Assembly: GCF_030127105.1 (NCBI RefSeq)
Contig: NZ_CP126161.1
Location: 1,426,001 to 1,490,000 of the forward strand
Reading direction: 5' to 3'
Source of the DNA: Haloarcula pelagica
Lineage (GTDB): Archaea > Halobacteriota > Halobacteria > Halobacteriales > Haloarculaceae
DNA: 64,000 nucleotides
Part shown: positions 1-64,000 of the stretch, one piece after another
How the letters are laid out: each line of letters starts with the position of its first letter
Position numbering within the stretch: the stretch's first letter is position 1
Translations under genes and position numbers: made by a program
Notes under the pieces: model-generated
Seen by the model: the letters and a program-made list of their open reading frames with translations, nothing else
Databases searched by the model: none
What the model was told of the DNA's origin: nothing

Positions 1-169
1 GAACCTGGACGTGGTGGCCGGTCCATCCGGTCGCCCGCTCGGTCGCCAGCAGCCACTCGTAGCGCTCGAAGACGCTGCCGGTGCGGGACTGCTGGGCGAC
101 GATCGCGTTCCACTCCCCCTGTTTCACCTCGGTGATCGACCGATGGGCCGAGGTCGTGAGATCGGTCAT
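1..169 (-). CDS. GNAT/FemAB-like acyltransferase (peptidogalycan-type), N-terminal fragment
   Basis: Only the first 56 codons lie in the window; the gene runs off the left edge. The visible N-terminus has the pattern of the FemAB/DUF482-type GNAT proteins: an acidic 'EVKQGEWNAIV' stretch, then 'SVFERYEWLLATE' followed by 'GWTGHH'. These enzymes transfer aminoacyl or acyl groups onto surface glycans or peptides. The ATG at 167-169 is divergent from the oxidoreductase at 274, leaving about 100 bp for two promoters. The placement at the edge of a surface-glycan cluster agrees with this role. The family call rests on a short segment, so it is moderate. Confidence 0.55.
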   Translation of the reverse strand, partial: MTDLTTSAHRSITEVKQGEWNAIVAQQSRTGSVFERYEWLLATERATGWTGHHVQV

Positions 170-273
170 CGCCGGACCTTCACGCCCGGCACTCGTAACT
201 GTACGCCCCCGAACGCGGCGTGATAGGCCGGCCCTACCGTGGGTTTATCCCCGCGCCCGCCGAGAGAGCCACC

Positions 274-1272
274 ATGACGACACTGGCTGTCGGGGTGGTC
301 GGCGCCGGCTGGATGGCGACCGACTACCACATCCCTGCCTTCGAGAGCCACCCGCGGACCCGGGTGGTCGCCGTCGCCGAGCGGGACGAGGAACGCCGGA
401 GTGCGGTCGGCGAGGAGTTCTCTCTGCCGAGCTACCCGGACGTGACGACGATGCTGGCCGAGACGGACCTGGACGTGGTCTCGATCTGTACGCCGCCGGC
501 GACCCACGAGCCGATCTTCCTGTCGGCCGTCGAGGCCGGCTGTCACGTCCTCTGTGAGAAGCCGCTGACGACGGACGCCGAGAGCGCCCGCCGGATGCGC
601 GACGCCGCCCACGAACGCGGCGTCGTCACGCAGGTGGGCTATCTCAACCGCTACTACGCGAACTATCAGCGGGCGCTGACGATCCTCTCGAACGCGCTGC
701 TTGGCGATCTCGTCGAGGTGTCGGTCGCCAACCACTCCGCGGCGCCCGGACAGGGCTGGTACTACGACCCGTCTGTCTCCGGCGGCGGCGTCGCTCGCGA
801 TCTGTTCCCCCACACGCTCGACGTGGTCCTGGAACTGTTCGAGGACGCGCCGACCGTGACCGACGCCAGCGTCCGCCACCTCCGGGACCGCCCGGTCGAG
901 GACGCCGCCCGGCTATCGCTGTCGTTTTCGGGCGTCCCCGCCGAGTTCTCGGCGACCTGGACACAGACCGACGGCGTCTCGCGGTTCCTCGTCGTCGGCA
1001 CCGAGGGGTGGCTGGAGATCACGCCCGATCGGCTGTCGGGCGACATCCACGGCCGCCCCCTGGAGTTCGAACACGGGGAACTCCCGATCGTCGACATCGG
1101 CGTCGCCGACCTCTACCCGGCCGGGACCGAGGCGCCACACACCGCCCGCATCCACGACTTCGCGGACCACGCCGCCGCCGGCGACACCGACACGGCCGCC
1201 CCGGTCGACCGGGGGGTCGAAATCGCCGAGATCCTCGACGCGGCCTACGAGCAGGCAGGGGTGCAGCGATGA
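274..1272 (+). CDS. Gfo/Idh/MocA-family NAD(P)-dependent sugar oxidoreductase
   Basis: A 332-residue cytosolic dehydrogenase that oxidises or reduces a sugar or sugar nucleotide with NAD(P). The N-terminal Rossmann fold begins with GVVGAGWMA (residues 7-15), and the family's EKP motif is at residues 95-97 (CEKPLTT), where the Lys is the usual catalytic residue. The second half is the alpha/beta substrate domain. An in-frame start 54 bp upstream exists (220), but its added residues are not family-like, so the ATG at 274 is chosen. The stop overlaps the next start (ATGA), so it is co-translated with the epimerase. The substrate is not readable from sequence. Confidence 0.85.
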   Translation: MTTLAVGVVGAGWMATDYHIPAFESHPRTRVVAVAERDEERRSAVGEEFSLPSYPDVTTMLAETDLDVVSICTPPATHEPIFLSAVEAGCHVLCEKPLTTDAESARRMRDAAHERGVVTQVGYLNRYYANYQRALTILSNALLGDLVEVSVANHSAAPGQGWYYDPSVSGGGVARDLFPHTLDVVLELFEDAPTVTDASVRHLRDRPVEDAARLSLSFSGVPAEFSATWTQTDGVSRFLVVGTEGWLEITPDRLSGDIHGRPLEFEHGELPIVDIGVADLYPAGTEAPHTARIHDFADHAAAGDTDTAAPVDRGVEIAEILDAAYEQAGVQR

Positions 1273-2183
1273 CGGTGCTCGTCACCGGCGCGACCGGCTT
1301 CATCGGCCTGAACCTCCTGCACGCGATGGCAGCCGAGGACGTGGCCGCGCTCGTCAGGCCCGGCGCCTCGACCGCCCGGCTTCCCGACGGCGTGACCGTC
1401 GTCGAGGGGAGCCTCACCGACGACTCGCTGGCGGTGGCGGCGACCGACCCCGACGCCGTCGTCCACCTCGCGGCCGCGACCTACGCCGAGTCCGAGATGG
1501 ACGCGACCAACGTCGGCGGAACCGAGCGACTGGTCGCGGCGGCGGCCGACCACGGCGTCGATCGGATCGTCTTCCTCAGCACGATCGGCGCCCACCCGGA
1601 GGTGCCAAGCGACCCGAACTCGACGTACCAGCAGTCGAAGGTCGCCGCCGAGGAACTGCTGTTCCGGCGGGATCACCCGTTCGATGTCTCGGTGCTGTAT
1701 CCGACCTACATCCTCGGGCCCCTGGACTACCGGCTGGCCCGCTACGACCTGGTGCGCCCGATCGCGTCCAACCGGGTGCTGGTCCCGCCGCTGTACACCC
1801 ACGACAAGTACAACATCGTCCACGTCGACGACGTGGTCCGCACGATCGAGCACTGCCTCTCGACGGGCGCCGACGGGCGCCACCTCGTGACGGGGCCGAA
1901 CCTCACGACCGGGCAGGTGCTCGGGACGATCGCTCGCCACGCGCCGGGTCAGTGTCGGGTCGTGAACGTCCCCTTCGGCGTCACGCGCTGGGTCGTCAAG
2001 CCGACGCTCGACGCGCTCTATCGCGTCGGCGTCTCGCCGGTTCCCGGGGAGGGGTTCCTCGAACGGGGGGACTTCGGGACGGTCCGCTCGGCCCTCACCG
2101 AGCGGGCGCCGGTCCGCCAGCGCTCCTGGCAGGCCGCCCTCACCGAGACCGTCGACTGGTACGAGTCGGTCGGGCTGGTGTAG
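1269..2183 (+). CDS. NAD-dependent epimerase/dehydratase (extended SDR)
   Basis: A 304-residue extended short-chain dehydrogenase/reductase, probably a sugar-nucleotide epimerase, dehydratase or reductase. The glycine-rich NAD motif is GATGFIG at residues 7-13. The catalytic YxxxK is at Y120 and K124 (STYQQSK), preceded by the strand 'VFLSTIGAH' carrying the catalytic Ser/Thr. It overlaps the oxidoreductase by four bases and ends immediately before the convergent sugar dehydrogenase gene, with no spacer. The two enzymes probably act in sequence on one sugar precursor for the surface glycan; the exact product is unknown. Confidence 0.85.
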   Translation: MTVLVTGATGFIGLNLLHAMAAEDVAALVRPGASTARLPDGVTVVEGSLTDDSLAVAATDPDAVVHLAAATYAESEMDATNVGGTERLVAAAADHGVDRIVFLSTIGAHPEVPSDPNSTYQQSKVAAEELLFRRDHPFDVSVLYPTYILGPLDYRLARYDLVRPIASNRVLVPPLYTHDKYNIVHVDDVVRTIEHCLSTGADGRHLVTGPNLTTGQVLGTIARHAPGQCRVVNVPFGVTRWVVKPTLDALYRVGVSPVPGEGFLERGDFGTVRSALTERAPVRQRSWQAALTETVDWYESVGLV

Positions 2184-3606
2184 TCAGGCCGGCGTCAGCC
2201 GGTAGACGACGCCCTGCTGCTGTGAGAGCGGCCCCTCGGACAGCGCCGCTGTCGTCCCCAGCACGTAGCTCTCGTCGCCGTCGACGCCGAGCGAGAGGAT
2301 CTGTATCCCCAGCGTGTCGCGGTCGGCGAACTGGACCTCCCGGACCGGCCAGCGACCCGACTCCTGTGGGGTCGCGACGAGCAACCGCCCGGCTGGATCG
2401 GTAAAGGAACGTGTGAAGACGCCAAAGAGGTACTCGTCCCGGATCGCGTCGATCGGCCCGGTGTGGACGTGGCCGCCGATGACGGCGAAGCCGACGGCGT
2501 CGCCGGCCTCGGTGAAGTGCGGAAATTCGAGCACCGGGTCGACGAGCGGTTCGCCGCGGTCGGACTGGACGACACACTCGCCCTCGTCGCTGGTCCCGAC
2601 CTGTGGGTCGTGGCAGTGAAACCCCTCCTTGAGCGGCCAGCCGTAGTTGCCGCCCCGCTCGATGACGTTGACCTCCTCCCAGGTCGCCTGGCCGACATCG
2701 CCGACGATCAGGCGGTCGCCGCTGAAGGCCATCTTCCAGGGGTTGCGCAACCCCCAGGCGTAGTGTTCGTCGAGCCCCTCGCTCCCGACGAGGGGGTTGT
2801 CCGCCGGGATCCCGTACGGCTTGCCGTCGGTCCGGCTGTCGACATCGAGCCGGAGGATGCTCCCCTTGAAGTTGTCCGTGATGTCCTGGCCGTTGAACGG
2901 GTTCAGCCCGTCGCCAAGCGCCGCGTAGAGGTAGCCGTCGGGACCGAACTCGATGGTCCCGGCCTGGTGGAGCGGGCGGTACCACGGCAGGTCGAGCAGC
3001 ACGCGCTCGCTTTCGGGGTCGGCCCGCGTACCGTCCGCGGTCGCGGTGAACTCCGAGAGCCGTTCGCGGTGGTCGAGTTCGTCGTCGTCGGGCGGCGCGC
3101 TGTAGCGGACGTAGAACCGGCGGTTCTGTGCGAACTCGGGGTGAAAGGCCAGCCCGAGCAGCCCGCGTTCGTCGTAGGCGACCCAGTTCGGGAGGTTCTG
3201 CCCGACGGCGACGAGCCGGTCGGTCAGGTCCAGAAACGGCTCCGGGTCCAGACCGTCGGGGCCGTGGACGTAGATCCGGCCGATCTGGTCGACGATGAAC
3301 CGGCGGTCGGTGCCGTCGTCGGCGGTCGCCATCGAACTCGGGGAGACGAGGCCGGTCGCGACCGTCTCGACGGCCACTGTCGGCCCGGGCTCGAAGTACG
3401 GGTCCGGCTCGTCGACGGTCGTCGGCGGGGCCGTCGGCGTCGCGGTGGGGGTCGGTCGGCGTCTCGTCGCCCGGGTCGACGCGGTTGCGCCGGTCGAACG
3501 AACAGCCGGCGAGGGCCCCCGCGCCGGCGACAGCCAGCGACGCCAGAAACGAACGCCGGGAGCGTGTACCCCCGGGAAAGGATAGATTATCGTCTGCATC
3601 GTCCAT
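2184..3606 (-). CDS. PQQ-type glucose/sorbosone dehydrogenase lipoprotein, frameshifted in its Thr/Pro linker
   Basis: The start (ATG 3604-3606) encodes a Tat lipoprotein signal: twin Arg (SRRSF, residues 17-20), hydrophobic core, and lipobox ALAGC with Cys35. The frame then runs to about Thr51 (3454-3456). The enzyme body is in another frame from about 3455 downward: a PTPTA-rich linker, then a six-bladed beta-propeller with 'ERGLLGLAFHPEF' and 'GPDGYLYAALGDG', typical of soluble aldose/sorbosone dehydrogenases that oxidise sugars outside the cell. Signal and body are joined only if one base is removed or two added around 3446-3470. A body-frame ATG at 3599 would lack any export signal. It could be a real lesion, a phase-variable tract, or a sequencing error. 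Confidence 0.8.
3447..3470 (-). other. frame change in Thr/Pro linker
   Basis: On the minus strand the lipoprotein signal is read with codons beginning at positions divisible by three (3606, 3603, down to 3456, Thr51). From 3455 the Pro-Thr-Pro-Thr-Ala linker and the whole enzyme are read one base out of register. The tract is a repeat of ACC/CCG codons plus a run of C, a typical site for slippage during replication or for a sequencing indel. Confidence 0.75.
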
Positions 3607-3670
3607 AGGCCCTGGACGGCGGGACGGTAGTTAAACGGTTTGTCGTCCCCTACTTCCCTCCCCGGCGCGC

Positions 3671-3730
3671 AGGAATCTATTTGCCCTCCGGAGTCGTCAG
3701 GTAACGCATGATTACCGGGAGGAAACAGCC
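3671..3730 (+). promoter_or_regulatory. promoter and Shine-Dalgarno of the glmU-like gene
   Basis: An AT-rich element 'ATCTATTTG' near 3672-3680 can serve as a TATA box. A purine-rich GGGAGG lies about 8 bases before the GTG at 3731. This ribosome-binding site supports the GTG start over the ATG at 3708, which opens a different frame. Confidence 0.5.
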
Positions 3731-4891
3731 GTGCAGACAGTGATTCTCGCCGCAGGGGAGGGCCGAAGGCTCGGCCCGTTGACCGACGGGCGGCCGAAAC
3801 CGATGGTCCCGGTGGGGAACCGACCGATCTTGGAGTCCGTCCTCGATGCGGCGATCGACGCCGGTGCCGGGGAGGTCGTCCTCGTCGTCGGCCACTGCCG
3901 GGAGCGGATCCAGAACCACTTCGGCGACGGTGACGGCTGGGGCGTCCCGATCAGCTACGTCGTCCAGGACCACCAGCTCGGGGCCGCACACGCGCTCTCG
4001 CAGGTCGCCGAGAGGGTCGATGGTCCGTTCGTGACGCTCCACGGCGATCAGCTCGTCGACCCCGAACTGGTGGCGCGGCTCGTCGATCGGTACGAGGCGA
4101 CCGCACAGTCGACCATCGCCGTCGTCCAGTCGGACCGGCCGACCGAGTACGGCGCCGTCGATGTCGACGGGGAACGGGTCCGGAGCGTCTCGGCGACACC
4201 GACGGAGGAGCCGCCGTTCCTGGTCAACGCGGGGGCCTACGTCTTCGACGAGGCCGTCTTCGCGGCCATCGACGCCGCGGAACCGCGCGAGACGCGGGAG
4301 TTCGGGATGGCGACGATGCTCCAGCGGCTCGCCGACGACGGCGCGCTCTCGGCGGTGGTCCACCGGGGGCCATGGCGCGACGTGACCCACCCGTGGGACC
4401 TGCTGGCGACGAACGCCCAACTCCTCCACGAGCGGGCGACCGAACAGCCCCCCGAGGGCGTCGACGGGACGGCGGCCGTCGCGGACGATGTCGCCCTGGA
4501 CGGGACGGTCGCCGTCGGGCCGAACGCGTCGCTGTTGCCCGGGACGGCCCTGGGCCGGAACGTCCGGGTCGGCGCGAACGCGACGCTGGCGAACTGCATC
4601 GTCATGGCCGGGGCGCGGATCGGCGACGGCGCGGTCCTGCACGACTGCATCGTCGGCGAGTCCGTCGAGATCGGCCCCAACGTCACCGTCGAGGGCGGGC
4701 CGGCCCGGGTGGTGGCGACGGACGCGGTCTACGACGACGTGGAGTTCGGCGGGCTGTTCGCCGACCGGGCGCGTCTCCGGGGCGGCGTGACCGTCGCGCC
4801 GGGGACGGTCGTCGGCCGCGACGCGACCGCGGACTCGGGGACGGTACTGCGCGGTGAGATCGGATCGGGCGAGACGGTTCGGAGAGGGTAA
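3731..4891 (+). CDS. glmU: bifunctional sugar-1-phosphate nucleotidylyltransferase/acetyltransferase (GlmU-like)
   Basis: A 386-residue cytosolic enzyme. Residues 1-230 are a nucleotidyltransferase domain with the signature LAAGEGRRL (residues 6-14) followed by KPMVP, which binds the nucleotide triphosphate. Residues about 245-386 are a left-handed beta-helix with hexapeptide repeats (such as 'VGPNAS', 'VGANAT', 'IGDGAV'), as in archaeal GlmU/Sugar-1-P acetyltransferases. It starts with GTG, two bases upstream of the next gene's start by way of a short spacer. Adjacent glmS makes glucosamine-6-phosphate, so UDP-GlcNAc synthesis is the likely pathway. A glucose-1-phosphate thymidylyltransferase is the main alternative. 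Confidence 0.75.
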   Translation: MQTVILAAGEGRRLGPLTDGRPKPMVPVGNRPILESVLDAAIDAGAGEVVLVVGHCRERIQNHFGDGDGWGVPISYVVQDHQLGAAHALSQVAERVDGPFVTLHGDQLVDPELVARLVDRYEATAQSTIAVVQSDRPTEYGAVDVDGERVRSVSATPTEEPPFLVNAGAYVFDEAVFAAIDAAEPRETREFGMATMLQRLADDGALSAVVHRGPWRDVTHPWDLLATNAQLLHERATEQPPEGVDGTAAVADDVALDGTVAVGPNASLLPGTALGRNVRVGANATLANCIVMAGARIGDGAVLHDCIVGESVEIGPNVTVEGGPARVVATDAVYDDVEFGGLFADRARLRGGVTVAPGTVVGRDATADSGTVLRGEIGSGETVRRG

Positions 4892-4893
4892 CA

Positions 4894-6693
4894 ATGTGTG
4901 GAATCATCGGCTACATCGGCGAGGCGGTCGCACAGCCACGGCTCGTGTCGGGCCTGCAGAACCTGGAGTACCGCGGGTACGACTCGGCGGGGATCGCTCT
5001 CGTCGACGACGACCTCGCGGTGTTCAAACGGACGGGCCTGATCGGTGACCTGGCACTGCCCGAAGACAGCGACCAGACCTGCGGGATCGGACACACCCGC
5101 TGGAGCACCCACGGGAAACCGACGGACGCGAACGCCCACCCCCACACCGACTGTTCGGGGCGGGTCGCCGTCGTCCACAACGGGATCATCGGGAACTACG
5201 ACGACCTCCGGACGGAGCTGTCCGAGCACACGTTCCGCAGCGAGACCGACACCGAGGTCGTCGCCCACCTCGTCGAGGAGCAACTGGCGACGACCGACGA
5301 CCTCCGGGCGGCGGTCGCCGCGGTCCTCGACCGCATCGAGGGCAGCTACGCGCTGGGCGTCGTCGCGGCCGGCTACGACGGCATCGTGGCGGCCCGACAG
5401 AACAGCCCCCTGGTCGTCGGTCACGGCGGCGACGGGACCTTCATCGCCAGCGACGTGACGCCGCTGCTTGAACACACCCGCGAGGTGTCGTATCTCGAAG
5501 ACGGCGACGTGGCGCTGTTGACCGGCACCGAAGTCACCGTCTGGAACGACGGCGCTGTCGTCGAACGGCCCACCCAGACGATCCAGTGGGACGCCGACGC
5601 CGCCGAGAAGGGCGGCTACGCCCACTACATGCTCAAGGAGATCCACGAGCAGCCACAGGCGCTCCGGCAGGCTATCGCCGGCCGCCTCGACCCGGTCGAA
5701 GGCAGCGTCGACCTCGATCTGTCGCTGTCTCCGGCGTTCCTCTCGGGCCTCGACGAGATCCAGTTGGTCGCCTGTGGGACCTCCTATCACGCCTGTCTGT
5801 ACGGGAAACAGCTCCTCGAACTGCTCGCGGACGTGCGAGTGACCGTCGAGGTCGCCAGCGAGTACACCGTCGGGCGCGGCCGGACACCCGGGCGGACGCT
5901 CGTCGTCGGCGTGAGCCAGAGCGGGGAGACCGCGGACACGCTCCGGGCGCTGCGGATGGCCGACCGGACCGGCATCCGGACGCTTGGCGTGACCAACACC
6001 GTCGGGAGCACCATCGCCCGCGAGTGCGACGACGCGCTGTACATCCAGGCCGGCCCCGAGATCGGCGTCGCGGCGACCAAGACGTTCGCTTCACAGGTCG
6101 TGACCCTCGCGCTGCTTTCGGTCGCGGTGGCGGACGCGCGCGGCGAACTCGACCCCTCGCAGGCCCGGACGCTGCTGGAACACGTCGAGGCGCTCCCGGG
6201 CGCGGTCCAGCAGGTCCTCGACAGGGAGAGCGCGGTGATCGAGCTAGCCGAAGCGTACGCGGGCGGGGACGCGTTCTTCTTCATCGGCCGGCGGATGGGC
6301 TGTCCGGTCGCGCTGGAGGGGGCGCTCAAACTCAAGGAGATCTCCTACGACCACGCCGAGGGGTTCCCCGCGGGCGAACTCAAGCACGGGCCGCTGGCGC
6401 TGGTCACCGAGGGGACGCCGGTGCTGGCGGTCGTCACCGACGGCGCCCGGCCCGAGGAGACCCACAACAACGTCAAGGAGGTCCAGTCCCGCGGCGCGCC
6501 GGTCATCGCGCTGGTCTCGGAGGCGGCCGGCGTCGAGGAGTTCGAGGTCGGGTTCCCGGTGCCCGCGCTCGGCGTCCTGGAACCGCTCGTCGCGAACGTC
6601 TACCTCCAGTTGTTCGCCTACCACGTCGCGAACGTCAAGGAGCGTCCGATCGACAAACCGCGTAATCTCGCGAAGAGCGTTACCGTCGAGTAA
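4894..6693 (+). CDS. glmS: glutamine-fructose-6-phosphate aminotransferase (isomerizing)
   Basis: GlmS makes glucosamine-6-phosphate from fructose-6-phosphate and glutamine, the first step to amino sugars. The 599 residues match the family length. The protein begins MCGIIGYIG, so Cys2 becomes the N-terminal nucleophile of the glutaminase domain (residues 1 to about 220). Two SIS sugar-isomerase domains follow, with 'ACGTSYHACLYGK' and 'GVSQSGETADTLRAL' in the first. The C-terminus 'KPRNLAKSVTVE' is the conserved catalytic tail. It lies two bases after the glmU-like gene, so the pair is an operon. Confidence 0.95.
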   Translation: MCGIIGYIGEAVAQPRLVSGLQNLEYRGYDSAGIALVDDDLAVFKRTGLIGDLALPEDSDQTCGIGHTRWSTHGKPTDANAHPHTDCSGRVAVVHNGIIGNYDDLRTELSEHTFRSETDTEVVAHLVEEQLATTDDLRAAVAAVLDRIEGSYALGVVAAGYDGIVAARQNSPLVVGHGGDGTFIASDVTPLLEHTREVSYLEDGDVALLTGTEVTVWNDGAVVERPTQTIQWDADAAEKGGYAHYMLKEIHEQPQALRQAIAGRLDPVEGSVDLDLSLSPAFLSGLDEIQLVACGTSYHACLYGKQLLELLADVRVTVEVASEYTVGRGRTPGRTLVVGVSQSGETADTLRALRMADRTGIRTLGVTNTVGSTIARECDDALYIQAGPEIGVAATKTFASQVVTLALLSVAVADARGELDPSQARTLLEHVEALPGAVQQVLDRESAVIELAEAYAGGDAFFFIGRRMGCPVALEGALKLKEISYDHAEGFPAGELKHGPLALVTEGTPVLAVVTDGARPEETHNNVKEVQSRGAPVIALVSEAAGVEEFEVGFPVPALGVLEPLVANVYLQLFAYHVANVKERPIDKPRNLAKSVTVE

Positions 6694-6853
6694 GCGTCCG
6701 TTACTCCGATTCTGACCGGAATCCGAACCCTGAGCGACGGTTGGATCCGGCGAAAGTGTCGACATTCGTAGTACAACAGGCAGTTAATTCCGGTTCTACG
6801 TGATACGAACCTGGTAGAAAGGGTCATATTTGCCGCTAGCAAACGTGGCGACG
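6694..6853 (+). promoter_or_regulatory. intergenic region with promoter of the LamG lipoprotein
   Basis: The 160-bp spacer between glmS and the next gene is AT-rich for this genome, with 'GTTAATTCCGG' near 6783 and 'GTCATATTTGC' near 6823-6833, either of which could be a TATA element. A TTG at 6830 opens the same frame as the ATG at 6854, but the ATG gives the cleaner signal peptide. Confidence 0.4.
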
Positions 6854-8833
6854 ATGGGAGGAGAACCCCCACCAGACGACGACGAGGCGGAACATACGGA
6901 GCTGTCACGGAGAAAGATACTCAAACTGACAGGTCTGAGTGCAGCGGCGCTGCCGTCGGTCGCGGGCTGTCTGAGTACCGAGGGGCCGACCACGGCACGA
7001 CTGGGCTACGGTGGTGTCCCGCTGGCGGTGCCAGTGACGGCGACCGGCGCCGTGGTCGCCCCGTCGCTGCCGTCGCTGGTCGGTCCCGACGACGGTCTGG
7101 TCGGATACTGGCCGCTCGATGGGACGGGATCGACGGCGACCGACGCCGTCGGCGGCAACGACGGCGCGCTCCGGGGGACGCCGGTCCAGGGCGTCGCGGG
7201 CGTCTACGGCTCGACGGCCTACTCGTTCGGCCCCGGTGACGGCGACTACGTCGAGGTGGCCGACGCCGCGACGCTTCGCCCGACCGAACTCTCCGTCGCC
7301 GGATGGTACCGGACCACGAGCGGGAAGACGGGCCAGACGATCGTCCAGAAGGCCGACGCGCGCTTTGGCGACACCGGCTACGCAATCGAGGTCCAGACGG
7401 ACAACAGCATCCGCGCCCACGTCGGCGTCGAGAGCGGACAGGCCGCGGTCAATCCCTGGGGCTACGCCACCCACGACGACCAGTGGCACCACGTCTGTCT
7501 CACCTGGGACGGGGAGACGCTCCGTTGTTACCTCGACGGCGCGGCGGTCGCCCAGGACAGTTCCCAGTCGGGCGCCGTCGTCGGCTCCGAGCGGTCGCTG
7601 TTCATCGGTCGCGGGGACAACGGCTACACCTCCTCCTACGCTATGGACGGCCGCATCGACGACGTACGGGTGTACGAGCGGGCGCTCGCGGCCGCCGAAG
7701 TCGAAGGGTTGTACGAGGGCGTATCGGAGACGCCGACGGCGACACCCACGCCAACGCCGACACCTACTCCAACACCCACACCCACGCCGACTGCGACACC
7801 AACACCAACGCCGACCCCGACACCCACGCCGACGCCGACCCCGACACCCACGCCGACGCCGACCCCGACACCCACGCCGACTGCGACACCCACACCAACA
7901 CCAACGCCGACTCCAACACCCACACCCACGCCAACCCCGACTCCGACACCGACCTCGACGCTCCCGTCGCCGGTGGCTCACTGGCGCTTCGAGGAGACCG
8001 ATGGGGCTGTCGTCGCCGACGACGTGGGCGGCAACGACGGCCAGGTCCGTGGGACGCCCGATCTGGCCGTGTCCGGGCGGGTCGGCGCGTCGGCGATCGA
8101 GTTCGGTGCCGGCGACGGCGACTCCGTCGAGGTGGCCGACGACGCGGCGCTGCGCCCGGCTGAACTCTCCGTCGCCGGGTGGTATCGGACCACGAGCGGG
8201 CAGTCGAGCCAGACCGTCCTCCAGAAGGGCGTCCCGCGCTTCGGGAACCCCGGATACAGCCTCGACGTACAGACGAGCAACAGTCTTCGGGCGGCCGTCC
8301 TCGTCGAGAGCGGGCAGGCCACGGTCAACCCCTGGGGCTACGCCACCCACGACGGCCAGTGGCACCACCTCTGTCTCACCTGGGACGGAACCGACCTCGT
8401 CCTGTACCTCGACGGCGAGGAAGTGGGCCGCGACGCCAGCCAGGCTGGGTCGGTCGTCCACGACTCGCGCTCGCTGTCGATCGGCCGCGGGGACAACGGC
8501 TACACCTCCTACTACGCCATGGACGGCCGCGTCGACGACGTGCGGGTGTACGACGTGGCCCTGACCCCCACCCAGGTGGAGGCGGTCGTCGACGGCGAGA
8601 ACGCGGCACCCACGCCGACCCCGACGCCCACACTGACCCCGACGCCGACACCAACGCCCACTGAGACGGCCACGCCGACGCCAACGCCCACCGAGACGGC
8701 GACTGCGACGCCGACACCCACATCAACACCCACTCCCACCGAGACGGCGACTCCCACCCCGATCCCGAACGACGAGTTCGGTGAGCGTGGCTACGGACGC
8801 TACGGTTACGGCGGGATCGATCCAGACCAATGA
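6854..8833 (+). CDS. Tat lipoprotein with two LamG (concanavalin-like) domains and Thr/Pro linkers
   Basis: A 659-residue secreted surface protein. The N-terminus has a Tat motif ([10 protein letters not shown]), a hydrophobic core, and lipobox VAGC, so it should be a lipid-anchored exoprotein. Two LamG-like jelly-roll domains follow (roughly residues 75-290 and 375-585), both with '[10 protein letters not shown]', '[13 protein letters not shown]' and 'YAMDGR-DDVRVY'. They are internal duplicates that likely bind glycans. Long Thr/Pro linkers follow each domain. The tail is rich in Gly and Tyr (GYGRYGYGG), echoing LGYGGVPL near the N-terminus. The stop overlaps the next start. Confidence 0.85.
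7725..7968 (+). repeat. Thr/Pro codon repeat (linker 1 of the LamG protein)
   Basis: About 240 bp of degenerate ACN-CCN hexamer repeats encode an almost unbroken Thr-Pro chain with occasional Ala, between the two LamG domains. Longer blocks such as ACCCCGACACCCACGCCGAC recur, pointing to expansion by slippage. The linker is probably a stiff, glycosylatable spacer. Confidence 0.9.
8606..8768 (+). repeat. Thr/Pro/Glu codon repeat (linker 2 of the LamG protein)
   Basis: A second degenerate repeat after the second LamG domain. It differs from the first by regular 'TETATPT' units (ACGGCGAC spacing), so the two linkers expanded separately. It leads into the Gly/Tyr-rich C-terminus. Confidence 0.85.
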
Positions 8834-10155
8834 CAGACAACCATCAGTACGAGACGCCGCCGGCGGGGACGCTGGACTGGCACGAACCGTTGAACAGGAA
8901 CTTCGAACGCATCGACACGGATGTCGAGATCCGCGACACCGACGCCAACCGCTCGAACTACGTCGCCAAGTCCGGCGCGAAGTTCCTCGCGACCGACACC
9001 GGCGCCGTCTACATCGGCGACGGCGGAAGCTGGGTCCAACTCGGCACTATCGGCGCCGCGAGCGGCGGCTCGGGCGGTACCGACATCGGGGCGGAACTCG
9101 TCGCCGGGAACATCGTCGTCCTGGCCCGGACCCTCTCGGCGCCACAGGTCATCACGCCGTCGGAGACGAACACGCCGGTCCAGGACGCCTACGACCTCCT
9201 GGGCGCCAACGACGGGGGCGAGATCCGCCTCCCGCCGGGTCGGATCTCGACGCCGGGGAACATCCGGCCCTACGAGAACACGACGATGACCGGGTTCGGC
9301 GTCGAGGTGACCGAACTCGACATCACCGAGCAGACGGCCGACGGCATCCTGTTCGACCGCGACAGTGGGACGCCCGATGTGAAACTCAGCGAGTTCGCGC
9401 TGAACGGTCCCGGCGGCACCGATCCGACCGGCGTCGCCATGCACCACACCAACCGGGACACGATGAACCTCCGCGTCGGGCGACTCCTGTTCTGGGGCTG
9501 GAACAACTCGATCTATCGCGTCGACCAGGGCGTCGGCCCGTTCCAGTGTCGCCACGAGCAACTGATCGTCTACGACTGTGACGCCGGCGCCGAGGACGGC
9601 CTCCTCGAGTTCCGGTCGTACTACGGCCCGGCCAACTGGTTCGGCACCGTCGCCGTCTACCCGATCCCGGATTCGAGCGGGCAGAACTCGACGGTGTTCT
9701 TCTCCCGGGGCGGGACACAGAGCGTCGACTACCTGACGATGGGCGGGTCGACGGGCTACGCCATCGACCAGACCTGGGACAGCGTCATCGAGTTCGGCAA
9801 CGTCCACTACGAACCGGTCGGCCAGGTCGCGGAGTCGCCCGCCATCATCCGCCTGCGAGGGCACGGGACGGCCGCGATCGACACGGTCAAACACGTCACC
9901 GGGACGCCGGACTACGTCTACGAACTGGGGTACGACGCCTACCTCGGGAACAGCCCCGACCGGAAGGTACTGGGGCCGTACATCGAACTGGGTCAGGAGG
10001 CCGGACTCGGCCAGAACATCGTCAACCTCGCACACCCGGTCGACCCCGCGGCGCCGTCGCTGTACCAGGGTTCTCCCGACGACGTGACCGTCACCCACGG
10101 CGAGGGCAGCACCGGCGGCTTCCGTGCGCTCGGAACCGCCGGAACCGGGTTCTGA
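8830..10155 (+). CDS. pectate-lyase-like right-handed beta-helix protein, no signal peptide
   Basis: A 441-residue protein whose start overlaps the LamG gene's stop (ATGA), so translation is coupled. Residues 1-75 form a distinct N-terminal module ('[16 protein letters not shown]', '[11 protein letters not shown]') resembling those on haloarchaeal and phage-tail-like surface proteins. Residues about 85-441 are a beta-helix of pectate-lyase type ('[20 protein letters not shown]', '[11 protein letters not shown]', '[15 protein letters not shown]'). There is no export signal. The next gene is a clear paralog that does carry a lipoprotein signal. Catalytic residues could not be identified; it may bind or cleave acidic polysaccharide. 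Confidence 0.7.
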
Positions 10156-10229
10156 GCGGCGTTGTTGGCCGGCGTCCCCCTCCCAATCGGGGCCGGTGAG
10201 GATATGTCGACCGCCGCACAAGGGGTGCT

Positions 10230-11423
10230 ATGACTCGCGATCCGGCCGGAGACGACGGCCCTGGCGTCTCGCGGCGGGACTACCTGCTCGGCGCCGGTAT
10301 GGTTGGGCTCACCGCGGTGGCTGGCTGTGTCGGGCTCGGTGGGAGGAGTGACGACATCACGACGGCGCTGCTCTCCGGGACGGTAGTCGTCCTCGCGGCC
10401 GACGCCGAGGAACCGACCCTCGTCGACCCCGCCGAGACGACGACCCCGGTCGGCGACGCCGTCGGAACGCTCGGCGAGGCCGGCGGAACGGTCTGTCTCC
10501 CGCCGGGGCGGGTCCGGGACGAGGGGCCGATCAGACTCCGCTCGAACACCGCCATCGTCGGGTTCGGCCCGGATGTCTCCGAGGTCGACATCACGACGCC
10601 CGACACCGACGGCCTGGTCTTTGCCGACCCGGAGGGGCTGGACCGCGTGCTGTTGGACCAGTTCGCGCTCAACGGGCCGGGGCTCGACACCGACTCCGGC
10701 GTCGCTCTCCACCACCGCGAGGGCGACACACAGGAGTTGATCGTCGGCCACCTCCTGCTGTGGGGCTGGAACAACGCCGTCTACCGGGTCGACCAGAACG
10801 TCGGTCCGTTCCAGTGCCGGCACCGACAGCTGACCGTCTACGAGTGCGACGCCGGCGCCGAGGACGGCCTCTTGGACTTTGGCTCCTACTACGGCCCCGC
10901 CAACTGGTTCGGCACCGTCGCCGTCTACCCCCGGTCGGGCCACAGCGGGACCGACTCGACGGTGCTGTTCACCCGCGGCGGCAGCCAGCGGATCGAGTAC
11001 CTCACGATGGGCGGGACCGCCGGGACCGCCGTCCGCCAGACCGGCGACGCCAACCTCCGGGTCGATCACGTCCACTGGGAACCCCACGAGGCCGAGACGG
11101 TCCCGCCGGCCATCGTCGACCTGGCCGGCGGCCGCCCGGCCCACGTCGGGACGCTCAAACACGTCACGGGGACCGCCGCGTTCGCCTACCGGATCGGCGC
11201 CGACGAGTTCGGGGGTACCGACCCGGCACAGAAGTTCCTCGGCCCGTACGACCCCGCCGGCGAGTCGCCGGCGCTCACCCGCACCGTCGTCGAACTGGCC
11301 GCACCGGGCGATCCGGCGCGCCCGTCGTTCTACCTCGGGACGGCGGAGGATGTCACGGTCACCCACGACGCGGACGGCGTCGGCGGCCTCAGAGCGCTGG
11401 GTGACGCCGGGACCGGTCTCTGA
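10230..11423 (+). CDS. Tat lipoprotein, pectate-lyase-like beta-helix (paralog of the preceding gene)
   Basis: A 397-residue protein with Tat signal (SRRDYLLGAGM) and lipobox (VAGC), so it should be exported and lipid-anchored. From about residue 45 it matches the preceding gene over its full beta-helix: '[23 protein letters not shown]', which differs little from its neighbour, and '[15 protein letters not shown]', 'LKHVTGT', 'VTVTHDADG-GGLRALG'. The paralog's N-terminal module is replaced here by the signal peptide. The pair arose by tandem duplication; divergence is moderate, so it is not recent. Probable role: surface polysaccharide binding or processing. Confidence 0.75.
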   Translation: MTRDPAGDDGPGVSRRDYLLGAGMVGLTAVAGCVGLGGRSDDITTALLSGTVVVLAADAEEPTLVDPAETTTPVGDAVGTLGEAGGTVCLPPGRVRDEGPIRLRSNTAIVGFGPDVSEVDITTPDTDGLVFADPEGLDRVLLDQFALNGPGLDTDSGVALHHREGDTQELIVGHLLLWGWNNAVYRVDQNVGPFQCRHRQLTVYECDAGAEDGLLDFGSYYGPANWFGTVAVYPRSGHSGTDSTVLFTRGGSQRIEYLTMGGTAGTAVRQTGDANLRVDHVHWEPHEAETVPPAIVDLAGGRPAHVGTLKHVTGTAAFAYRIGADEFGGTDPAQKFLGPYDPAGESPALTRTVVELAAPGDPARPSFYLGTAEDVTVTHDADGVGGLRALGDAGTGL

Positions 11424-11472
11424 GCGCGCCGGAAAGGCTATGCGTTCTGTGGCGCATCTAGTATCCAGATAG

Positions 11473-12747
11473 ATGTCAGTCGGTTCCCGAAGACACAGCG
11501 CACGCGCCGGGGACGCCAGCGACCCCGTCCGGGTCGCAGTCGTCAGCCAACAGTACCCGCCGGAGATGGGTGGCAACGCCTCCCGCGTCGGCGACACCGC
11601 ACGTCAACTCGCACAGGAGGGGGTGGCGGTGAGCGTGGTCGCACCGCCGCTGTCGTACCCGCCGGAGACGTACCCACGGAGCTGGCGGCGACACGACCGG
11701 ACGAGCGACGGCGAGATCGATGTCCACCGGCTGTGGGCCTGGCAACCGAGCCGGATCGACCCGAACCCGCTCGAACGGCTCGCGTACTACTTCCTGTTCG
11801 CGCTGCACGCGACGCTGTGGCTGTTGTATCACCGCCGGCGGTTCGACGCCGTCGTCTGTACTACGCCGCCGGTCTTTACCGGGATTCCCGGGCTCGTGTT
11901 CGGGGAACTCACCCGCAAACCGCTGGTCGTCGACGTGGGCGACCTCTGGATCGACGCCGCGGCGGGGCTGGGGTTCATCCGCGAGTCGAGCCTCTCGACG
12001 CGGCTCAGCCGGCGCTACGAACACCTGTTGTTGCTCCGGGCCGACCGCATCCTCACGACGACCGACGAGATGAGTAGCCTGCTGGAACGCGCCCACGGCC
12101 CCGCCATCGCACAGCGGTTCCTCGTCGCGCCCAACGCCGTCGATGTCACTCGGTTCGATCCGAACCGAGGGAGCGGCGACGACGGCCGGACGATCGTCTA
12201 CACGGGTATCTTCGGCCACGCCCAGGACCTGGAGGCGTGCGTCCGGGCGATGGCGCTGCTCGACCACGACGCGACGCTGAAACTGGTCGGCGACGGGGAC
12301 ACCAGGCCGCGGCTGGAACGGCTCGTCGCCGAACTCGGCGTCGAGGACCGCGTCGAGATCCACGGCCCGGTCGAGCGCGACGCGGTGCCGGAACTCCTGG
12401 CGTCGGCCGCGATCGGCGTCGCGCCGCTGAAGGACACGCCGGGCCTGCGCTACGCCGTCCCGCTGAAGACCTACGAGTACATGGCCAGTGGCCTCCCCGT
12501 CGTCGGGACCGACATGGGGGCGTTCGGCGATCTCATCGAAGCCTCGGAAGGGGGCCTGGCGGTCGAGAACTCCCCGGAGGCGCTGGCGGCGGCGTTCGAC
12601 GAACTGCTCGCCGATCCCGACCGCCGCGAGCGACTGGGCCGGCAGGCCCGGGAACACGTCGAGCAACACTACGACCGACGGGTCCTCGGCGAGCGACTCG
12701 CCGAGATGCTGCGGGACCTCGTCGAGACCACGGGGGGACGCCGATGA
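11473..12747 (+). CDS. family 4 glycosyltransferase (GT-B, WbuB-like)
   Basis: A 424-residue cytosolic glycosyltransferase that adds a sugar from a nucleotide donor during glycan assembly. It has the GT-B layout: an N-terminal acceptor domain ('VVSQQYPPEMGGNASRV', residues 24-40) and a C-terminal donor domain with 'LVGDGDTRPRLERL' and 'PLKTYEYMASGLPVVGTDMGA'. The Glu in the latter is the family EX7E-type donor-binding position. It overlaps the following glycosyltransferase by four bases, so they are expressed together. Acceptor and donor sugars are unknown. Confidence 0.85.
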   Translation: MSVGSRRHSARAGDASDPVRVAVVSQQYPPEMGGNASRVGDTARQLAQEGVAVSVVAPPLSYPPETYPRSWRRHDRTSDGEIDVHRLWAWQPSRIDPNPLERLAYYFLFALHATLWLLYHRRRFDAVVCTTPPVFTGIPGLVFGELTRKPLVVDVGDLWIDAAAGLGFIRESSLSTRLSRRYEHLLLLRADRILTTTDEMSSLLERAHGPAIAQRFLVAPNAVDVTRFDPNRGSGDDGRTIVYTGIFGHAQDLEACVRAMALLDHDATLKLVGDGDTRPRLERLVAELGVEDRVEIHGPVERDAVPELLASAAIGVAPLKDTPGLRYAVPLKTYEYMASGLPVVGTDMGAFGDLIEASEGGLAVENSPEALAAAFDELLADPDRRERLGRQAREHVEQHYDRRVLGERLAEMLRDLVETTGGRR

Positions 12748-13973
12748 CCGACCTCTCGTCGGTACCGACCTACGAGGCAGCGAACGACGTGCACTACCGG
12801 GCGATGGTGTCCTCGGCGCACCACCAGAGCCACGTCTTCCAGGTGCGGACGCCGTTCAACCACCGCTCGCTGGACGCGATCAACCGGACGGCCGCCGAGA
12901 TCGACGTGGTGTCGCCGACCCCCTTCGCCCCGCCGGTCGGCCCCTACTCCGAGTACGGCGACATCCCACAGACCGAGCGGTGGGGGACCTACCGCGTCCA
13001 CTACCCCCGGTTCCTGTACGCGATGCCGAAAAACCGGTTCTACCACTACTCCGGGCGGTCGATGCAGAAACGGATCCCCCGGTACGTCGAGCGGACCTTC
13101 GAGACGCCACACGACGTGGTCCACACCTGCGACATCTACCTCGACGGCTACGGGATGTTGCCCTACTGCCGGCGCCACGACATCCCGCTCGTGGTGACGA
13201 GCCACGCCTCCGAACTGAAGAACTACGAGAACTTCACCGACGAGGCCAAGGCCCACGTCCGCGAGACCATCAACTACGCGTCGAAGGTGTTGACCGTCAG
13301 CGACGAGTTGAACGACATCGCGCGCACCCTCACCTCGCCCTCGAAGATCAAGACGGTGCCCATCGGCGAGGACCCGCGGAAGTTCCCGACCGACCGCCGC
13401 GAGCAGATCCGCTACGAACTCGGCATCGACGACGACACCACGCTGTTGCTGTTCGTCGGCGCCTACTACGAGCAGAAGGGACTCAGCGACCTGATCGAGG
13501 CGATGAAACGACTCGACAGGGACGACATCTACCTGGTCACCGTCGGCCACGAGGGCGACATGCGGTGGTGGCTGCTGGACCAGCTTGGCGAGCTCACCCA
13601 CCCGGCTCACTCGTTCTGGCGGCTCGACCCGGTCGCGCTGCGGCGCTGGCAGGTCGCGGCCGACCTGCTCGTCCACCCGAGCTGGACGGAGGCGCGCCCG
13701 ACGGTCATCTACGAGGCGATGGCCGCGAAGACACCGTCGCTCGCGACGACCGTCGGCGGTATCCCGGAAATGGTCGAGGACGGCGTGGCCGGCGAACTCG
13801 TCCCGCCGAAAGACCCGGTGACGCTCGCCCGCGCCATCGACCGCCTGGCCGACGATCCCGAGCGCCTGAGCGAGATGGGCGAGGCCGCACTCCAGCGGTT
13901 GCTCGACGAACAGTGGACCTGGCAACACCACGCCAGGCAGGTCACCGACATCCACAAAGAGGTGCTGCGATGA
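12744..13973 (+). CDS. family 4 glycosyltransferase (GT-B)
   Basis: A 409-residue glycosyltransferase. The donor domain has 'LLFVGAYYEQKGLSDLIEAM' and 'HPSWTEARPTVIYEAMAAKTP', the GT4 signature, followed by 'GGIPEMVEDG'. The acceptor domain is unusual, starting with about 90 residues about a 'YRAMVSSAHHQSHVFQVRTPF' theme and mixed Tyr/Phe-rich segments. The ATG at 12744 overlaps the preceding stop. It belongs to the run of four glycosyltransferases. Its specificity is not readable. Confidence 0.85.
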   Translation: MTDLSSVPTYEAANDVHYRAMVSSAHHQSHVFQVRTPFNHRSLDAINRTAAEIDVVSPTPFAPPVGPYSEYGDIPQTERWGTYRVHYPRFLYAMPKNRFYHYSGRSMQKRIPRYVERTFETPHDVVHTCDIYLDGYGMLPYCRRHDIPLVVTSHASELKNYENFTDEAKAHVRETINYASKVLTVSDELNDIARTLTSPSKIKTVPIGEDPRKFPTDRREQIRYELGIDDDTTLLLFVGAYYEQKGLSDLIEAMKRLDRDDIYLVTVGHEGDMRWWLLDQLGELTHPAHSFWRLDPVALRRWQVAADLLVHPSWTEARPTVIYEAMAAKTPSLATTVGGIPEMVEDGVAGELVPPKDPVTLARAIDRLADDPERLSEMGEAALQRLLDEQWTWQHHARQVTDIHKEVLR

Positions 13974-13989
13974 CCGTGTGCCGGGGCCG

Positions 13990-14937
13990 ATGACCGGGGC
14001 GGATCGCCCTCGGGTCAGCGTCGTCGTCCCGACGTACAACCGCGCCGACACGGTCGGGCGCGCGGTCGAGAGCGCGCTCGCACAGACGGTCACCGACATC
14101 GAGGTGGTCGTCGTCGACGACGGGAGCACGGACGACACCGCGGCGGTCGTGACCGGCATCGACGACGAGCGGGTCCGCTATCTCGCCCACGAGCGAAACC
14201 GCGGCCGGAGCGCGGCCCGCAACACCGGGATCGAGGCGGCCCGCGGCGAGTACGTCGCCTTCCTGGACTCGGACGACCGCTGGCTCCCGGGGAAACTCGA
14301 CCGACAGCTCGCCGAACTGTCGCGTCGCCCGCCGGAGTGGATCGGCGTCTACTGTGAGTTTCTGACCCCCAAGCCGTCGGCTCTCGGACGGCTGGTCGAC
14401 TGGCTCTCCCGGGAAGTGTTCGCCACACCCCGGGCGCTCGAAGGCGGGCGCGAACTGGCCCGGGAGATCCTCACCGTCAACGTCCTCATGGGACCGGGGT
14501 CGACGCTCTTAGTCGAGCGCGAAGCGCTGCGTGCGACCGACGGGTTCGACGAGGAACTGGTCGACCACGAGGACTGGGATCTGGTCCTGCAGTTGCTCGA
14601 CCACGGGAAGATCGCCCACGTCGACGAGGCCCTCGTCGTCGTCCCCTCCTCGGGCGGCGACCCCTCGCCCGAGGAACTCGTCCGGAACAAGCGGCGCTTT
14701 CTCGCGCGCCACGCCGACCGCATCCGCGAGTTCGAGGCCGAGGGCACGCGGATCCGGCGGGTCCACGAACTCCACATCGTCGCCGTGTTCTTCCAGAACG
14801 GGCGGTTCCGCGACGGGCTGGCGTACCTGCAACTGGACGCGCTCGCGGCGCCGAAAAACTGGGTCCGCCTGGCCTGGTGGACGGTCACGGGCGCGCGACA
14901 TCGGCTGAAACGGGCCGGTGCCGCGGGGGGCGGGTGA
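13990..14937 (+). CDS. family 2 glycosyltransferase (GT-A)
   Basis: A 315-residue transferase of the inverting GT2 fold. The N-terminus is 'RVSVVVPTYNRADTVGRAVESAL', then 'VVVVDDGSTDDT' and the metal-binding DxD region 'AFLDSDDRW' (about residue 88). The ATG at 13990 is chosen; a GTG at 13978 in the same frame would add four residues. It follows the previous gene by 16 bases. C-terminal basic segment 'ARHRLKRAG' may touch the membrane. Confidence 0.8.
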   Translation: MTGADRPRVSVVVPTYNRADTVGRAVESALAQTVTDIEVVVVDDGSTDDTAAVVTGIDDERVRYLAHERNRGRSAARNTGIEAARGEYVAFLDSDDRWLPGKLDRQLAELSRRPPEWIGVYCEFLTPKPSALGRLVDWLSREVFATPRALEGGRELAREILTVNVLMGPGSTLLVEREALRATDGFDEELVDHEDWDLVLQLLDHGKIAHVDEALVVVPSSGGDPSPEELVRNKRRFLARHADRIREFEAEGTRIRRVHELHIVAVFFQNGRFRDGLAYLQLDALAAPKNWVRLAWWTVTGARHRLKRAGAAGGG

Positions 14938-14943
14938 CCGGCC

Positions 14944-15726
14944 GTGCCGGACGACGCCGACTGGCCGACCGTCTCGGTGGTCATCCCCTACGGCCCGGAG
15001 TTCACCCCCGAATCGATGCTGGCCGAGGCCCGCGAGAGCGTCGCCGCCCAGTCGGTCCCGACCGAGTGCATCGTCGTCGAGGACACCGACCACCGCGGCC
15101 CGGCGTGGGCGCGCAACCGCGGCCTGGAGCGGGCCGACACCCGGTACGTCGCCTTCCTCGACGCCGACGACCTCTGGAAGCCGGCGAAGCTCACGCGGCA
15201 ACTCGATCGGATGGCGGCGACCGGTGCGGGCATCTGCGTGGAGGGGGAGCCGATGTCGATGGACGACTTCGTCTACCGGGTGTTGCTCGGCGACATGGCC
15301 GCGCTCACGCCGTCGATCCTGCTCGACACCGACCAGGTGTCGACGACCTTCGAGGAGGGGCTCCAGCGGGGCGAAGACCTGCTTTTCATCCTCGAAGCCG
15401 CCACCGAGGCCGGCGTCTGCCTCTGTCCGGACCTCTACACGCGCCGCCACCACGACCGGAGCGTGACCGCGACCGAGATCCCGGTCGCCGACTACGTCGC
15501 GGCCGACAAGCGGTTCACCTACCTGGTGAGCCAGCGGGTCCCGGAGGCACAGCCCTACGTCGACCCCTACTACGTCCAGTTGTTCACCCAGGCCGGCGTC
15601 TACTGCCACGAGGCGGGCGACTACGATCGGGCGATCGACTACTACGTCCGGGCGCTGCGGCTCTCGCCACATCCGTTCACGGTCGCGTATCTGCTCCGCA
15701 GCGTGGTGGCGAGGTACCTGCCCTGA
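14944..15726 (+). CDS. family 2 glycosyltransferase with a C-terminal TPR-like helix pair
   Basis: A 260-residue GT2 enzyme: 'VSVVIPYGPEF', the acidic 'VVEDTDHRGPAWARNRGLERA' and metal-binding 'AFLDADDLWKP' (about residues 73-83). It is shorter than the neighbouring GT2. Residues about 215-250 ('AGVYCHEAGDYDRAIDYYVRALRLSP') have the spacing of one tetratricopeptide unit, which may hold a partner in the assembly complex. The start is GTG, six bases after the previous gene. Acceptor unknown. Confidence 0.75.
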   Translation: MPDDADWPTVSVVIPYGPEFTPESMLAEARESVAAQSVPTECIVVEDTDHRGPAWARNRGLERADTRYVAFLDADDLWKPAKLTRQLDRMAATGAGICVEGEPMSMDDFVYRVLLGDMAALTPSILLDTDQVSTTFEEGLQRGEDLLFILEAATEAGVCLCPDLYTRRHHDRSVTATEIPVADYVAADKRFTYLVSQRVPEAQPYVDPYYVQLFTQAGVYCHEAGDYDRAIDYYVRALRLSPHPFTVAYLLRSVVARYLP

Positions 15727-15774
15727 CAGGCCCCGGGAACAGCTTTACAGTCACTTCCGTGTCCATTGCCGGCA

Positions 15775-16311
15775 ATGAGAGCTGTCCTCCGGGTGGTCGT
15801 GAGCGTCGCCGGACTCGTCTTTCTCCTGGCCGGGATCGGCTTTGGCGGCCTCCCGATCGCCAACGAACTCCAGACGAACCAGTACGTCGCCAGCGCGGAA
15901 CCGGTCGACGCGACGGTGCTCTCGACGAACGCGACGCGCGAACTCGGCGGCGGCATGGACCGCGAGGAGTCGCCCGACCCCTACTGGTCGGTCCGGGTCA
16001 CGTTCCGCTACTCGGTCGGCGGGACGACCTACGAGAGCGGGCACGTCACGCCGCCGGGGACCGCCGAGGCCGGGACGAACCTGCGAGCGGGCAACCGGTC
16101 CGCGGCCGAGTCGTTCCTCGCCGACTACCCCGAGAACGCGACCGTGACGGCGTACTACCCGCCCAGCGAGCCGTCCAGCGGCTTCCTCGTCAAACGGACC
16201 ACGCCGCTGGTGGCGCTCGCGATTCCCGGAGTGTTCGGCGGGCTCTTCGCCGTCGTGGGACTCGCGCTCGTCGGGTTCGGGAGCGGGGTGCTCTCCGTGC
16301 GTGGGCTGTGA
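15775..16311 (+). CDS. DUF3592-type membrane protein
   Basis: A 178-residue protein with one membrane helix near residues 5-27 and another at about 145-172. The ~115-residue outer domain contains 'YWSVRVTFRYSVGGTTYESG' and 'NATVTAYYPPSEPSSGFL', the pattern of DUF3592 proteins, whose role is unknown. A TTG at 15766 could extend it by three residues; the ATG is preferred. It ends just before a convergent gene. Confidence 0.6.
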   Translation: MRAVLRVVVSVAGLVFLLAGIGFGGLPIANELQTNQYVASAEPVDATVLSTNATRELGGGMDREESPDPYWSVRVTFRYSVGGTTYESGHVTPPGTAEAGTNLRAGNRSAAESFLADYPENATVTAYYPPSEPSSGFLVKRTTPLVALAIPGVFGGLFAVVGLALVGFGSGVLSVRGL

Positions 16312-16376
16312 GTTCACACGCACAGTAGGGGGTCCCACACCCAGGCGGGGTCGTTCGTGGCCGAGCCTCCGGGACG

Positions 16377-18113
16377 CTACGGGAACCGCGGCAGGCGGTT
16401 CGAGAGCCCACGGAGGACGATCCGGGCGCGACGGAGCGTGTGGTAGGTGTCGACGACGGGGTGGTAGCCGTCGATGACGGTGACATCCTCGTTTGCCGCC
16501 AGGGTGTGCCGGCCGCCGGCGTAGGGGTCGTCGTCGCCGGGCGCGAGTTCGCCGACGACCGTCTCCTCGAACGCCGTCGGGGTCAGCCGGTCGACGCGGT
16601 TGACGACGACGCGTTTCCCGTAGCCGCCGGCGCAGTACTGGCCGGGTCGGTAGAGGGTGCCGTCCTCGGTCCAGGGCGTGCCCGCGGGCCGGACCGAGCG
16701 CACGTCGGTCTTGACGGGGTTGTTGGCGTGGGGCACCCACTCGCCGCGCAGCGTCGGGGCGTGGTAGACGTGGAGGTTCGTCTCCGGCAGGTCGTCAAGC
16801 AGCGTGAAGAACAGCCACCAGCGCCCGTCGTGGCGGACCACGGTCGGGTCGATCCCCATCACGTCGGGGACGAGCGTCTCGACGTGGTCCCACTCTGTCG
16901 GCCCGTGGAGTTCGTAGAGCCTGATCTCGTTGCCCTCGGCCATCTCCGGGGTGACGTAGGTCGACCCGTCGTGGACGAACGCGTAGGGGTACGAGAGGTG
17001 GAAGGGCTGTTCGAGGACGACCTCGGTGTTGTCGAACGAGAGGTCGTCGTCGAGGCTGAGCGCCGAGATGACGCCTTTCGCGGTGTCGAAGGGGAACTCC
17101 TCGAACAGGAGGTACGGCTCGCCGTCGATCCGGACGGGGAACGGGTCGGCGACGAACCGGCGGCTGTCCGGGAGCGGGAACCACTCGAAGTCGGTGCCCG
17201 CCGGATCGGCGACGACCGCCTCGATCGGCGAGTCGGTGACGCCGATGCTCCAGACGCCGCTCCCGCTGGTCAGGAGGTCCCAGCCGGCACGGGCCTGGGC
17301 GAACGCCAGTCGAGCGACGCCGCCGACGCCCGGTTCACGGCCGGCTTCCCGGTCGATCTGGACCGGCTCGCCGTCCAGGTAGCCCGCCTCGCCGCTGGCG
17401 ATGTCGACGGCGACGGCGGCGGGCCAGCGGGCGCTGCCCATGAACAGCCGGTCGACGGTCGCCGGCCAGGAGTACGCCGTCGTCGGGAACGCCCCGCGGC
17501 GCAGCGGAACGCCGCTATCGGGGCCTGTCACCCGCCAGAGCGCCGCGTGTGTGACTGTCTCGCCGGCCCGGAGTTCGTCGACGCAGGGCGGCCAGCTCCC
17601 GCCCTGGCCGTCGCCCCCGTAGCGGAACTCCCAGACGCCGTAGGTCGGCGTCGACAGGACGGCCTCGTCGCCGAGCCCGAGGCCGCCGAGGCGGACCAGT
17701 ACGTCGATGTCGGCGTCGGCGAGCGCCGCCCGTCCACGCTCGCCGAGCGCGACGGTCCCGTCGGCGTCACGGCCCTGGACCGGGAGCCGCTCGATGCCGG
17801 CCAGTTCGTCGGTCAGATCGAGGACCGTGCTGGCGCCGGGGCTCGGAGTGAGCCGCTGCCAGCCGTCCCACACCGGCCACGGCGGCGCGGTCGTGGCCTC
17901 TGGGACCGCGGCCAGCCGCCGGCCCGGATCGAGGTGGATCGGTTCGGCCCGCCCGGTCGCCGGCGACTCGTCGACGACCATCGTCAACGTGACAGACTCG
18001 ACCCCGCGAAGCGCCCGGATCGCCCGGGCCTGCCAGGCCGGGAGCTGCAGGCCCGAACAGGCGACCGCGACCCGGAGCCGGTCGTCTTCCGTGTGGCGGT
18101 CGGCGTCGCTCAC
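16377..18113 (-). CDS. formyltransferase-like / GH43-like beta-propeller fusion (GINT1-N-type)
   Basis: A 578-residue protein. Residues about 12-230 resemble the formyltransferase fold of sugar-modifying enzymes ('VLVRLGGLGLGDEAVL', 'THAALWRVTGPDSG'), but the usual Asn-x-His of catalysis is replaced around 'GVWEFRYGG', so activity is doubtful. Residues about 260-578 are a five-bladed propeller of the GH43/GINT1-N type ('RFVADPFPVRIDGEPYLLFEEF', 'HLSYPYAFVHDGSTYVTPE', 'GIDPTVVRHDGRWWLFFT'), which binds or acts on saccharides. It starts with GTG overlapping the upstream membrane protein's stop. The two halves probably act on one glycan. Confidence 0.7.
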   Translation of the reverse strand: MSDADRHTEDDRLRVAVACSGLQLPAWQARAIRALRGVESVTLTMVVDESPATGRAEPIHLDPGRRLAAVPEATTAPPWPVWDGWQRLTPSPGASTVLDLTDELAGIERLPVQGRDADGTVALGERGRAALADADIDVLVRLGGLGLGDEAVLSTPTYGVWEFRYGGDGQGGSWPPCVDELRAGETVTHAALWRVTGPDSGVPLRRGAFPTTAYSWPATVDRLFMGSARWPAAVAVDIASGEAGYLDGEPVQIDREAGREPGVGGVARLAFAQARAGWDLLTSGSGVWSIGVTDSPIEAVVADPAGTDFEWFPLPDSRRFVADPFPVRIDGEPYLLFEEFPFDTAKGVISALSLDDDLSFDNTEVVLEQPFHLSYPYAFVHDGSTYVTPEMAEGNEIRLYELHGPTEWDHVETLVPDVMGIDPTVVRHDGRWWLFFTLLDDLPETNLHVYHAPTLRGEWVPHANNPVKTDVRSVRPAGTPWTEDGTLYRPGQYCAGGYGKRVVVNRVDRLTPTAFEETVVGELAPGDDDPYAGGRHTLAANEDVTVIDGYHPVVDTYHTLRRARIVLRGLSNRLPRFP

Positions 18114-20116
18114 TGGGCCTCACCCCCGTCGCCGAACAGGCCCTCGTAGCGCTCCCCATCGTAGAGGACGCGCGTCTCGCCGGCCGAGTAGACGACGCTG
18201 TGGCGGGCGGTCCCCGTCCGGTATCGGTCGTCCGAGACCGTGAAGAAGGCGACCTCGTTCGAGAGCAGCCCGCGCCCCGACGCGACCGGGACGACGGAGT
18301 CCGTCCAGCCCTCGCGGACCACGACGTAGCCCGTCGGTGCCGACAGCCCCGTCGGGCCCGCCCGGAGGCCCTGGCGCTGTCTGACGAGCCGGTCGCTGTC
18401 GGCGATGGGAGCGGACGCGAACGCCCGGTCGGTGATCTGGTCGGCCGCCGCCGGCTGGGTGCCGTACCGGTCGAGGAACGTCGCGGTCCGGACCGTCGCG
18501 GCGTACTCCCGGTCGGACATGGCGGTCTGAACGTCCCGGTCGGGAACGTCGACCACCCGCACGTCGTCGGCCGTCAGCGTCGTGAGCGCGCCCGTCGTCC
18601 CCAGCGTCGCGACTAGGAGGAGCCCGACGACGACGCCGATCCGGCCCGCGCGGGTGCCGCCGGACCCGAGCGCTCTGGCGATCCCGATGCCCAGCGGGAA
18701 CACGGCGAACAGCACGACGACGACGGTGATCCGTTCGACCTGCGGGATCTGGACCGGCAGCGGGAGAAACAGCGGGACGGTCCCGACCGCGACGGCAAGC
18801 AGCGGCGCGCGGTCGGCGTACCGGCGGCCGGACGCGAGCGCCTCGTAGAGGCCGACCAGGGCGACGGCGCCGAAGACGCTGTAGTAGATCCCGGTCGGCC
18901 GAGCGAACCACGAGAGCGCGCGGGCGGCGGTGTCGACCGGGACCGCGACGCCGTAGAAGAACGTCGAGAACGCGCCGCTGCCGGCGACCTCGCGGCCGAT
19001 GTTGAACGCCAGTCCGAAGATACCGTAGACGATGATGCTCCCGGAGAAGACGAGGTAGCTCACCACCGCGGTGGCCCCGACGACGACTGGGAAACTCCAG
19101 CGAAACCGGAGGCGGTCGCGGGCCGTGGAGAGCGCCCCGAGTGTGCCGCCGGCGCGGCCGGCCAGCGCCGGCGCCGCGTAGGTCGCGGCCGCCACGGCAC
19201 CGACGGGCGCGAGCGCGACGACGTAGGTCAGGTGGTGGACGAACACGAGCACGACCACGAGGCCGAGCGCGTAGGCGCCGTACTGGCGGTAGCGCCGGGT
19301 CGTCCCCGCCGTCGAGAGCGATGTCGTCACGTAGAACCCGACGCCCAGCAGGACCACCGCGAGCGTCTGCGGGAAGAAGTAGACGGTGTGGTAGCCGACC
19401 CACTCGACGGCGGTGACGGCGAGCGCCACGCCGAGGGCGACGCGGCCGTCCGCGAACAGGCGGGTCGCGACGAGGTACATCGTCGGGACCAGCAGTGCCG
19501 AGACGCCGATGCCGGCCGCGACGATGGCGTCGTACGGCGAGAGCCCGCCCAGCAGCGAGGCGGCGCCGACGAAGAGGTGAAAGCCCGGGAAGAAGTCGTA
19601 GCCGTGGGGCAACACCGTCGTGTAGCCGGCCGCGAACAGCCGGTTGAGGCTGTCGACGTGGGCGAACGTGTCGGTCCCGCCGAAGTAGAACCCGGTCGTC
19701 AGCGCCTTCGTGATCGGCGGGACCGCAAACAGGACGACCGTCGCCGCGAGCGTCGGCGCCGGCGCCCCGTCGTGGCGCACCTGCGTCGCCACCAGGAGGT
19801 AGCCGGCCGGGAGCAGCCCCAAAAGCGGCACCAGTCGATCGCCGGTCCAGGCGGTCGCTGCGACGGCCAGTCCCCCGAGGACGAGCAGGATTTTGGCCGT
19901 CTGGCCGGCCGTGACCGGCGGCTCCCCGTCCGGCGTCGCGTCACCGCGAGTCACCGCGTAGACGCCCAGCGCGAGCAGCGTCCCGACGACGGCGTAGCCG
20001 GCCCGGATCGCCGGCGCCGTGTCCAGGACGCCCAGCGCGAGCGCGCCGCCCAGTCCGGCGACTGTCAGCACGACCACGAACCCACCGAACAGGGCGACCC
20101 GATCGGCGCCGGTCAT
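18110..20116 (-). CDS. large polytopic membrane protein, glycosyltransferase family 39-like
   Basis: A 668-residue protein with about 13-14 hydrophobic segments. The loop after the fourth helix, 'GTDTFAHVDSLNRLFAAGY' and 'LPHGYDFFPGFHLFVGAASLL', resembles the acidic first exoplasmic loop of GT-C (dolichol-sugar-dependent) glycosyltransferases. The last 130 residues form a soluble domain. The ATG at 20116 is chosen over a GTG 36 bases upstream because hydrophobicity begins there. It is translationally coupled to the propeller fusion. A role in transferring sugar outside the membrane is an inference. Confidence 0.6.
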   Translation of the reverse strand: MTGADRVALFGGFVVVLTVAGLGGALALGVLDTAPAIRAGYAVVGTLLALGVYAVTRGDATPDGEPPVTAGQTAKILLVLGGLAVAATAWTGDRLVPLLGLLPAGYLLVATQVRHDGAPAPTLAATVVLFAVPPITKALTTGFYFGGTDTFAHVDSLNRLFAAGYTTVLPHGYDFFPGFHLFVGAASLLGGLSPYDAIVAAGIGVSALLVPTMYLVATRLFADGRVALGVALAVTAVEWVGYHTVYFFPQTLAVVLLGVGFYVTTSLSTAGTTRRYRQYGAYALGLVVVLVFVHHLTYVVALAPVGAVAAATYAAPALAGRAGGTLGALSTARDRLRFRWSFPVVVGATAVVSYLVFSGSIIVYGIFGLAFNIGREVAGSGAFSTFFYGVAVPVDTAARALSWFARPTGIYYSVFGAVALVGLYEALASGRRYADRAPLLAVAVGTVPLFLPLPVQIPQVERITVVVVLFAVFPLGIGIARALGSGGTRAGRIGVVVGLLLVATLGTTGALTTLTADDVRVVDVPDRDVQTAMSDREYAATVRTATFLDRYGTQPAAADQITDRAFASAPIADSDRLVRQRQGLRAGPTGLSAPTGYVVVREGWTDSVVPVASGRGLLSNEVAFFTVSDDRYRTGTARHSVVYSAGETRVLYDGERYEGLFGDGGEAQ

Positions 20117-20288
20117 CGGCGTCCGTGCCGTCCCGAACGGTCGCGGCGACACAGACGGTCGCGGGAGCCCGGGTCGGCGACCGGTCGGCGCTCGGCGGCG
20201 TCGTTCCTCACCATGTCAGCACGCAGGCACCCGGTGAGCAAAACAGTACTGGCGTCACGTTTTTGCCGGCCGCCGTCCGAGAGCACCC

Positions 20289-20573
20289 ATGCCGACTCGC
20301 CGCCAGCGTCGCCTCGTTCGCCTGACAGTCGGGTGGTCGCTGGCGGTCGTGGTCGCGCTCGCCGCCGTCGGCGCGCTCACCGGGGCACACTGGTTCGTCC
20401 TGACGCTGCTCGGGGGGCTCGTCGCGGTCCAGCGGACGACGGCGCTGCACGCGAGTCCGCCCTGGCAGCGTGGCGTCCGGGTCCTGTTGCTCGCCGGGTT
20501 CGCCGTCTTCGTCGGGCTGGTGGCCGTGGAAGTGTGGACGACCGCGACGGAGCTGTTCGCCCGCGGGCTGTGA
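20289..20573 (+). CDS. small two-helix membrane protein
   Basis: 94 residues with a basic N-terminus (RRQRRLVRL) and hydrophobic segments at about 12-35, 37-48 and 62-84. The strongly positive start suggests the N-terminus is cytosolic. No conserved domain is recognised. Its stop is immediately followed by the convergent gene at 20574. Confidence 0.55.
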   Translation: MPTRRQRRLVRLTVGWSLAVVVALAAVGALTGAHWFVLTLLGGLVAVQRTTALHASPPWQRGVRVLLLAGFAVFVGLVAVEVWTTATELFARGL

Positions 20574-21356
20574 CTACTGGCTGCGCTCGCCGGCCGGCCA
20601 GCGGAGCGCGACCGTGAACGAGTACGCCCGTTGCCCGTCGTCGGGGCGCACGTCTGTCACCTCGACCGGGCGGTCGAGCGCGTCGGCGAGCCCGGTCCCG
20701 AGGAACGACGAGACCAGATGGTCGATCCGACGGGGCTCGCCCAGCGGGCAGGCCCGGACCGCGACCGTCGCGTGCCGGCCGTCGACCGTCGCGCTCGCGC
20801 CGCCGGCGAGGTCGTACACCGCCGTGAGGCCGTCACAGAGCGCGTCGAGGTGGTGTGCCGGCTCGGTCGCCGCGGCGTCGGTCCGCCGCTCGCGGAACCG
20901 CGTGACCAGGTCGGCGGCCGTCGGGGTGACGACGACCGCCGCCGTCTCGCCCTCGACCGCGTGTCGAGCGGCCGTGACCGCGCCGCCCTCCTCCCCGGTG
21001 GCCGGGACGACCAGGCGCGACCCCCGGTCGTCGGTCCCCGGGAGGTAGACGCGCCTGTCGTCGAGGTCCTGCCCTGTGACGAGCGACTCGACGGTCGTCC
21101 CGGCGGCGGCGGCGACGCTTTCCGTCACCGCGAGCGGCAGGTCGCGGCCGGTGACGAGGACGTGGTTGGCGACGCCGCCGACGACCAGCGTGCCCGAGAG
21201 CGCCGTCAGCAACCCGAGCGTCCCCTCGGTCGGGACGACCGGGACCGCAAGCGCCTCGAAGCTGACCGCGAGCCCCAGCAGGCCGACCGCGAGCAACAGC
21301 ACCGTCGGGACCGACGGTCGCCGGAGGAGTCGGTCCCCGCGCGCGGCTCTACGCAT
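20574..21356 (-). CDS. membrane-anchored haloarchaeal protein of unknown function
   Basis: 260 residues with two N-terminal membrane helices ('SVPTVLLLAVGLLGLAVSF' and 'TLGLLTALSGTLVVGGVA'), then a soluble domain of mixed strand/helix. The soluble part has 'DRRVYLPGTDDRGSRLVVPA' and 'VRACPLGEPRRIDHLVSSFLGTGLADAL'. Similar proteins occur near haloarchaeal surface-glycan genes. No catalytic motif is visible. It is convergent with the small membrane gene and divergent from the DUF1616 gene. Confidence 0.55.
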   Translation of the reverse strand: MRRAARGDRLLRRPSVPTVLLLAVGLLGLAVSFEALAVPVVPTEGTLGLLTALSGTLVVGGVANHVLVTGRDLPLAVTESVAAAAGTTVESLVTGQDLDDRRVYLPGTDDRGSRLVVPATGEEGGAVTAARHAVEGETAAVVVTPTAADLVTRFRERRTDAAATEPAHHLDALCDGLTAVYDLAGGASATVDGRHATVAVRACPLGEPRRIDHLVSSFLGTGLADALDRPVEVTDVRPDDGQRAYSFTVALRWPAGERSQ

Positions 21357-21507
21357 CGGACCACGCCGCTGGTGCCGGCTGCCCTCGGCCGCCGTCGTCC
21401 GCGCCGTCCACGAGACTCATTCGTGCGACAGGAGGCCACGGACCGACTTAGTACTGCTGTTGGAGCCACCGATAGGGTTTTCATCGGCGCCGGGGCAACG
21501 TGGGGGC

Positions 21508-22419
21508 ATGCAGCGGGGACTCCGCCACGCCGACCTCCTCGCGGTCGGGGGCTGGCTGGCGCTCGTCGACGTGGTCGTGCTAGTCCCCGCATTGCGCGAG
21601 AGTCTGCTCCGGCCGGCGCTCGTGGTCCCGTTCCTGCTCGTCGGGCCGGGCTACGCCGTCGTCTCCGCGCTGTTCCCCGAGCGCGTCGGGACCGACGGCG
21701 GACCGCAACTGTCGGGACTCGGACGGCTCGTCCTCGGCTTCGGCGCGAGCGTCGGGGTGGTCCTTGCGGTGGGCTTCCTGCTCGATTTCAGCGTCTTCGG
21801 CTTCGCCACGATCCCGGTGCTCGGCGGTGTCACGGTCGTGACACTGGGGGCGCTCGTGCTGGCGGTCGTCCGTCGGAGGCGGGTCGAGTCGCCCGCCGGC
21901 GTCTCGTTCGACGCGGCCCGCGAGCGGGGCCGGCGAGCGGTCGGGGAACAGCCCGTCGACATCGTGCTGTCCGTGGCGGTCTGTCTCTCGCTCGCGCTCG
22001 CTGTCGCCGCCGTCTCCGGACTCCCCGCGGCCGACCGCTCGCCGTCGGAGGCGTACCTCCTGACACCCGGTTCGGACGGGCCGGCAGCCGAGGAGTACCC
22101 TGGGCGACTCACCCGCGGTGAACCGGCGGCGCTCGTCCTCGGCGCCGAGAGCGGCACCGACAGCGCGACGCCGGTCATCGCCGTCGTCACGCTCCAGCGC
22201 GTCGCCGTCGCCGACGGGACGGTGACAGTCCGCGAGGAGACGGAACTCCAGCGGCTCACGTTCACCGACCCCGCGGACGGGACCGCCCGCGTCGAACACA
22301 CGGTGACACCGACGCTGTCGGGCGACCTGCGGCTGACCTACGCGGTGTACTTCGACCGCGAGCCGACGGGCGCCCCCGACCGGCAGGTCCACCTCCAGGT
22401 GACCGTCGCCGAACCCTGA
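21508..22419 (+). CDS. DUF1616-family membrane protein
   Basis: 303 residues: four hydrophobic segments in the first 130 ('FLLVGPGYAVVSALFPE' is the DUF1616 hallmark), a cytosolic basic loop (RRRRVESPAG), another membrane segment (about residues 150-172), and an exterior domain with 'YLLTPGSDGPAAEEYPGRLTRGEP', rich in beta strands. DUF1616 proteins are common in archaeal glycosylation clusters but their activity is unknown. The ATG at 21508 is chosen because an upstream extension has no hydrophobic or conserved content. Confidence 0.75.
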   Translation: MQRGLRHADLLAVGGWLALVDVVVLVPALRESLLRPALVVPFLLVGPGYAVVSALFPERVGTDGGPQLSGLGRLVLGFGASVGVVLAVGFLLDFSVFGFATIPVLGGVTVVTLGALVLAVVRRRRVESPAGVSFDAARERGRRAVGEQPVDIVLSVAVCLSLALAVAAVSGLPAADRSPSEAYLLTPGSDGPAAEEYPGRLTRGEPAALVLGAESGTDSATPVIAVVTLQRVAVADGTVTVREETELQRLTFTDPADGTARVEHTVTPTLSGDLRLTYAVYFDREPTGAPDRQVHLQVTVAEP

Positions 22420-22517
22420 CGGGACACCGATCCGTACGTTTAAGTCGGTAATCACCGACTACGTGGTATGTACTGGCCCGGGAGTGACGACGCGACCGGC
22501 GGGGCGTAGCCGCGACG

Positions 22518-23999
22518 ATGGAGGAGAAGCGCCGCGGGACCGACCCCGTTCGACCGTCCTCCCGGACCGCGGTTCCGAGACGGCTGAACTTCGCGCGGGC
22601 CGGCGGGCTCTTGCTGGGGATCGAACTGTTCGGCACCGTCGTCGGCTTCCTGAGCACCGTCTACTTCGCGACCGAACTCGGGGCGGCGCGGCTGGGCGTG
22701 TTCTTCCTCTTCGAGGCCGTCCTGAGCACGCTGGCGACGTTCGGCGACTTCGGGATCCGGGGCGCCGTCGAGAAGCGCATCAGCGAGGGGACCGCTCCGC
22801 GCCAGATCCTCGGTGCCGCGATCCTGCTGAAAGTCGGGCTCATCGGCGTCCTCGGCGTGGTCGTCGTCCTGTTCCGGGACGTGATCAACGGCTACGTCGG
22901 CGCGGACGTTGCACTCTTGCTGGTCGTGACGACGCTGCTGTACGAACTGTCGACGCTTACCGTCCACGTCCTCCGTGCGGAACTCCGGGCCGACGAGACG
23001 GCCGTGTTGTACTTCCTGCGGTTGGTCACCTACGTCGTCGTCGCCGTCGTCCTCTTGCAGTTCGGCCTCGGCGTGTGGGCCTTGCTGTACGGCGTCGTCG
23101 CGGGCTACGTCGTCCTCCTGGTGGCCGGCGCGACGCGCGTCTCGATCCAGCCCGCCGTCCCCGCCCGAGAACACGTCGCGTCCCTCGTCGACTACGCGAA
23201 GTTCAACGGCATCTGGGGGCTGGGCGGGCACATCTACAACACGATGGACCTGCTCGTCATCGGCTTCTTCCTCTCGTCGGCCCACGTCGCCGGCTACGAG
23301 TTGGCCTGGCGCGTGACCCTGATGACGGCGGTGGTCGGCGGCGTCGTCGCGAACACCGTCTTCGCCCAGTTGAGCGCCTGGAACGCGAGCGGCGAGGTCG
23401 ACGCGATCAGGACGACACTGCGCAACGGGACGACGGCCGCGCTGTTTCTGGTCGTCCCCTCTTTCGCCGGCGTCGCGCTCCTCTCCGAGGAACTGCTGGG
23501 ACTGGTGTTCGGTCCGGAGTACGTCCTCGCGGCGGCCGCGTTCGTCGTCCTGATGGGCGAGAAGGTCGTCGCCGCGGTCAACATCGTCCTCGACGCGGCG
23601 GTCCGGGCGGTCGACCGGCCCGACATCGGCGCCGGCGCGACGGTCCTCTCCCTGACCCTGAACGTCGTCCTGAACCTCGTGCTCGTGCCCCGCTACGGGC
23701 TGGTCGGCGGCGCCGCGGCGACCGGCCTGGCGATGGCTGTCAACACCGCCGCGCTCTGGTGGTTCCTCCGGCGGATCGTCCCCGTCGAGTTCGCCGCCCG
23801 TGATCTGGGGTGGTGTGTCGGCGCCGCCGGCGCGATGGCGGGGACGCTCCTGCTCGTCGGGACGGTCGTGCCGGCGACGACGCTGCCCCGCCTGCTGGGT
23901 CTGGTGGCGCTTGGCGGAGTCGTCTATCTCGGCGTCGTCGTGCTCTCACCGTCGCTCCGCGGCAGCGCCCGGAGGGCGCTGGCACAGTTCGGCGAGTGA
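22518..23999 (+). CDS. polysaccharide flippase (Wzx/MATE-like)
   Basis: 493 residues with about 12-14 membrane helices. The start 'LNFARAGGLLLGIELFGTVVGFLSTVYFATELGAARLGVFFLF' shape is typical of Wzx/RfbX lipid-linked-oligosaccharide flippases, which move the completed glycan unit to the outer face. Polar residues repeat within helices, such as 'FNGIWGLGGHIYNTMDLLVIG'. Lies near the glycosyltransferase genes and could export the product of that pathway. Confidence 0.85.
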   Translation: MEEKRRGTDPVRPSSRTAVPRRLNFARAGGLLLGIELFGTVVGFLSTVYFATELGAARLGVFFLFEAVLSTLATFGDFGIRGAVEKRISEGTAPRQILGAAILLKVGLIGVLGVVVVLFRDVINGYVGADVALLLVVTTLLYELSTLTVHVLRAELRADETAVLYFLRLVTYVVVAVVLLQFGLGVWALLYGVVAGYVVLLVAGATRVSIQPAVPAREHVASLVDYAKFNGIWGLGGHIYNTMDLLVIGFFLSSAHVAGYELAWRVTLMTAVVGGVVANTVFAQLSAWNASGEVDAIRTTLRNGTTAALFLVVPSFAGVALLSEELLGLVFGPEYVLAAAAFVVLMGEKVVAAVNIVLDAAVRAVDRPDIGAGATVLSLTLNVVLNLVLVPRYGLVGGAAATGLAMAVNTAALWWFLRRIVPVEFAARDLGWCVGAAGAMAGTLLLVGTVVPATTLPRLLGLVALGGVVYLGVVVLSPSLRGSARRALAQFGE

Positions 24000-24070
24000 G
24001 CGGTGCCGGGACGGTAAGCCGACCGTACCGGTGGAGACAGCCTTAATCCGCCCGAGGTCGACAGGGAGGT

Positions 24071-24508
24071 ATGCAACGACGGACGCTGCTGAAGGTGGTG
24101 GGGGCCGCTGCGGTCGGCCTCGCGGGCTGTTCGGAGTCGGGATCGACCGCGACCGAGACGCCGACTCCGACGCCGACGGTCGGACCGAGCGAGACCCTCG
24201 TCGAGATGACCGACTCGCTCAAGTTCGTCCCGGAGACGGTCGAGATCAGCGTCGGCGACACGGTGGTCTGGGAGACGGTCGGGTCGGTCGCTCACAGCGT
24301 CACCGCCTACGAGGACGACCTGCCAGCGGGCGCCGACTACTTCGCCTCCGGCGAGTTCGACAGCGAGTCGGCGGCGAGACAGGACTACCCCGTCGGCAGT
24401 GTCGGCCCCGACGAGACGTACACGCACACCTTCGAGACGGCTGGGGAGTACCCCTACTTCTGTATCCCCCACGAGTCCGGGATGGTCGGGACCGTCGTCG
24501 TCGAGTAA
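24071..24508 (+). CDS. halocyanin/plastocyanin-like blue copper lipoprotein
   Basis: 145 residues with a lipobox (VGLAGC, Cys20), preceded by RRTLLK, so it is exported and lipid-anchored. After a short Thr/Pro linker comes a cupredoxin domain (residues about 45-145). The type-1 copper ligands are His75 (VAHSV), Cys131, His134 and Met138 (YFCIPHESGM). It carries electrons at the outer membrane face, probably in respiration or a redox step on surface sugars. A promoter-like 'CCTTAATCC' lies about 25 bases upstream. Confidence 0.9.
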   Translation: MQRRTLLKVVGAAAVGLAGCSESGSTATETPTPTPTVGPSETLVEMTDSLKFVPETVEISVGDTVVWETVGSVAHSVTAYEDDLPAGADYFASGEFDSESAARQDYPVGSVGPDETYTHTFETAGEYPYFCIPHESGMVGTVVVE

Positions 24509-24515
24509 TCGGCGC

Positions 24516-25049
24516 CTAGCCGACCCGTCGTTCCGGGGGCCACCACGGCACCCGGGCGAAGTGCGCGAGCAGGACGAGGAGGCCGACGCCGGCGACGGCC
24601 GACTGCACCAGCAGGCTCGTCGTCACTTCGGCCCGGAGCGCGAAGTCGAGAAAGCCCGTGAACTCGTCGTAGGGGTACGGCGGGAGCAGCGGCCACAACA
24701 GGAAGGTGAGTTCCTCGGTGCGCCAGTACCACAGCGCGGCGTACGTATCCCCCAGGAGGTGACTCGCGTAGCCGACGGCGAGTGCAGGCCCCAGCTCTCG
24801 ACGGCCGTATCGGCGGGCGACGACCGCCGCGGCCAGGACGACCGGGACGGCAAAGAGCAGCGAGTGAGCCAGCGACCGGCCCGACGGCAGGAGCTGCACC
24901 CACCAGGCCAGTGGCTTGTCGATCACGTCGGGCACCTGCGTCCCGGCCAGCAGCGCAAGCAGTTCTGCGCGCGAGCCGGGACGCCGAGAGAGGAGGAGGA
25001 CACCCAGAAAGAGGACGTAACCGAACGCGAGGTGGGTCCAGGGGAGCAC
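24516..25049 (-). CDS. YdjM/DUF457-like metal-dependent hydrolase, membrane-bound
   Basis: 177 residues with four to five membrane helices. The start 'LPWTHLAFGYVLF', the 'AGTQVPDVIDKPLAWW' and 'SLAHSLLF' and 'ASHLLGDTY' segments carry the His and Asp residues typical of YdjM/LexA-induced membrane metal-dependent hydrolases. GTG at 25049 gives the usual family N-terminus; a TTG at 25079 would add 10 basic residues. Physiological substrate unknown. Confidence 0.7.
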   Translation of the reverse strand: MLPWTHLAFGYVLFLGVLLLSRRPGSRAELLALLAGTQVPDVIDKPLAWWVQLLPSGRSLAHSLLFAVPVVLAAAVVARRYGRRELGPALAVGYASHLLGDTYAALWYWRTEELTFLLWPLLPPYPYDEFTGFLDFALRAEVTTSLLVQSAVAGVGLLVLLAHFARVPWWPPERRVG

Positions 25050-25087
25050 AGTGGTACCGCGGGGCCGACGACGCTTCAACTCGCCGG

Positions 25088-26851
25088 CTACGACCGCAAC
25101 CGCTTGAACGTCGGATGCTCGTTGAGCACGTGCATCAGGATGGCGGCGAAACAGAGCAACAGCCCGCCCAGCGCGAACAGGACGCCCGTCGCGAGCGGGA
25201 CCGGCGCGAGCTGTCCGCCCTGGAGGAACTGCGTCGTCAGCAGGCTCGTGACGACCACCCCCAGGATCATGCTGACGGTGCCCGGTAGCCCGACGATGAG
25301 CAGCGGTCGACCGTACTCGATGGTCCAGGCGATGTTGCGCACCAGATCGAGCCCGTGGCTGAGCGAGCCCTGGGTGCTGCCGTGTTCGACATCGTAGTAG
25401 ATCGTCGTCGGGACTTCGGTGACGCTGAGGCGGTTCCGGTGGGCGTGATAGAGGATGTCGGTGCTCGCGCCCATGTTCTCGCCGATTGTGTCGTCCTCGG
25501 CCAGGGAGCTGATCGCGCGGCGGTTGTACGCCCGATAGCCGCTCTGTGTGTCCCGAATCCAGCCGCTCGGGCGGAGATTGCCGAGACTGACGTTGGTCAT
25601 GTGGTTGATGACCGCCAGCCCGATCGATCGGACGAACGGGATCCGCGTGTTCGAGCCCGGGACGTACCGACTCCCGATCACGATATCGGCGGCCGACCGC
25701 TCCTGGGTGTCGACCAACAGCGGGATGTCCGCCGGGTCGTGTTGGCCGTCGGCGTCGATGACGATGAGATGTGCCACGCCGCGCGTCGCCGCCTCGTCGA
25801 ACGCGGTCTTGAGCGCGCCGCCGTAGCCGCGGTTTCGCTCGTGGGTGACGACGGTCGCGCCGGCCTCGCGGGCGATGACACCAGTCTCGTCCGTGCTCCC
25901 GTCGTCGACGACGAGCACCTCGTCGGCGAACGCCGCGGCCTGTTCGACCACGCGCCCGATGCTCCCGCCCGCGTTGTAGGCCGGGATCGCGACGACGACC
26001 GACGGCCCGGTGTCCGCCTCGTTCCAGGCCTCCGGGATGGCGACGACCTCGAAGTCGGCCCGGTCGAGGGCGTTCAGTGTCCGTCCGTAGTCGATCCGCG
26101 GGCAGTCACGCGTCTGGAGGACGATCCCGGGGAGCCCGCGCTCTCTGGCAGCCGTCGAGAGCGCGCGGTGAAACACCGCGACCGTCGGGTCGCCGCGGGG
26201 CGGCTCGACGACGGTCACGCCCAGCGACCCGACCGCGTCGATGAGCTCCGCGTCGGCCAGCGCGGGCGGGTAGGTCAACAGGACCGGGTGGCCGCGGCGT
26301 TTCGCCCGCATGACCGTCCGGTAGACGGCGTCTTCGTTGTGCTCGGCGAGGACGATCCCGATCGCCGGGGCCGCGTGGGCACCGGTGACGGCCCCGTCGA
26401 GGTGGACGAGCGGGATCTCGTCACCGCTAGCGTCCGGGAGCGAGAGCCCGAGCGGGACCGTCGAGCCGTCGGCCCGCTCCCACAGGACGACCGGCTCCCG
26501 GATCGGCTCCGGCGAGGTGTCGAACTCCGTGACACACTCGATCGTCGCGTCGGGGAGGGTCCCGGAGCCGCCCGTGAGCAGGTAGCCGAGAGTTACCGTC
26601 TCACCAGGGCGGAGCGTCCGCTCGACGACGATCCGTCCGTCGCTGTATGTCGGCTGGTCGGCCTGCTCCGGGCCGTGAGCCGGGTCGACGAGAGAGTGGC
26701 CCGACGGGACGGAGTCGGTGAGCCGAACCAGCGTGGTGGCGTCTCGCGTCGACTGAATCGTGAGCGAGACGCGCCTGGCGGTGCCGGAGGCGGCGCTGAC
26801 CGTCTTCGTCGTCGAGATGCCGTCCTGCTTGGTTCGCTGTGTCCCTGCCAT
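25088..26851 (-). CDS. family 2 glycosyltransferase, membrane-anchored, with an unusual N-terminal module
   Basis: 587 residues. About residues 1-285 form a module that does not resemble a known domain: a beta-sandwich-like part ('RPGETVTLGYLLTGGSGTL') and a Rossmann-like segment ('ECVTEF', 'HLDGAVTGAHAAPAIGIVLAEHNE'). Residues about 290-490 are GT2: 'VVVAIPAYNAGGSIGRVV', 'LVVDDGSTDET', and metal site DADGQHDP (about residues 370-377). Two membrane helices close the protein. The layout fits dolichol-phosphate sugar transferases (AglD/DPM-like), where the sugar carrier made feeds the N-glycosylation pathway. Confidence 0.75.
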   Translation of the reverse strand: MAGTQRTKQDGISTTKTVSAASGTARRVSLTIQSTRDATTLVRLTDSVPSGHSLVDPAHGPEQADQPTYSDGRIVVERTLRPGETVTLGYLLTGGSGTLPDATIECVTEFDTSPEPIREPVVLWERADGSTVPLGLSLPDASGDEIPLVHLDGAVTGAHAAPAIGIVLAEHNEDAVYRTVMRAKRRGHPVLLTYPPALADAELIDAVGSLGVTVVEPPRGDPTVAVFHRALSTAARERGLPGIVLQTRDCPRIDYGRTLNALDRADFEVVAIPEAWNEADTGPSVVVAIPAYNAGGSIGRVVEQAAAFADEVLVVDDGSTDETGVIAREAGATVVTHERNRGYGGALKTAFDEAATRGVAHLIVIDADGQHDPADIPLLVDTQERSAADIVIGSRYVPGSNTRIPFVRSIGLAVINHMTNVSLGNLRPSGWIRDTQSGYRAYNRRAISSLAEDDTIGENMGASTDILYHAHRNRLSVTEVPTTIYYDVEHGSTQGSLSHGLDLVRNIAWTIEYGRPLLIVGLPGTVSMILGVVVTSLLTTQFLQGGQLAPVPLATGVLFALGGLLLCFAAILMHVLNEHPTFKRLRS

Positions 26852-27025
26852 TTCCCCACCTGGCCGAGCGTACTGCCTGTATCAATGACCCCAGTGAGCA
26901 AGTAACTATCTGTTTCTCGAACCGCGATCGGGTAGGCCCGGCGTACCGAGCCGGCGTGGACAGGTCTGGCCGCCGCTTCGCGCGCGAGCCCAAGGGCCTT
27001 TGCCGCGCGGGTGTGACGGGACGGT

Positions 27026-27490
27026 ATGGCAGACGAAGCCATCGACGACGTGGACCGGGCGATCCTCCACGCGCTCCAGGAAGACGCACGCAACATGTCT
27101 TCGGGGGACATCGCCGAGCGGACCGGAACGTCGGACAGCACCGTCCGCAAGCGGATCCAGCGGCTCGAATCCGACGGGATGATCAAGGGGTACAGCGCCG
27201 ATGTCGACTACCAGAAGTCGGGCTACCCGCTGCGGATGTTGCTGTTCTGTACCGCGGCGATCCCCGAACGCGGCGATCTCATCCCGGCGATCCTGGAGAT
27301 CGACGGCGTCGTCTCCGTCCAGGAACTGGTCACCGGCGAGCAGAACCTCCTGATCACCGTCGTGGGCGAGTCCGACAGCGACATCACCCCGGTCGCACAG
27401 GAGTTGTTGAACATGGGCCTGACCGTCGCCGACGAGGTGCTCGTCCGGAGCCACGAGACCAAACCGTTCGGCGAGTTCGGGCCCGAGTGA
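27026..27490 (+). CDS. Lrp/AsnC-family transcriptional regulator
   Basis: 154 residues. The N-terminal winged helix ('LDDVDRAILHALQEDARNMSSGDIAERTGTSDSTVRKRIQRLESDGMI' shape) reads DNA; the C-terminal RAM domain (about residues 65-145) with 'VTGEQNLLITVVGESDSDIT' binds a small molecule. Known family members control amino-acid and carbon metabolism. It lies upstream of the dab genes, in the same direction, and could act on them, but no binding site is proven. Confidence 0.85.
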   Translation: MADEAIDDVDRAILHALQEDARNMSSGDIAERTGTSDSTVRKRIQRLESDGMIKGYSADVDYQKSGYPLRMLLFCTAAIPERGDLIPAILEIDGVVSVQELVTGEQNLLITVVGESDSDITPVAQELLNMGLTVADEVLVRSHETKPFGEFGPE

Positions 27491-27870
27491 CGACAGTAGC
27501 GGCGTCGGAGACAGCGATCGGCGAGACGGTCGCCGCCACAACCACGTCTAGCCCCCCGAACGGTACCGATCCGTTCTTCGTTCGCTGCTGTGCGAGCAGT
27601 CTGTGAACGCGTGTCGGCCACCCCTGACCAGGTCCCGCTGCGCGGACGACGACAGTGAGACCACGAGCGACGGCTGTCGCCAGCCGCGAGCACACGCCGA
27701 CCCAACATCGCCTGCAAAAACATAATGTTCTATAATACCAGTTTCTTCGAACAGATTGATCGAATAGAAATCTTTAATGCACAGTCTGTTCGTCAATACG
27801 AGTGAAGTCGACCAGGACCGGTCCCCGGGGCCGCCGGCTCCGGGCAGGTCGCTGTCGACCACAGCCAACG
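27491..27870 (+). promoter_or_regulatory. intergenic region with promoter of dabB
   Basis: 380 bp without a convincing gene. The first 200 bp are GC-rich with an exact hairpin CGGCTG-TCGC-CAGCCG at 27671-27686. The rest is AT-rich: palindrome AACATAATGTT (27719-27729), inverted TTCGA...TCGAA (27746-27764), and a TATA-like TTTAAT (27773-27778). A start site about 26 bases after that TATA would fall at about 27800, right at an in-frame GTG (27802), so a leaderless start is possible. Confidence 0.5.
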
Positions 27871-29358
27871 ATGACAGAACACGACCACTCGACGACGATT
27901 GGACAACTCCCGGAACCGACGGAATCGACGCCGGTCACGCCCCGAGCGCTCACCCGAGCCGTCTGGCTCATGTGGGTGGCGAGTCTGGGCGTCCTAGCCG
28001 CGGCCCTCGGGACCGGCGGCGCCTGGGAGTTCGGTGGCGTGGTCGCCGTCGACGGACTGACGGTGTTGCTGTGGGTCGTCGTGACCTTCTTCAGCGGTAT
28101 CGTCCACAGCTACTCCCGGCGCTACATGGCCGGGAGCAAGGACCTGACGCGGTTTTTCACCCGTGTCTTCGGCTTCACGCTCGCGGTGATGGTGCTCGTC
28201 GCCGCCGACCACGTCGCCCTGTTCGGGGTCGCCTGGCTGGCGATGGGGCTGGCGATGGCGTCGCTCATCGGCTACGTCGACGGCTGGCCACAGGCACAGG
28301 CCGCGGCGACGCTCGCCCGCCGGTACTTCCTCGCCAGCACCGCTTTGCTGGCGGTCGCGCTGGGCGTGCTGTCCTGGGCGACGGGCGAGACGGCCGTCTC
28401 GGAGATCGTGACCGCCGTCGACACCGTCCCGACGGTCCCCTGGGTCGTCGCGGTGGTGGCGCTGGTGGGTGCGGCGATGATCCAGTCGGCACTGGTCCCG
28501 TTTCACTCCTGGCTCCTCTCGTCGATGACCGCACCGACGCCCGCGTCGGCGCTGATGCACGCCGGGTTCGTCAACGCCGGCGGCGTCCTGCTGGTCCGGT
28601 TCGCGCCCGTCGTCACGCTCGACCCGACCGTCATGCTCGGGATCGCGGTCGTCGGCGCCACGAGCGCGTTACTCGGGAAACTCCTGAAGACCGTCCAGAC
28701 GGATATCAAGCGGAAACTGGGCTGCTCGACGGTGGGCCAGATGGGCTTTATGCTCCTCCAGGCCGGCCTGGGCTTTTTCGGCGCCGCGATCACGCACCTG
28801 ATCCTGCACGGGTTCTACAAGGCCTACCAGTTCCTCTCCTCGGGCGAGCAGGTCGAGCAGACCGCGCCCGCGAAGACGGGGACGGCGGCCGACCCCAGCG
28901 CCGTCGGCCTGATCGTGACCGCCGTGACCGCCGTCGCCGGCGGCGCGCTGTTCGCGGTCCTCACCGGGAAAGGGACGAGCTTCGACACCGGCCTCCTGCT
29001 GGCCGGCCTGGTCTCGCTGACGACCCTGCACGCGACCCGGACCGCCGTCGGCCACCGCGGGCTCCCGACGACGGTCCGGTACGTCGTCGCCCCGCTGGTC
29101 TTCCTGGCCGGGATCACCGTCTACGCCGGGGCGTACACCGCCGTCACGGCCGTCCTGGCACCGCTTCCGCTCGGATCGCCCCCGACCGAACTGACCGCCG
29201 TCCACGGCGTCCTCGCCGCCGCGTTCGCGCTGGCGTACGTCGCCGTCGACACCGGTGTCTACGAGCGCAGCACGCGCCTGTACGTCGCGCTCGTCAACGC
29301 CGCACAGCCCGCAGCCGGTACCCTGCTGACCGACACGGAGGACTACAATGAGTACTGA
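27871..29358 (+). CDS. dabB: DabB, proton-conducting membrane subunit (NuoL-like)
   Basis: 495 residues with about 13 membrane helices. It belongs to the NuoL/MrpA family: 'SYSRRYMAGSKDLTRFFTRVFGFTLAVM' and 'LVPFHSWLLSSMTAPTPASALMHAGF' are the conserved proton-channel segments, followed by 'LLGKLLKTVQTDIKRKLGCSTVGQMGFML'. In DAB systems DabB couples the proton gradient to DabA. It overlaps dabA by 11 bases. An in-frame GTG at 27802 could add 23 residues, but they are Arg-rich and unlike the family. Confidence 0.85.
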   Translation: MTEHDHSTTIGQLPEPTESTPVTPRALTRAVWLMWVASLGVLAAALGTGGAWEFGGVVAVDGLTVLLWVVVTFFSGIVHSYSRRYMAGSKDLTRFFTRVFGFTLAVMVLVAADHVALFGVAWLAMGLAMASLIGYVDGWPQAQAAATLARRYFLASTALLAVALGVLSWATGETAVSEIVTAVDTVPTVPWVVAVVALVGAAMIQSALVPFHSWLLSSMTAPTPASALMHAGFVNAGGVLLVRFAPVVTLDPTVMLGIAVVGATSALLGKLLKTVQTDIKRKLGCSTVGQMGFMLLQAGLGFFGAAITHLILHGFYKAYQFLSSGEQVEQTAPAKTGTAADPSAVGLIVTAVTAVAGGALFAVLTGKGTSFDTGLLLAGLVSLTTLHATRTAVGHRGLPTTVRYVVAPLVFLAGITVYAGAYTAVTAVLAPLPLGSPPTELTAVHGVLAAAFALAYVAVDTGVYERSTRLYVALVNAAQPAAGTLLTDTEDYNEY

Positions 29359-31738
29359 CCCAGCGATTCGTGAGAGTATCGAGCGTGCAGCAGCCCCCGT
29401 CGGCCGTGCGTGGCCGCTTCACTCGTTCGTGACCGCCAACCCCCTGGCGGGGTTCGAGGACGAACCGTTCCCCGAAGCCGTCCGGAAGGGGGCCGACCGC
29501 TTCGGCGGCGACGGCTACCCCGACCCCGACGTGTTCGAGGCGGCGTTGGCGGACGGCCGGATCGACACGGAACTCCTGACCGACGCGCTGGCCGAACACG
29601 GCTGTGAAACCGATCCGGAGGCCACGCTCGACCGCATGCGTGAGGCACCGTCGGACGACGCCGAGACCGCCGAGGAGACGCCGACCGACCGCGTCGACGC
29701 CGTACTGACGAAGTGGCTCGCCGCCTTCCTCGACGAGGGTCAGGCGACGTGGCCGATGCCCGACCGTGAACAGGGGTTCTTCGCCGCCTTCCACGCGGCC
29801 GCACAGCACGACGGCGAGATTCCGGAGACCGACACCATCGCGGCTCTCCCCGACGAGCCGATCGACGCGCTCCACCACCTGCTGGGGACGATCCCGCCGG
29901 GCGAGTGGGAGGACCTGTTCGAGTACCACCTGACCGCGCTCCCCGGCTGGACCGGCTACGTCAAGCAGCGCGCGGCCGACGGCGGCGAGTGGCAGTCGTC
30001 GTACCCGATCACGCTCGCGGGCTATCTCGCCGCCCGCCTGGCGCTGGTCGAGGCGTTCGACGCGCCGCTGGAACCGCCGACCGAGGACGACGCCACCGAC
30101 GACGACGACACGATCGCGATAGCCGAGGCGTGGCTGAGCGCCTGGGAGGGGACCTACCGCGGCGAACTGGTCGAGGCTGTCGCCGACGAGAGCGCCGCCC
30201 GGGACTCCGACGACGGCCGTCCGGACGCCCAGTTCGTCTTCTGTATCGACACGCGCTCGGAGGTCGTCCGCCGCCACATCGAGGCGACGGGCGACTACGA
30301 GACCCACGGCTACGCCGGCTTCTTCGGCGTGCCGATGCGCTACGAGGGGTACGACGCCGACGTGGCCGTCGACGCCTGCCCGCCGATCGCCGACGCAGAG
30401 CACCGTATCGCGGACCGGCCGAGCACGGGCGAAGACGCGAAACAGCACGCACACGACCACCAGCAACACACCGTCGGCGCCGGCCAGAAGGTCCTCAAGA
30501 AACTGAAGTCCAACGCCGCGACGGCGTTCAGTTTCGTCGAGAGCGCCGGGGCGGGCTACGGGGCCGCGCTGGCGGCCCGGACGCTCCTGCCCGCTCGCGT
30601 CGCCGACGCCATCGACACTGTGGACGACGCGCCAGAAGACCACGAGTTCTGTGCGCCGACGGTCGACTACAACCCGGACGCGGTCGCGGCGCTCCGCGAG
30701 GGGCTCACCCACGAGGAGAAAGTCGAGTACGCCGAGACGGCGTTCGACCTGATGGGCTGGGAGCAGTTCGCCCGCGTCGTGGTCTTCGCCGGCCACGCCA
30801 GCGAGACCGCGAACAACCCCTTCGAGTCGAGTCTGGACTGTGGCGCCTGTGCCGGCAACCCCGGCGGTCCGAGCTCCCGCGTGCTGGCGGCCATCTGCAA
30901 CGACGGGGCCGTCAAGGCCGACCTCCGCGAGCGCGGGTTCGACATCCCCGAGGACACCGTCTTCGTCGCCGGCGAGCACAACACGACCACCGACGAGGTG
31001 ACGCTGTACGACGGGTCGGTCCCCGAGAGCCACGCAGCCGACCTCGAACAGCTCGAAGCGGACCTCGACACCGCACAGTCGACGGCGACCGCAGAGCGGA
31101 CCGACGCGGACGACAGCGTCCGCGAGACCGAGCGCCGCGCCGCCGACTGGGCCGAGACTCGCCCGGAGTGGGGACTGGCCGGCAACGCCGGGTTCGTGAT
31201 CGGTCCCCGTGCCCTCACCGAGAACCTGGATCTCGACGGCCGCTCGTTCCTCCACTCCTACGACTGGGCGACCGACCCCGCCGGCGACGACCTCGAAGCG
31301 ATCATGGCCGGCCCGATGGTCGTCACCCAGTGGATCAACACCCAGTACTACTTTTCGACGGTCGATCCGGCCGTCTACGGGAGCGGCTCGAAGGTCACGC
31401 AGAACCCGGTCGGGAACGTCGGCGTCTATCAGGGCAACGGCGGTGACCTGCTGACCGGCCTCCCGCTGCAGTCGGTCCACGCCGCCGACGACGAACCGTA
31501 CCACCAGCCCCTTCGCCTCTCGACCGTGATCCACGCGCCCGTCGAGCGCGTGACCGACATCCTCGCGGAGAACGACGAGGTCGCAGAGCTACTGGACAAC
31601 GGCTGGCTCTCGCTGACGGTCGTCGACCCCGAGCAGGAGCACCGCGCGTTCCACTACGACGGCGACCTCGAGTGGACCACCGAGGAAGCGGCGACGAGCG
31701 TGACGACGCCGACTGTGACATCGCCGGCAGACGACTAG
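29348..31738 (+). CDS. dabA: DabA, DUF2309 inorganic-carbon accumulation subunit
   Basis: 796 residues, the usual DabA length. DabA works with DabB to take up and hydrate CO2 by way of a carbonic-anhydrase-like zinc site. The zinc site residues are visible: Cys299 and Asp301 (FCIDTRSE), His483 (FAGHASE) and Cys498 (DCGACAGNP). Spacing His to Cys is 15, as in characterised bacterial DabA. The signature 'AWPLHSFVTANPLAGFE' near the N-terminus is also typical. Most DAB systems are known from bacteria; homologs in haloarchaea are known but their role in heterotrophs is unsettled. Confidence 0.9.
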   Translation: MSTDPAIRESIERAAAPVGRAWPLHSFVTANPLAGFEDEPFPEAVRKGADRFGGDGYPDPDVFEAALADGRIDTELLTDALAEHGCETDPEATLDRMREAPSDDAETAEETPTDRVDAVLTKWLAAFLDEGQATWPMPDREQGFFAAFHAAAQHDGEIPETDTIAALPDEPIDALHHLLGTIPPGEWEDLFEYHLTALPGWTGYVKQRAADGGEWQSSYPITLAGYLAARLALVEAFDAPLEPPTEDDATDDDDTIAIAEAWLSAWEGTYRGELVEAVADESAARDSDDGRPDAQFVFCIDTRSEVVRRHIEATGDYETHGYAGFFGVPMRYEGYDADVAVDACPPIADAEHRIADRPSTGEDAKQHAHDHQQHTVGAGQKVLKKLKSNAATAFSFVESAGAGYGAALAARTLLPARVADAIDTVDDAPEDHEFCAPTVDYNPDAVAALREGLTHEEKVEYAETAFDLMGWEQFARVVVFAGHASETANNPFESSLDCGACAGNPGGPSSRVLAAICNDGAVKADLRERGFDIPEDTVFVAGEHNTTTDEVTLYDGSVPESHAADLEQLEADLDTAQSTATAERTDADDSVRETERRAADWAETRPEWGLAGNAGFVIGPRALTENLDLDGRSFLHSYDWATDPAGDDLEAIMAGPMVVTQWINTQYYFSTVDPAVYGSGSKVTQNPVGNVGVYQGNGGDLLTGLPLQSVHAADDEPYHQPLRLSTVIHAPVERVTDILAENDEVAELLDNGWLSLTVVDPEQEHRAFHYDGDLEWTTEEAATSVTTPTVTSPADD

Positions 31739-32159
31739 TCGGCCACGGCGGGGATTCGGGCGACTGCTCACGCAGACACCGTGCCACGGTTGGTGTTCGG
31801 ATATATATCAAGCTATTTGTGCCGGGTCCGACGAATTGTCCGCTGGATGCTCACTTAGCCGACGACCGTACGGTGTGAGCGGACAAGGCGGTCTGCTCGC
31901 GCTGGCGGGCACTCGAGACGGGATCCGGTCCCCAGCCACGCTCTTCGTAGAGACATCTCGGAACAGTCCGCGGACCGCGTCACCGACTACGTGGTCAGAG
32001 AGACGCCCGTCTCGGTACGTCCAGGCACACGTGGGATCCAATACTATGGATGCTCGAGACACATCTACACCAACAGTCGATAGCTATCGTCGTAGCGAAC
32101 ACAGACCAGCGCCGACCGTGTCCCGGCAGGGCACACGCTGCCGGGAGGGAGGAGAGCCG
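31739..32159 (+). promoter_or_regulatory. 421-bp intergenic region upstream of the phosphotransferase gene
   Basis: No convincing gene. It contains an AT-rich GATATATATCAAG (about 31799-31811) that can serve as a promoter, an inverted repeat GTCCGCT...AGCGGAC (about 31838-31883), and a strong Shine-Dalgarno-type GGGAGGAG ending about 8 bases before the ATG at 32160. An open frame continues upstream to 31836, but its residues look random. Confidence 0.5.
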
Positions 32160-33113
32160 ATGACAGTCGATGCAGCCCTGGCCGACGCGTTTCCGACACG
32201 GGAGGTCGAGACAGTGACACAGGCGGGGCCGTCCTGGAACGACCTGAACGAGACCGTGCGTGTGATGTTTGCCGACGGTGAGCAGGTGTTCCTGAAACTC
32301 GCGGCCGACGGTGACGGGTCGCGGGTCGCCCGGGAGCGCGCCGTCCTCGACTACGTCCGGAGACACTGCGACGTGACGGTCCCGCCGGTGGTCGCGAGTG
32401 CAGACAGCGCCCCCCACCCGTATCTCGTGACGGCACCGATGAGCCAACAGGGACTTGCACCACAGTGGGACCAGTTGGAGCGACCAGAACGGCGGCGGGC
32501 GCTGGAGCAGATCGGCGCGGCGCTGGCGACGGTCAACGACCGACAGTTCGACCGCCACGGCCACATCGTTGCGGGTGACGCCGACGGACTCGTCCTCGAC
32601 ACCGGGGCCTGGAGCGACGTTCTCGTCGACCGGATAGAGATGACCAGAGAGATAGCCTCCGCGAACCGATTCGAGCAGTATTTCGACGCGGTAATCGATG
32701 TCGTCGAGGCACACAGCGAACGACTCGACCGCGCACCGGCGGTACTGGTTCACGGGGACCCAGCGATGCCGAACATCTTCCGGAGCCGAGCGGCAATCGG
32801 CTTCGTCGACTGGGAACTCGCACACGTCGGCGACCCGGCACGAGAGCTTCACAGAGCACGGGACCAGTTACTCGAATCGCGCGGAATCGACGACGAACGA
32901 CTGGTGAGCGCACTCCACGACGGCTACCGACGCCGTTCCGGATCACTGCCACCCGGACTCGACGACCGACGGGAGATCTACGACGCGGTCCGATACCTCG
33001 GCACGGTGGGCTTCGTCGACAAGATCGCCGCGTCGACGGACGAACCGACAGACGAACTCGCGGCCAGCATCGAAGCGGAGATGAACAACCGTCTCGACGC
33101 AGTTCGACACTGA
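32160..33113 (+). CDS. aminoglycoside phosphotransferase (APH)-family kinase
   Basis: 317 residues of the APH/choline-kinase fold. The phosphate-transfer loop is HGDPAMPN (His198, Asp200, Asn205) and the metal-binding Asp is D217 (GFVDWEL). 'VFLKLAADGDG' (about residues 43-53) is the ATP-Lys region. Such kinases phosphorylate small molecules (choline, aminoglycosides, homoserine, or nucleoside analogues); the substrate here is unknown. The stop overlaps the next start by one base (TGATG), so the two genes should be co-translated. Base use is less GC-rich than in the neighbouring Dab genes. Confidence 0.8.
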   Translation: MTVDAALADAFPTREVETVTQAGPSWNDLNETVRVMFADGEQVFLKLAADGDGSRVARERAVLDYVRRHCDVTVPPVVASADSAPHPYLVTAPMSQQGLAPQWDQLERPERRRALEQIGAALATVNDRQFDRHGHIVAGDADGLVLDTGAWSDVLVDRIEMTREIASANRFEQYFDAVIDVVEAHSERLDRAPAVLVHGDPAMPNIFRSRAAIGFVDWELAHVGDPARELHRARDQLLESRGIDDERLVSALHDGYRRRSGSLPPGLDDRREIYDAVRYLGTVGFVDKIAASTDEPTDELAASIEAEMNNRLDAVRH

Positions 33114-33730
33114 TGTGCGACGACCGCCACTCCACAGACCCCTACTGTCCACTCCGGGTCGACAACGAAGCCCGGTGGGCGTTCCTCGAACAGTACGTCG
33201 AGAGTCAGCATCGCACCGCGCTCGATATCGGCTGTGCGGAAGGGTACTTCACGAAGGCCGTCGCCGAATGCGGGCTCGAAGCGACCGGAGTGGAGGCGAC
33301 CGAAGCCCGGTACGAACGCGCGGAGGCGACATTCGGTGACGACGAGAACGTACGATTTCGACACCATCGGGTGACACCCGAGACGGTTGACGACCTCCCG
33401 GCGACGGACCTCACGTTGCTGTTGACTGTCCAGCACCACTGGCTCCGTGCGTACGGTGTCGAGCCAGCAACCCGGATGCTGAAACACGTCGCACAGCGGA
33501 CGAGTCGGTTGTTCTACGAACCGCCGGGGGACATGTACGTTCCAGCGCAGCGCCCGATCGACCCCAGCCGCAGCGTACGGCTCTACCGGACGTACCTCCA
33601 GCGGTTGTTCGACGGGCAAGCAGTGGTGAGAGACGTCGAGATGTTCGACCACGTCGAGGAAGGGGAGTACGCCTCTCGACGCGACCCGCTCTTCGTCCTC
33701 GACACTGACTCCGTTGGGTCCGGTGAGTGA
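33113..33730 (+). CDS. class I SAM-dependent methyltransferase
   Basis: 205 residues. Motif I for S-adenosylmethionine is LDIGCAEGYFT (residues 37-47), and Glu61 (VGVEATE) matches the ribose-binding acidic residue. The C-terminal half lacks a recognisable substrate domain ('RRDPLFVLD'). It overlaps the APH-like kinase, which suggests a shared small-molecule pathway such as modification of a metabolite or an antibiotic-like compound. The substrate cannot be read. Confidence 0.75.
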   Translation: MCDDRHSTDPYCPLRVDNEARWAFLEQYVESQHRTALDIGCAEGYFTKAVAECGLEATGVEATEARYERAEATFGDDENVRFRHHRVTPETVDDLPATDLTLLLTVQHHWLRAYGVEPATRMLKHVAQRTSRLFYEPPGDMYVPAQRPIDPSRSVRLYRTYLQRLFDGQAVVRDVEMFDHVEEGEYASRRDPLFVLDTDSVGSGE

Positions 33731-33846
33731 CGACGTCGCCCGACACCATCAATGGGGCGGAAACGGGTTCTGTATATCCGTTATCGGTTTATCACCTGGC
33801 GATCGCGGGATACCCGACTCGCCGGTAGACGGCGCGAACGAAGGCG

Positions 33847-34695
33847 CTACTGTCCGTCGACGGCGGATAGAACGTGCTCGGCGACGGCATCTGGATTCTC
33901 ACGTGGGGCCCAGTGAGCACAGTCCTCGAACACGCACAGCGACGCGTCGGGGATCCGGTCGGCCGCCCGCTGTGCCCACGCGAGGGGGAACAGGTCGTCG
34001 TGTACGCCGTGGGCGAGCCTGACCGGAACCGCCACCTCCTCGAACCGGTCGAGGAAGGTCGTCCGGTAGCCCGAACTGGTGACCTCTGCCTCGCGGAAGC
34101 GCCGGAAGGCCGCGCCGGCCGTCGGCCGCTGTACCTCCTCGTAGACCGCGTCGACGGCGTCGGCCGGCAGCGCGTCGAGGTCGTGGACGATACCGTCGAG
34201 GCTGGCCCTGGTGAACCGCCTACTGTGCCGGAACAGTGCGATAGCGACCCGGTTGAACACCTGAACCTGTGCGAGGAGATACGAGAGGCGGCCGTTCGGC
34301 AGGTCGGTACCGAGGCCGTAGGCGTCGATCGGCACGAGCGTCTCGACGAGGGAGGGCCGATCGAGCGCGAGTTGGATGGCGACGCCCCCGCCCATGGAGT
34401 GGCCGACGAGCGTGACGCCGTCCAAGCCGAGTTCGTCGAGAAAGTCACCGACGACCGTCGCGTGTCGCCCGATCGAGTACGGGCCGGGTGGGACGTCGCT
34501 CTCGCCGTACCCCAGCAGGTCCGGCGCGACGACGTGATAGTCGGTAGCGAGCCGGTCGATGACCGGCGGCCAGGTGACCCCTGCAGCGTCGATGATGCCC
34601 CCGTGAAGCAGGACGACCGTCTGCGCGGCGTCGTCGCCCGCTTCGAGATAGTGGATCGTGCTCCCGTCGACAGCGACGGTACCGTCGGCGACCAT
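33847..34695 (-). CDS. alpha/beta hydrolase
   Basis: 282 residues. The core is 'VVLLHGGIIDAAGVTW' (oxyanion hole), nucleophile elbow GHSMGGG with catalytic Ser, catalytic Asp probably in 'GVHDDLFPLAW', and His in 'DCAHWAPRENP' near the C-terminus. It should cleave an ester, peroxide or other small bond in the cytosol. A start at 34758 in the same frame would add 21 residues; the later ATG gives the usual family N-terminus. Convergent with the methyltransferase gene. Confidence 0.8.
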   Translation of the reverse strand: MVADGTVAVDGSTIHYLEAGDDAAQTVVLLHGGIIDAAGVTWPPVIDRLATDYHVVAPDLLGYGESDVPPGPYSIGRHATVVGDFLDELGLDGVTLVGHSMGGGVAIQLALDRPSLVETLVPIDAYGLGTDLPNGRLSYLLAQVQVFNRVAIALFRHSRRFTRASLDGIVHDLDALPADAVDAVYEEVQRPTAGAAFRRFREAEVTSSGYRTTFLDRFEEVAVPVRLAHGVHDDLFPLAWAQRAADRIPDASLCVFEDCAHWAPRENPDAVAEHVLSAVDGQ

Positions 34696-34758
34696 GTCGG
34701 CCGCTCGACTGCCAGCCACAGAAGCGTTTGGGCATGAGGGAGGGCCACTCGCAGGCAT

Positions 34759-35075
34759 GGACGGCGATAGCGGCGAGATCGACGATTAGAGGCCGTTTCG
34801 GCCCGATCGTCGTCGATCGAGAGAAACTGCGCCCAAATCATCGATAAATTGTATGCCGCGATATCAAATCCGTCGCGGCGTCCCTGCACAGTTTCGGAGG
34901 ATAGGCCAGTTTTGGGCCCAGTCGCCGTCGATTCGTGTTCTATTCACCAATAGAGAACCAATTTTGAACTGTCATGGTTCAAACTGCCAAGAGAACGTCC
35001 AAAATCTGCAGGATTCTGGCGTTGCTGGATAGCGTTGCCACTCTCAGGTGGCGAACCCGGCAGGGAAGCGACCGG
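34759..35075. other. AT-rich spacer, probable left flank of the insertion sequence
   Basis: 317 bp without a gene and clearly less GC-rich than the flanks. It includes the inverted repeat TTTGAAC-GTTCAAA with a 7-base spacer (34963-34983). The transposase stop is at 35076, so the IS left end should be in this stretch. I could not match it convincingly to an inverted repeat beyond the right end. Confidence 0.4.
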
Positions 35076-36950
35076 TCAGTCGGGCGGGATTAACGCCGAG
35101 GCGATCAGTTCCACACACTCACCCGCAGTCAACACATGGGCATAGTCCATCTCGCCGTCAACACCCGCTTTCAGCAGGAAGTCCGTGAGTCGCCAAATGT
35201 TGTAGAGCAAGACCGCGAACACGAAGTAGAACAATCTCACTCTGTAGTCCTTCGATGAGGTCTTCGCGAGGAAATCGTTCTTGATCGACTTGTACTCGTT
35301 CTCGATCTGCCAGCGGCGGCTGTACCGCCGACAGAACGACTCGGCTTCCTCTGGGCCGACGCGGAGATTCGTTGCGAAGACAGTCGTTCCCTCACCATTT
35401 GTCGACGGGACGTAGAGGAACTGCATCGAGTGACTGCCCGATTCGAGATGAACGGACGCCGATTCAACCGCCACGCCTTGCCCATCGGCATCCATCGTCT
35501 CGATGACCTTGCGCTCAGTGCTGTTGATCCGCTTCGGGATGAGATAGTTTACGCCGAGATTCGAGAGCGTCTGGTAGACGTTCTTGGAATCGAACTCGCG
35601 GTCACACAGCACGGTCTCTACAGGGACGTATTCTTTCGCTCGTGTCACGAGTCGCCGGACGACACGGTGAACCTGATTCGGCGGATTCCTATCCCACGCT
35701 GAACTCTCCCGAATTGGCTCCACAGCGAGCACCAGTGGGATGTTCTCGCCGACAATCGAGAGCGTCGCAAATTTGAATGCCCGTTCTTCCTCGCCCTGCA
35801 TCCCACTGACCATCGACATTCCCTCTAGGTCGCCGTAGTACGGGATCGTCGTGATGTCGATTGCTGCAGTGACCGGACGCTGAAACGATGCCTCCGAGGC
35901 GATAGCCGAGAGCAACCGGTCACTCGCCTTATCGAAGCCCTCGATCAGCGCTTCTGGCTCGAATTGCTTGACTGCCCGCAGATGCGTGTCTCCATGCGGA
36001 CCGTACTCCTTACCCTGTCTGAACTGAAACCGTACAGCACCCTGCGCGGTACCACAGCCGACCATTCCCATGAACGTCTGGAGCTCGAAGAACTGCGTAT
36101 CTTCGTAGGAGGCGTTCTGCGCTCGGCCAGAGTCGAATCCGTCGAAGGCGTGGTCCCGTGCGAGGCGTGTCGTCCGGCGAATCTGCTCGTCTGAGAACTC
36201 ATTGCTCCCAGACTCGTCCTGCTCATCGTCGTCGGTCGACTCCGAGTTCGAGTCGGTGACCTCCTCTTTCGGGCGCACCGCGGGGACTGCGGGACCGTGA
36301 TCATGAATCTCCTTGACGACGAAATGCGCCGCGACGGTCACGTACTCTCGGCCCCCTTCGTCGAATCGGTTCCACCACGTACGAGAGAGCACTGCCTCGT
36401 CGGGAACGTGATCTAACCCGAACGGTTCAGCGAGTTCCTGGTACGTTTCGAGGGTCCGGTAACTGTCGTCCGTCATCTCCCGATAGATGAACAGCCGGAG
36501 CATCCCCCGAAACGAATCGGGTGCAGGGTGCCACTCCGGATAGCCGTCTTCAAGATGCTCTGTGTAGAGAGTGGCTTCACTCACAGCCGCCCGGAGACAC
36601 GCCCCATCCCGTATTGTTTCGCTGAGCTCAATTCCGGTCTTGTACGCGTGGGTCATCCGGCAGGCACGATCCGAAAGCGGGTCCAACGTCTCCGACATCG
36701 ATTCTCGCTTGTATCGGCGGGATGGAAGTGGCCACGGTCTCGTCTGAACCATCCACGTTCGTCGAAGGAGTGCTCAGTAGGGGTTTCGCAGGCCAGCGAA
36801 GAACCACTGGATTGAAGCGACTAGTCGTGCAAGCGACTCACATACCAGCTGCTCCGATGAGAAAACCAGACCAGCCACCAGGCCACTTGATCTATCTCCT
36901 TCGCTAAGGCACGCATGAGGGAAATAGTGGTGTGATTCGACTGGTTCGGT
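34963..36950 (-). mobile_element. insertion sequence with IS4-type transposase, ends not defined
   Basis: Built around the intact transposase. The boundaries given are approximate: the lower GC extends from about 34,900 to about 37,000, but neither a terminal inverted repeat pair nor a target duplication could be recognised by eye. It separates the hydrolase region from an iron-regulated gene. Confidence 0.5.
35076..36698 (-). CDS. IS4-type DDE transposase
   Basis: 540 residues. It has the DDE architecture: first Asp in 'AAIDITTIPYYGD', second in 'TVLCDREFDSKNVYQTL', and the catalytic Glu in 'YSRRWQIENEYKSIKNDF', the YREK-like signature of IS4-type enzymes. A 100-residue acidic insertion ('ESTDDDEQDESGSNE') is unusual for shorter family members. 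The frame is intact. An upstream ATG at 36752 would add 18 residues. Codon use is less GC-biased than the surroundings, so it is mobile DNA. The exact IS family name is not assigned. Confidence 0.85.
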   Translation of the reverse strand: MSETLDPLSDRACRMTHAYKTGIELSETIRDGACLRAAVSEATLYTEHLEDGYPEWHPAPDSFRGMLRLFIYREMTDDSYRTLETYQELAEPFGLDHVPDEAVLSRTWWNRFDEGGREYVTVAAHFVVKEIHDHGPAVPAVRPKEEVTDSNSESTDDDEQDESGSNEFSDEQIRRTTRLARDHAFDGFDSGRAQNASYEDTQFFELQTFMGMVGCGTAQGAVRFQFRQGKEYGPHGDTHLRAVKQFEPEALIEGFDKASDRLLSAIASEASFQRPVTAAIDITTIPYYGDLEGMSMVSGMQGEEERAFKFATLSIVGENIPLVLAVEPIRESSAWDRNPPNQVHRVVRRLVTRAKEYVPVETVLCDREFDSKNVYQTLSNLGVNYLIPKRINSTERKVIETMDADGQGVAVESASVHLESGSHSMQFLYVPSTNGEGTTVFATNLRVGPEEAESFCRRYSRRWQIENEYKSIKNDFLAKTSSKDYRVRLFYFVFAVLLYNIWRLTDFLLKAGVDGEMDYAHVLTAGECVELIASALIPPD

Positions 36951-37285
36951 GCGGCTGATGCTGAGGCCCGTAAGCGTGCACTACGGGCGGTCCAAAACGT
37001 AGCCCACGCGACCGAAGGTCTTCGAGGAACTCACTACTCCCCATTTAATATTCCTGACCGACGAGGACAGCGGGGTCAGGCTGATGAGCAGTCCGGGTCA
37101 GCTCCAGCGTGAGTCGGTATGGTCAAGTCGGTCCGAGATGAGAGCGGCAACGTGGTTGAGGTAATGACCTTGCTCGACGACGGGAGTGTCCGCACTGCGG
37201 GCTCGCGTTCCCGGATAGCGTCCGATTGTCCACTCTGCGAAGCCCCCTGCTGAGGGATTCGGTTGGCCTAAACTTCGTAACTGTT
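36753..37285. other. 530-bp spacer, gene-poor, probably degraded mobile DNA
   Basis: Right flank of the IS. Short open stretches such as one reading 'FEELTTPHLIFLTDEDSG' (about 37019-37075, + strand) break at stops and do not form a gene. Nothing here is strong enough to call. It looks like decayed sequence between the transposon and the iron-responsive promoter. Confidence 0.35.
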
Positions 37286-37312
37286 TTCTATATTTAGGCT
37301 GGCCTAAAACGT
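37286..37312 (+). promoter_or_regulatory. iron-regulated promoter with a DtxR/SirR-type palindrome
   Basis: The palindrome TTTAGGCTGGCCTAAA (37293-37308) is a perfect inverted repeat of the type bound by DtxR-family iron regulators of haloarchaea (Idr/SirR). It overlaps the TATA-like CTATATT (37288-37294) and ends 4 bases before the ATG. A start about 25 bases after the TATA coincides with the ATG, so the mRNA is likely leaderless and repressed by iron. A half site TTGGCCTAAAC lies at 37263-37273. Confidence 0.75.
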
Positions 37313-38497
37313 ATGGCGGACGAATCCAGCGAACACAAGGCACCGACGCGGCGTGATTACATCAAGTACGGCGGGGCAGTCGTCGGCGGTGGGCTGCTCG
37401 CCGGCTGTACTGGTGACAGCGACGGTGGCTCTGGAACGGCCAGCTCAACAGAGACACCAACGAAGACAGCGACGGAGACTACGACGACCGAAGATAGCTC
37501 CTACTCGGTGACGATTGAGCCGGTGGGCGAGGTGTCGTTCGACGCGGTTCCGAAAACGTGGGTCGCTGAGAACGCGAGTTGGGCCGACATGGGTGTGGCC
37601 CTCGGGATGGACAAACCAAGCGCCGTCGTTCTCACCGGCGAGTACCGAACGTGGCACTACGAGGATATCCCCGGCCTCTCAACGAGCAAAGAGGATATGG
37701 TCTCTCTCTGGCAGGACGGCATCTCGAAGGAACTCTTCCTTGAAATCGATGCGGGGATCCACTTCATCGATCCGAACTACATGATAAACCTCATTCCAAA
37801 CTGGGAGCGTTCGGATGTTGACGAGATGAGCGAGCGGGTCGCGCCGTTCTGCGGGAACACGAGTTTCTCAACCTACTCCTGGCACGAGAGCTACCCGTAC
37901 TACTCGCTATACGAGGCGACCGAGAAGGTCGCCGAGGTGTTCCAGCGAACGGACCGCTTCGAGGCACTCCGAACGCTACACGACGAGACCGTTACAGAGA
38001 TACAGGACCGACTGCCACCCAAGAGCGAGCGTCCAGCAATCGGGCTCCTGTCCCCGGCCTCAACCGAGCCGGAGAAGTTTTATCCGTACCGACTCGGTGA
38101 CACGACGGCATACAAACACTGGCACGACCTCGGGGTGAGCGACGCTTTTGAGGGCTCGAACATCAAGAGTTTCACGTCGGATCGCGGCTCCATCGACTAC
38201 GAACCGCTTCTAGAGATCGACCCGGAGATATTGATGTTCTACACCGACAAACAGTGGACGCACTCGGATTTCCGGGAAACGTATCTTGCGTTCTTACAGG
38301 ACCATAACACGGCAAGCCAGCTCACGGCGGTCCAGAATGGCGATGTCTACCCGGCGGGTGGAATGTATCAGGGGCCGATTATCAACCTCTCGAAGACTGA
38401 GCGCGCCGCAAAGCAGCTATTCCCCGATGAATTCGCCCGTGATGAGCGGCTCTACGATCGACAGCGCATAGCGGACATCCGAAACGGAGACATCTAA
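37313..38497 (+). CDS. ABC-type iron(III)-siderophore/corrinoid binding lipoprotein (Tat)
   Basis: 394 residues. Tat motif (TRRDYIKYGG) and lipobox (LLAGC) place it on the outer face as a lipid-anchored substrate-binding protein. A Thr/Ser-rich linker is followed by a FecB/BtuF-like fold with 'AVPKTWVAENASWADMGVALGM' and 'LEIDAGIHFIDPNYM', and 'EIDPEILMFYTDKQ' near the C-terminal lobe. It captures an iron chelate for an ABC importer. No permease or ATPase gene is in the window, so it is an orphan component. Direct control by an iron repressor is strongly suggested by the operator immediately upstream. Confidence 0.85.
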   Translation: MADESSEHKAPTRRDYIKYGGAVVGGGLLAGCTGDSDGGSGTASSTETPTKTATETTTTEDSSYSVTIEPVGEVSFDAVPKTWVAENASWADMGVALGMDKPSAVVLTGEYRTWHYEDIPGLSTSKEDMVSLWQDGISKELFLEIDAGIHFIDPNYMINLIPNWERSDVDEMSERVAPFCGNTSFSTYSWHESYPYYSLYEATEKVAEVFQRTDRFEALRTLHDETVTEIQDRLPPKSERPAIGLLSPASTEPEKFYPYRLGDTTAYKHWHDLGVSDAFEGSNIKSFTSDRGSIDYEPLLEIDPEILMFYTDKQWTHSDFRETYLAFLQDHNTASQLTAVQNGDVYPAGGMYQGPIINLSKTERAAKQLFPDEFARDERLYDRQRIADIRNGDI

Positions 38498-38907
38498 CAA
38501 TAGGGTACACCTCGCTCGGAAACACTGGGCTCTCCGTGAGCCGTATCTGTCTCGGATGCCTGAGATTCTGCGGCGGGATGGAGTGGATGCTCAACACCGA
38601 CGAGAGCACAAATGTAAGTGGACAAATAAATAGACCCCGGTAAGTTGAATTTATATTCTCAAGATATTCTTGAATAGAAGGCACACATCATTTTCGCCCT
38701 CCGAGGTTGTGGTCCCCGGACCTCCCCGACACCAGATCACTCTCGGCCGCCCAATACAAACTCGTTTGTCCTATACAAAGTTAGTTGGGGTAGTTTTATT
38801 ACAGTCGCGTCGAACAGCGCAGGGTACGGCGATATCCGGCGGTTCGAGGCCACGAGCGGGTCCCAGTGACGACCACGGCCAGCCACGGCTGTCGCCAGCC
38901 ACAGACC
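38498..38907 (+). promoter_or_regulatory. 410-bp region upstream of nrdA with two palindromes
   Basis: No gene. The AT-rich part includes an imperfect palindrome at 38653-38675 (TATTC..AAGA-TAT-TCTTGAATA), a perfect ACAAAC-TC-GTTTGT (38756-38769) and a nearby CTATACAAAG. A TATA-like TTTTATTA lies near 38794-38801, giving a start at about 38,822 and an 85-base leader to the ATG at 38908. The palindromes may bind a regulator of the nucleotide-reductase genes; a known NrdR-box pair was not recognised. Confidence 0.45.
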
Positions 38908-41367
38908 ATGAGTACGCAATCGACGACGACCGACCGTGTCCGATCGATCCTCGACCGGGCACGGACCGACAGCGAAGCCGTACTGACCGACGAGACGATC
39001 GAGACACTCCGATCGGAGATCGAGCGGAACCTCTACGCCGGCGCCGGCCGCGAGGAGATCTACGAAGCCGTCCTCCAGTCGCTGACCGCACGGATCGAAC
39101 GCGCTCCGGAGTACAAACGGATCGCCGCACGTGTGTTCAGACAGCGCTACTACGAGACCGTCATCGGCGAGGACCTGCAGGGTGGAGAACTCGCCGACGC
39201 TTATCGGGAGACCTTCGTCGAGAACATCCGGCGGGGCGTCGAGATAGATCTCCTCGACGAACGGATGACAGAGCGGTTCGACCTCGACGCGCTGGCGGAG
39301 ACGCTGGTCCCCGACCGGGACGGGCAGTTCGAGTACATGGCCATGGAGACGCTGGCCCAGCGGTACTTCCTGACGACCACCGACGACGAACCGCTGGAAC
39401 TGCCACAGGCGTTCTGGATGCGCGTCGCGATGGGACTCGCGCTGGAGGAAGACAACCCCCAGCGTCGTGCCGAGGAGTTCTACGCCGTCCTCTCGAAGCT
39501 GGAGTTTACGCCCTCCTCACCGACGCTGTTTCACAGCGGGACGACCCACCCACAACTCTCCTCGTGTTACCTGACGACCGTCGAGGACGATCTCGAGGGT
39601 ATCTTCGAGGCGTACAAACACCACGCACAGCTCTCGAAGTGGAGCGGCGGCCTGGGCAACGACTGGACGAACCTCCGGGCGGCGGGGTCGCTCATCCGGT
39701 CGACGGGCGTCGAGTCCACCGGGACGGTGCCGTTTCTGAAAATCTCGAACGACGTGACCGCCGCGATCAACCGCTCGGGGAAGCGCCGCGGGGCCGCGTG
39801 TGCGTACCTGGCCTGCTGGCACCTCGATTTCCCGGATTTCATCGATCTGCGGCGAAACACCGGCGACGAGCGCCGCCGAACCCACGATATGAACACCGCC
39901 GCCTGGATCCCGGATCTGTTCATGGAGCGGGTCGCGAACGACGAGCAGTGGACGCTGTTCAGCCCCGACGAGGTGCCCGACCTCCACGACACCTACGGCC
40001 AGGCGTTCGCGGAGCGCTACGAGGCCTACGAGGCCCAGGCCGATGCGGGGGAACTGCGTCAGTACGAGCGGGTCGACGCCACCGAACTGTGGCGCCAGAC
40101 GCTGACACGCCTCTTCGAGACCGGCCACCCCTGGCTGACGTTCAAAGACCCCTGTAACGTCCGCTCGCCACAGGACCACGTCGGGACCGTCCACTCCTCG
40201 AACCTCTGTACGGAGATCACGCTGAACACGAGCCAGGAGGAACACGCCGTCTGCAACCTCGGCAGCGTCAACCTCGCGACCCACGTCGAAGACGGGGAGA
40301 GCGCGGAACGGAGTTCCACGGAGACCGAGCGGTCGGAATCGACCGCGAGGCTCGACCGCGAGCGACTCGCCGAGACCATCGAGACGGCGATGCGGATGCT
40401 CGACAACGTCGTCGACCTGTGTTTCTACCCGACCGAGGAAGCCGAGTACTCGAACATGCGTCATCGGCCGGTCGGGCTCGGCGTGATGGGCTTTCACGAG
40501 GCGCTCATGGAGGTGGGGACGCCGATGGCCACCGAGGACGCCGTCGAGGCCGCCAACCGGTGGCAGGAGTTCGTCTCCTACCACGCAATCTTGAACAGCT
40601 CACGGCTGGCGAAAGAACGCGAGCCCTACGAGACCTACGAGGGCAGCAAATGGGACCGGGGACTCCTCCCGCACGACACCGTCGACCTGCTGGAAGCAGA
40701 GCGCGGTCGGGAGATTCCGACGGACCGTTCGGAGACCCTGGACTGGGACCGCGTCCGCGACCACGTCGAGACCCACGGGATGCGCAACTCCAACACGATG
40801 GCGGTCGCGCCGACGGCGACGATCTCGACGATCAACGGCACGACCCCCTCTATCGAGCCGATCTACTCGAACCTCTACGTGAAGTCGAACATGAGCGGGG
40901 ACTTCACCGTCGTCAACGACCGCCTCGTCGCCGACCTCCGTGAGGCGGGGCTGTGGGACGAGGAGCTACGCGACCGCGTCAAAGTCGAGGACGGCGCCAT
41001 CCAGGATATCGACGCGATCCCCGAGGAGACCCGCGAGCTGTACCGGAGCGCCTTCGAAATCGACCCGCGCCACCAGCTTCGGCTGACGGCCCACCGGGGC
41101 CAGTGGATCGACCAGTCGGTCTCGCACAACGTCTTCTTCCCCAGCACGGACGGCTCGCTACTGGACGAAGTCTACACGACCGCCTGGGAACTGGGGCTGA
41201 AGACGACCTACTACCTCCGCACGCTGGGGGCCTCCCAGATCGAGAAGTCGACCATCGACATGCGCGAGTACGGGCGGACACAGCACCGCGAGACGGGCTC
41301 GACCGGGGCGAGCGAGAGCGACGATCTCGCCCGTGTCGAGGACCCGACCTGTGACGCCTGCCAGTGA
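38908..41367 (+). CDS. nrdA: ribonucleoside-diphosphate reductase, large subunit (class I)
   Basis: 819 residues. The enzyme makes deoxyribonucleotides for DNA. Visible hallmarks include the active-site cysteines in 'LSSCYLTTVEDD', 'NLCTEITLNTSQ' and 'HAVCNLGSVNL', the radical-chain Tyr-Tyr pair in 'KTTYYLRT' and the C-terminal redox pair 'PTCDACQ', which matches family members. An in-frame earlier start at 38866 adds 14 residues that do not look conserved, so the ATG at 38908 is used. It ends 22 bases before nrdB. Confidence 0.92.
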   Translation: MSTQSTTTDRVRSILDRARTDSEAVLTDETIETLRSEIERNLYAGAGREEIYEAVLQSLTARIERAPEYKRIAARVFRQRYYETVIGEDLQGGELADAYRETFVENIRRGVEIDLLDERMTERFDLDALAETLVPDRDGQFEYMAMETLAQRYFLTTTDDEPLELPQAFWMRVAMGLALEEDNPQRRAEEFYAVLSKLEFTPSSPTLFHSGTTHPQLSSCYLTTVEDDLEGIFEAYKHHAQLSKWSGGLGNDWTNLRAAGSLIRSTGVESTGTVPFLKISNDVTAAINRSGKRRGAACAYLACWHLDFPDFIDLRRNTGDERRRTHDMNTAAWIPDLFMERVANDEQWTLFSPDEVPDLHDTYGQAFAERYEAYEAQADAGELRQYERVDATELWRQTLTRLFETGHPWLTFKDPCNVRSPQDHVGTVHSSNLCTEITLNTSQEEHAVCNLGSVNLATHVEDGESAERSSTETERSESTARLDRERLAETIETAMRMLDNVVDLCFYPTEEAEYSNMRHRPVGLGVMGFHEALMEVGTPMATEDAVEAANRWQEFVSYHAILNSSRLAKEREPYETYEGSKWDRGLLPHDTVDLLEAERGREIPTDRSETLDWDRVRDHVETHGMRNSNTMAVAPTATISTINGTTPSIEPIYSNLYVKSNMSGDFTVVNDRLVADLREAGLWDEELRDRVKVEDGAIQDIDAIPEETRELYRSAFEIDPRHQLRLTAHRGQWIDQSVSHNVFFPSTDGSLLDEVYTTAWELGLKTTYYLRTLGASQIEKSTIDMREYGRTQHRETGSTGASESDDLARVEDPTCDACQ

Positions 41368-41389
41368 CGACAGCGACACCACTACACAG

Positions 41390-42382
41390 ATGCCACTCCT
41401 GAACCACGACACCGAGCACGATCCGAACAAGATACTGCCGATCGACTACGACTGGGCGCGTCAGTACTACGAGGACGGTGTCGCCAACAACTGGGTGCCG
41501 AGCGAGATCCCGATGCAGGACGACATCACCCAGTGGTCCGACGGCACACTGACCGACGCCGAGAAACAGCTCGTGGAGTGGAACCTCGGGTTCTTCTCGA
41601 CGGCCGAGTCCCTGACCGCGAACAACATCGTCCTGGCGCTGTACGAGTACGTCACCGCACCCGAGTGTCGCCAGTACCTCCTGCGCCAGGCCTACGAGGA
41701 GGCGATCCACACGGACACGTTCATCTACTGCTGTGACTCGCTGGGGTTCGAGCCCGAGTACCTCTATGGCATGTACGATCGAGTCCCCTCGATCGCCGAG
41801 AAAGACGAGTTCGTCGTCGACCTCACGAAGCGCCTGGACGACGACTCCTTCCGGCTGGAGACTACCGCCGACGTTCGTGCCCTCCTGCGGGATCTGGTGG
41901 GCTTTTACGTCATCATGGAGGGGATCTTCTTCTACGCCGGCTTCGCGATGATGCTCGCGTTGAAACGCCAGGGGAAGATGGTCGGCATCGGCCAGCAGTT
42001 CGAGTACATCATGCGTGACGAGTCGCTGCACGTCGGCTTCGGCGTCGACCTGATCGATGCGATCCGGCGGGAACACCCCGACGCCTGGACCGACGAGTTC
42101 GACCGCGAGGTCCGGGACCTGATCGAACGGGCCGTCGACCTCGAACAGCTCTACGCCAGGGAGGCCTGTCCCGAGGACGTACTGGGAATGAGCCCGGCCC
42201 AGTTCGCCGAGTACGTCGAGTACATCGCCGACCGCCGGCTGGGACAGCTCGACCTCGATCCCAGCTACGGGACGGACAACCCGTTCCCCTGGATGAGCGA
42301 GGCCGTCGACCTCAACAAGGAGAAGAACTTCTTCGAGACACAGGTCACCGAGTACCAGAGCGGCGGCTCACTGGACTGGTGA
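41390..42382 (+). CDS. nrdB: ribonucleoside-diphosphate reductase, small subunit (class Ic-like)
   Basis: 330 residues of the R2 fold. Metal ligands line up as E73, E104, H107, E177, E211 and H214, with the same spacing as in known R2 proteins (31 residues from first to second ligand). The radical Tyr is replaced by Phe111 (H107-TDT-F111), and the first ligand is Glu instead of Asp. This combination is typical of class Ic (Mn/Fe) subunits, as in Chlamydia, where the metal centre itself holds the radical equivalent. The ATG at 41390 sits near nrdA's stop; an earlier ATG-like start inside nrdA is unlikely. Confidence 0.92.
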   Translation: MPLLNHDTEHDPNKILPIDYDWARQYYEDGVANNWVPSEIPMQDDITQWSDGTLTDAEKQLVEWNLGFFSTAESLTANNIVLALYEYVTAPECRQYLLRQAYEEAIHTDTFIYCCDSLGFEPEYLYGMYDRVPSIAEKDEFVVDLTKRLDDDSFRLETTADVRALLRDLVGFYVIMEGIFFYAGFAMMLALKRQGKMVGIGQQFEYIMRDESLHVGFGVDLIDAIRREHPDAWTDEFDREVRDLIERAVDLEQLYAREACPEDVLGMSPAQFAEYVEYIADRRLGQLDLDPSYGTDNPFPWMSEAVDLNKEKNFFETQVTEYQSGGSLDW

Positions 42383-43933
42383 TCAGCCCGACGCCATGAG
42401 CCGCTGTGTCCCGAACCAGTAGAACCCGGAGAGCGAGAGCCCCCAGAGTAAGTGGCCGACGAGCGACGCGAGCGTGAGGTTCGGGAACTGCGTCTCGATC
42501 CCGAGCGCCGAGAGCCACAGCGGCATCACGAGGCCGGCCGCCACGAGCCACAACAGCACCGACCAGACGACCGCGACCCCGACGTACCGGGTTCGGCCGC
42601 CGTACGAGGACGGGATGCCCACCACGAGCGCCGCGTAGACGAGCCCGAAGACGACGCTGTGGAACCCGTGGGTGATCCACCCGATCCAGAGGTTCTCGAC
42701 GCCGTACAGCGCGCCGATGACGGGGACGCTCCCGGCGAGAACCTGCAGCGGGACCGCCATCACGGCGCCTGCCGACAGCGACGCGGCGACCGCGACGACG
42801 ATCCGGCGGGACGGGATCCCGTACACCGTCTCGTCGCCGAGAGCGGGGCGCTCGTCGCTGTCGGTCACCCGCGGGAGCGTGATCTCGACGGTGGTTCCCT
42901 CCTCCGTGACAGTCGCGTCCGTCGTCCCGCCGTAACTGTCGACGAGCAGGCGGACTAGATCGAGGCCGAACCCGGTCGAGCGGTCCTCGTACTGGCCGAC
43001 TGCGCCGCGTTCGAGCAGGTCCCGCTGGCGCTCGGGAAGCCCGGGACCGTTGTCGGCCACGGCGAGTCGAACTGTCCGGTCGGTGGCCGACAGCGACACC
43101 GAGACGCGGGGCGTCGCCGCGTCGCTGTAGACCACAGCGTTTTCGACGAGGTGTTCGACGACAGCCGAGAGCATCGAATTGGCCAGGACGGAGATGTCGG
43201 CGCCGGCGTCGAGCGAACAGTCGTACTCCGCGGCCGGGTACTCGCGCTCGACGCTCTGGACGGCGCGCTCGACTACGGGGCCGACCGCAACTGGGTCCAG
43301 CGCTCCCGTCGACTGGCCGTTCCGGGTGATGTGTTTCATGTTCTCGACGGTCGTCTGGACCGCGTCCGAGCGGTCGCTGATGACCCCGAGCGTCTGGTCG
43401 GCGGGCACGTCCTCACGACCCCGTGCGACCTCCGATCGACCACGGATGACCGTCAGCGCGTTCAACACCCGGTCACGGAGGATGCGGTTGACCATGTCCA
43501 GTCTGGCGGCCTGTTGCTGGAGGTCCCGTTGCTGGCGGGTCACCCGCCCGGCGTAGACACCCGTCAGCGCGCCGCCGACGCTCCCGCCGATGAGGAAGTT
43601 CGAGAGGTACGTCTGTGACTGGGTCGACGCCATCGCGGCCATTCCACTGTTGCCTACGAGGGTCAAAGCGACGAGGACGAACATCCCGGCGGTCCCGGCG
43701 AGACACCACAGAGCGACCGAGCGGACGAACGACCGGTCGAACTCGCCGACCGTCAGCGCGATCCCGAACGCCGACAGCCCGAGGCCGAGGACCAGCGGGC
43801 CGACGCCGGCCAGAACGAACTGCATCGGATCGTCCGCGACGGCCAGCGTGACGGTAAAGCGTGTCAGGAGGAAGCCAAGCGCTGCGACGACGAGTCCGGC
43901 GGGCGAGAGGCGGCGTGTCACGTCGAGGTCCAT
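42383..43933 (-). CDS. histidine-kinase-like protein lacking the phospho-acceptor His, with N- and C-terminal membrane domains
   Basis: 516 residues. Residues about 10-125 contain four membrane helices. A coiled segment follows with 'VNRILRDRVLNALTVIRGR': in related haloarchaeal kinases the residue at 154 is His, but here it is Asp. The ATP-binding domain looks intact: N-box 'HLVENAVVYSD', G1 'VADNGPGLP', G2 'STGFGLDL'. Residues about 385-516 hold four to five more helices, a rare C-terminal membrane domain. Ends just next to nrdB (convergent). Likely a degenerate kinase that could sense and bind ATP without own phosphorylation. Confidence 0.75.
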   Translation of the reverse strand: MDLDVTRRLSPAGLVVAALGFLLTRFTVTLAVADDPMQFVLAGVGPLVLGLGLSAFGIALTVGEFDRSFVRSVALWCLAGTAGMFVLVALTLVGNSGMAAMASTQSQTYLSNFLIGGSVGGALTGVYAGRVTRQQRDLQQQAARLDMVNRILRDRVLNALTVIRGRSEVARGREDVPADQTLGVISDRSDAVQTTVENMKHITRNGQSTGALDPVAVGPVVERAVQSVEREYPAAEYDCSLDAGADISVLANSMLSAVVEHLVENAVVYSDAATPRVSVSLSATDRTVRLAVADNGPGLPERQRDLLERGAVGQYEDRSTGFGLDLVRLLVDSYGGTTDATVTEEGTTVEITLPRVTDSDERPALGDETVYGIPSRRIVVAVAASLSAGAVMAVPLQVLAGSVPVIGALYGVENLWIGWITHGFHSVVFGLVYAALVVGIPSSYGGRTRYVGVAVVWSVLLWLVAAGLVMPLWLSALGIETQFPNLTLASLVGHLLWGLSLSGFYWFGTQRLMASG

Positions 43934-44019
43934 GGGAGTGTCACGGGAAGCGTGACTTGGACGGAAATTGTCACGGACGCGGAAAACAGTTCCCCGGATT
44001 CGGCTGTCGATACCCCCGC

Positions 44020-46083
44020 TCAGAACTCGGGGCCGGGCGCCGGCACGCCGCCGTCGTCGTCCTCGCCGCCGGCCAGGTCGAACTCCTCGCGGAGTTCGCG
44101 GATCCGGTCCCGGATGTCGGCGGCCAGTTCGAACTCCAGGTTGTTCGCGGCCTCCTCCATGCGTTCTTCGAGGCGGTCGACCTGCCGGGCGGCCGCTTCG
44201 GCGTCCTCGGGGCCGTCGCCGGCCACGTCGCTGGTGTCGGTCTCGCTGCCCGGGAGGTTCGTCTCGCCGATCTCCTTCTCGATGGTCGTCGGTTCGAAGC
44301 CGTGCTCCCGGTTGTACTCCTGTTGGATCCCCCGGCGACGCTGGGTCTCCTCGATCGCCGAGGCCATCGCCGAACTGGTGTCGTCTGCGTACAGCACCAC
44401 CTCGCCGTTGACGTTGCGGGCCGCCCGCCCCATCGTCTGGACGAGCGTCGTCTCCGAGCGCAAGAATCCCTCCTGGTCGGCGTCCAGGATCGCCACGAGC
44501 GATACCTCGGGGATGTCCAGGCCTTCACGGAGGAGGTTGATCCCGACGAGTACGTCGATCTCACCCAGGCGCAGCGAGCGGATGAGTTCGTGGCGTTCGA
44601 GGGTGTCGGTCTCGTCGTGCATGTAGGCCACGTCAACGCCGGCCTCCTCCAGATACTCCGTGAGGTCCTCGGCCATCCGTTTGGTCAGGGTCGTCACGAG
44701 CACCCGCTCGTCGCGGTCGGTCCGCTCGTCGATCCGGTCTAACAGGTCCTCGACCTGGCCGCTGGCGTCGGCGACCTCCACTTTCGGGTCGACCAGGTGG
44801 GTCGGGCGGACGATCTGTTCGACGATCCGTGCGCTCTCCTCGCGCTCGTAGTCGCCGGGCGTCGCCGAGACGTACAGCGTCCGGTCGGTCTTGTCCTCGA
44901 ACTCCTCGAAGGTCAGCGGCCGGTTGTCGAAGGCCGTCGGCAAGCGGAAGCCGTTCTCGACGAGGCTCTCCTTGCGCGATTTGTCGCCCGCGAACTGCCC
45001 GCGGATCTGCGGGAGCGTCTGGTGAGACTCGTCGACCACCGTGAGGAACTCTTCGGGGAAGTAGTCCAGCAGTGTGTAGGGCGCCTCCCCGCTCTCCCGG
45101 TCCGAGAGGTGGACCGAGTAGTTCTCGATCCCCGAGCAGTAACCGGTCTCCTCCATCATCTCGATGTCGAAGGTGGTCCGCTCCTCGATGCGCTGGGCGG
45201 CGACGTGGTCGCCCTGGCGCTCGAAGTAACGGATACGGTCGTCGAGCAGTTCCCGGATCTCCTCGATGGCTCGTTCGAGGCGCTGTTCGGGGATCGAGTA
45301 GTGTTCGGCCGGGTGGAGCAGGGCCGCGGGGTCCTCGCTCACGACCTCCCCTTCCAGCGGATCGACCTTCAGCATCCGATCGATCTCGTCGCCCCAGAAC
45401 TCCACGCGGACGGCGTAGCGGCCGTACATCGGGTAGATTTCGAGGGTGTCCCCGCGCACGCGGAAGGTCCCCTGCGTGAAGTCCACGTCGTTGCGCTCGT
45501 AGTTCAGGTCCACCAGCCGGGCCAGCACCTCGTCGCGGTCGATCCGCTGACCGACCGAAAGCGAGAGGGACATGTCGACGTAGTTGCGCGGGTCACCCAG
45601 CCCGTAGATGGCCGAGACACTCGCGACGACGATCACGTCGTCCCGGGTCAGCAGCGACCGGGTCGCCGAGTGGCGCAGGCGATCGATCTCGTCGTTGATC
45701 GAGGCGTCCTTGTCGATGAACGTGTCCGTCTGCTCGACGTACGCTTCCGGTTGGTAGTAGTCGTAGTAGCTGACGAAGTACTCGACGGCGTTGTCCGGGA
45801 AGAGGTTCCGGAACTCCTCGTACAGTTGCGCTGCCAGCGTCTTGTTGTGGGCGATGACCAGCGTCGGTTTCTGGATCTCCTCGATCAGCCAGGAGACGGT
45901 GTTCGTCTTCCCCGATCCCGTGACACCCAGCAGGGTCTGTTTGTCCATCCCCTGCTGGAACCCCTCGGCCAGTTGTTCGATGGCCTCGGGCTGATCGCCG
46001 GCGGGGTCGAAGGGTGCGTCGACGCTGAACTGGCGGTCTACGTCGGGCCGGTCGATCGAGAGGGGGCCTCCGGCGTCGCTCAT
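44020..46083 (-). CDS. uvrB: excinuclease ABC subunit B
   Basis: 687 residues, the standard length. UvrB verifies DNA damage in nucleotide excision repair after UvrA loads it. Walker A GVTGSGKT, the beta-hairpin '[11 protein letters not shown]' that threads damaged DNA, helicase motifs such as '[12 protein letters not shown]' and '[14 protein letters not shown]', and the C-terminal UVR domain ('[20 protein letters not shown]') are all present. It is divergent from the transducer gene. In UV-exposed halophiles it is a housekeeping gene. Confidence 0.97.
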
Positions 46084-46227
46084 TACCCGAGTGTCGGGCC
46101 CGACAGACTTGAGCGGCGTGGTTGGCTCGACGACACGGACCGGTATATACCGCTATGTGCGCGGCTGATAATCTATACATCGTATATACGAACGGGATTT
46201 ATCACCGAGACTGCGGACGGTTTTCAC
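46084..46227. promoter_or_regulatory. divergent promoters of uvrB and the transducer
   Basis: Two perfect AT-centred palindromes, CGGTATATACCG (46141-46152) and CGTATATACG (46181-46190), are 39 bases apart centre to centre. Each contains a TATATA core. The first is suitably placed for uvrB on the minus strand and the second for the transducer on the plus strand, about 40 bases before its ATG. Confidence 0.45.
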
Positions 46228-48021
46228 ATGTCACAAACAGATAACGACGGCGGCAGCACCGGACTCTTACCGACGGTCATCCGCCGTCGGTTCGTCCGCA
46301 AATACGTGGCGCTCGTCGTCGTCGCGATGGTGGTGACAGCGGGCGTCGGGGCGTTCTTCGCGACGAGCGCGACCGGAACACTCGACCGACAGGTCCAACA
46401 GCAGACCGCCTCGACTGCACAGCTCCAGGCGGACGGCCTCGAAGGGTGGGTCGACGGGCTTCGACATCAGACGCGGACGGTCTCGGAGGCCGCACCGTTC
46501 CAGCGCGGCGACAGAGACGAAGTCGGGAGCTACCTGCTGAACCGTCTGCAAAACGCACGCTCGGATATCGTCGCCATCCACTACGTGAAGATCAGTAACG
46601 CGACCGTGATGGCGAGTACGACCCCGGGGACCGAGGGGACGAACCTGCGAGCCCGCGGGGTGCCGTGGGCGACCCGGAGCGGTGATATCGACAACGAGAC
46701 AGACACGATCTCGAACGTCGTCGTCGGAGACACGCCCTACGAGTCGTCGACCAACGAGACTGTGGTCGCGTTCATCAGCGCGCCACCGCGGAACACCGAA
46801 CACGTCGTCGTCGTGGAGGCGGCGCTGTCGGTACGTGGGGGCTTCCACCAGACGACCGACGGCGCGTTCACGACGGTCCACAACGGCTTCGGGTCGCTCG
46901 TCTACGGCCAGGCCCACGACGACGTGACGGTCCCCGAACAGGCGCTGGGAAGCGACACCGCCGGGTTCCGACAGCGGTCCGACTCGGTCCTGGGGTACGC
47001 GCCCGTCGAGGGGACCGACTGGACGGTCGTCACCCACGTTCCGAAGGCGAACGCCTACGCCCTGCGTGACCAGCTCGCCACGACCATCGCCGGGCTGATC
47101 CTCGTCCCGCTACTCGTCCTCGGGTCGGCGACACTGCTGTTCGGCCGGCGGACCAGCACCGCGCTGACGGAACTCACCGAGAAGGCCGAGCGGATGAGAG
47201 CCGGCGACCTGGATATCACGCTGCGACGCACCCGAGCCGACGAGATCGGCCGGCTCACCGGTGCCTTCGACGAGATGCGGTCGTCCCTGAAAGCCCAGAT
47301 CGACGAGGCCGAGCAGGCCCGCAAGAAGGCCGAAGTCTCCCGGGCGGAAGCCGTCGCGATGAACGACTACCTCCAGGAACGCGCCGACGAGTACTCCGAG
47401 ACGCTGGCTCGGTGTGCCGAGGGCGATCTCACCGTCCGACTCGAACAGAACGGCGAGAACGACGCCATGGACCGGATCGCCGGCGGCTTCAACGAGATGA
47501 TCAACGAACTGGAGAAGACGACCGGCCAGTTGACCCGCTTTGCCGACGAGGTGGCCGAGACCGGCAAGACCGTCGAGGCCAGCGCTCACAGCCTCCAGGA
47601 CGCCTCCGAACAGATCGCCGAGTCGATCCAGACGGTCTCGATCGACGCCAACCGCCAGCAGGAGCAACTCCAGGCGATCTCCGAGGAGATCGACGACGTG
47701 GCACAGCGGCTCGAAGCCGAGAGCGAGCGCCACGACGAACTGGCGTTCGAGGCGCCACTGGAGAGTCTCCGCGAGGTAGCGACGACGGTCTCGGAGGTGT
47801 CGTCGGTCAGCGAGCAGACGACCGCCGAGGCCGAGACGGTCGCCGGCGCCGCCGAGGAACAGGCTGCAGAACTCACCGAGGTGACCCAGCAGGCCGACAC
47901 GCTCCGACGCTACGCCGTCCCGCTCGGGGACGTGTTGAGCCGGTTCAAGACCGGCGACGACCGGGAGTTCTACTTCCCCAGTGGCCCCGGGAACCGCGAG
48001 TCGCCGGCCACCGAGGACTAG
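46228..48021 (+). CDS. halobacterial transducer-like protein lacking the CheA/CheW-binding tip
   Basis: 597 residues. A membrane helix (about 25-50) and an external sensor region of dCache type (about 55-285, 'DIVAIHYVKISNATVM') precede a second helix (about 288-310), then HAMP domains ('DLDITLRRTRADEIGRLTGAFDEMRSSL' and 'AEGDLTVRLEQNGENDAMDRIAGGFNEM' forms). The N- and C-terminal ends of the signalling coil are present ('VSIDANRQQEQLQAISEEID' and 'SEQTTAEAETVAGAAEEQ'), but the middle with the hairpin tip ('NMLALNASIEAAR' type) is absent. Known transducers are about 780 residues. It can probably sense and dimerise but not bind CheA/CheW in the usual way. Confidence 0.85.
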   Translation: MSQTDNDGGSTGLLPTVIRRRFVRKYVALVVVAMVVTAGVGAFFATSATGTLDRQVQQQTASTAQLQADGLEGWVDGLRHQTRTVSEAAPFQRGDRDEVGSYLLNRLQNARSDIVAIHYVKISNATVMASTTPGTEGTNLRARGVPWATRSGDIDNETDTISNVVVGDTPYESSTNETVVAFISAPPRNTEHVVVVEAALSVRGGFHQTTDGAFTTVHNGFGSLVYGQAHDDVTVPEQALGSDTAGFRQRSDSVLGYAPVEGTDWTVVTHVPKANAYALRDQLATTIAGLILVPLLVLGSATLLFGRRTSTALTELTEKAERMRAGDLDITLRRTRADEIGRLTGAFDEMRSSLKAQIDEAEQARKKAEVSRAEAVAMNDYLQERADEYSETLARCAEGDLTVRLEQNGENDAMDRIAGGFNEMINELEKTTGQLTRFADEVAETGKTVEASAHSLQDASEQIAESIQTVSIDANRQQEQLQAISEEIDDVAQRLEAESERHDELAFEAPLESLREVATTVSEVSSVSEQTTAEAETVAGAAEEQAAELTEVTQQADTLRRYAVPLGDVLSRFKTGDDREFYFPSGPGNRESPATED

Positions 48022-48179
48022 GGCTCCTGTACGTCGAACGGCAGGTCGTCGGGGTCCTCGACGACCAGCCACCACTTCTCGTTGCCGTCGGCGTGTCGCC
48101 GCTCGGTGTGCGTTCGCAGTCCCTCGAAGCCGTCGAAGTCCCGGCCACAGATGTGACACCGGTAGTGGTGTTTGGGCAT
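48018..48179 (-). CDS. small C2H2 zinc-finger protein
   Basis: 53 residues. One complete C2H2 finger: Cys-X2-Cys at residues 9 and 12 (RCHICGRDF) and His-X4-His (RTHTERRH) spaced like DNA- or protein-binding fingers of haloarchaea. The rest is acidic ('VVEDPDDLPFDV'). Its stop overlaps the transducer's stop (convergent). Function unknown, probably regulatory. Confidence 0.75.
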   Translation of the reverse strand: MPKHHYRCHICGRDFDGFEGLRTHTERRHADGNEKWWLVVEDPDDLPFDVQEP

Positions 48180-48219
48180 GGTCCGAGTGTCGGACCGACG
48201 GCAGATAGTTAGCGTGTGC

Positions 48220-48825
48220 TTAGCAGACCGGCTTCGGGTTGACGCCCAGTTCTTCAAGCGTCTCGAAGTACTCCTCGTAGGCCGCTTCGACGACCGCGAT
48301 CGCAGCCGTCTCGGCGGCGTCCCAGTCGGCGTCGCTCTCACAGACCGTCTCCAGGGCGTCGCCGGCGTCGGCGCGCAACGCCTCGATATCGCTGCCGGCG
48401 CTCCGGTAGGTGCTGGCGGTCTGTGGGTCGGCTTGCCCCGTGAAGAAGCCGGTGAGCTGTTCCTTGACCTTCTTGTCGACGAGTGTCCAGCCGAGGAGTC
48501 CGCCGAGTCGCTCGACGGTCCCGTCGAAGTCGGCGAGGACGCCGTAGACGGCGAACTCGCGGTCGGCGGGCTCGGCGTCGGTCGCCTCGAGTCGGTCCGC
48601 GGCGCCGGCCGCGGCGTCGGCGAACACCGACGGAGCGTCGGCGTCCTCGCTCCACGCGTCGAACGTCTCGTGGGCGGCCTGTTCGCGGGCGGCGGCGGCG
48701 GCGGTGACCGTCTCGGGCTCCATCTCACCGCGGGTGTCGGCGTACAGCATCTTCGAGGAGCCCAGCCGCGAGAGCTCTGTCTGTTGGTCGTCACGGACTG
48801 CTTCGACGAGGTCGTCGGCGTTCAT
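48220..48825 (-). CDS. conserved haloarchaeal protein, probably helical (rubrerythrin-like annotation in relatives)
   Basis: 201 residues, strongly acidic and mainly alpha-helical. 'ELSRLGSSKMLYADTRGEMEPE' is the conserved N-terminal signature I recognise from haloarchaeal homologs sometimes described as rubrerythrin-family or antitermination-like. No clear metal-ligand set (ExxH) is visible, so those labels should be treated with caution. Confidence 0.55.
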   Translation of the reverse strand: MNADDLVEAVRDDQQTELSRLGSSKMLYADTRGEMEPETVTAAAAAREQAAHETFDAWSEDADAPSVFADAAAGAADRLEATDAEPADREFAVYGVLADFDGTVERLGGLLGWTLVDKKVKEQLTGFFTGQADPQTASTYRSAGSDIEALRADAGDALETVCESDADWDAAETAAIAVVEAAYEEYFETLEELGVNPKPVC

Positions 48826-48864
48826 ACGGGTAGCTGGACGCGGCGACGGCTTGTACCCATCGAC

Positions 48865-49851
48865 CTACCCGTGCCACTGTCCGCGGCGCTGTTCGGGATC
48901 GCGGGTCGTCAGTGCGGCGGGCAATTCGTCGCCAGCGACGCCGACCGCCTGTGCGAGCTGCCGGGCTACGTGCCAGCTGACCGCGTCAGTATCGACACCC
49001 TGTGTCTCGATCTCGACGCGTCTGTACGTCTCGATGGCGCCGTCCTCGTCGGGATCGGTTCCCTGAACCGTCGAACACGATCCCCGCGTGTCCCGGCACG
49101 CGGAGTCCGTGACCGGCGTGACGACGATGTCGGCCGCCGACGGGTCCGCCACGAACTGGAGCGAGAGGTTCGAAGGGACCGCCCCGTCGGCCCCCTCGTC
49201 GAAGTACGCGAGCGCGTACTGGACCTCTTGCCGGTAGGCGACGCGGTCCTCGGCCGGTAGCGAGCCGTTCCGGACGGCGACGGTGAGTGCGGGGTCGTCC
49301 CAGGGGAGCGCGCGCTCGCTGGCGTTCGGTCGGTCCCGGGTCCAGAGGTCGCGTTCGTGGTACATCACCGACTGGGGCTCGTCGTCGTGGCGGAGCCCGA
49401 GCAGGTGGCCGAACTCGTGTTTCGCGACCAGCAGCGTCGACTCGTTCGAGAGGCCGCGCTGGACCTCGATGTCCGCGGGCCGTTCGAGTCCCGTCGACGC
49501 GTTGGGCCGCGGGGCGCACCCGGCCGAGAACTCGTCGTCACCGCAGTCGGTCACCGACTCCGTGTACGTGACGACCACGTCGGGGTCCCGCTCGCTCCCG
49601 TCGCCCGCGACCACGTCGAGTGTGACGTTGAACTCGACGTACTGCTGGCCGGCCCCGTTCCAGTACTGGGCCGCAGCGGCGGTCACCGCCCGCTCGCGCG
49701 GTGTCCCGTCGACGACGACGGTGACCGTCTCCCCGGCGAGGGGGTGCTCGGCGTCGCCGACCAGCCCCGACTGCTGGAGGTCGCCCACACCGCTACAGCC
49801 GGCCGTCAGGACGACGAGCGCCAGGACCGCACTCGCGACTGCGCTGTTCAT
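48865..49851 (-). CDS. matrixin-like zinc metalloprotease, lipoprotein
   Basis: 328 residues. The lipobox at TAGC (Cys19) anchors it on the outer surface. The metzincin zinc motif is complete: His145-Glu146-x-x-His149 and His155 (HEFGHLLGLRHD), with Met163 (SVMYH) as the Met-turn. It therefore resembles archaeal matrixins. The flanks include an N-terminal beta region and a C-terminal 'REVQYALAYFDEG' extension. It likely cleaves proteins outside the cell. Confidence 0.85.
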   Translation of the reverse strand: MNSAVASAVLALVVLTAGCSGVGDLQQSGLVGDAEHPLAGETVTVVVDGTPRERAVTAAAAQYWNGAGQQYVEFNVTLDVVAGDGSERDPDVVVTYTESVTDCGDDEFSAGCAPRPNASTGLERPADIEVQRGLSNESTLLVAKHEFGHLLGLRHDDEPQSVMYHERDLWTRDRPNASERALPWDDPALTVAVRNGSLPAEDRVAYRQEVQYALAYFDEGADGAVPSNLSLQFVADPSAADIVVTPVTDSACRDTRGSCSTVQGTDPDEDGAIETYRRVEIETQGVDTDAVSWHVARQLAQAVGVAGDELPAALTTRDPEQRRGQWHG

Positions 49852-49892
49852 CGTTCCACTACTGCGGTCGTGCGTATTAGTCGGTTATGAAA

Positions 49893-50288
49893 GTCGGCTG
49901 AGGGGAGTAAGCCCCCTTCTGTTCGGGCCGGCATTCGGCTCAGCGGCCGCGTCCAGCGTCTCCGCGGTGTCCAGCTACCTGTCGACGCGGCCTTGCACCG
50001 GTGAGGATTCGCCGTTCCATCGGTCCGTCGCCGGCGTCGGGCGCCGTCCGGCGGCCAACGTTGGCCCTCGGTGGGTTACCTCTCCCTCGCTTCCAGTGGG
50101 GCAGGACCCCGCTGTCGTTCGGGATTCGCACACCTCATCGGTCCGGCGACGACGTGTCGTTGCTGTTCCAGTGCCGACGGTCTCCCGCCCCGGGCTTGCG
50201 CCCGGTCACCTGCTGGACGGTGGGGGGACTTTCCTCATGTCTCGCGACACGGGGGCCGGCCTCCCTCTGCCAAGAGTCCCTAGCCGAC
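49893..50288 (-). ncRNA. rnpB: RNase P RNA (archaeal type A)
   Basis: The universal core elements are present on the minus strand: GAGGAAAGTCC (50236-50226) near the 5' end and ACAGAAGGGGGCTTA (49922-49908) near the 3' end. The two ends pair as helix P1: GTCGGCT...GGGA at about 50288-50277 with TCCC...AGCCGAC at about 49906-49893. The spacing gives about 396 nt. RNase P trims the 5' leader of tRNA precursors. It is convergent-independent of the metalloprotease gene and about 40 bases downstream of it. Confidence 0.9.
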
Positions 50289-50310
50289 AGCGGCCAATAA
50301 CGCTTACCAA

Positions 50311-50321
50311 CCACCTTTTTG
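50311..50321 (-). promoter_or_regulatory. possible promoter element of rnpB
   Basis: On the minus strand AAAAAGGTGG lies about 23-32 bases before the predicted RNA 5' end at 50288, the right distance for an archaeal TATA/BRE element. Confidence 0.4.
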
Positions 50322-50430
50322 CTGCGGGGGTCGCGGAGCGACCCCCGCTTGCAAAAACGTGGGCGAAAAAGGCGCGAATCGCGGCGCGATTCGCGTGAAC
50401 CGGCTCGCTTCGCTCGCCGGACTCGTGAGC
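50316..50430. repeat. cluster of three inverted repeats upstream of rnpB
   Basis: Three near-perfect inverted repeats lie in 115 bp: a 10-bp stem GCGGGGGTCG/CGACCCCCGC (50324-50348) inside a longer TTTTTGC...GCAAAAA frame, an 11-bp stem CGCGAATCGCG/CGCGATTCGCG (50373-50395), and an imperfect CCGG...CCGG repeat (about 50401-50423). Confidence 0.7.
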
Positions 50431-50506
50431 AAGCCCTGCCCTTCCCCAGGTCGCGCGACGGAGCGCGCTCCCGGCCGACTGTACACCAAACGTCGGTTTC
50501 GCTGTG

Positions 50507-50974
50507 TTACGAGCCAGTCCGCTCGACGGTCACCTGAAACAGCTCTTCGTCGGGGTCGGTCGAGCGGTCCGAGCGGACGTAGTAGGTGGTTCGGTCGGCG
50601 TCCTCGGGGAGTCGGACGGTCTCGATATCCTCGACGGTGGCCGTCGTGCTGGCTTCGGCGTTGTGCTCGCCGGCCCGGGTGACCGCCCGGTGGACCGGCG
50701 TGGCGAGTTCGAAGGACGCGTGGCGGTGGACCGTCGCGTTCGCCGGGAGAGTCTCGACCGGCGTCGCGGTCGCGGTGACAGAGACGTTCGACTCGTCGGC
50801 GACGGAGCCACCGCCAGTCACGACGACAGCGACGGCCACCGTCAGGAGGGCGATACCGAGGGCCACAGCAACGACCGGCCGAAGGCCGGGGCCGCCGGCG
50901 TCGGGGTCGGGGATGTGGCGCACGTCTCCGCCTGCCGGCGCGTCACTGATGGGTCTTGTGCCGTCTCCCGTCAC
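50507..50974 (-). CDS. membrane-anchored small haloarchaeal protein
   Basis: 155 residues, GTG start. One membrane helix (about residues 32-53, 'VVAVALGIALLTVAVAVVV') follows a short acidic cytosolic part. The exterior domain (about 60-155) has 'ANATVHRHASFELATPVHRA' and ends in a short beta region. No known family was recognised. It may assist the nitrite reductase gene upstream, but nothing shows this. Confidence 0.5.
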   Translation of the reverse strand: MTGDGTRPISDAPAGGDVRHIPDPDAGGPGLRPVVAVALGIALLTVAVAVVVTGGGSVADESNVSVTATATPVETLPANATVHRHASFELATPVHRAVTRAGEHNAEASTTATVEDIETVRLPEDADRTTYYVRSDRSTDPDEELFQVTVERTGS

Positions 50975-51025
50975 GGCCGGAAAGCCGAGGCAGGCGCAAA
51001 AATCGAACTGCCGAGCGGCGAGTCC

Positions 51026-52789
51026 TCAGTCGTCGGAGGGGAGCGGCTCGCCCTGGCCGTCGGTCGGCGCGGGCGAGGCGTCCATTTCATCGTCCTCGGC
51101 GTATGGGTACCACGTCGTCTTCGTGTTGTGCATGTACGGGTCGTGGTAGTCGGTCTCCTCGGGTTCGACCAGATCCGCGAGAGTGTCCTCGTCGCGGGCC
51201 TCCACGAAGTCACGGAACGTCTCGCCGTCCTCGCGCAGGTCTTTGAAGTTGCTCACGAGGTTCTGGATCGCACCGGGCACCTCGTCGGCGGGGACGCGCA
51301 TCTCCACCCAGTCAGCAAAGCGCGGGTCCTCGCCGAGGCCGCCGCCCAGGCCGATGTCCAGGGCTTCGACCGGTTCGCCGTCCTTGCGGGTCTTCATGCC
51401 CCGCAGGGAGACATCGGCGATCTGTGGCTGGGCACAGGAGGCGGTACAGCCCGAGAGGTGGATGTGGAAGTCCTCGTGGTCCGCGGGCAGTTCGACGTTG
51501 TCGCGCAGCCAGCGCGCGTAGCGGACCTGGCGGTTCTTCGTCTCGACGATCGACAGCGAGCAGTACTCCGTGCCCGTACAGGCGATCGAGCCACGCATGA
51601 ACGGCGAGGGCTCGGGCGAGTAGTCCGAGAGCAGCGCCTCGCTCGTGAGGTCGTCGAGGTTCTCCTCGGGCACGTCCATGATGATGACGTTCTGGCGCTG
51701 GGTCAGGCGGACCTCGCCGGAGCCGTACTCGTCGGCGAGTTCGGCCAGTTCGATCGTGTCCTGTGCGCCCATCCGGCCGACCAGGACGTTCAGGCCGACG
51801 TAGTAGTTGCCGTCGTCCTGCTCGTGGACGCCGACGTGGTCGTCGTGGCCCTCGTTGCCGCCGGAGTTGTAGGTGTACTGGTCGCGCATGTCCTCGCCGG
51901 CGGTCTCCAGTTCGAAGTCGACGAAGTCGTCCTGGAGGACCTGGCGCATCTTCTCGGGCCCCCACTCGTCGACGAGGAACTTGATGCGGGCGTTGAAGCG
52001 GTCCTCGCGGTCGCCGTGTTCGCGGAACAGCGCGGACATCCCGTGGGCGACATCGGCGGCCTGTTCCGGGGGAACCCACACGTCGAGTCCACGCGCGAGG
52101 CGGGGCTCCTTCCGGGAGAGGCCACCGCCGACGCGGACGTTGAACCCGATCTCGCCGTCTTTCTCGGCGGGCTCGAAGGCGAGGTCGTTGATGTCGCCCT
52201 GGCCACAGCCCTCGTCACAGCCGGTGACGGCGACCTTCCACTTGCGCGGGAGGTTGGCGTAGTCGTCGTTGCCCTTGAACGTCTCGTGGAGGTCCTCGGC
52301 GACCGGCCAGGCGTCGATGTGTTCGTGTTTGTCCTTGCCGGCGACGGGACAGCCGACGATGTTGCGCCAGGAGTCACCACAGGCCTGCTGAGTCGAGAGC
52401 CCGACGGCTTCGAGCTTCTCGAAGATCTCCGGGATGTCCTCCAGTTTGATCCAGTGCAGCTGGATCGACTGCCGGGTCGTCCAGTCACAGTAGGCCTCGC
52501 CGAACTCGGGGTTGTCGGCCGGCCCGGTCGCGTAGTCGCGGGCGATCTCGCCGATGACCTCCAGTTGTCCGGGTTCGATGACGCCGTTCGGTGTCCCGAT
52601 ACGCATCATGAAATACGACTCCTGGCCCGAGCGCTGGTGGTACAGCCCCCACCACTTGAACCGCTCGAACCACGCGTCGTGTTCGTCTTCCGGGATGGCC
52701 TCCCACCCTTCCTCCGCGAACTCCATGAGGTGCTCGCGGATCTCGTTACCGTAGATCTCGTCCTTCCAGTTCTCTACCTTGCTCGGCAT
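51026..52789 (-). CDS. nirA: ferredoxin-nitrite reductase (assimilatory)
   Basis: 587 residues. It reduces nitrite to ammonium with six electrons from ferredoxin for nitrogen assimilation. The siroheme/4Fe-4S Cys set is visible: 'CTGTEYCSLS' and 'GCTASCAQPQIAD'. The two ferrodoxin-like halves and parachute regions are in order: 'EAYCDWTTRQSIQLHW', 'GDSWRNIVGCPVAG', 'GGGLSRKEPRLARGLDVW'. It could be confused with sulphite reductase, but 'WTTRQSIQ' and overall length favour nitrite. No nitrate reductase gene lies in this window. Confidence 0.9.
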   Translation of the reverse strand: MPSKVENWKDEIYGNEIREHLMEFAEEGWEAIPEDEHDAWFERFKWWGLYHQRSGQESYFMMRIGTPNGVIEPGQLEVIGEIARDYATGPADNPEFGEAYCDWTTRQSIQLHWIKLEDIPEIFEKLEAVGLSTQQACGDSWRNIVGCPVAGKDKHEHIDAWPVAEDLHETFKGNDDYANLPRKWKVAVTGCDEGCGQGDINDLAFEPAEKDGEIGFNVRVGGGLSRKEPRLARGLDVWVPPEQAADVAHGMSALFREHGDREDRFNARIKFLVDEWGPEKMRQVLQDDFVDFELETAGEDMRDQYTYNSGGNEGHDDHVGVHEQDDGNYYVGLNVLVGRMGAQDTIELAELADEYGSGEVRLTQRQNVIIMDVPEENLDDLTSEALLSDYSPEPSPFMRGSIACTGTEYCSLSIVETKNRQVRYARWLRDNVELPADHEDFHIHLSGCTASCAQPQIADVSLRGMKTRKDGEPVEALDIGLGGGLGEDPRFADWVEMRVPADEVPGAIQNLVSNFKDLREDGETFRDFVEARDEDTLADLVEPEETDYHDPYMHNTKTTWYPYAEDDEMDASPAPTDGQGEPLPSDD

Positions 52790-52881
52790 GGCTGGTTGTG
52801 TACCGTCCTAGAGTGCCAGCCTTATACGCCCCGTCTTGCCGTCAACCGTCTCCCCCACTCGGTGAAACAGGATCTTATTGC

Positions 52882-53223
52882 TTATTCTCGCTCGCGGGCA
52901 TTTCGGGTGTGTTTCGCCGGGAAATGCACGCTATCGTGGACGACACCGTAGAACTCGCCCGAATCGGGATCGACGACGCGGCCGACGACGAGCCAGTCCG
53001 TGACGCCGCTCGCGCCACACGCGATACACTGTCCGGCGATCCGAGCCTCGATGTTCGGGTGGTCGACGCCGACTTTCACGAACCCCTCGGCGAGGAAATC
53101 GGTCGTCTCACACCCACAGAAGTCACTTTCCGCCAGCAGCCACAGGTCCGAGACGTTCACTTCCCGGGAGTCGTTCACCGAGATCCAGGCCCCGTCGTCG
53201 AGCTGGTGAACGTCGGTCGTCAT
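52882..53223 (-). CDS. small Cys-rich haloarchaeal protein
   Basis: 113 residues with Cys-x-Cys (DFCGCETT) and CIAC (GQCIACGAS), which could bind zinc or an iron-sulphur cluster. The segments 'GAWISVNDSREVNVSDLW' and 'GRVVDPDSGEFYG' resemble other haloarchaeal hypothetical proteins of this size. It lies directly upstream of nirA and in the same direction (about 90 bp), so it may be co-expressed and assist in redox or metal handling; this is inference. Confidence 0.6.
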   Translation of the reverse strand: MTTDVHQLDDGAWISVNDSREVNVSDLWLLAESDFCGCETTDFLAEGFVKVGVDHPNIEARIAGQCIACGASGVTDWLVVGRVVDPDSGEFYGVVHDSVHFPAKHTRNARERE

Positions 53224-53495
53224 TACATCTCATTAGATCGGGGTCGTACCTGAGGGCATCGGCGTTCGCAAGTTTCACCGGCATCGGATCGATCCCCGTC
53301 CCGTCTGTCGGTACGTGTGGATCGACCACATGCACTACCGGGACGGGTGTGCCGTCGGAGGAAGCGGATATTTTTGCCCCCAGACCGCAGCCAGGGAAGG
53401 GATTACAGGGGAGAGCGGGTTTATGAGAGTGGCTGTTCTATACGTCGATAGCGACACGGGTGGATGGCCCGACCGGTCATCGCCCGCTCACAACG

Positions 53496-53654
53496 ATGAC
53501 GAACGCAAACCAAACGACCGACGAGGCCGACGCCGAGCGAGAAGTCGAAGAACCGACGACTGACCACCTCGACGATGTCGAGGACGGATGCGGGTGCACC
53601 GAGATCTGGGAGCACATGAGCGAACAGCGCGAAGCGGCAGCCGGCGACGACTGA
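53496..53654 (+). CDS. small Cys-containing haloarchaeal protein
   Basis: 52 residues, highly acidic, with a compact 'DGCGCTEIWEHMSEQRE' motif typical of a widespread haloarchaeal small protein of unknown function. An upstream in-frame start at 53460 would add 12 residues that are not similar. The Cys-x-Cys may bind a metal. Confidence 0.55.
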   Translation: MTNANQTTDEADAEREVEEPTTDHLDDVEDGCGCTEIWEHMSEQREAAAGDD

Positions 53655-53698
53655 CCCCTACGAGATACTTTTGTGGCCCCGGGCCGAACTGGAGGACG

Positions 53699-54370
53699 AT
53701 GCCAGAGCGGTCCGATCAACCGTCGACAGACCGGGAGTCTCCCGTCGGGAAGCCAGTCATCCGCGGCGACCCGCAGTTCACCGGTCAACACGCCCACGAG
53801 GCCGTCGAGTTCGATCCCGACGACCCGGAGAGCCTCGAACTCGCGGCCGATGTCGTCGGGCGGTTCGCACAGAACACCGCCGGTGCCGCCGACAACGTCT
53901 ACATCCTCCGTGGCGCCGCCGCCTGTGCGGCGCTTGTCCGTGGCGAGGGGTCGTACAAGGCCGCCGCCGAGCGCGCGGGCGACGGCGCGACGGTCTCGTT
54001 CATCCGGAAGTGGTCCCGGGTCCACGACCTCCCGCGGTCGGTCCGCGTCCAGGTCGCGAAAGGGAAGATCGCGCCGACGGCGGCGAAACACATCGCGCGA
54101 GTCTCCGGCGAGGCCCGCCTGCTGCTTGCCTGGGCCGCGCTCGACCACGACCTGACCGTGCGTCAGATCCGGACGGTCGCCAGCACGGTCAACGAGGGCG
54201 CGTCCGTCGCCGACGCGCTCGCCGCCGAGGGATACGCGCTCGGGCAGATGACCGTCGACATCGATGTCGACGCGTACTGCAAACTCCGGCGACAGGCCGC
54301 CCTCGACGCGACCGATCCGGGCGCCCTCGCAAGCGAGGCGATCGAGTCACTGCTCGACGGCGGACCGTAA
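53699..54370 (+). CDS. haloarchaeal DUF7119-like protein
   Basis: 223 residues. The central part 'YKAAAERAGDGATVSFIRKWSRVHDLPRSVRVQVAKGKI' looks like a helix-turn-helix segment of ParB or transposase-associated type, but no ParB catalytic motif is visible. The C-terminus 'MTVDIDVDAYCKLRRQAALDATDPGALASEAI' is a ribbon-helix-like form. Likely a DNA-binding protein of unknown role. Its stop is 34 bases before tRNA-Lys. Confidence 0.55.
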   Translation: MPERSDQPSTDRESPVGKPVIRGDPQFTGQHAHEAVEFDPDDPESLELAADVVGRFAQNTAGAADNVYILRGAAACAALVRGEGSYKAAAERAGDGATVSFIRKWSRVHDLPRSVRVQVAKGKIAPTAAKHIARVSGEARLLLAWAALDHDLTVRQIRTVASTVNEGASVADALAAEGYALGQMTVDIDVDAYCKLRRQAALDATDPGALASEAIESLLDGGP

Positions 54371-54404
54371 GCCCTTAGCCGACGCTCCCCCCAGGTTGGT
54401 TCGA

Positions 54405-54478
54405 GGGCCGGTAGCTCAGTTAGGCAGAGCGTCTGGCTTTTAACCAGATGGTCGGGGGTTCAACTCCCTCCCGGCCCG
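54405..54478 (+). tRNA. tRNA-Lys (anticodon UUU)
   Basis: 74 nt with a standard cloverleaf: acceptor GGGCCGG/CCGGCCC plus G discriminator, D-arm AGCTCAG, anticodon stem TCTGG/CCAGA with loop CTTTTAA, and T-arm GGGGG-TTCAACT-CCCTC. The CCA is not encoded. Its 3' end is repeated downstream. Confidence 0.97.
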
Positions 54479-54480
54479 TG
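54457..54480 (+). repeat. tRNA-Lys 3' end, first copy of an attachment-like direct repeat
   Basis: 24-bp copy that begins in the T-loop and ends two bases after the tRNA. An exact second copy lies at 54583-54606, 126 bp downstream. Confidence 0.85.
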
Positions 54481-54582
54481 CAGCGAACCGATGAGCACCA
54501 GGAATCGGTGAGCGAACCGGCAGGAAGGAGTTGAAACAGGAAAGTCGTCGGGTCGAGCGGAGCGAGACCGTCGTCTTTCCGT

Positions 54583-54606
54583 GGTTCAACTCCCTCCCGG
54601 CCCGTG
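54583..54606 (+). repeat. second exact copy of the tRNA-Lys 3' end
   Basis: 24 bp identical to 54457-54480, including two bases beyond the tRNA. This is the pattern left by an integrative element that used the tRNA gene as its attachment site, then lost its body. Confidence 0.85.
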
Positions 54607-54690
54607 GCATTTTGCCGCGAGCAGCAAGTGCGCTATGGAGAGAGGTGAACCCTGGACGGCACGCGCAGCGAAGCGAACACGGCTGGCTCC

Positions 54691-54711
54691 GGTGCAACTC
54701 TCTCCGGCCCG
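54691..54711 (+). repeat. third, degenerate copy of the tRNA-Lys 3' end
   Basis: A 21-bp copy with a substitution (TTCAAC to TGCAAC), a T for C, and one missing base. It may be an older attachment site or a decayed tandem copy. Confidence 0.6.
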
Positions 54712-54801
54712 CTTCGGCGACGAACGGAACAGTCGACCGCCCCGACCGACGGCCGAACCGAGACCGGACCATTTAGGACCCACACTGTCCAGTACCAGAA
54801 C

Positions 54802-55017
54802 ATGAACGCGCTTCAGGATACCTTCGACAGCCCGCTCAAGCCACTCGGCGCCGCGGTGGGTGCCTTTCTCGTCCTCGCCGCGCTCGGGACGATCATCGGC
54901 GCACCGTGGGCGACGGCACAGACGCTGCTCGTCGCGATCGTCCAGATCGTCGGCGCGCTCCTGATGGCCGGCATCGGTGCCGGAATCCTCTACGTGAGCT
55001 TCGCCGTCGAAGAATAG
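54802..55017 (+). CDS. small two-helix membrane protein
   Basis: 71 residues with two hydrophobic segments (about 15-37 and 43-66). It resembles small hydrophobic haloarchaeal proteins of unknown role. It starts 200 bp after the last tRNA repeat. Confidence 0.5.
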   Translation: MNALQDTFDSPLKPLGAAVGAFLVLAALGTIIGAPWATAQTLLVAIVQIVGALLMAGIGAGILYVSFAVEE

Positions 55018-55061
55018 CGGCGTTTCTGCGGGTCGATACCGAGGCAGTCGCGGCCGTCGGA

Positions 55062-55928
55062 TCAGCCCCGGACCGGGAGGTAGGCCATTCCGAGGACGAG
55101 CACGGCCCCGATACCCGAGAGGATCGAGATGCCCCAGAGGCCGTTCGTGCGCTCGTGGAAGTAGTCCTGCCGTGCGAGGTCCTCCTCGTAGGCGTCGTAC
55201 TGGTCGATCGGCACTAACTGAACCGTGCTCTGATCCGGGAAGTGTGCGAAGTACCGCCCGTCGTCAAGCGTGACGTTGCCGCCTTCGCTGAGTTCGACCG
55301 AGCGGTCCTCGGGAGCGATCCACTCGAGGGTCGCCGTGCCGGATTCGACGGTCGCGACGGTCGTCTGCTGGGTCCCGCTGTCGGTCGTGTAGGGGTAGGT
55401 GTCGCCGGTCTGGAACTCGGCGGTGTCGGGTTCCGGCAGCCACTCCGCCAGCGGGCGGAGCGTGCTGTTGTTCCGATAGACGACGTAGTTGGTGCCGTTC
55501 TGGGTCGCCAGGCTGTCCTCGACTGCGGGGTCCTCACTGAGCAGTTGCGTGACGTTGAACGCCTCGCGCAGCGTGACCGTCCCGGATTCGTTGTCCGTCA
55601 GGACGAGGTACGACTCGTTCTGGTAGGTCGTCGTCGACCCGTTCTCTAACGTCGCTGTGTACCTGTTCGATTGGTTCGTCCACGCGAGGTCGGCGACCAT
55701 CGATCCGCCGCCACCGCCGTGGCCGCCACCGCCGCCACCGGACATGTGGATGTTCGAGGCGGAGTAGGTCGTCTCGCCGGCAGTGAACGTACTGCCGTTT
55801 GTCAGTTCGGCCTCTGCATCGAGTGCCACCTCCGGCCGCTGGCTCTCCGCGACGCCAATGTACGCGTACGCCGCGACACTGACGACGAGGAAGAACACGA
55901 AGTATGCCGCCGCGGCTCGTCGTTGCAT
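55062..55928 (-). CDS. haloarchaeal membrane protein with Gly-rich external loop
   Basis: 288 residues with an N-terminal helix (about 5-25), a long outside domain and a C-terminal helix (about 265-285). A glycine run with His ('SGGGGGGHGGGGGS', residues 63-76) is unusual for this proteome and may be a flexible linker. The outside domain has many Asn-x-Ser/Thr sites for N-glycosylation ('NQSN', 'NGST', 'NESY', 'NGTN', 'NNST', 'NVTL'). Function unknown. Confidence 0.6.
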   Translation of the reverse strand: MQRRAAAAYFVFFLVVSVAAYAYIGVAESQRPEVALDAEAELTNGSTFTAGETTYSASNIHMSGGGGGGHGGGGGSMVADLAWTNQSNRYTATLENGSTTTYQNESYLVLTDNESGTVTLREAFNVTQLLSEDPAVEDSLATQNGTNYVVYRNNSTLRPLAEWLPEPDTAEFQTGDTYPYTTDSGTQQTTVATVESGTATLEWIAPEDRSVELSEGGNVTLDDGRYFAHFPDQSTVQLVPIDQYDAYEEDLARQDYFHERTNGLWGISILSGIGAVLVLGMAYLPVRG

Positions 55929-56100
55929 GTTCGGACGGTGAGACTGCGTGCCGTTTAACGATTACTTTTCTGTTGCCCGTCGACCCCGCAGAGACCGGCC
56001 GACGCCGTCTCGTCGGCCCGCGTCCCCGACGGCGGGCGCGCGTGCCCGCCACGGCCGGGAACCAGTCATTATTTGCGACTCCTTCCCGAAGAGTGCGTAA

Positions 56101-56307
56101 ATGGCGACTGAGGACGACCTGCCGGAGATTCCGGTCATCTGTGCGGAGTGCAACACCCGAACCCGGATCGCGTTCGAGGATGTCGAGGAGTCCGTCCGGA
56201 GCCACAACGAGCAGTTCCACGACGGCGAGTCCGTTGCACAGGTCGATCCCGACGTGCTCGATCACCTCGTCGACCGCGTCGCCGACGACCTCGATCTGCT
56301 GGGCTGA
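56101..56307 (+). CDS. small Cys2-containing haloarchaeal protein
   Basis: 68 residues. N-terminal 'CAEC' plus a later His pair ('RSHNEQFH') could form a zinc site. The rest is acidic. It resembles small haloarchaeal proteins of unknown role (DUF8149-like). Not in an operon. Confidence 0.55.
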   Translation: MATEDDLPEIPVICAECNTRTRIAFEDVEESVRSHNEQFHDGESVAQVDPDVLDHLVDRVADDLDLLG

Positions 56308-56364
56308 GCGCGAACGACGCCCGACGGGTGGGTTTATCCCGAACCCCGACGTATCAGTTGCCAT

Positions 56365-56646
56365 ATGCCAGAGGAAGTGCTGTTCAAATCCGAGCGGAGC
56401 CAGTCGCGGTCGGAGATCGCCACCCTCCTGCGGACCGTCGCGGACAACCTCGACGCGGGCGAGAGCATAACGCTCCGAGCCGGCGGCGAGGAAGTGACGA
56501 TGGATCCGCCGGCCAGTCCGACCTTCGAGGTCAAAGCCGAACGAGAGGGACCGGTCGACGGCCCCGGCGAACTGAGCGTCGAGTTCGAACTGGAGTGGGA
56601 CGAGGACGGTGGCGACGGCGACAGCGGCTCGCTTGAAATCGAGTAG
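56365..56646 (+). CDS. amphi-Trp domain-containing protein
   Basis: 93 residues. The 'EEVLFKSERSQSRSEIATLLRTVADNLDAG' pattern with 'LTLRAGGEEVTMDPP'-type sheet and 'FEVKAERE' matches the haloarchaeal amphi-Trp domain, a small beta-rich fold often in multi-copy. Its stop touches the convergent pilus-operon end. Function unknown. Confidence 0.7.
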   Translation: MPEEVLFKSERSQSRSEIATLLRTVADNLDAGESITLRAGGEEVTMDPPASPTFEVKAEREGPVDGPGELSVEFELEWDEDGGDGDSGSLEIE

Positions 56647-57372
56647 CTACCCGAACGAGACGGCGACGTGATCGACCGAGACGAACAGTCGCTGGGTGCG
56701 GAGCGTGCAGGTCACGGTCGAACCGGTTCGTGAGCACGTCGTCGCGGTACGGTCCGCCAGCCAGTCTTCCCACGCCGCGGCGCGTGGCGAGGTCACCGAG
56801 ACAGTCACGTCGTAGGTGGACCGGTTCGCCCGAACGAGTTCGCGGTCGGTTCGGACGGTCCGGACAAGGGTGGACGAGCCACCGACCGCCGTCCGGTCGG
56901 TGTGGGTCGTCGAGAGCAACGGCAACAGCACGGTCTCGTTGGTCAGGACGAACGCCGGCTCCCGAAAGAGGACGGCCCCGTCACGCTCGGCGCGGACGAG
57001 CGCGCCGCTGGAGTAGCCGACCTGGCTGTCCCCGAGACTGTAGACCAGCGGCTCGTACGTCTCGGTGTGGCTGAAGCTTCGGCTGGCGTTGCCCACGGCC
57101 GTCCCCGAGACGGCGATCTCGACGGTGTCGCCGATCGCGAGCGTCCCGCCGCCGAGTCGCATCTGTGTCGCCCGACTGGGTGCGCCCGCGGCGACGGCGT
57201 CGGCGTTGTCCGCCAGGACCGCGAACGAGCGCTGCGTGTTCGACAGCTGCTGGTGGGACCGAACGTCTTCCAGTCCGGCCACGCCGCCGGCCGCGACGAC
57301 CGTCAGCGTCAGGAGGACGATCCCGAACACCGTCGCGAAGCCGACGGCCTCGCTCTGGCCGCGGTCAGCCAT
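56647..57372 (-). CDS. type IV pilin-like protein (DUF7289-type), end of pilus operon
   Basis: 241 residues. The start 'RGQSEAVGFATVFGIVLL' has the archaeal prepilin-type signal: Gly-x-[Ser/Glu] followed by a long hydrophobic helix for assembly. The rest is beta-rich with 'FVLTNETVLLPLLSTTH' and a disulphide-type pair 'TTCSRTGSTVTCTL'. It overlaps the next gene (57365) by eight bases. Probably a minor pilin. Confidence 0.75.
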   Translation of the reverse strand: MADRGQSEAVGFATVFGIVLLTLTVVAAGGVAGLEDVRSHQQLSNTQRSFAVLADNADAVAAGAPSRATQMRLGGGTLAIGDTVEIAVSGTAVGNASRSFSHTETYEPLVYSLGDSQVGYSSGALVRAERDGAVLFREPAFVLTNETVLLPLLSTTHTDRTAVGGSSTLVRTVRTDRELVRANRSTYDVTVSVTSPRAAAWEDWLADRTATTCSRTGSTVTCTLRTQRLFVSVDHVAVSFG

Positions 57373-57811
57373 CGGTCACCTCCAGGCGGTCGGTCGCGCC
57401 GTCGTAGACGACGCGGAGGTCACCACCGCCGACGGTAGTCGGACGGACTCGGACCCGGCTCCGCAGTCGGACGGTCGCCGACACGTCGGCCGCCGGGGCG
57501 CGGAGGACGAGCACGTACTGTTCGGGCGCGGTCCGGGAGATGGCGACGGCGTAGTCGGTCCCGGAGACCCGGGCGGGGAGGGCGACGCCCACTCGGACGG
57601 TGCGGGCGTCGCCGGTCAGCGCCAGCCGTTCGGCCGTCCCGAGTTCCGTCGCGAGTCGGTTGCCGACCACCGAGAGCTCCGTCCGGACGGCCCCATCGCG
57701 GCGCTCCTCGGCGAAGCCGCTCATCCCGACGAACAGACCGCTGACCAGGAGCGCGACGACGGCGAGCGCCAACACGTAGTTCAGCGCCGTCGAGACGCCC
57801 CGGTCAGCCAT
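57365..57811 (-). CDS. pilin-like protein (DUF7266-type)
   Basis: 148 residues. N-terminus 'MADRGVSTALNYVLALAVVALLVSG' is a pilin-type helix; GVS matches a common archaeal signature. The outside domain is small. A start at 57820 adds three residues; the ATG at 57811 is preferred. It overlaps neighbours on both sides and is co-translated. Confidence 0.75.
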   Translation of the reverse strand: MADRGVSTALNYVLALAVVALLVSGLFVGMSGFAEERRDGAVRTELSVVGNRLATELGTAERLALTGDARTVRVGVALPARVSGTDYAVAISRTAPEQYVLVLRAPAADVSATVRLRSRVRVRPTTVGGGDLRVVYDGATDRLEVTDG

Positions 57812-58751
57812 CGAGCCCACCCCGGAGCACGCGCGTGTCGGTCTCGTACGTCAGATCGGCGGTCCGGTACCGGACCCGGACGGTCACCGCGGCGACGCCG
57901 GGCCGGGCGTACGGCGCGTCGTCGTTGTCGAAGGCGGTGCCCGCGGGGACGATCCCTTCGACGACGAGACGGTAGCTTCCACGGGCGCGGTCGCCACGGC
58001 GGTGGGTGATCGTGTAGGGACCGTCGAGCGCGGCCGTGACATCGAGCGCCGGGCAGGCGGTGCCCGCGAGCGTCCCGTTCGTGAGGTCGATCGTCGCCGT
58101 CGACGCGGCGACCGAACAGGTCGTCGTCGCGCCGTTCGGGTCGACGATCTCCACCGCGATGTCGGTCCCGCTCGGCGAGGTCGCGGCGAACAGCCGCCAG
58201 GTGTCGGTGCCGTTGTCGACGACGACCGCGAAACAGTCCCCGGTCGCCCGACAGTCGGTTCCGGGAGGGACGGCCGTGAGGCTGCTCCGGGAGACGGTGT
58301 AGCGCTGTCGGTAGATCGCCGGGACCGACGCGGCGACCGTCCAGTTGGCCGCGCCGCTCCGGTCGGTCAGCGCCCGGGTCGGATCGTCCTGTCCGATCCG
58401 GGTTTCGTTGGTCGTCGCGGACAGGGTCGCGTTCGTCGCCGCGCCCTCCAGCGCGTACTGTTTCCCGGCCAGCGCGTCCCACTGTGTCACCCCGGTACTG
58501 AGGTTGCGGGTGAGCGTGGCGTGGGACGCGTGGGACCGGTCGTTCACCGTCGCGATGAGGCCGCGTGTCCCCGTGACTGCGCCGTGGTGGTACCGCGTCG
58601 CCGCCCGCTCGTCGCTCCCGACCCCGTCGGTGGTCGCCAGCGTCCCCGTGTAGACGACAGAGTTGACTACCAGCGCGAGCGCGACGAGGACGATCGCCAG
58701 CCCGAACGCGGCCGCCAGGAGGAGCTGGCCGCGGTCGGCTACACGCGCCAC
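57804..58751 (-). CDS. pilin-like protein (DUF7261-type)
   Basis: 315 residues. The start 'VADRGQLLLAAAFGLAIVLVALALVVNS' gives a typical pilin-like membrane helix. The external part has 'TDGVGSDERAATRYHHG' and 'FAVVVDNGTDTWRLF', with repeated Asn glycosylation sites. It is the largest pilin-like protein in the row and may form a specialised tip or base. Confidence 0.75.
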   Translation of the reverse strand: MARVADRGQLLLAAAFGLAIVLVALALVVNSVVYTGTLATTDGVGSDERAATRYHHGAVTGTRGLIATVNDRSHASHATLTRNLSTGVTQWDALAGKQYALEGAATNATLSATTNETRIGQDDPTRALTDRSGAANWTVAASVPAIYRQRYTVSRSSLTAVPPGTDCRATGDCFAVVVDNGTDTWRLFAATSPSGTDIAVEIVDPNGATTTCSVAASTATIDLTNGTLAGTACPALDVTAALDGPYTITHRRGDRARGSYRLVVEGIVPAGTAFDNDDAPYARPGVAAVTVRVRYRTADLTYETDTRVLRGGLDG

Positions 58752-59335
58752 GCGACCACCTCCACGCGGACGACGTTGTAGACGTGACTCGACGGCGAAG
58801 CGTCGGGCGCGTAGAACGACGTGTTCCCGAGCGTGTCGTCGGTCGCCGTCCCGTTGGCAAACAGGAGCGGGTCGTCGTCGTAGAGCGTGACCGTCACCGC
58901 GGCTCGGACGGCGTCGTCGGTCGGTGTCCCCGACCGGACCAGCGGGCGTTCCCGGATCACCCCGTCGGCGTCGACGTAGGCGATCCCGACGTTGTACGCG
59001 GCGTTCCGGTCGCCGAGCCGGCGCTCCAGCAACGCACCGAAGGCCGTCGGGGGCGCCGCAGCGACGTAGTAGCCCTCGATAGCGGCCGCGCCGTGGAACC
59101 CGCTTGGGGCGTCACCCCAGTACCGAAGCGTCGGCGATATCGTCCCGTTGGCGGCCGCGGCGTCGAGCGTTCCGGTGGCGACACCCGAGAGCTGCGTGCT
59201 GACCTGCGGGCTGGCCGTACTCGTCCCGAGCGCGGTGACGCCGGCGACCTGAAAGGTAAACAGGAGCCCCCCGAGGACGATCAGGGACGCGATGACCGCC
59301 TCCAGCGTGAACGCCTGAGCACGCGGCGTCGTCAC
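58739..59335 (-). CDS. pilin-like protein (DUF7288-type)
   Basis: 198 residues, GTG start. 'AQAFTLEAVIASLIVLGGLLFTFQV' is a helix very much like bacterial and archaeal type IV pilin N-termini (FTLEAVIAxL). The external domain has 'LGDRNAAYNVGIAYVDADG'. It overlaps the next gene by four bases. Confidence 0.78.
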   Translation of the reverse strand: MTTPRAQAFTLEAVIASLIVLGGLLFTFQVAGVTALGTSTASPQVSTQLSGVATGTLDAAAANGTISPTLRYWGDAPSGFHGAAAIEGYYVAAAPPTAFGALLERRLGDRNAAYNVGIAYVDADGVIRERPLVRSGTPTDDAVRAAVTVTLYDDDPLLFANGTATDDTLGNTSFYAPDASPSSHVYNVVRVEVVAWRV

Positions 59336-59841
59336 CAGACCGTCACCTCCAGCACCGCGTCCGTCCCGCCGACCGCGACCGCCCGTCGGGTCGTCGTGAG
59401 CGAGCGGTCCGCCGGCGGTGCCGGCCCGACCCGAAGCGGATCGGTGCCACACGGGCCGACGGCCCCACCGTTCCCACAGAGGACCTCCAGCGTGGCGTCC
59501 CCGGAGACGTTGCGCTGGAGCGAGAGGTTGAGCCGGTGCCGCGGACCGACCCCGACCTGCTCGGTCAGCGGCGCCGTCGTGTCGAACGGACAGCCGGCGG
59601 CCCCGCTCTGTGCGAAAAACGCCACCGTGCAGTCCTCGTCGAGGACGGACGGTGCGTCGCCCGCCAGGAGGTTGTCCGCGACACCACCGGCGACTCGCTG
59701 GGCGACCGCGGGGTGGGCTTGCTCCTGGTACGGCGCGGTCACCTGCGGGACGAACGCCACGACGAACGCGACGGTCAGCAGGAACAGCCCGACGGCGACG
59801 GCGAAATCGAGCATCGTCTGGCCACGCCCCCTGTCGATCAT
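59332..59841 (-). CDS. pilin-like protein (DUF7287-type)
   Basis: 169 residues. Start 'RGRGQTMLDFAVAVGLFLLTVAFVVAF' is a pilin-type helix. The external part has a Cys set ('DEDCTVAFF', 'AGCPFD', 'VLCGNGGAVGPCGTD') that may form two disulphides. It overlaps pilC by four bases. Confidence 0.78.
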   Translation of the reverse strand: MIDRGRGQTMLDFAVAVGLFLLTVAFVVAFVPQVTAPYQEQAHPAVAQRVAGGVADNLLAGDAPSVLDEDCTVAFFAQSGAAGCPFDTTAPLTEQVGVGPRHRLNLSLQRNVSGDATLEVLCGNGGAVGPCGTDPLRVGPAPPADRSLTTTRRAVAVGGTDAVLEVTVW

Positions 59842-61865
59842 CCCACCATCACCCAGACGGTGAGTGCGAGACTCAACAGCCCGACGACGTACTTGACCCC
59901 CGAGAGGACACTCGCGTCCCGGATGTACCCACAGATCAGCCCCGAGAGGATCGCCTGGATGGTCACGGCGTGGAAGAACAGCAGTGAGAGTTCGCCCAGG
60001 TCGATCGCGCCGCCGAAGCCGGTCTGACTGGCCGCGCCCCCGGTCTGTTCGGTGAGCTTCGCCATGACATCGATGAACTGGGTCTTGAGGATCGCCATCA
60101 CGCCAAGCAGCGTCAGGAACGTCATCAGGATGACCGCCACCTGCATCCGGGAGCGGGACTTGCGCTCGCGAGCGATGTCGTCCTGGGCCTCGGTTGCCTG
60201 TGCCGCCGTCGAGAGGACCGTCGAGATCTCGTTGGAGGTTTCGTAGGCCTTCGAGACGAGCGTGACCGTCCGTGCCAGCCGGGGAATGTGGTACTTGTTG
60301 TTGAAGACGATCAGCGAGTCGGTCAGGTCCATCCCGTAGCGGCTCTTGGCGTAGATGGTGCCAAACTCCGCCGCAAGCCGGTCCGACGAGGTCTCCGCGA
60401 CCATCCGGATCGATTCGGTGAGCGTCAGTCCGGTCGCGTTCGCGCTGGCGAGTTTCCGCAGGTTCTCCGAGAGGTTCGTCAACACCGCCCGGCGGGAGCG
60501 GACGTTCCACTCCCGGAACACGGCGAGCGGGAGGCAGGTCACGAACAGCGGGACGTAGGCGTAGTTGACCGTCGACCACACCGGCTGGTCGACCATCCCG
60601 GCCCAGGTCACCGGGACCATGCCGGTCAGGATCGCGAACCCGAGATACGCCAGCGCGACCGGCCCCGTCACCCACAGCGTGTACACCGGGTTCTCCCGGA
60701 AGAAGTGGTGTGGCCCCGAGAGCAGCTTCACCGTCTCGTGGATCTCCTGGTGGTGTTTGATCCGATCGAAGACGCGGTAGCGCCCGGTGAACTTCCGGAT
60801 CAGCCCCAGTTTGAGCGGCGTCGCGGAGTCGTTCTCGACCCAGGTCGAGCCGCGGTCGGGTTCGAGGTAGCCGCTGCCGACGGCGTCCTGTTTCACCGTC
60901 GAGACCAGGACGAGAAAGCCCACGCCCGTCAGCGGGATGAGCAGGTAGACCGTCCCGAACAGCATCACCGCGTTGCTCTGGCCCATCAGTTGCATGATGA
61001 CCAGGATGATGACGAGCAACAGCGGGAACAGCGACAGCGTGATGTACATCTCACCGAACAGTTCCAGCGTCTCCAGGGTTCGCTGTTGTTCCTCCTTGGT
61101 CGTCCGGAAGTGGAGGTCCTTCTTGTCTTCGAGGAAGTCGTTCATGCTCCCGCCGCTGTTGATGATCGAGAGCATGTCGGTGAGGAACTGCCCGAAGTCG
61201 TCGCTTGGCGTCTCGACCGACCGGTTCCGGATCGCGGTCCGGTAGTCCGTATCGAAGTACGTCGTCTCCTGCATGATGGTCCGGAACTCGCGGGCCACCT
61301 CGCCGTAGGTGTCCTCGGCCTCGGCCATCGCCTCCAGGATCTCCAGTTGGCTCATCCCGCCGACCGACAGCGCGTACATGTACGAGACGGCATCGGAGAG
61401 CAGCATGTCGATCTCCCGCCGGCGCTGTGCGGCCAGCGAGTAGGGGTAGGCCACGGCCGTACAGAACACCGACACCAGCCCGAGGAGGCCGAAGCCGAAA
61501 CCGCTGAACAGGACCAGCAGCGGCACCCGCAGCGCCGCCAGCCAGGACTGGACTGTCTCGTTCGGGAGCCGGACCCCGAGCACCGTCCCGACATCGACGA
61601 GGCCGAGTTCGACGACCACGAGCGTGGCGACGCTGCCACATAGCCAGAGGGCGACCCCGACGGCGACCCCAAGCGCCAACGTCCCGGTGAGATACAGGTC
61701 GACAGCGACGTTGATCCGGGCCGCAGAGAGCGTCTCGTCCAGGTCGACGACGAACGCGCTGTCTTCGCTGAACAGCCAGTCGTAGAGGGGGTAGAACAGG
61801 TCCCGGAGCTGCTCGGAGTGGCGTCGGTAGCCGGCTACCGCCCCCTCACTCGTCCCGAGACTCAT
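59838..61865 (-). CDS. pilC: type IV pilus platform protein PilC/TadC-like (type II secretion F domain)
   Basis: 675 residues. The membrane platform anchors pilus assembly. There are two F-type halves with cytosolic loops ('MLLSDAVSYMYALSVGGMSQLEILEAMAEAEDTYGEVAREFRTIM' shape and 'LRKLASANATGLTLTESIRMVAETSSDRLA'), each followed by membrane helices, as in haloarchaeal PilC. The ATG at 61865 (MSLGTSEGA) is inside pilB by 20 bases. The earlier ATG at 61910 is less likely. Confidence 0.88.
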   Translation of the reverse strand: MSLGTSEGAVAGYRRHSEQLRDLFYPLYDWLFSEDSAFVVDLDETLSAARINVAVDLYLTGTLALGVAVGVALWLCGSVATLVVVELGLVDVGTVLGVRLPNETVQSWLAALRVPLLVLFSGFGFGLLGLVSVFCTAVAYPYSLAAQRRREIDMLLSDAVSYMYALSVGGMSQLEILEAMAEAEDTYGEVAREFRTIMQETTYFDTDYRTAIRNRSVETPSDDFGQFLTDMLSIINSGGSMNDFLEDKKDLHFRTTKEEQQRTLETLELFGEMYITLSLFPLLLVIILVIMQLMGQSNAVMLFGTVYLLIPLTGVGFLVLVSTVKQDAVGSGYLEPDRGSTWVENDSATPLKLGLIRKFTGRYRVFDRIKHHQEIHETVKLLSGPHHFFRENPVYTLWVTGPVALAYLGFAILTGMVPVTWAGMVDQPVWSTVNYAYVPLFVTCLPLAVFREWNVRSRRAVLTNLSENLRKLASANATGLTLTESIRMVAETSSDRLAAEFGTIYAKSRYGMDLTDSLIVFNNKYHIPRLARTVTLVSKAYETSNEISTVLSTAAQATEAQDDIARERKSRSRMQVAVILMTFLTLLGVMAILKTQFIDVMAKLTEQTGGAASQTGFGGAIDLGELSLLFFHAVTIQAILSGLICGYIRDASVLSGVKYVVGLLSLALTVWVMVG

Positions 61866-64000
61866 CCTCTCCCCCTTCGATCCGGGTCCTGCCGCCGTCG
61901 GTCGCCGCACCGTCGGCGTCGGCCCCCAGCGCTCCGATCGCCCGCTCGCCGTCGGTCGGTGCGACGATCAGTTCGCCGTCCCGGCCGACCGACGCGAGCG
62001 TCGAGACGAGACTGTCGGGCTGGGTCCCGCGGTACTCCGCGAGCAGCGTCTCTGCCGCCCGATCGAGGATCCGCTCGGTCTCCTCCCGGACCGCGTCGGT
62101 CGGTTCGGGCCGCGGGACGCTCTCTTCTTTGTGCTCGTCGACATCGATGACGACGCTCTCCATCGACTTGAGGTTCTCCAGGGAGGCTTTCAGCTGGCCG
62201 TTGGCGACCAGCGTCAACACCGTCTCGGGGTCCTTGATGAACGCCTGGACCGTCGCAGCGACCTGCGCGTAGTCGTTGAGTCCGTTGTGGATGAGGTACG
62301 CGAGGATCGTCCGGCGCTTGAACAGCTCCGTCTCCAGGCGCTGGTCGGACCAGCCCCGGTCGAAGGCGATCTCGTCGAGTTTCGACGACGGACCCAACTC
62401 GCGGAACGTGTCGGATTCCGGTTCCCACTGGAACACGTCCTGGACGCTGATCTCGTCGTTCTCGGAGTCGTAGTCGGTGATCTCGGTCAGGGTCTTGTTC
62501 CGGCGGACCTTGCGCCCGCGGATGCGGGTCTGGGTCTGGACCGAGACGAGATCCAGCGCCGTAAACAGCGTCTTCGAGACGTTGATCGGGTCGGTCGTGA
62601 ACCGTTTTATTACCTCGCCGACCGAGTCGGCGTGGAACGTGGTGTAGGTGGTGTGGCCCGTCGACATCACCTGGAAGAGGGTCCGACCCTCCTCGCCCCG
62701 CACCTCGCCCATCACGATGTAGTCGGGGCGCTGGCGCAGTGCGGCCTCCAGCAGTTCGAACTCGCTGATGTCGCCGGTTCCGTCCTGGGTAAAGGAGGGA
62801 CGCGTGACACTGGCGACCCAGTTGCGCTGGGGGAGTTCCACCTCGCGGGTGTCCTCGATCGAGACGATCTTGGAGTTCGACGGGATGAACAGCGAGACGG
62901 CGTTCAGACTCGTCGTCTTGCCCGAGGCGGTCCCCCCGGCGAACACGAGGCTCTTGTTGTTCTCGATACAGAGCCAGAGGAACGCCATCTCGTCCAGGCT
63001 GAAGGTGTGCCAGTTGATCAGATCGACCGGGGTAAACGGGATGTCCTTGAACTGCCGGATGGTGTAGTTCGTCCCGTGGTCCGAGACTTCCCGCCCCAGC
63101 GTCAACTGGGCGCGCGAGCCGTCCGGCAGCGTCGTATCGACCTGGGGCTGGCGCTTCGAGATCCCCTTGCCCGACCGCTGGGCGAGTTTGACCACGAAGT
63201 CGTCCAGTTCGTCGGTGCCGTGAGAGACGTTCGTGATCAGTTGCTCGTAGTCGGTGTGGTAGACGAACACCGGCGCGTCGTAGCCGTCACAGGAGATGTC
63301 CTCGACGTTGATGTCGTGTTTGATCGGGTCGACGCGCTCGTAGCCGACGAAGTCACGCTTGAGTTCGTACAGCAGCGTCTCGATCTGTGACTCCGAGAGC
63401 GTGCCGGCGTCCTCGGCGATGACGGCCGGTTCCGGGCGCGTCGTCCCGCCGGCGGTGTCGTCCGCGCCGACGGCGTCCTCGCTCCGGGTCAGCGACCGTC
63501 TGAGCCTGGCGATCAGCCCCCCGCTGTCGCTCTCCCGGAGGTTGTACCGGTCGATGAACTGCGAGACCTTCGTCTCGATGACCGCTCGTCGGTCGGCGTC
63601 CATCCCCTCGACGACGATGTCCTCGTCGGAGTACGTGATCGCCGTCCGGAGCTTCCCGGCGAGGTACTCGACGAGGCGTGTTTCGATGTCGTTGAGGTAG
63701 GGGTCGACGACGTAGTACTTCTTCTCGTTTTCCCGCTGTGAGTGGAAGATGACGACGAACGCGTAGGGCTTGTCGACCCAGTAGCGCTCGACCTCGGTGA
63801 AGTGGCGCTTTTTCGCCATCGGGACCGTCTTCTCCAGGTCGTAGCGGTCGACGAGGGTCGGCTCGCCCGCCTCGGTCCGGAAGAACGCGTCCTCGTCGAG
63901 CTCCGGGGTGACGGTGACGCTTCGCTGGTCGACGAGCGCCGCCGCCCGCTCCCCGCGACGGGTCGCCTCGGCGATGACGGCCCCGATATCGGCCGGATCG
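61846..64000 (-). CDS. pilB: type IV pilus assembly ATPase PilB, 5' end cut by the window
   Basis: Cytosolic motor that hydrolyses ATP for pilus assembly. The frame is open to the window edge; 'LVDRYDLEKTVP' lies before the first internal Met at 63819, so the gene continues upstream. Walker A GGTASGKTTS (about 62,910-62,940), Asp box 'SIEDTREVELPQ', Walker B 'DYIVMGEVRG' and His box 'STGHTTYTTFHADS' are all present. The last 50 residues are a variable tail, followed by pilC. Confidence 0.92.
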   Translation of the reverse strand, partial: DPADIGAVIAEATRRGERAAALVDQRSVTVTPELDEDAFFRTEAGEPTLVDRYDLEKTVPMAKKRHFTEVERYWVDKPYAFVVIFHSQRENEKKYYVVDPYLNDIETRLVEYLAGKLRTAITYSDEDIVVEGMDADRRAVIETKVSQFIDRYNLRESDSGGLIARLRRSLTRSEDAVGADDTAGGTTRPEPAVIAEDAGTLSESQIETLLYELKRDFVGYERVDPIKHDINVEDISCDGYDAPVFVYHTDYEQLITNVSHGTDELDDFVVKLAQRSGKGISKRQPQVDTTLPDGSRAQLTLGREVSDHGTNYTIRQFKDIPFTPVDLINWHTFSLDEMAFLWLCIENNKSLVFAGGTASGKTTSLNAVSLFIPSNSKIVSIEDTREVELPQRNWVASVTRPSFTQDGTGDISEFELLEAALRQRPDYIVMGEVRGEEGRTLFQVMSTGHTTYTTFHADSVGEVIKRFTTDPINVSKTLFTALDLVSVQTQTRIRGRKVRRNKTLTEITDYDSENDEISVQDVFQWEPESDTFRELGPSSKLDEIAFDRGWSDQRLETELFKRRTILAYLIHNGLNDYAQVAATVQAFIKDPETVLTLVANGQLKASLENLKSMESVVIDVDEHKEESVPRPEPTDAVREETERILDRAAETLLAEYRGTQPDSLVSTLASVGRDGELIVAPTDGERAIGALGADADGAATDGGRTRIEGGEDESRDE

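Follow-up and report, generated by a model that had tools for sequence, protein, structure and literature searches.

The DabAB inorganic-carbon system of a haloarchaeon without RuBisCO: a conserved three-box promoter region and an adjacent Lrp-type candidate regulator

Introduction

What does an inorganic-carbon pump do in a haloarchaeon without RuBisCO, and what might control it? The question is raised by a locus of Haloarcula pelagica (GCF_030127105.1; genome 99.96% complete), in which the genes for both subunits of a DAB system follow a gene for an Lrp/AsnC-type regulator. The locus lies in the window, by which we mean the whole 64,000-nucleotide stretch that was analyzed (contig NZ_CP126161.1, positions 1,426,001-1,490,000), and a preliminary description of this DNA had recognized DabAB beside an Lrp-type regulator at 27026-31738, an assignment borne out by the open reading frames and their Pfam matches (Table 1). 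The presence of dabAB in haloarchaea has already been published (PMC5700660; PMC8305020), and heterotrophs and Euryarchaeota are listed among DAB carriers (PMC13144422). The DAB pump itself is known; for archaeal control of inorganic-carbon supply we found no description in the literature.

Table 1. Features of the lrp-dabBA locus (positions in the window)
Feature	Position	Strand	Evidence
lrp, Lrp/AsnC-type regulator, 154 aa	27026..27490	+	AsnC-type HTH (Pfam), E 2.6e-14
Candidate operator box 1, contains AACATAATGTT	27718..27730	-	PWM score 22.3
Candidate operator box 2, just upstream of BRE/TATA region	27749..27761	+	PWM score 16.4; composite match
TATA-like TTTAAT between boxes 2 and 3	27773..27778	+	1.5-2.0 bits/position, 75 aligned upstream regions
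Candidate operator box 3, directly downstream of TATA-like element	27779..27791	-	PWM score 13.6
Predicted hairpin, 5' leader of dabB mRNA	27802..27862	+	window z -2.41
Consensus outer stem of leader hairpin	27809-27815 with 27845-27851	+	aligned leaders
dabB, NuoL-like membrane subunit, 495 aa	27871..29358	+	Pfam Proton_antipo_M 2.8e-39, plus Proton_antipo_N
dabA, beta-carbonic-anhydrase-like zinc subunit, 796 aa	29348..31738	+	Pfam PF10070 3.1e-261

Results and Discussion

Identity and conserved residues of DabA and DabB

The window encodes the gene pair by which DAB systems are recognized, a PF10070 DabA beside a PF00361 NuoL-like DabB, and DabA covers the PF10070 model over its full length. 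The start of dabA overlaps the 3' end of dabB (29348 versus 29358), and dabB itself likely begins at the ATG at 27871 rather than at the alternative GTG at 27802, since the AACGATG start context is common to most relatives. The best PDB match of DabB was DabB2 (9rd0_B, 1.8e-40), and the sole PDB match of DabA was DabA2 (9rd0_A, 5.9e-110).

Residue comparison with DAB2 supports the earlier view of an intact DAB pair with its whole zinc site, as C299, D301, H483 and C498 of the window DabA align with C351, D353, H524 and C539 of Halothiobacillus DabA2 and are invariant in all 113 distinct haloarchaeal DabA proteins. With residue roles taken from the account of DabA2 in PMC13144422, the Cys2His zinc ligands (C299, H483, C498), the Asp-Arg dyad (D301, R303) and the membrane-inserted finger Glu (E398, corresponding to E444 of DabA2) are present in 113 of 113. 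The accompanying claim of a preserved proton channel held for the seven proton-path positions of DabB (S256, H260, K310, S316, H339, H343 and K347), at which the window has S, H, K, S, H, H and K and which are kept in 112-113 of 113 relatives, the lone exception (L092) being a match that covers DabB partly. It did not hold for the four NuoL-type ion-pair positions 151/182/185/235, which are L/L/T/Q in the window versus I/R/D/K in DAB2, so that the K235/D185 ion pair and R182 are replaced by Q, T and L. These positions are required for full DAB2 activity (PMC13144422), and coupling may therefore differ in the haloarchaeal protein. The ion pair was not counted as DAB-defining because some bacterial members are also without it.

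Haloarchaeal cells live in molar sodium, a habitat that would suit a sodium-coupled bicarbonate importer of the kind proposed for Staphylococcus aureus MpsAB, as opposed to a proton-driven vectorial carbonic anhydrase. Such an importer would also accord with the altered ion-pair positions, given that the DabB of Staphylococcus pettenkoferi likewise has no NuoL-type residues there (G,L,W,P compared with L,L,T,Q), and sodium use has been argued for MpsAB (PMC13144422). However, the zinc, Asp-Arg and Glu residues that serve CO2 hydration in DAB2 are invariant, although they would be dispensable for a plain bicarbonate symporter, and the TM7 residue varies in other bacterial DabBs too (K in four, R in three, A in one and P in one of nine plasmid-encoded proteins). 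We therefore regard sodium-coupled import as unlikely.

Carbon metabolism of the host and purpose of the DAB system

The preliminary description saw no RuBisCO gene in the window and suggested another purpose for the pump, and the genome-wide search agrees with it, as PF00016 matched nothing in the window or elsewhere in the Haloarcula genome; a role of DAB in RuBisCO-based fixation was rejected on this ground. Among 60 genomes searched PF00016 was found in 15, and it was no commoner with dabA (11 of 42 genomes) than without (4 of 18). The search for carboxylating enzymes that had been proposed alongside yielded PEP carboxylase and two carboxyltransferases, and the genome also encodes glutamate mutase. 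Since RuBisCO is absent, yet these enzymes are encoded, the system likely serves to supply heterotrophic carboxylases with bicarbonate. The generalization that bacterial DAB systems serve CO2 fixation proved too narrow, as a DAB homologue serves anaplerotic bicarbonate in S. aureus and like heterotrophs (PMC8567241).

An intact beta-carbonic anhydrase (beta-CA) gene is present in the Haloarcula genome, and beta-CA genes were found in 37 of the 42 dabA genomes and in 12 of the 18 dabA-less genomes. Replacement of carbonic anhydrase by DAB was rejected on these counts, and the coexistence implies that DAB may be redundant at plentiful CO2. It also means that bicarbonate alone need not explain DAB, which together with the original naming of MpsAB as a membrane-potential generating system (PMC8567241) might point to pH homeostasis or membrane-potential generation instead of carbon supply. 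Against this, 11 of 113 distinct loci have a true beta-CA gene, with the CSDSR motif, next to dab, which ties the locus to inorganic carbon (neighbour clusters, mixed with antisense ORFs over lrp, were sorted by hand into 11 with true CAs and 6 without CxDxR), and no recurring ion-homeostasis family appeared in the 22 commonest neighbour clusters, of which example sequences were read. A pH or potential role thus appears very unlikely, and carbon supply remains the preferred purpose.

The Lrp-type regulator and its linkage to dab

The AsnC-type winged HTH (PF13404) of the Lrp scored 53.2 bits against a cut-off of 27, while an AsnC effector-domain Pfam match was absent at 0.001. The structural model, of low confidence (mean pLDDT 59.8), gave full-length Foldseek matches to Lrp/AsnC structures, which ranked first among 44 PDB matches with E<=0.001, and the predicted order of its C-terminal elements fits the beta-alpha-beta-beta-alpha-beta arrangement of a RAM domain.

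The preliminary description had no evidence that this gene belongs with dab, a connection now supported by cross-genome comparison. Of 121 loci (the window and 120 fetched loci), 116 have an Lrp orthologue upstream of dabB. Across the 60 genomes both genes occurred in 39, dabA only in 3, Lrp only in 1 and neither in 17, that is, the orthologue was found in 39 of 42 dabA genomes versus 1 of 18 dabA-less genomes; by genus the corresponding counts were 9, 2, 1 and 14. Two of the three dabA-only exceptions are explained by contig ends, as one contig starts inside lrp (G058) and another holds a mere dabA fragment at its end (G007). The third (G045) has dab and the operator, and lrp is absent from the approximately 1 kb of contig upstream. 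The genome with Lrp and without dabA (G044) carries the regulator gene adjoining CO-dehydrogenase-type genes; it contains three scored boxes, none of them in the promoter of the CO-dehydrogenase-type gene.

A three-box control region upstream of dabB

The region upstream of dabB contains three 13-bp boxes with centres 31 bp (boxes 1 and 2) and 30 bp (boxes 2 and 3) apart. Of 107 distinct Lrp-linked loci, 106 have the 43-bp frame formed by boxes 2 and 3 before dabB with 0-2 mismatches, and in the remaining one the frame is one base longer, whereas lrp upstream regions, taken as control, never had fewer than 4 mismatches (105 regions) and second dab copies without lrp had at least 5. This constant frame strengthens the earlier suggestion that a promoter with AACATAATGTT is regulated. 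The sequence AACATAATGTT spotted at that time (27719-27729; copies with at most one mismatch are expected 0.01 times per window by chance) is part of box 1, one of the three.

As the loci that served for the first count of the strict composite operator pattern were also those from which it had been derived, genome-wide searches of relatives and of the class are the fairer test. Exactly one match each was obtained in 31 of 60 relatives and in 51 of 145 class genomes (the two samples share 13 genomes, and other class genomes may repeat species of the named loci), with no match in the dabA-less genomes of either sample and 0 matches to the reversed control pattern in every genome listed. For all 51 class matches the dabA profile begins 1.61-1.70 kb downstream, on the same contig and strand; among relatives 30 of 31 lie 1.55-1.70 kb upstream of dabA, and the last (G011) is beside lrp at a contig break. 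The strict pattern is missing in 41 of 92 class genomes with dabA, and in one family (f7, which includes G041 and G057) the TATA element is of a variant form. A degenerate two-box pattern had been dropped from the regulon search in favor of the stricter one, as it gave 92 genome matches that were mostly GC-rich. We conclude that this three-part control region of dabB seems to be a new element.

The Lrp is a candidate for binding these boxes. The Haloarcula genome encodes two more Lrp paralogues (41-46% identity), and another regulator could act at the boxes, in which case the adjacent Lrp would regulate other genes or be a mere bystander. The boxes do not precede lrp itself (a single scored box in 3 of 107 lrp upstream regions), so that autoregulation through them was rejected, and both the Lrp of G044 beside CO-dehydrogenase-type genes and the boxes of G045 with no Lrp in view would fit a bystander. 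Nevertheless, the co-occurrence of Lrp with dabA, the restriction of the strict boxes to dab loci in both genome samples, and the length, spacing and dyad form of the boxes, which fit Lrp, argue for the adjacent protein, and a bystander role is in our judgment quite improbable.

A predicted hairpin in the dabB leader

The dabB leader is probably a structured RNA, as judged from alignment and folding. The mean folding z over 76 leaders was -1.82, compared with -0.71 to +0.35 in controls, and covariation in the leader stem exceeded that of shuffles in a test that used 53 of 73 leaders, with 20 omitted (near-duplicates, and in addition Haloarcula leaders whose outer stem is weak), and with a stem drawn by the analyst after viewing the alignment. 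When the 76 leaders were aligned automatically, 74.2% of cells paired versus 67.0% in shuffled alignments, and none of 200 shuffles reached 74.2%. At least 5 of the 7 outer pairs form in 25 of these 76 leaders and 0 of 7 in the window, many such columns being gapped, and the minimum-energy fold of the window differs in register from the consensus outer stem. Rfam families gave no match in 27490-28000 up to an E of 1.

Proposed mechanism and implications

We consider it probable, as a joint view, that DAB feeds carboxylases in this RuBisCO-free haloarchaeon and that the adjacent Lrp is its dedicated regulator acting at the three boxes. In brine, where dissolved CO2 would be scarce, inward proton flow through DabB would drive DabA to hydrate CO2 in one direction, and the resulting bicarbonate would go to PEP carboxylase and to propionyl/acetyl-CoA carboxylase, propionyl-CoA carboxylation being part of the methylaspartate cycle. 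Three Lrp dimers would occupy the boxes on one DNA face around the TATA element. Box 2 lies where archaeal Lrp proteins bind as activators and box 3 where LrpA of P. furiosus binds as a repressor, so a two-way switch, governed by occupancy or ligand, might be expected. The dabB transcript would then carry the hairpin leader before the dabB start. More tentatively, and with considerable doubt on our part, these elements could constitute a haloarchaeal Lrp-derived inorganic-carbon switch, in which a sensor of CO2/bicarbonate or of a carboxylation product acts on a fixed three-box operator, through which the basal machinery is both recruited and blocked at one promoter per genome, with RNA-level control by the hairpin.

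One regulator, one promoter, three boxes of constant spacing and a probable hairpin over many haloarchaeal genera make a clean and testable system, and laboratory strains of Haloferax and Haloarcula are genetically tractable. The locus also offers a test case of whether Lrp proteins, whose known role is mainly the sensing of amino acids, can also act for inorganic carbon.

Comparison with known systems

DAB2 of Halothiobacillus neapolitanus (DabA2-DabB2, PDB 9rd0) shares with the haloarchaeal pair the zinc ligands, the Asp-Arg dyad, the finger Glu, most tunnel residues and the seven DabB channel residues, but the haloarchaeal system differs in its host without RuBisCO, its Lrp-type regulator, its archaeal promoter and its ion-pair positions. 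Haloferax volcanii HVO_2410/HVO_2411 (dabA/dabB) are the same genes, predicted to form a CO2 transporter (PMC8305020), and the haloarchaeal YbcC-NuoL clade was noted previously (PMC5700660); the passages on haloarchaeal dab in these two sources name neither the Lrp gene nor the operator boxes nor the leader. Like the haloarchaeal pair, MpsAB of S. aureus is a DAB homologue in a heterotroph, where it provides anaplerotic bicarbonate. MpsAB and carbonic anhydrase were described as systems that 'rarely coexist' (PMC8567241), a view based on staphylococci that the joint presence of DAB and beta-CA in most dabA genomes speaks against.

Bacterial dab operons with LysR likewise have a regulator gene adjoining dabBA (six plasmid loci; also PMC5700660). 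There, however, the regulator is of the LysR family and divergent, whereas the haloarchaeal one is of the Lrp family and runs in the same direction, so that the proposed Lrp switch, if true, would represent a class of inorganic-carbon regulator unrelated to LysR. Ss-LrpB of Sulfolobus solfataricus acts on its own gene, in contrast to the haloarchaeal lrp promoter, which is without the boxes and therefore gives no autoregulation signal of this kind. In its architecture Ss-LrpB, a dual activator/repressor whose three dimer sites lie on one helix face and span about 100 bp (PMC2995911), resembles the arrangement proposed here, and the spacing of the haloarchaeal boxes and their placement relative to TATA/BRE fit the rules established for archaeal Lrp proteins (PMC2995911).

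Locus Organization and Linkage of lrp to dab

In the 4.46-Mb genome of this archaeon of the genus Haloarcula, lrp, dabB and dabA are all transcribed in the same direction, and the end of dabB is overlapped by dabA.

Features of the lrp-dab locus, with coordinates in the window
Feature	Position	Strand	Pfam assignment
lrp	27026-27490	+	AsnC-type HTH
box 1	27718-27730		
box 2	27749-27761		
box 3	27779-27791		
dabB	27871-29358 (alternative start 27802)	+	NuoL-like transporter
dabA	29348-31738	+	DabA

Among 121 dabA loci (120 plus the window; species partly repeated, 113 loci distinct), 116 have dabB preceded by a codirectional gene for an Lrp of 69-93% identity. The five remaining loci were four second dab copies and L144, a locus of genome G045 whose contig ends approximately 1 kb upstream of the operator. 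The second dab sets, which occur in four Haloarcula-genus genomes (L142, L146, L149, L150), have divergent dabA and dabB, no Lrp and no operator boxes. In 36 of the 113 loci (about a third), a conserved amidohydrolase-like gene encoding about 338 aa lies on the opposite (minus) strand between lrp and dabB.

With Lrp orthologues defined by an identity of at least 69% (next paralogues at most 49%), 39 of 60 related genomes contained both the orthologue and dabA, three dabA alone, one the Lrp alone and 17 neither, a co-occurrence with Fisher values of 5e-11 by genome and 2e-4 by genus, from which relatedness is not fully removed. The three dabA-only genomes were G058, whose contig starts within lrp (the final 72 residues show 71% identity), G007, where just part of dabA is present at the end of a contig, and G045, in which the operator is present and the DNA upstream contains neither lrp nor the amidohydrolase gene. 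In the dabA-less genome G044 (L173:6623-10061), the Lrp orthologue (69-70% identity) lies in convergent orientation to genes for a CO-dehydrogenase-type protein (PF03063) and a MinD/CooC-like ATPase, a hint that the dab-linked Lrp may have a broader role in C1 metabolism. Two-piece dabA genes (G013:C1:354448-356684 and G002:C1:1046017-1048211) suggest decay of a copy or sequencing error.

A low-confidence structure model of the Lrp built from 31 orthologues (pLDDT 59.8) has a predicted order of elements consistent with an HTH plus a RAM domain, and Foldseek returned 44 matches to it at E <=0.001, led by Lrp/AsnC proteins and including the halophilic Lrp 8q90.

Proposed Operator and Leader of dabB

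Upstream of dabB are three 13-bp GAAC-N5-GTTC-like boxes with centres 30-31 bp apart, and TTTAAT is positioned between boxes 2 and 3. A composite pattern of boxes 2 and 3 with TTTAAY (43-bp frame, 15 fixed positions) was present in 107 distinct Lrp-linked loci with no mismatch in 81, one in 22 and two in three, the last locus matching with a 44-bp frame. It never occurred with fewer than four mismatches in 105 lrp upstream regions, or with fewer than five at the four Lrp-less second dab copies. A single perfect match was found in each of 31 of the 60 relatives (reversed pattern, 0) and in each of 51 out of 145 genomes of the same class, whereas genomes without dabA had none. All 51 class matches precede the start of the dabA profile by 1.61-1.70 kb and share its strand.

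Box 3 and the start of dabB are separated by a leader of roughly 70 nt, which folds better than shuffled sequences: z averages -1.82 across 76 loci, 30 of which fall below -2, and is -2.41 in the window, while four control regions gave mean z values of +0.18, -0.71, -0.02 and +0.35. For a 10-pair stem on 53 leaders, 81.9% of cells pair versus 73.9% after shuffling, with a covariation score of 0.351 versus 0.216, and 0 of 500 shuffles equalled either value; slid versions of the stem reached 20-46% pairing. All 76 leaders gave the same sign, albeit more weakly, and RNAalifold proposes only four of the stem's pairs. The dabB leader probably forms a conserved hairpin, as predicted from its folding and covariation.

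Conservation of DabA and DabB

DabA2 of Halothiobacillus was the sole PDB match to the window DabA at 0.001, and residue roles for both subunits were taken from PMC13144422. By alignment, the DabA2 zinc ligands C351/H524/C539 correspond to C299/H483/C498, the dyad D353/R355 to D301/R303, the finger residue E444 to E398, and H585, D590, R653, W656 and L658 to H544, D549, R605, W608 and L610. The zinc site that the preliminary description regarded as whole (C299, D301, H483, C498) is indeed complete, and these four residues, together with R303, E398, H544, R605 and L610, are invariant across 113 distinct haloarchaeal DabA; D549 is replaced by Ala in four of them and W608 by Ile or Leu in four.

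The proton channel of DabB, also described as kept, was confirmed in part: all seven channel residues mutated in PMC13144422 are retained, but the DAB2 ion-pair residues I151, R182, D185 and K235 are replaced by L, L, T and Q, respectively. Of the 112 haloarchaeal DabB that have a residue at the K235-equivalent position, 111 have Gln, and nine bacterial plasmid DabBs have Lys (4), Arg (3), Ala (1) or Pro (1) at this site. The site is therefore variable in the family, and the haloarchaeal state represents a difference rather than a defect.

Carboxylases and Carbonic Anhydrases

The genome-wide search for carboxylating enzymes that had been proposed found no RuBisCO (PF00016) by profile anywhere in the window's genome; one PEP carboxylase, two carboxyltransferases and one glutamate mutase epsilon are present, the mutase presumably marking the methylaspartate cycle, including its propionyl-CoA carboxylation step. 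Among the 60 genomes, RuBisCO occurs in 11 of 42 with dabA versus 4 of 18 without.

The window's genome has one intact beta-CA; a second, close to the start of a contig, is disrupted by a frameshift (L179:2010-2720). Beta-CA was found in 37 of the 42 dabA genomes and 12 of the 18 others, and the former count does not fit the statement in PMC8567241 that a DAB homologue and carbonic anhydrase 'rarely coexist'. At six loci (L048, L059, L101, L105, L107, L128) a carbonic-anhydrase-like protein without CxDxR is inserted between lrp and dabB, that of L101 matching Pro_CA at 5e-6.

Comparison with Known Systems

An Lrp of Haloferax mediterranei is reportedly the subject of a published paper (PMC8229911). 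In the open-access full text covered, no paper was found on the dab-linked haloarchaeal Lrp, its boxes or the leader. The dabAB genes of Haloferax volcanii are already annotated (PMC8305020), and the DabA-DabB pair is, among archaea, confined to Haloarchaea according to PMC5700660. That paper also describes LysR genes beside bacterial dab genes, the same pattern as in our bacterial plasmid loci, where a divergent LysR gene adjoins dabB in six of the eight with DabB directly upstream of DabA.

As summarized in PMC2995911, archaeal Lrp targets are dyads, e.g. a 13-bp palindrome, two or three helical turns apart; archaeal Lrp proteins activate when bound immediately upstream of the BRE, and LrpA of P. 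furiosus represses when bound immediately downstream of the TATA. Boxes 2 and 3 match these activating and repressing positions, respectively, and because of this placement we infer that the boxes before dabB may form a dual activator/repressor switch.
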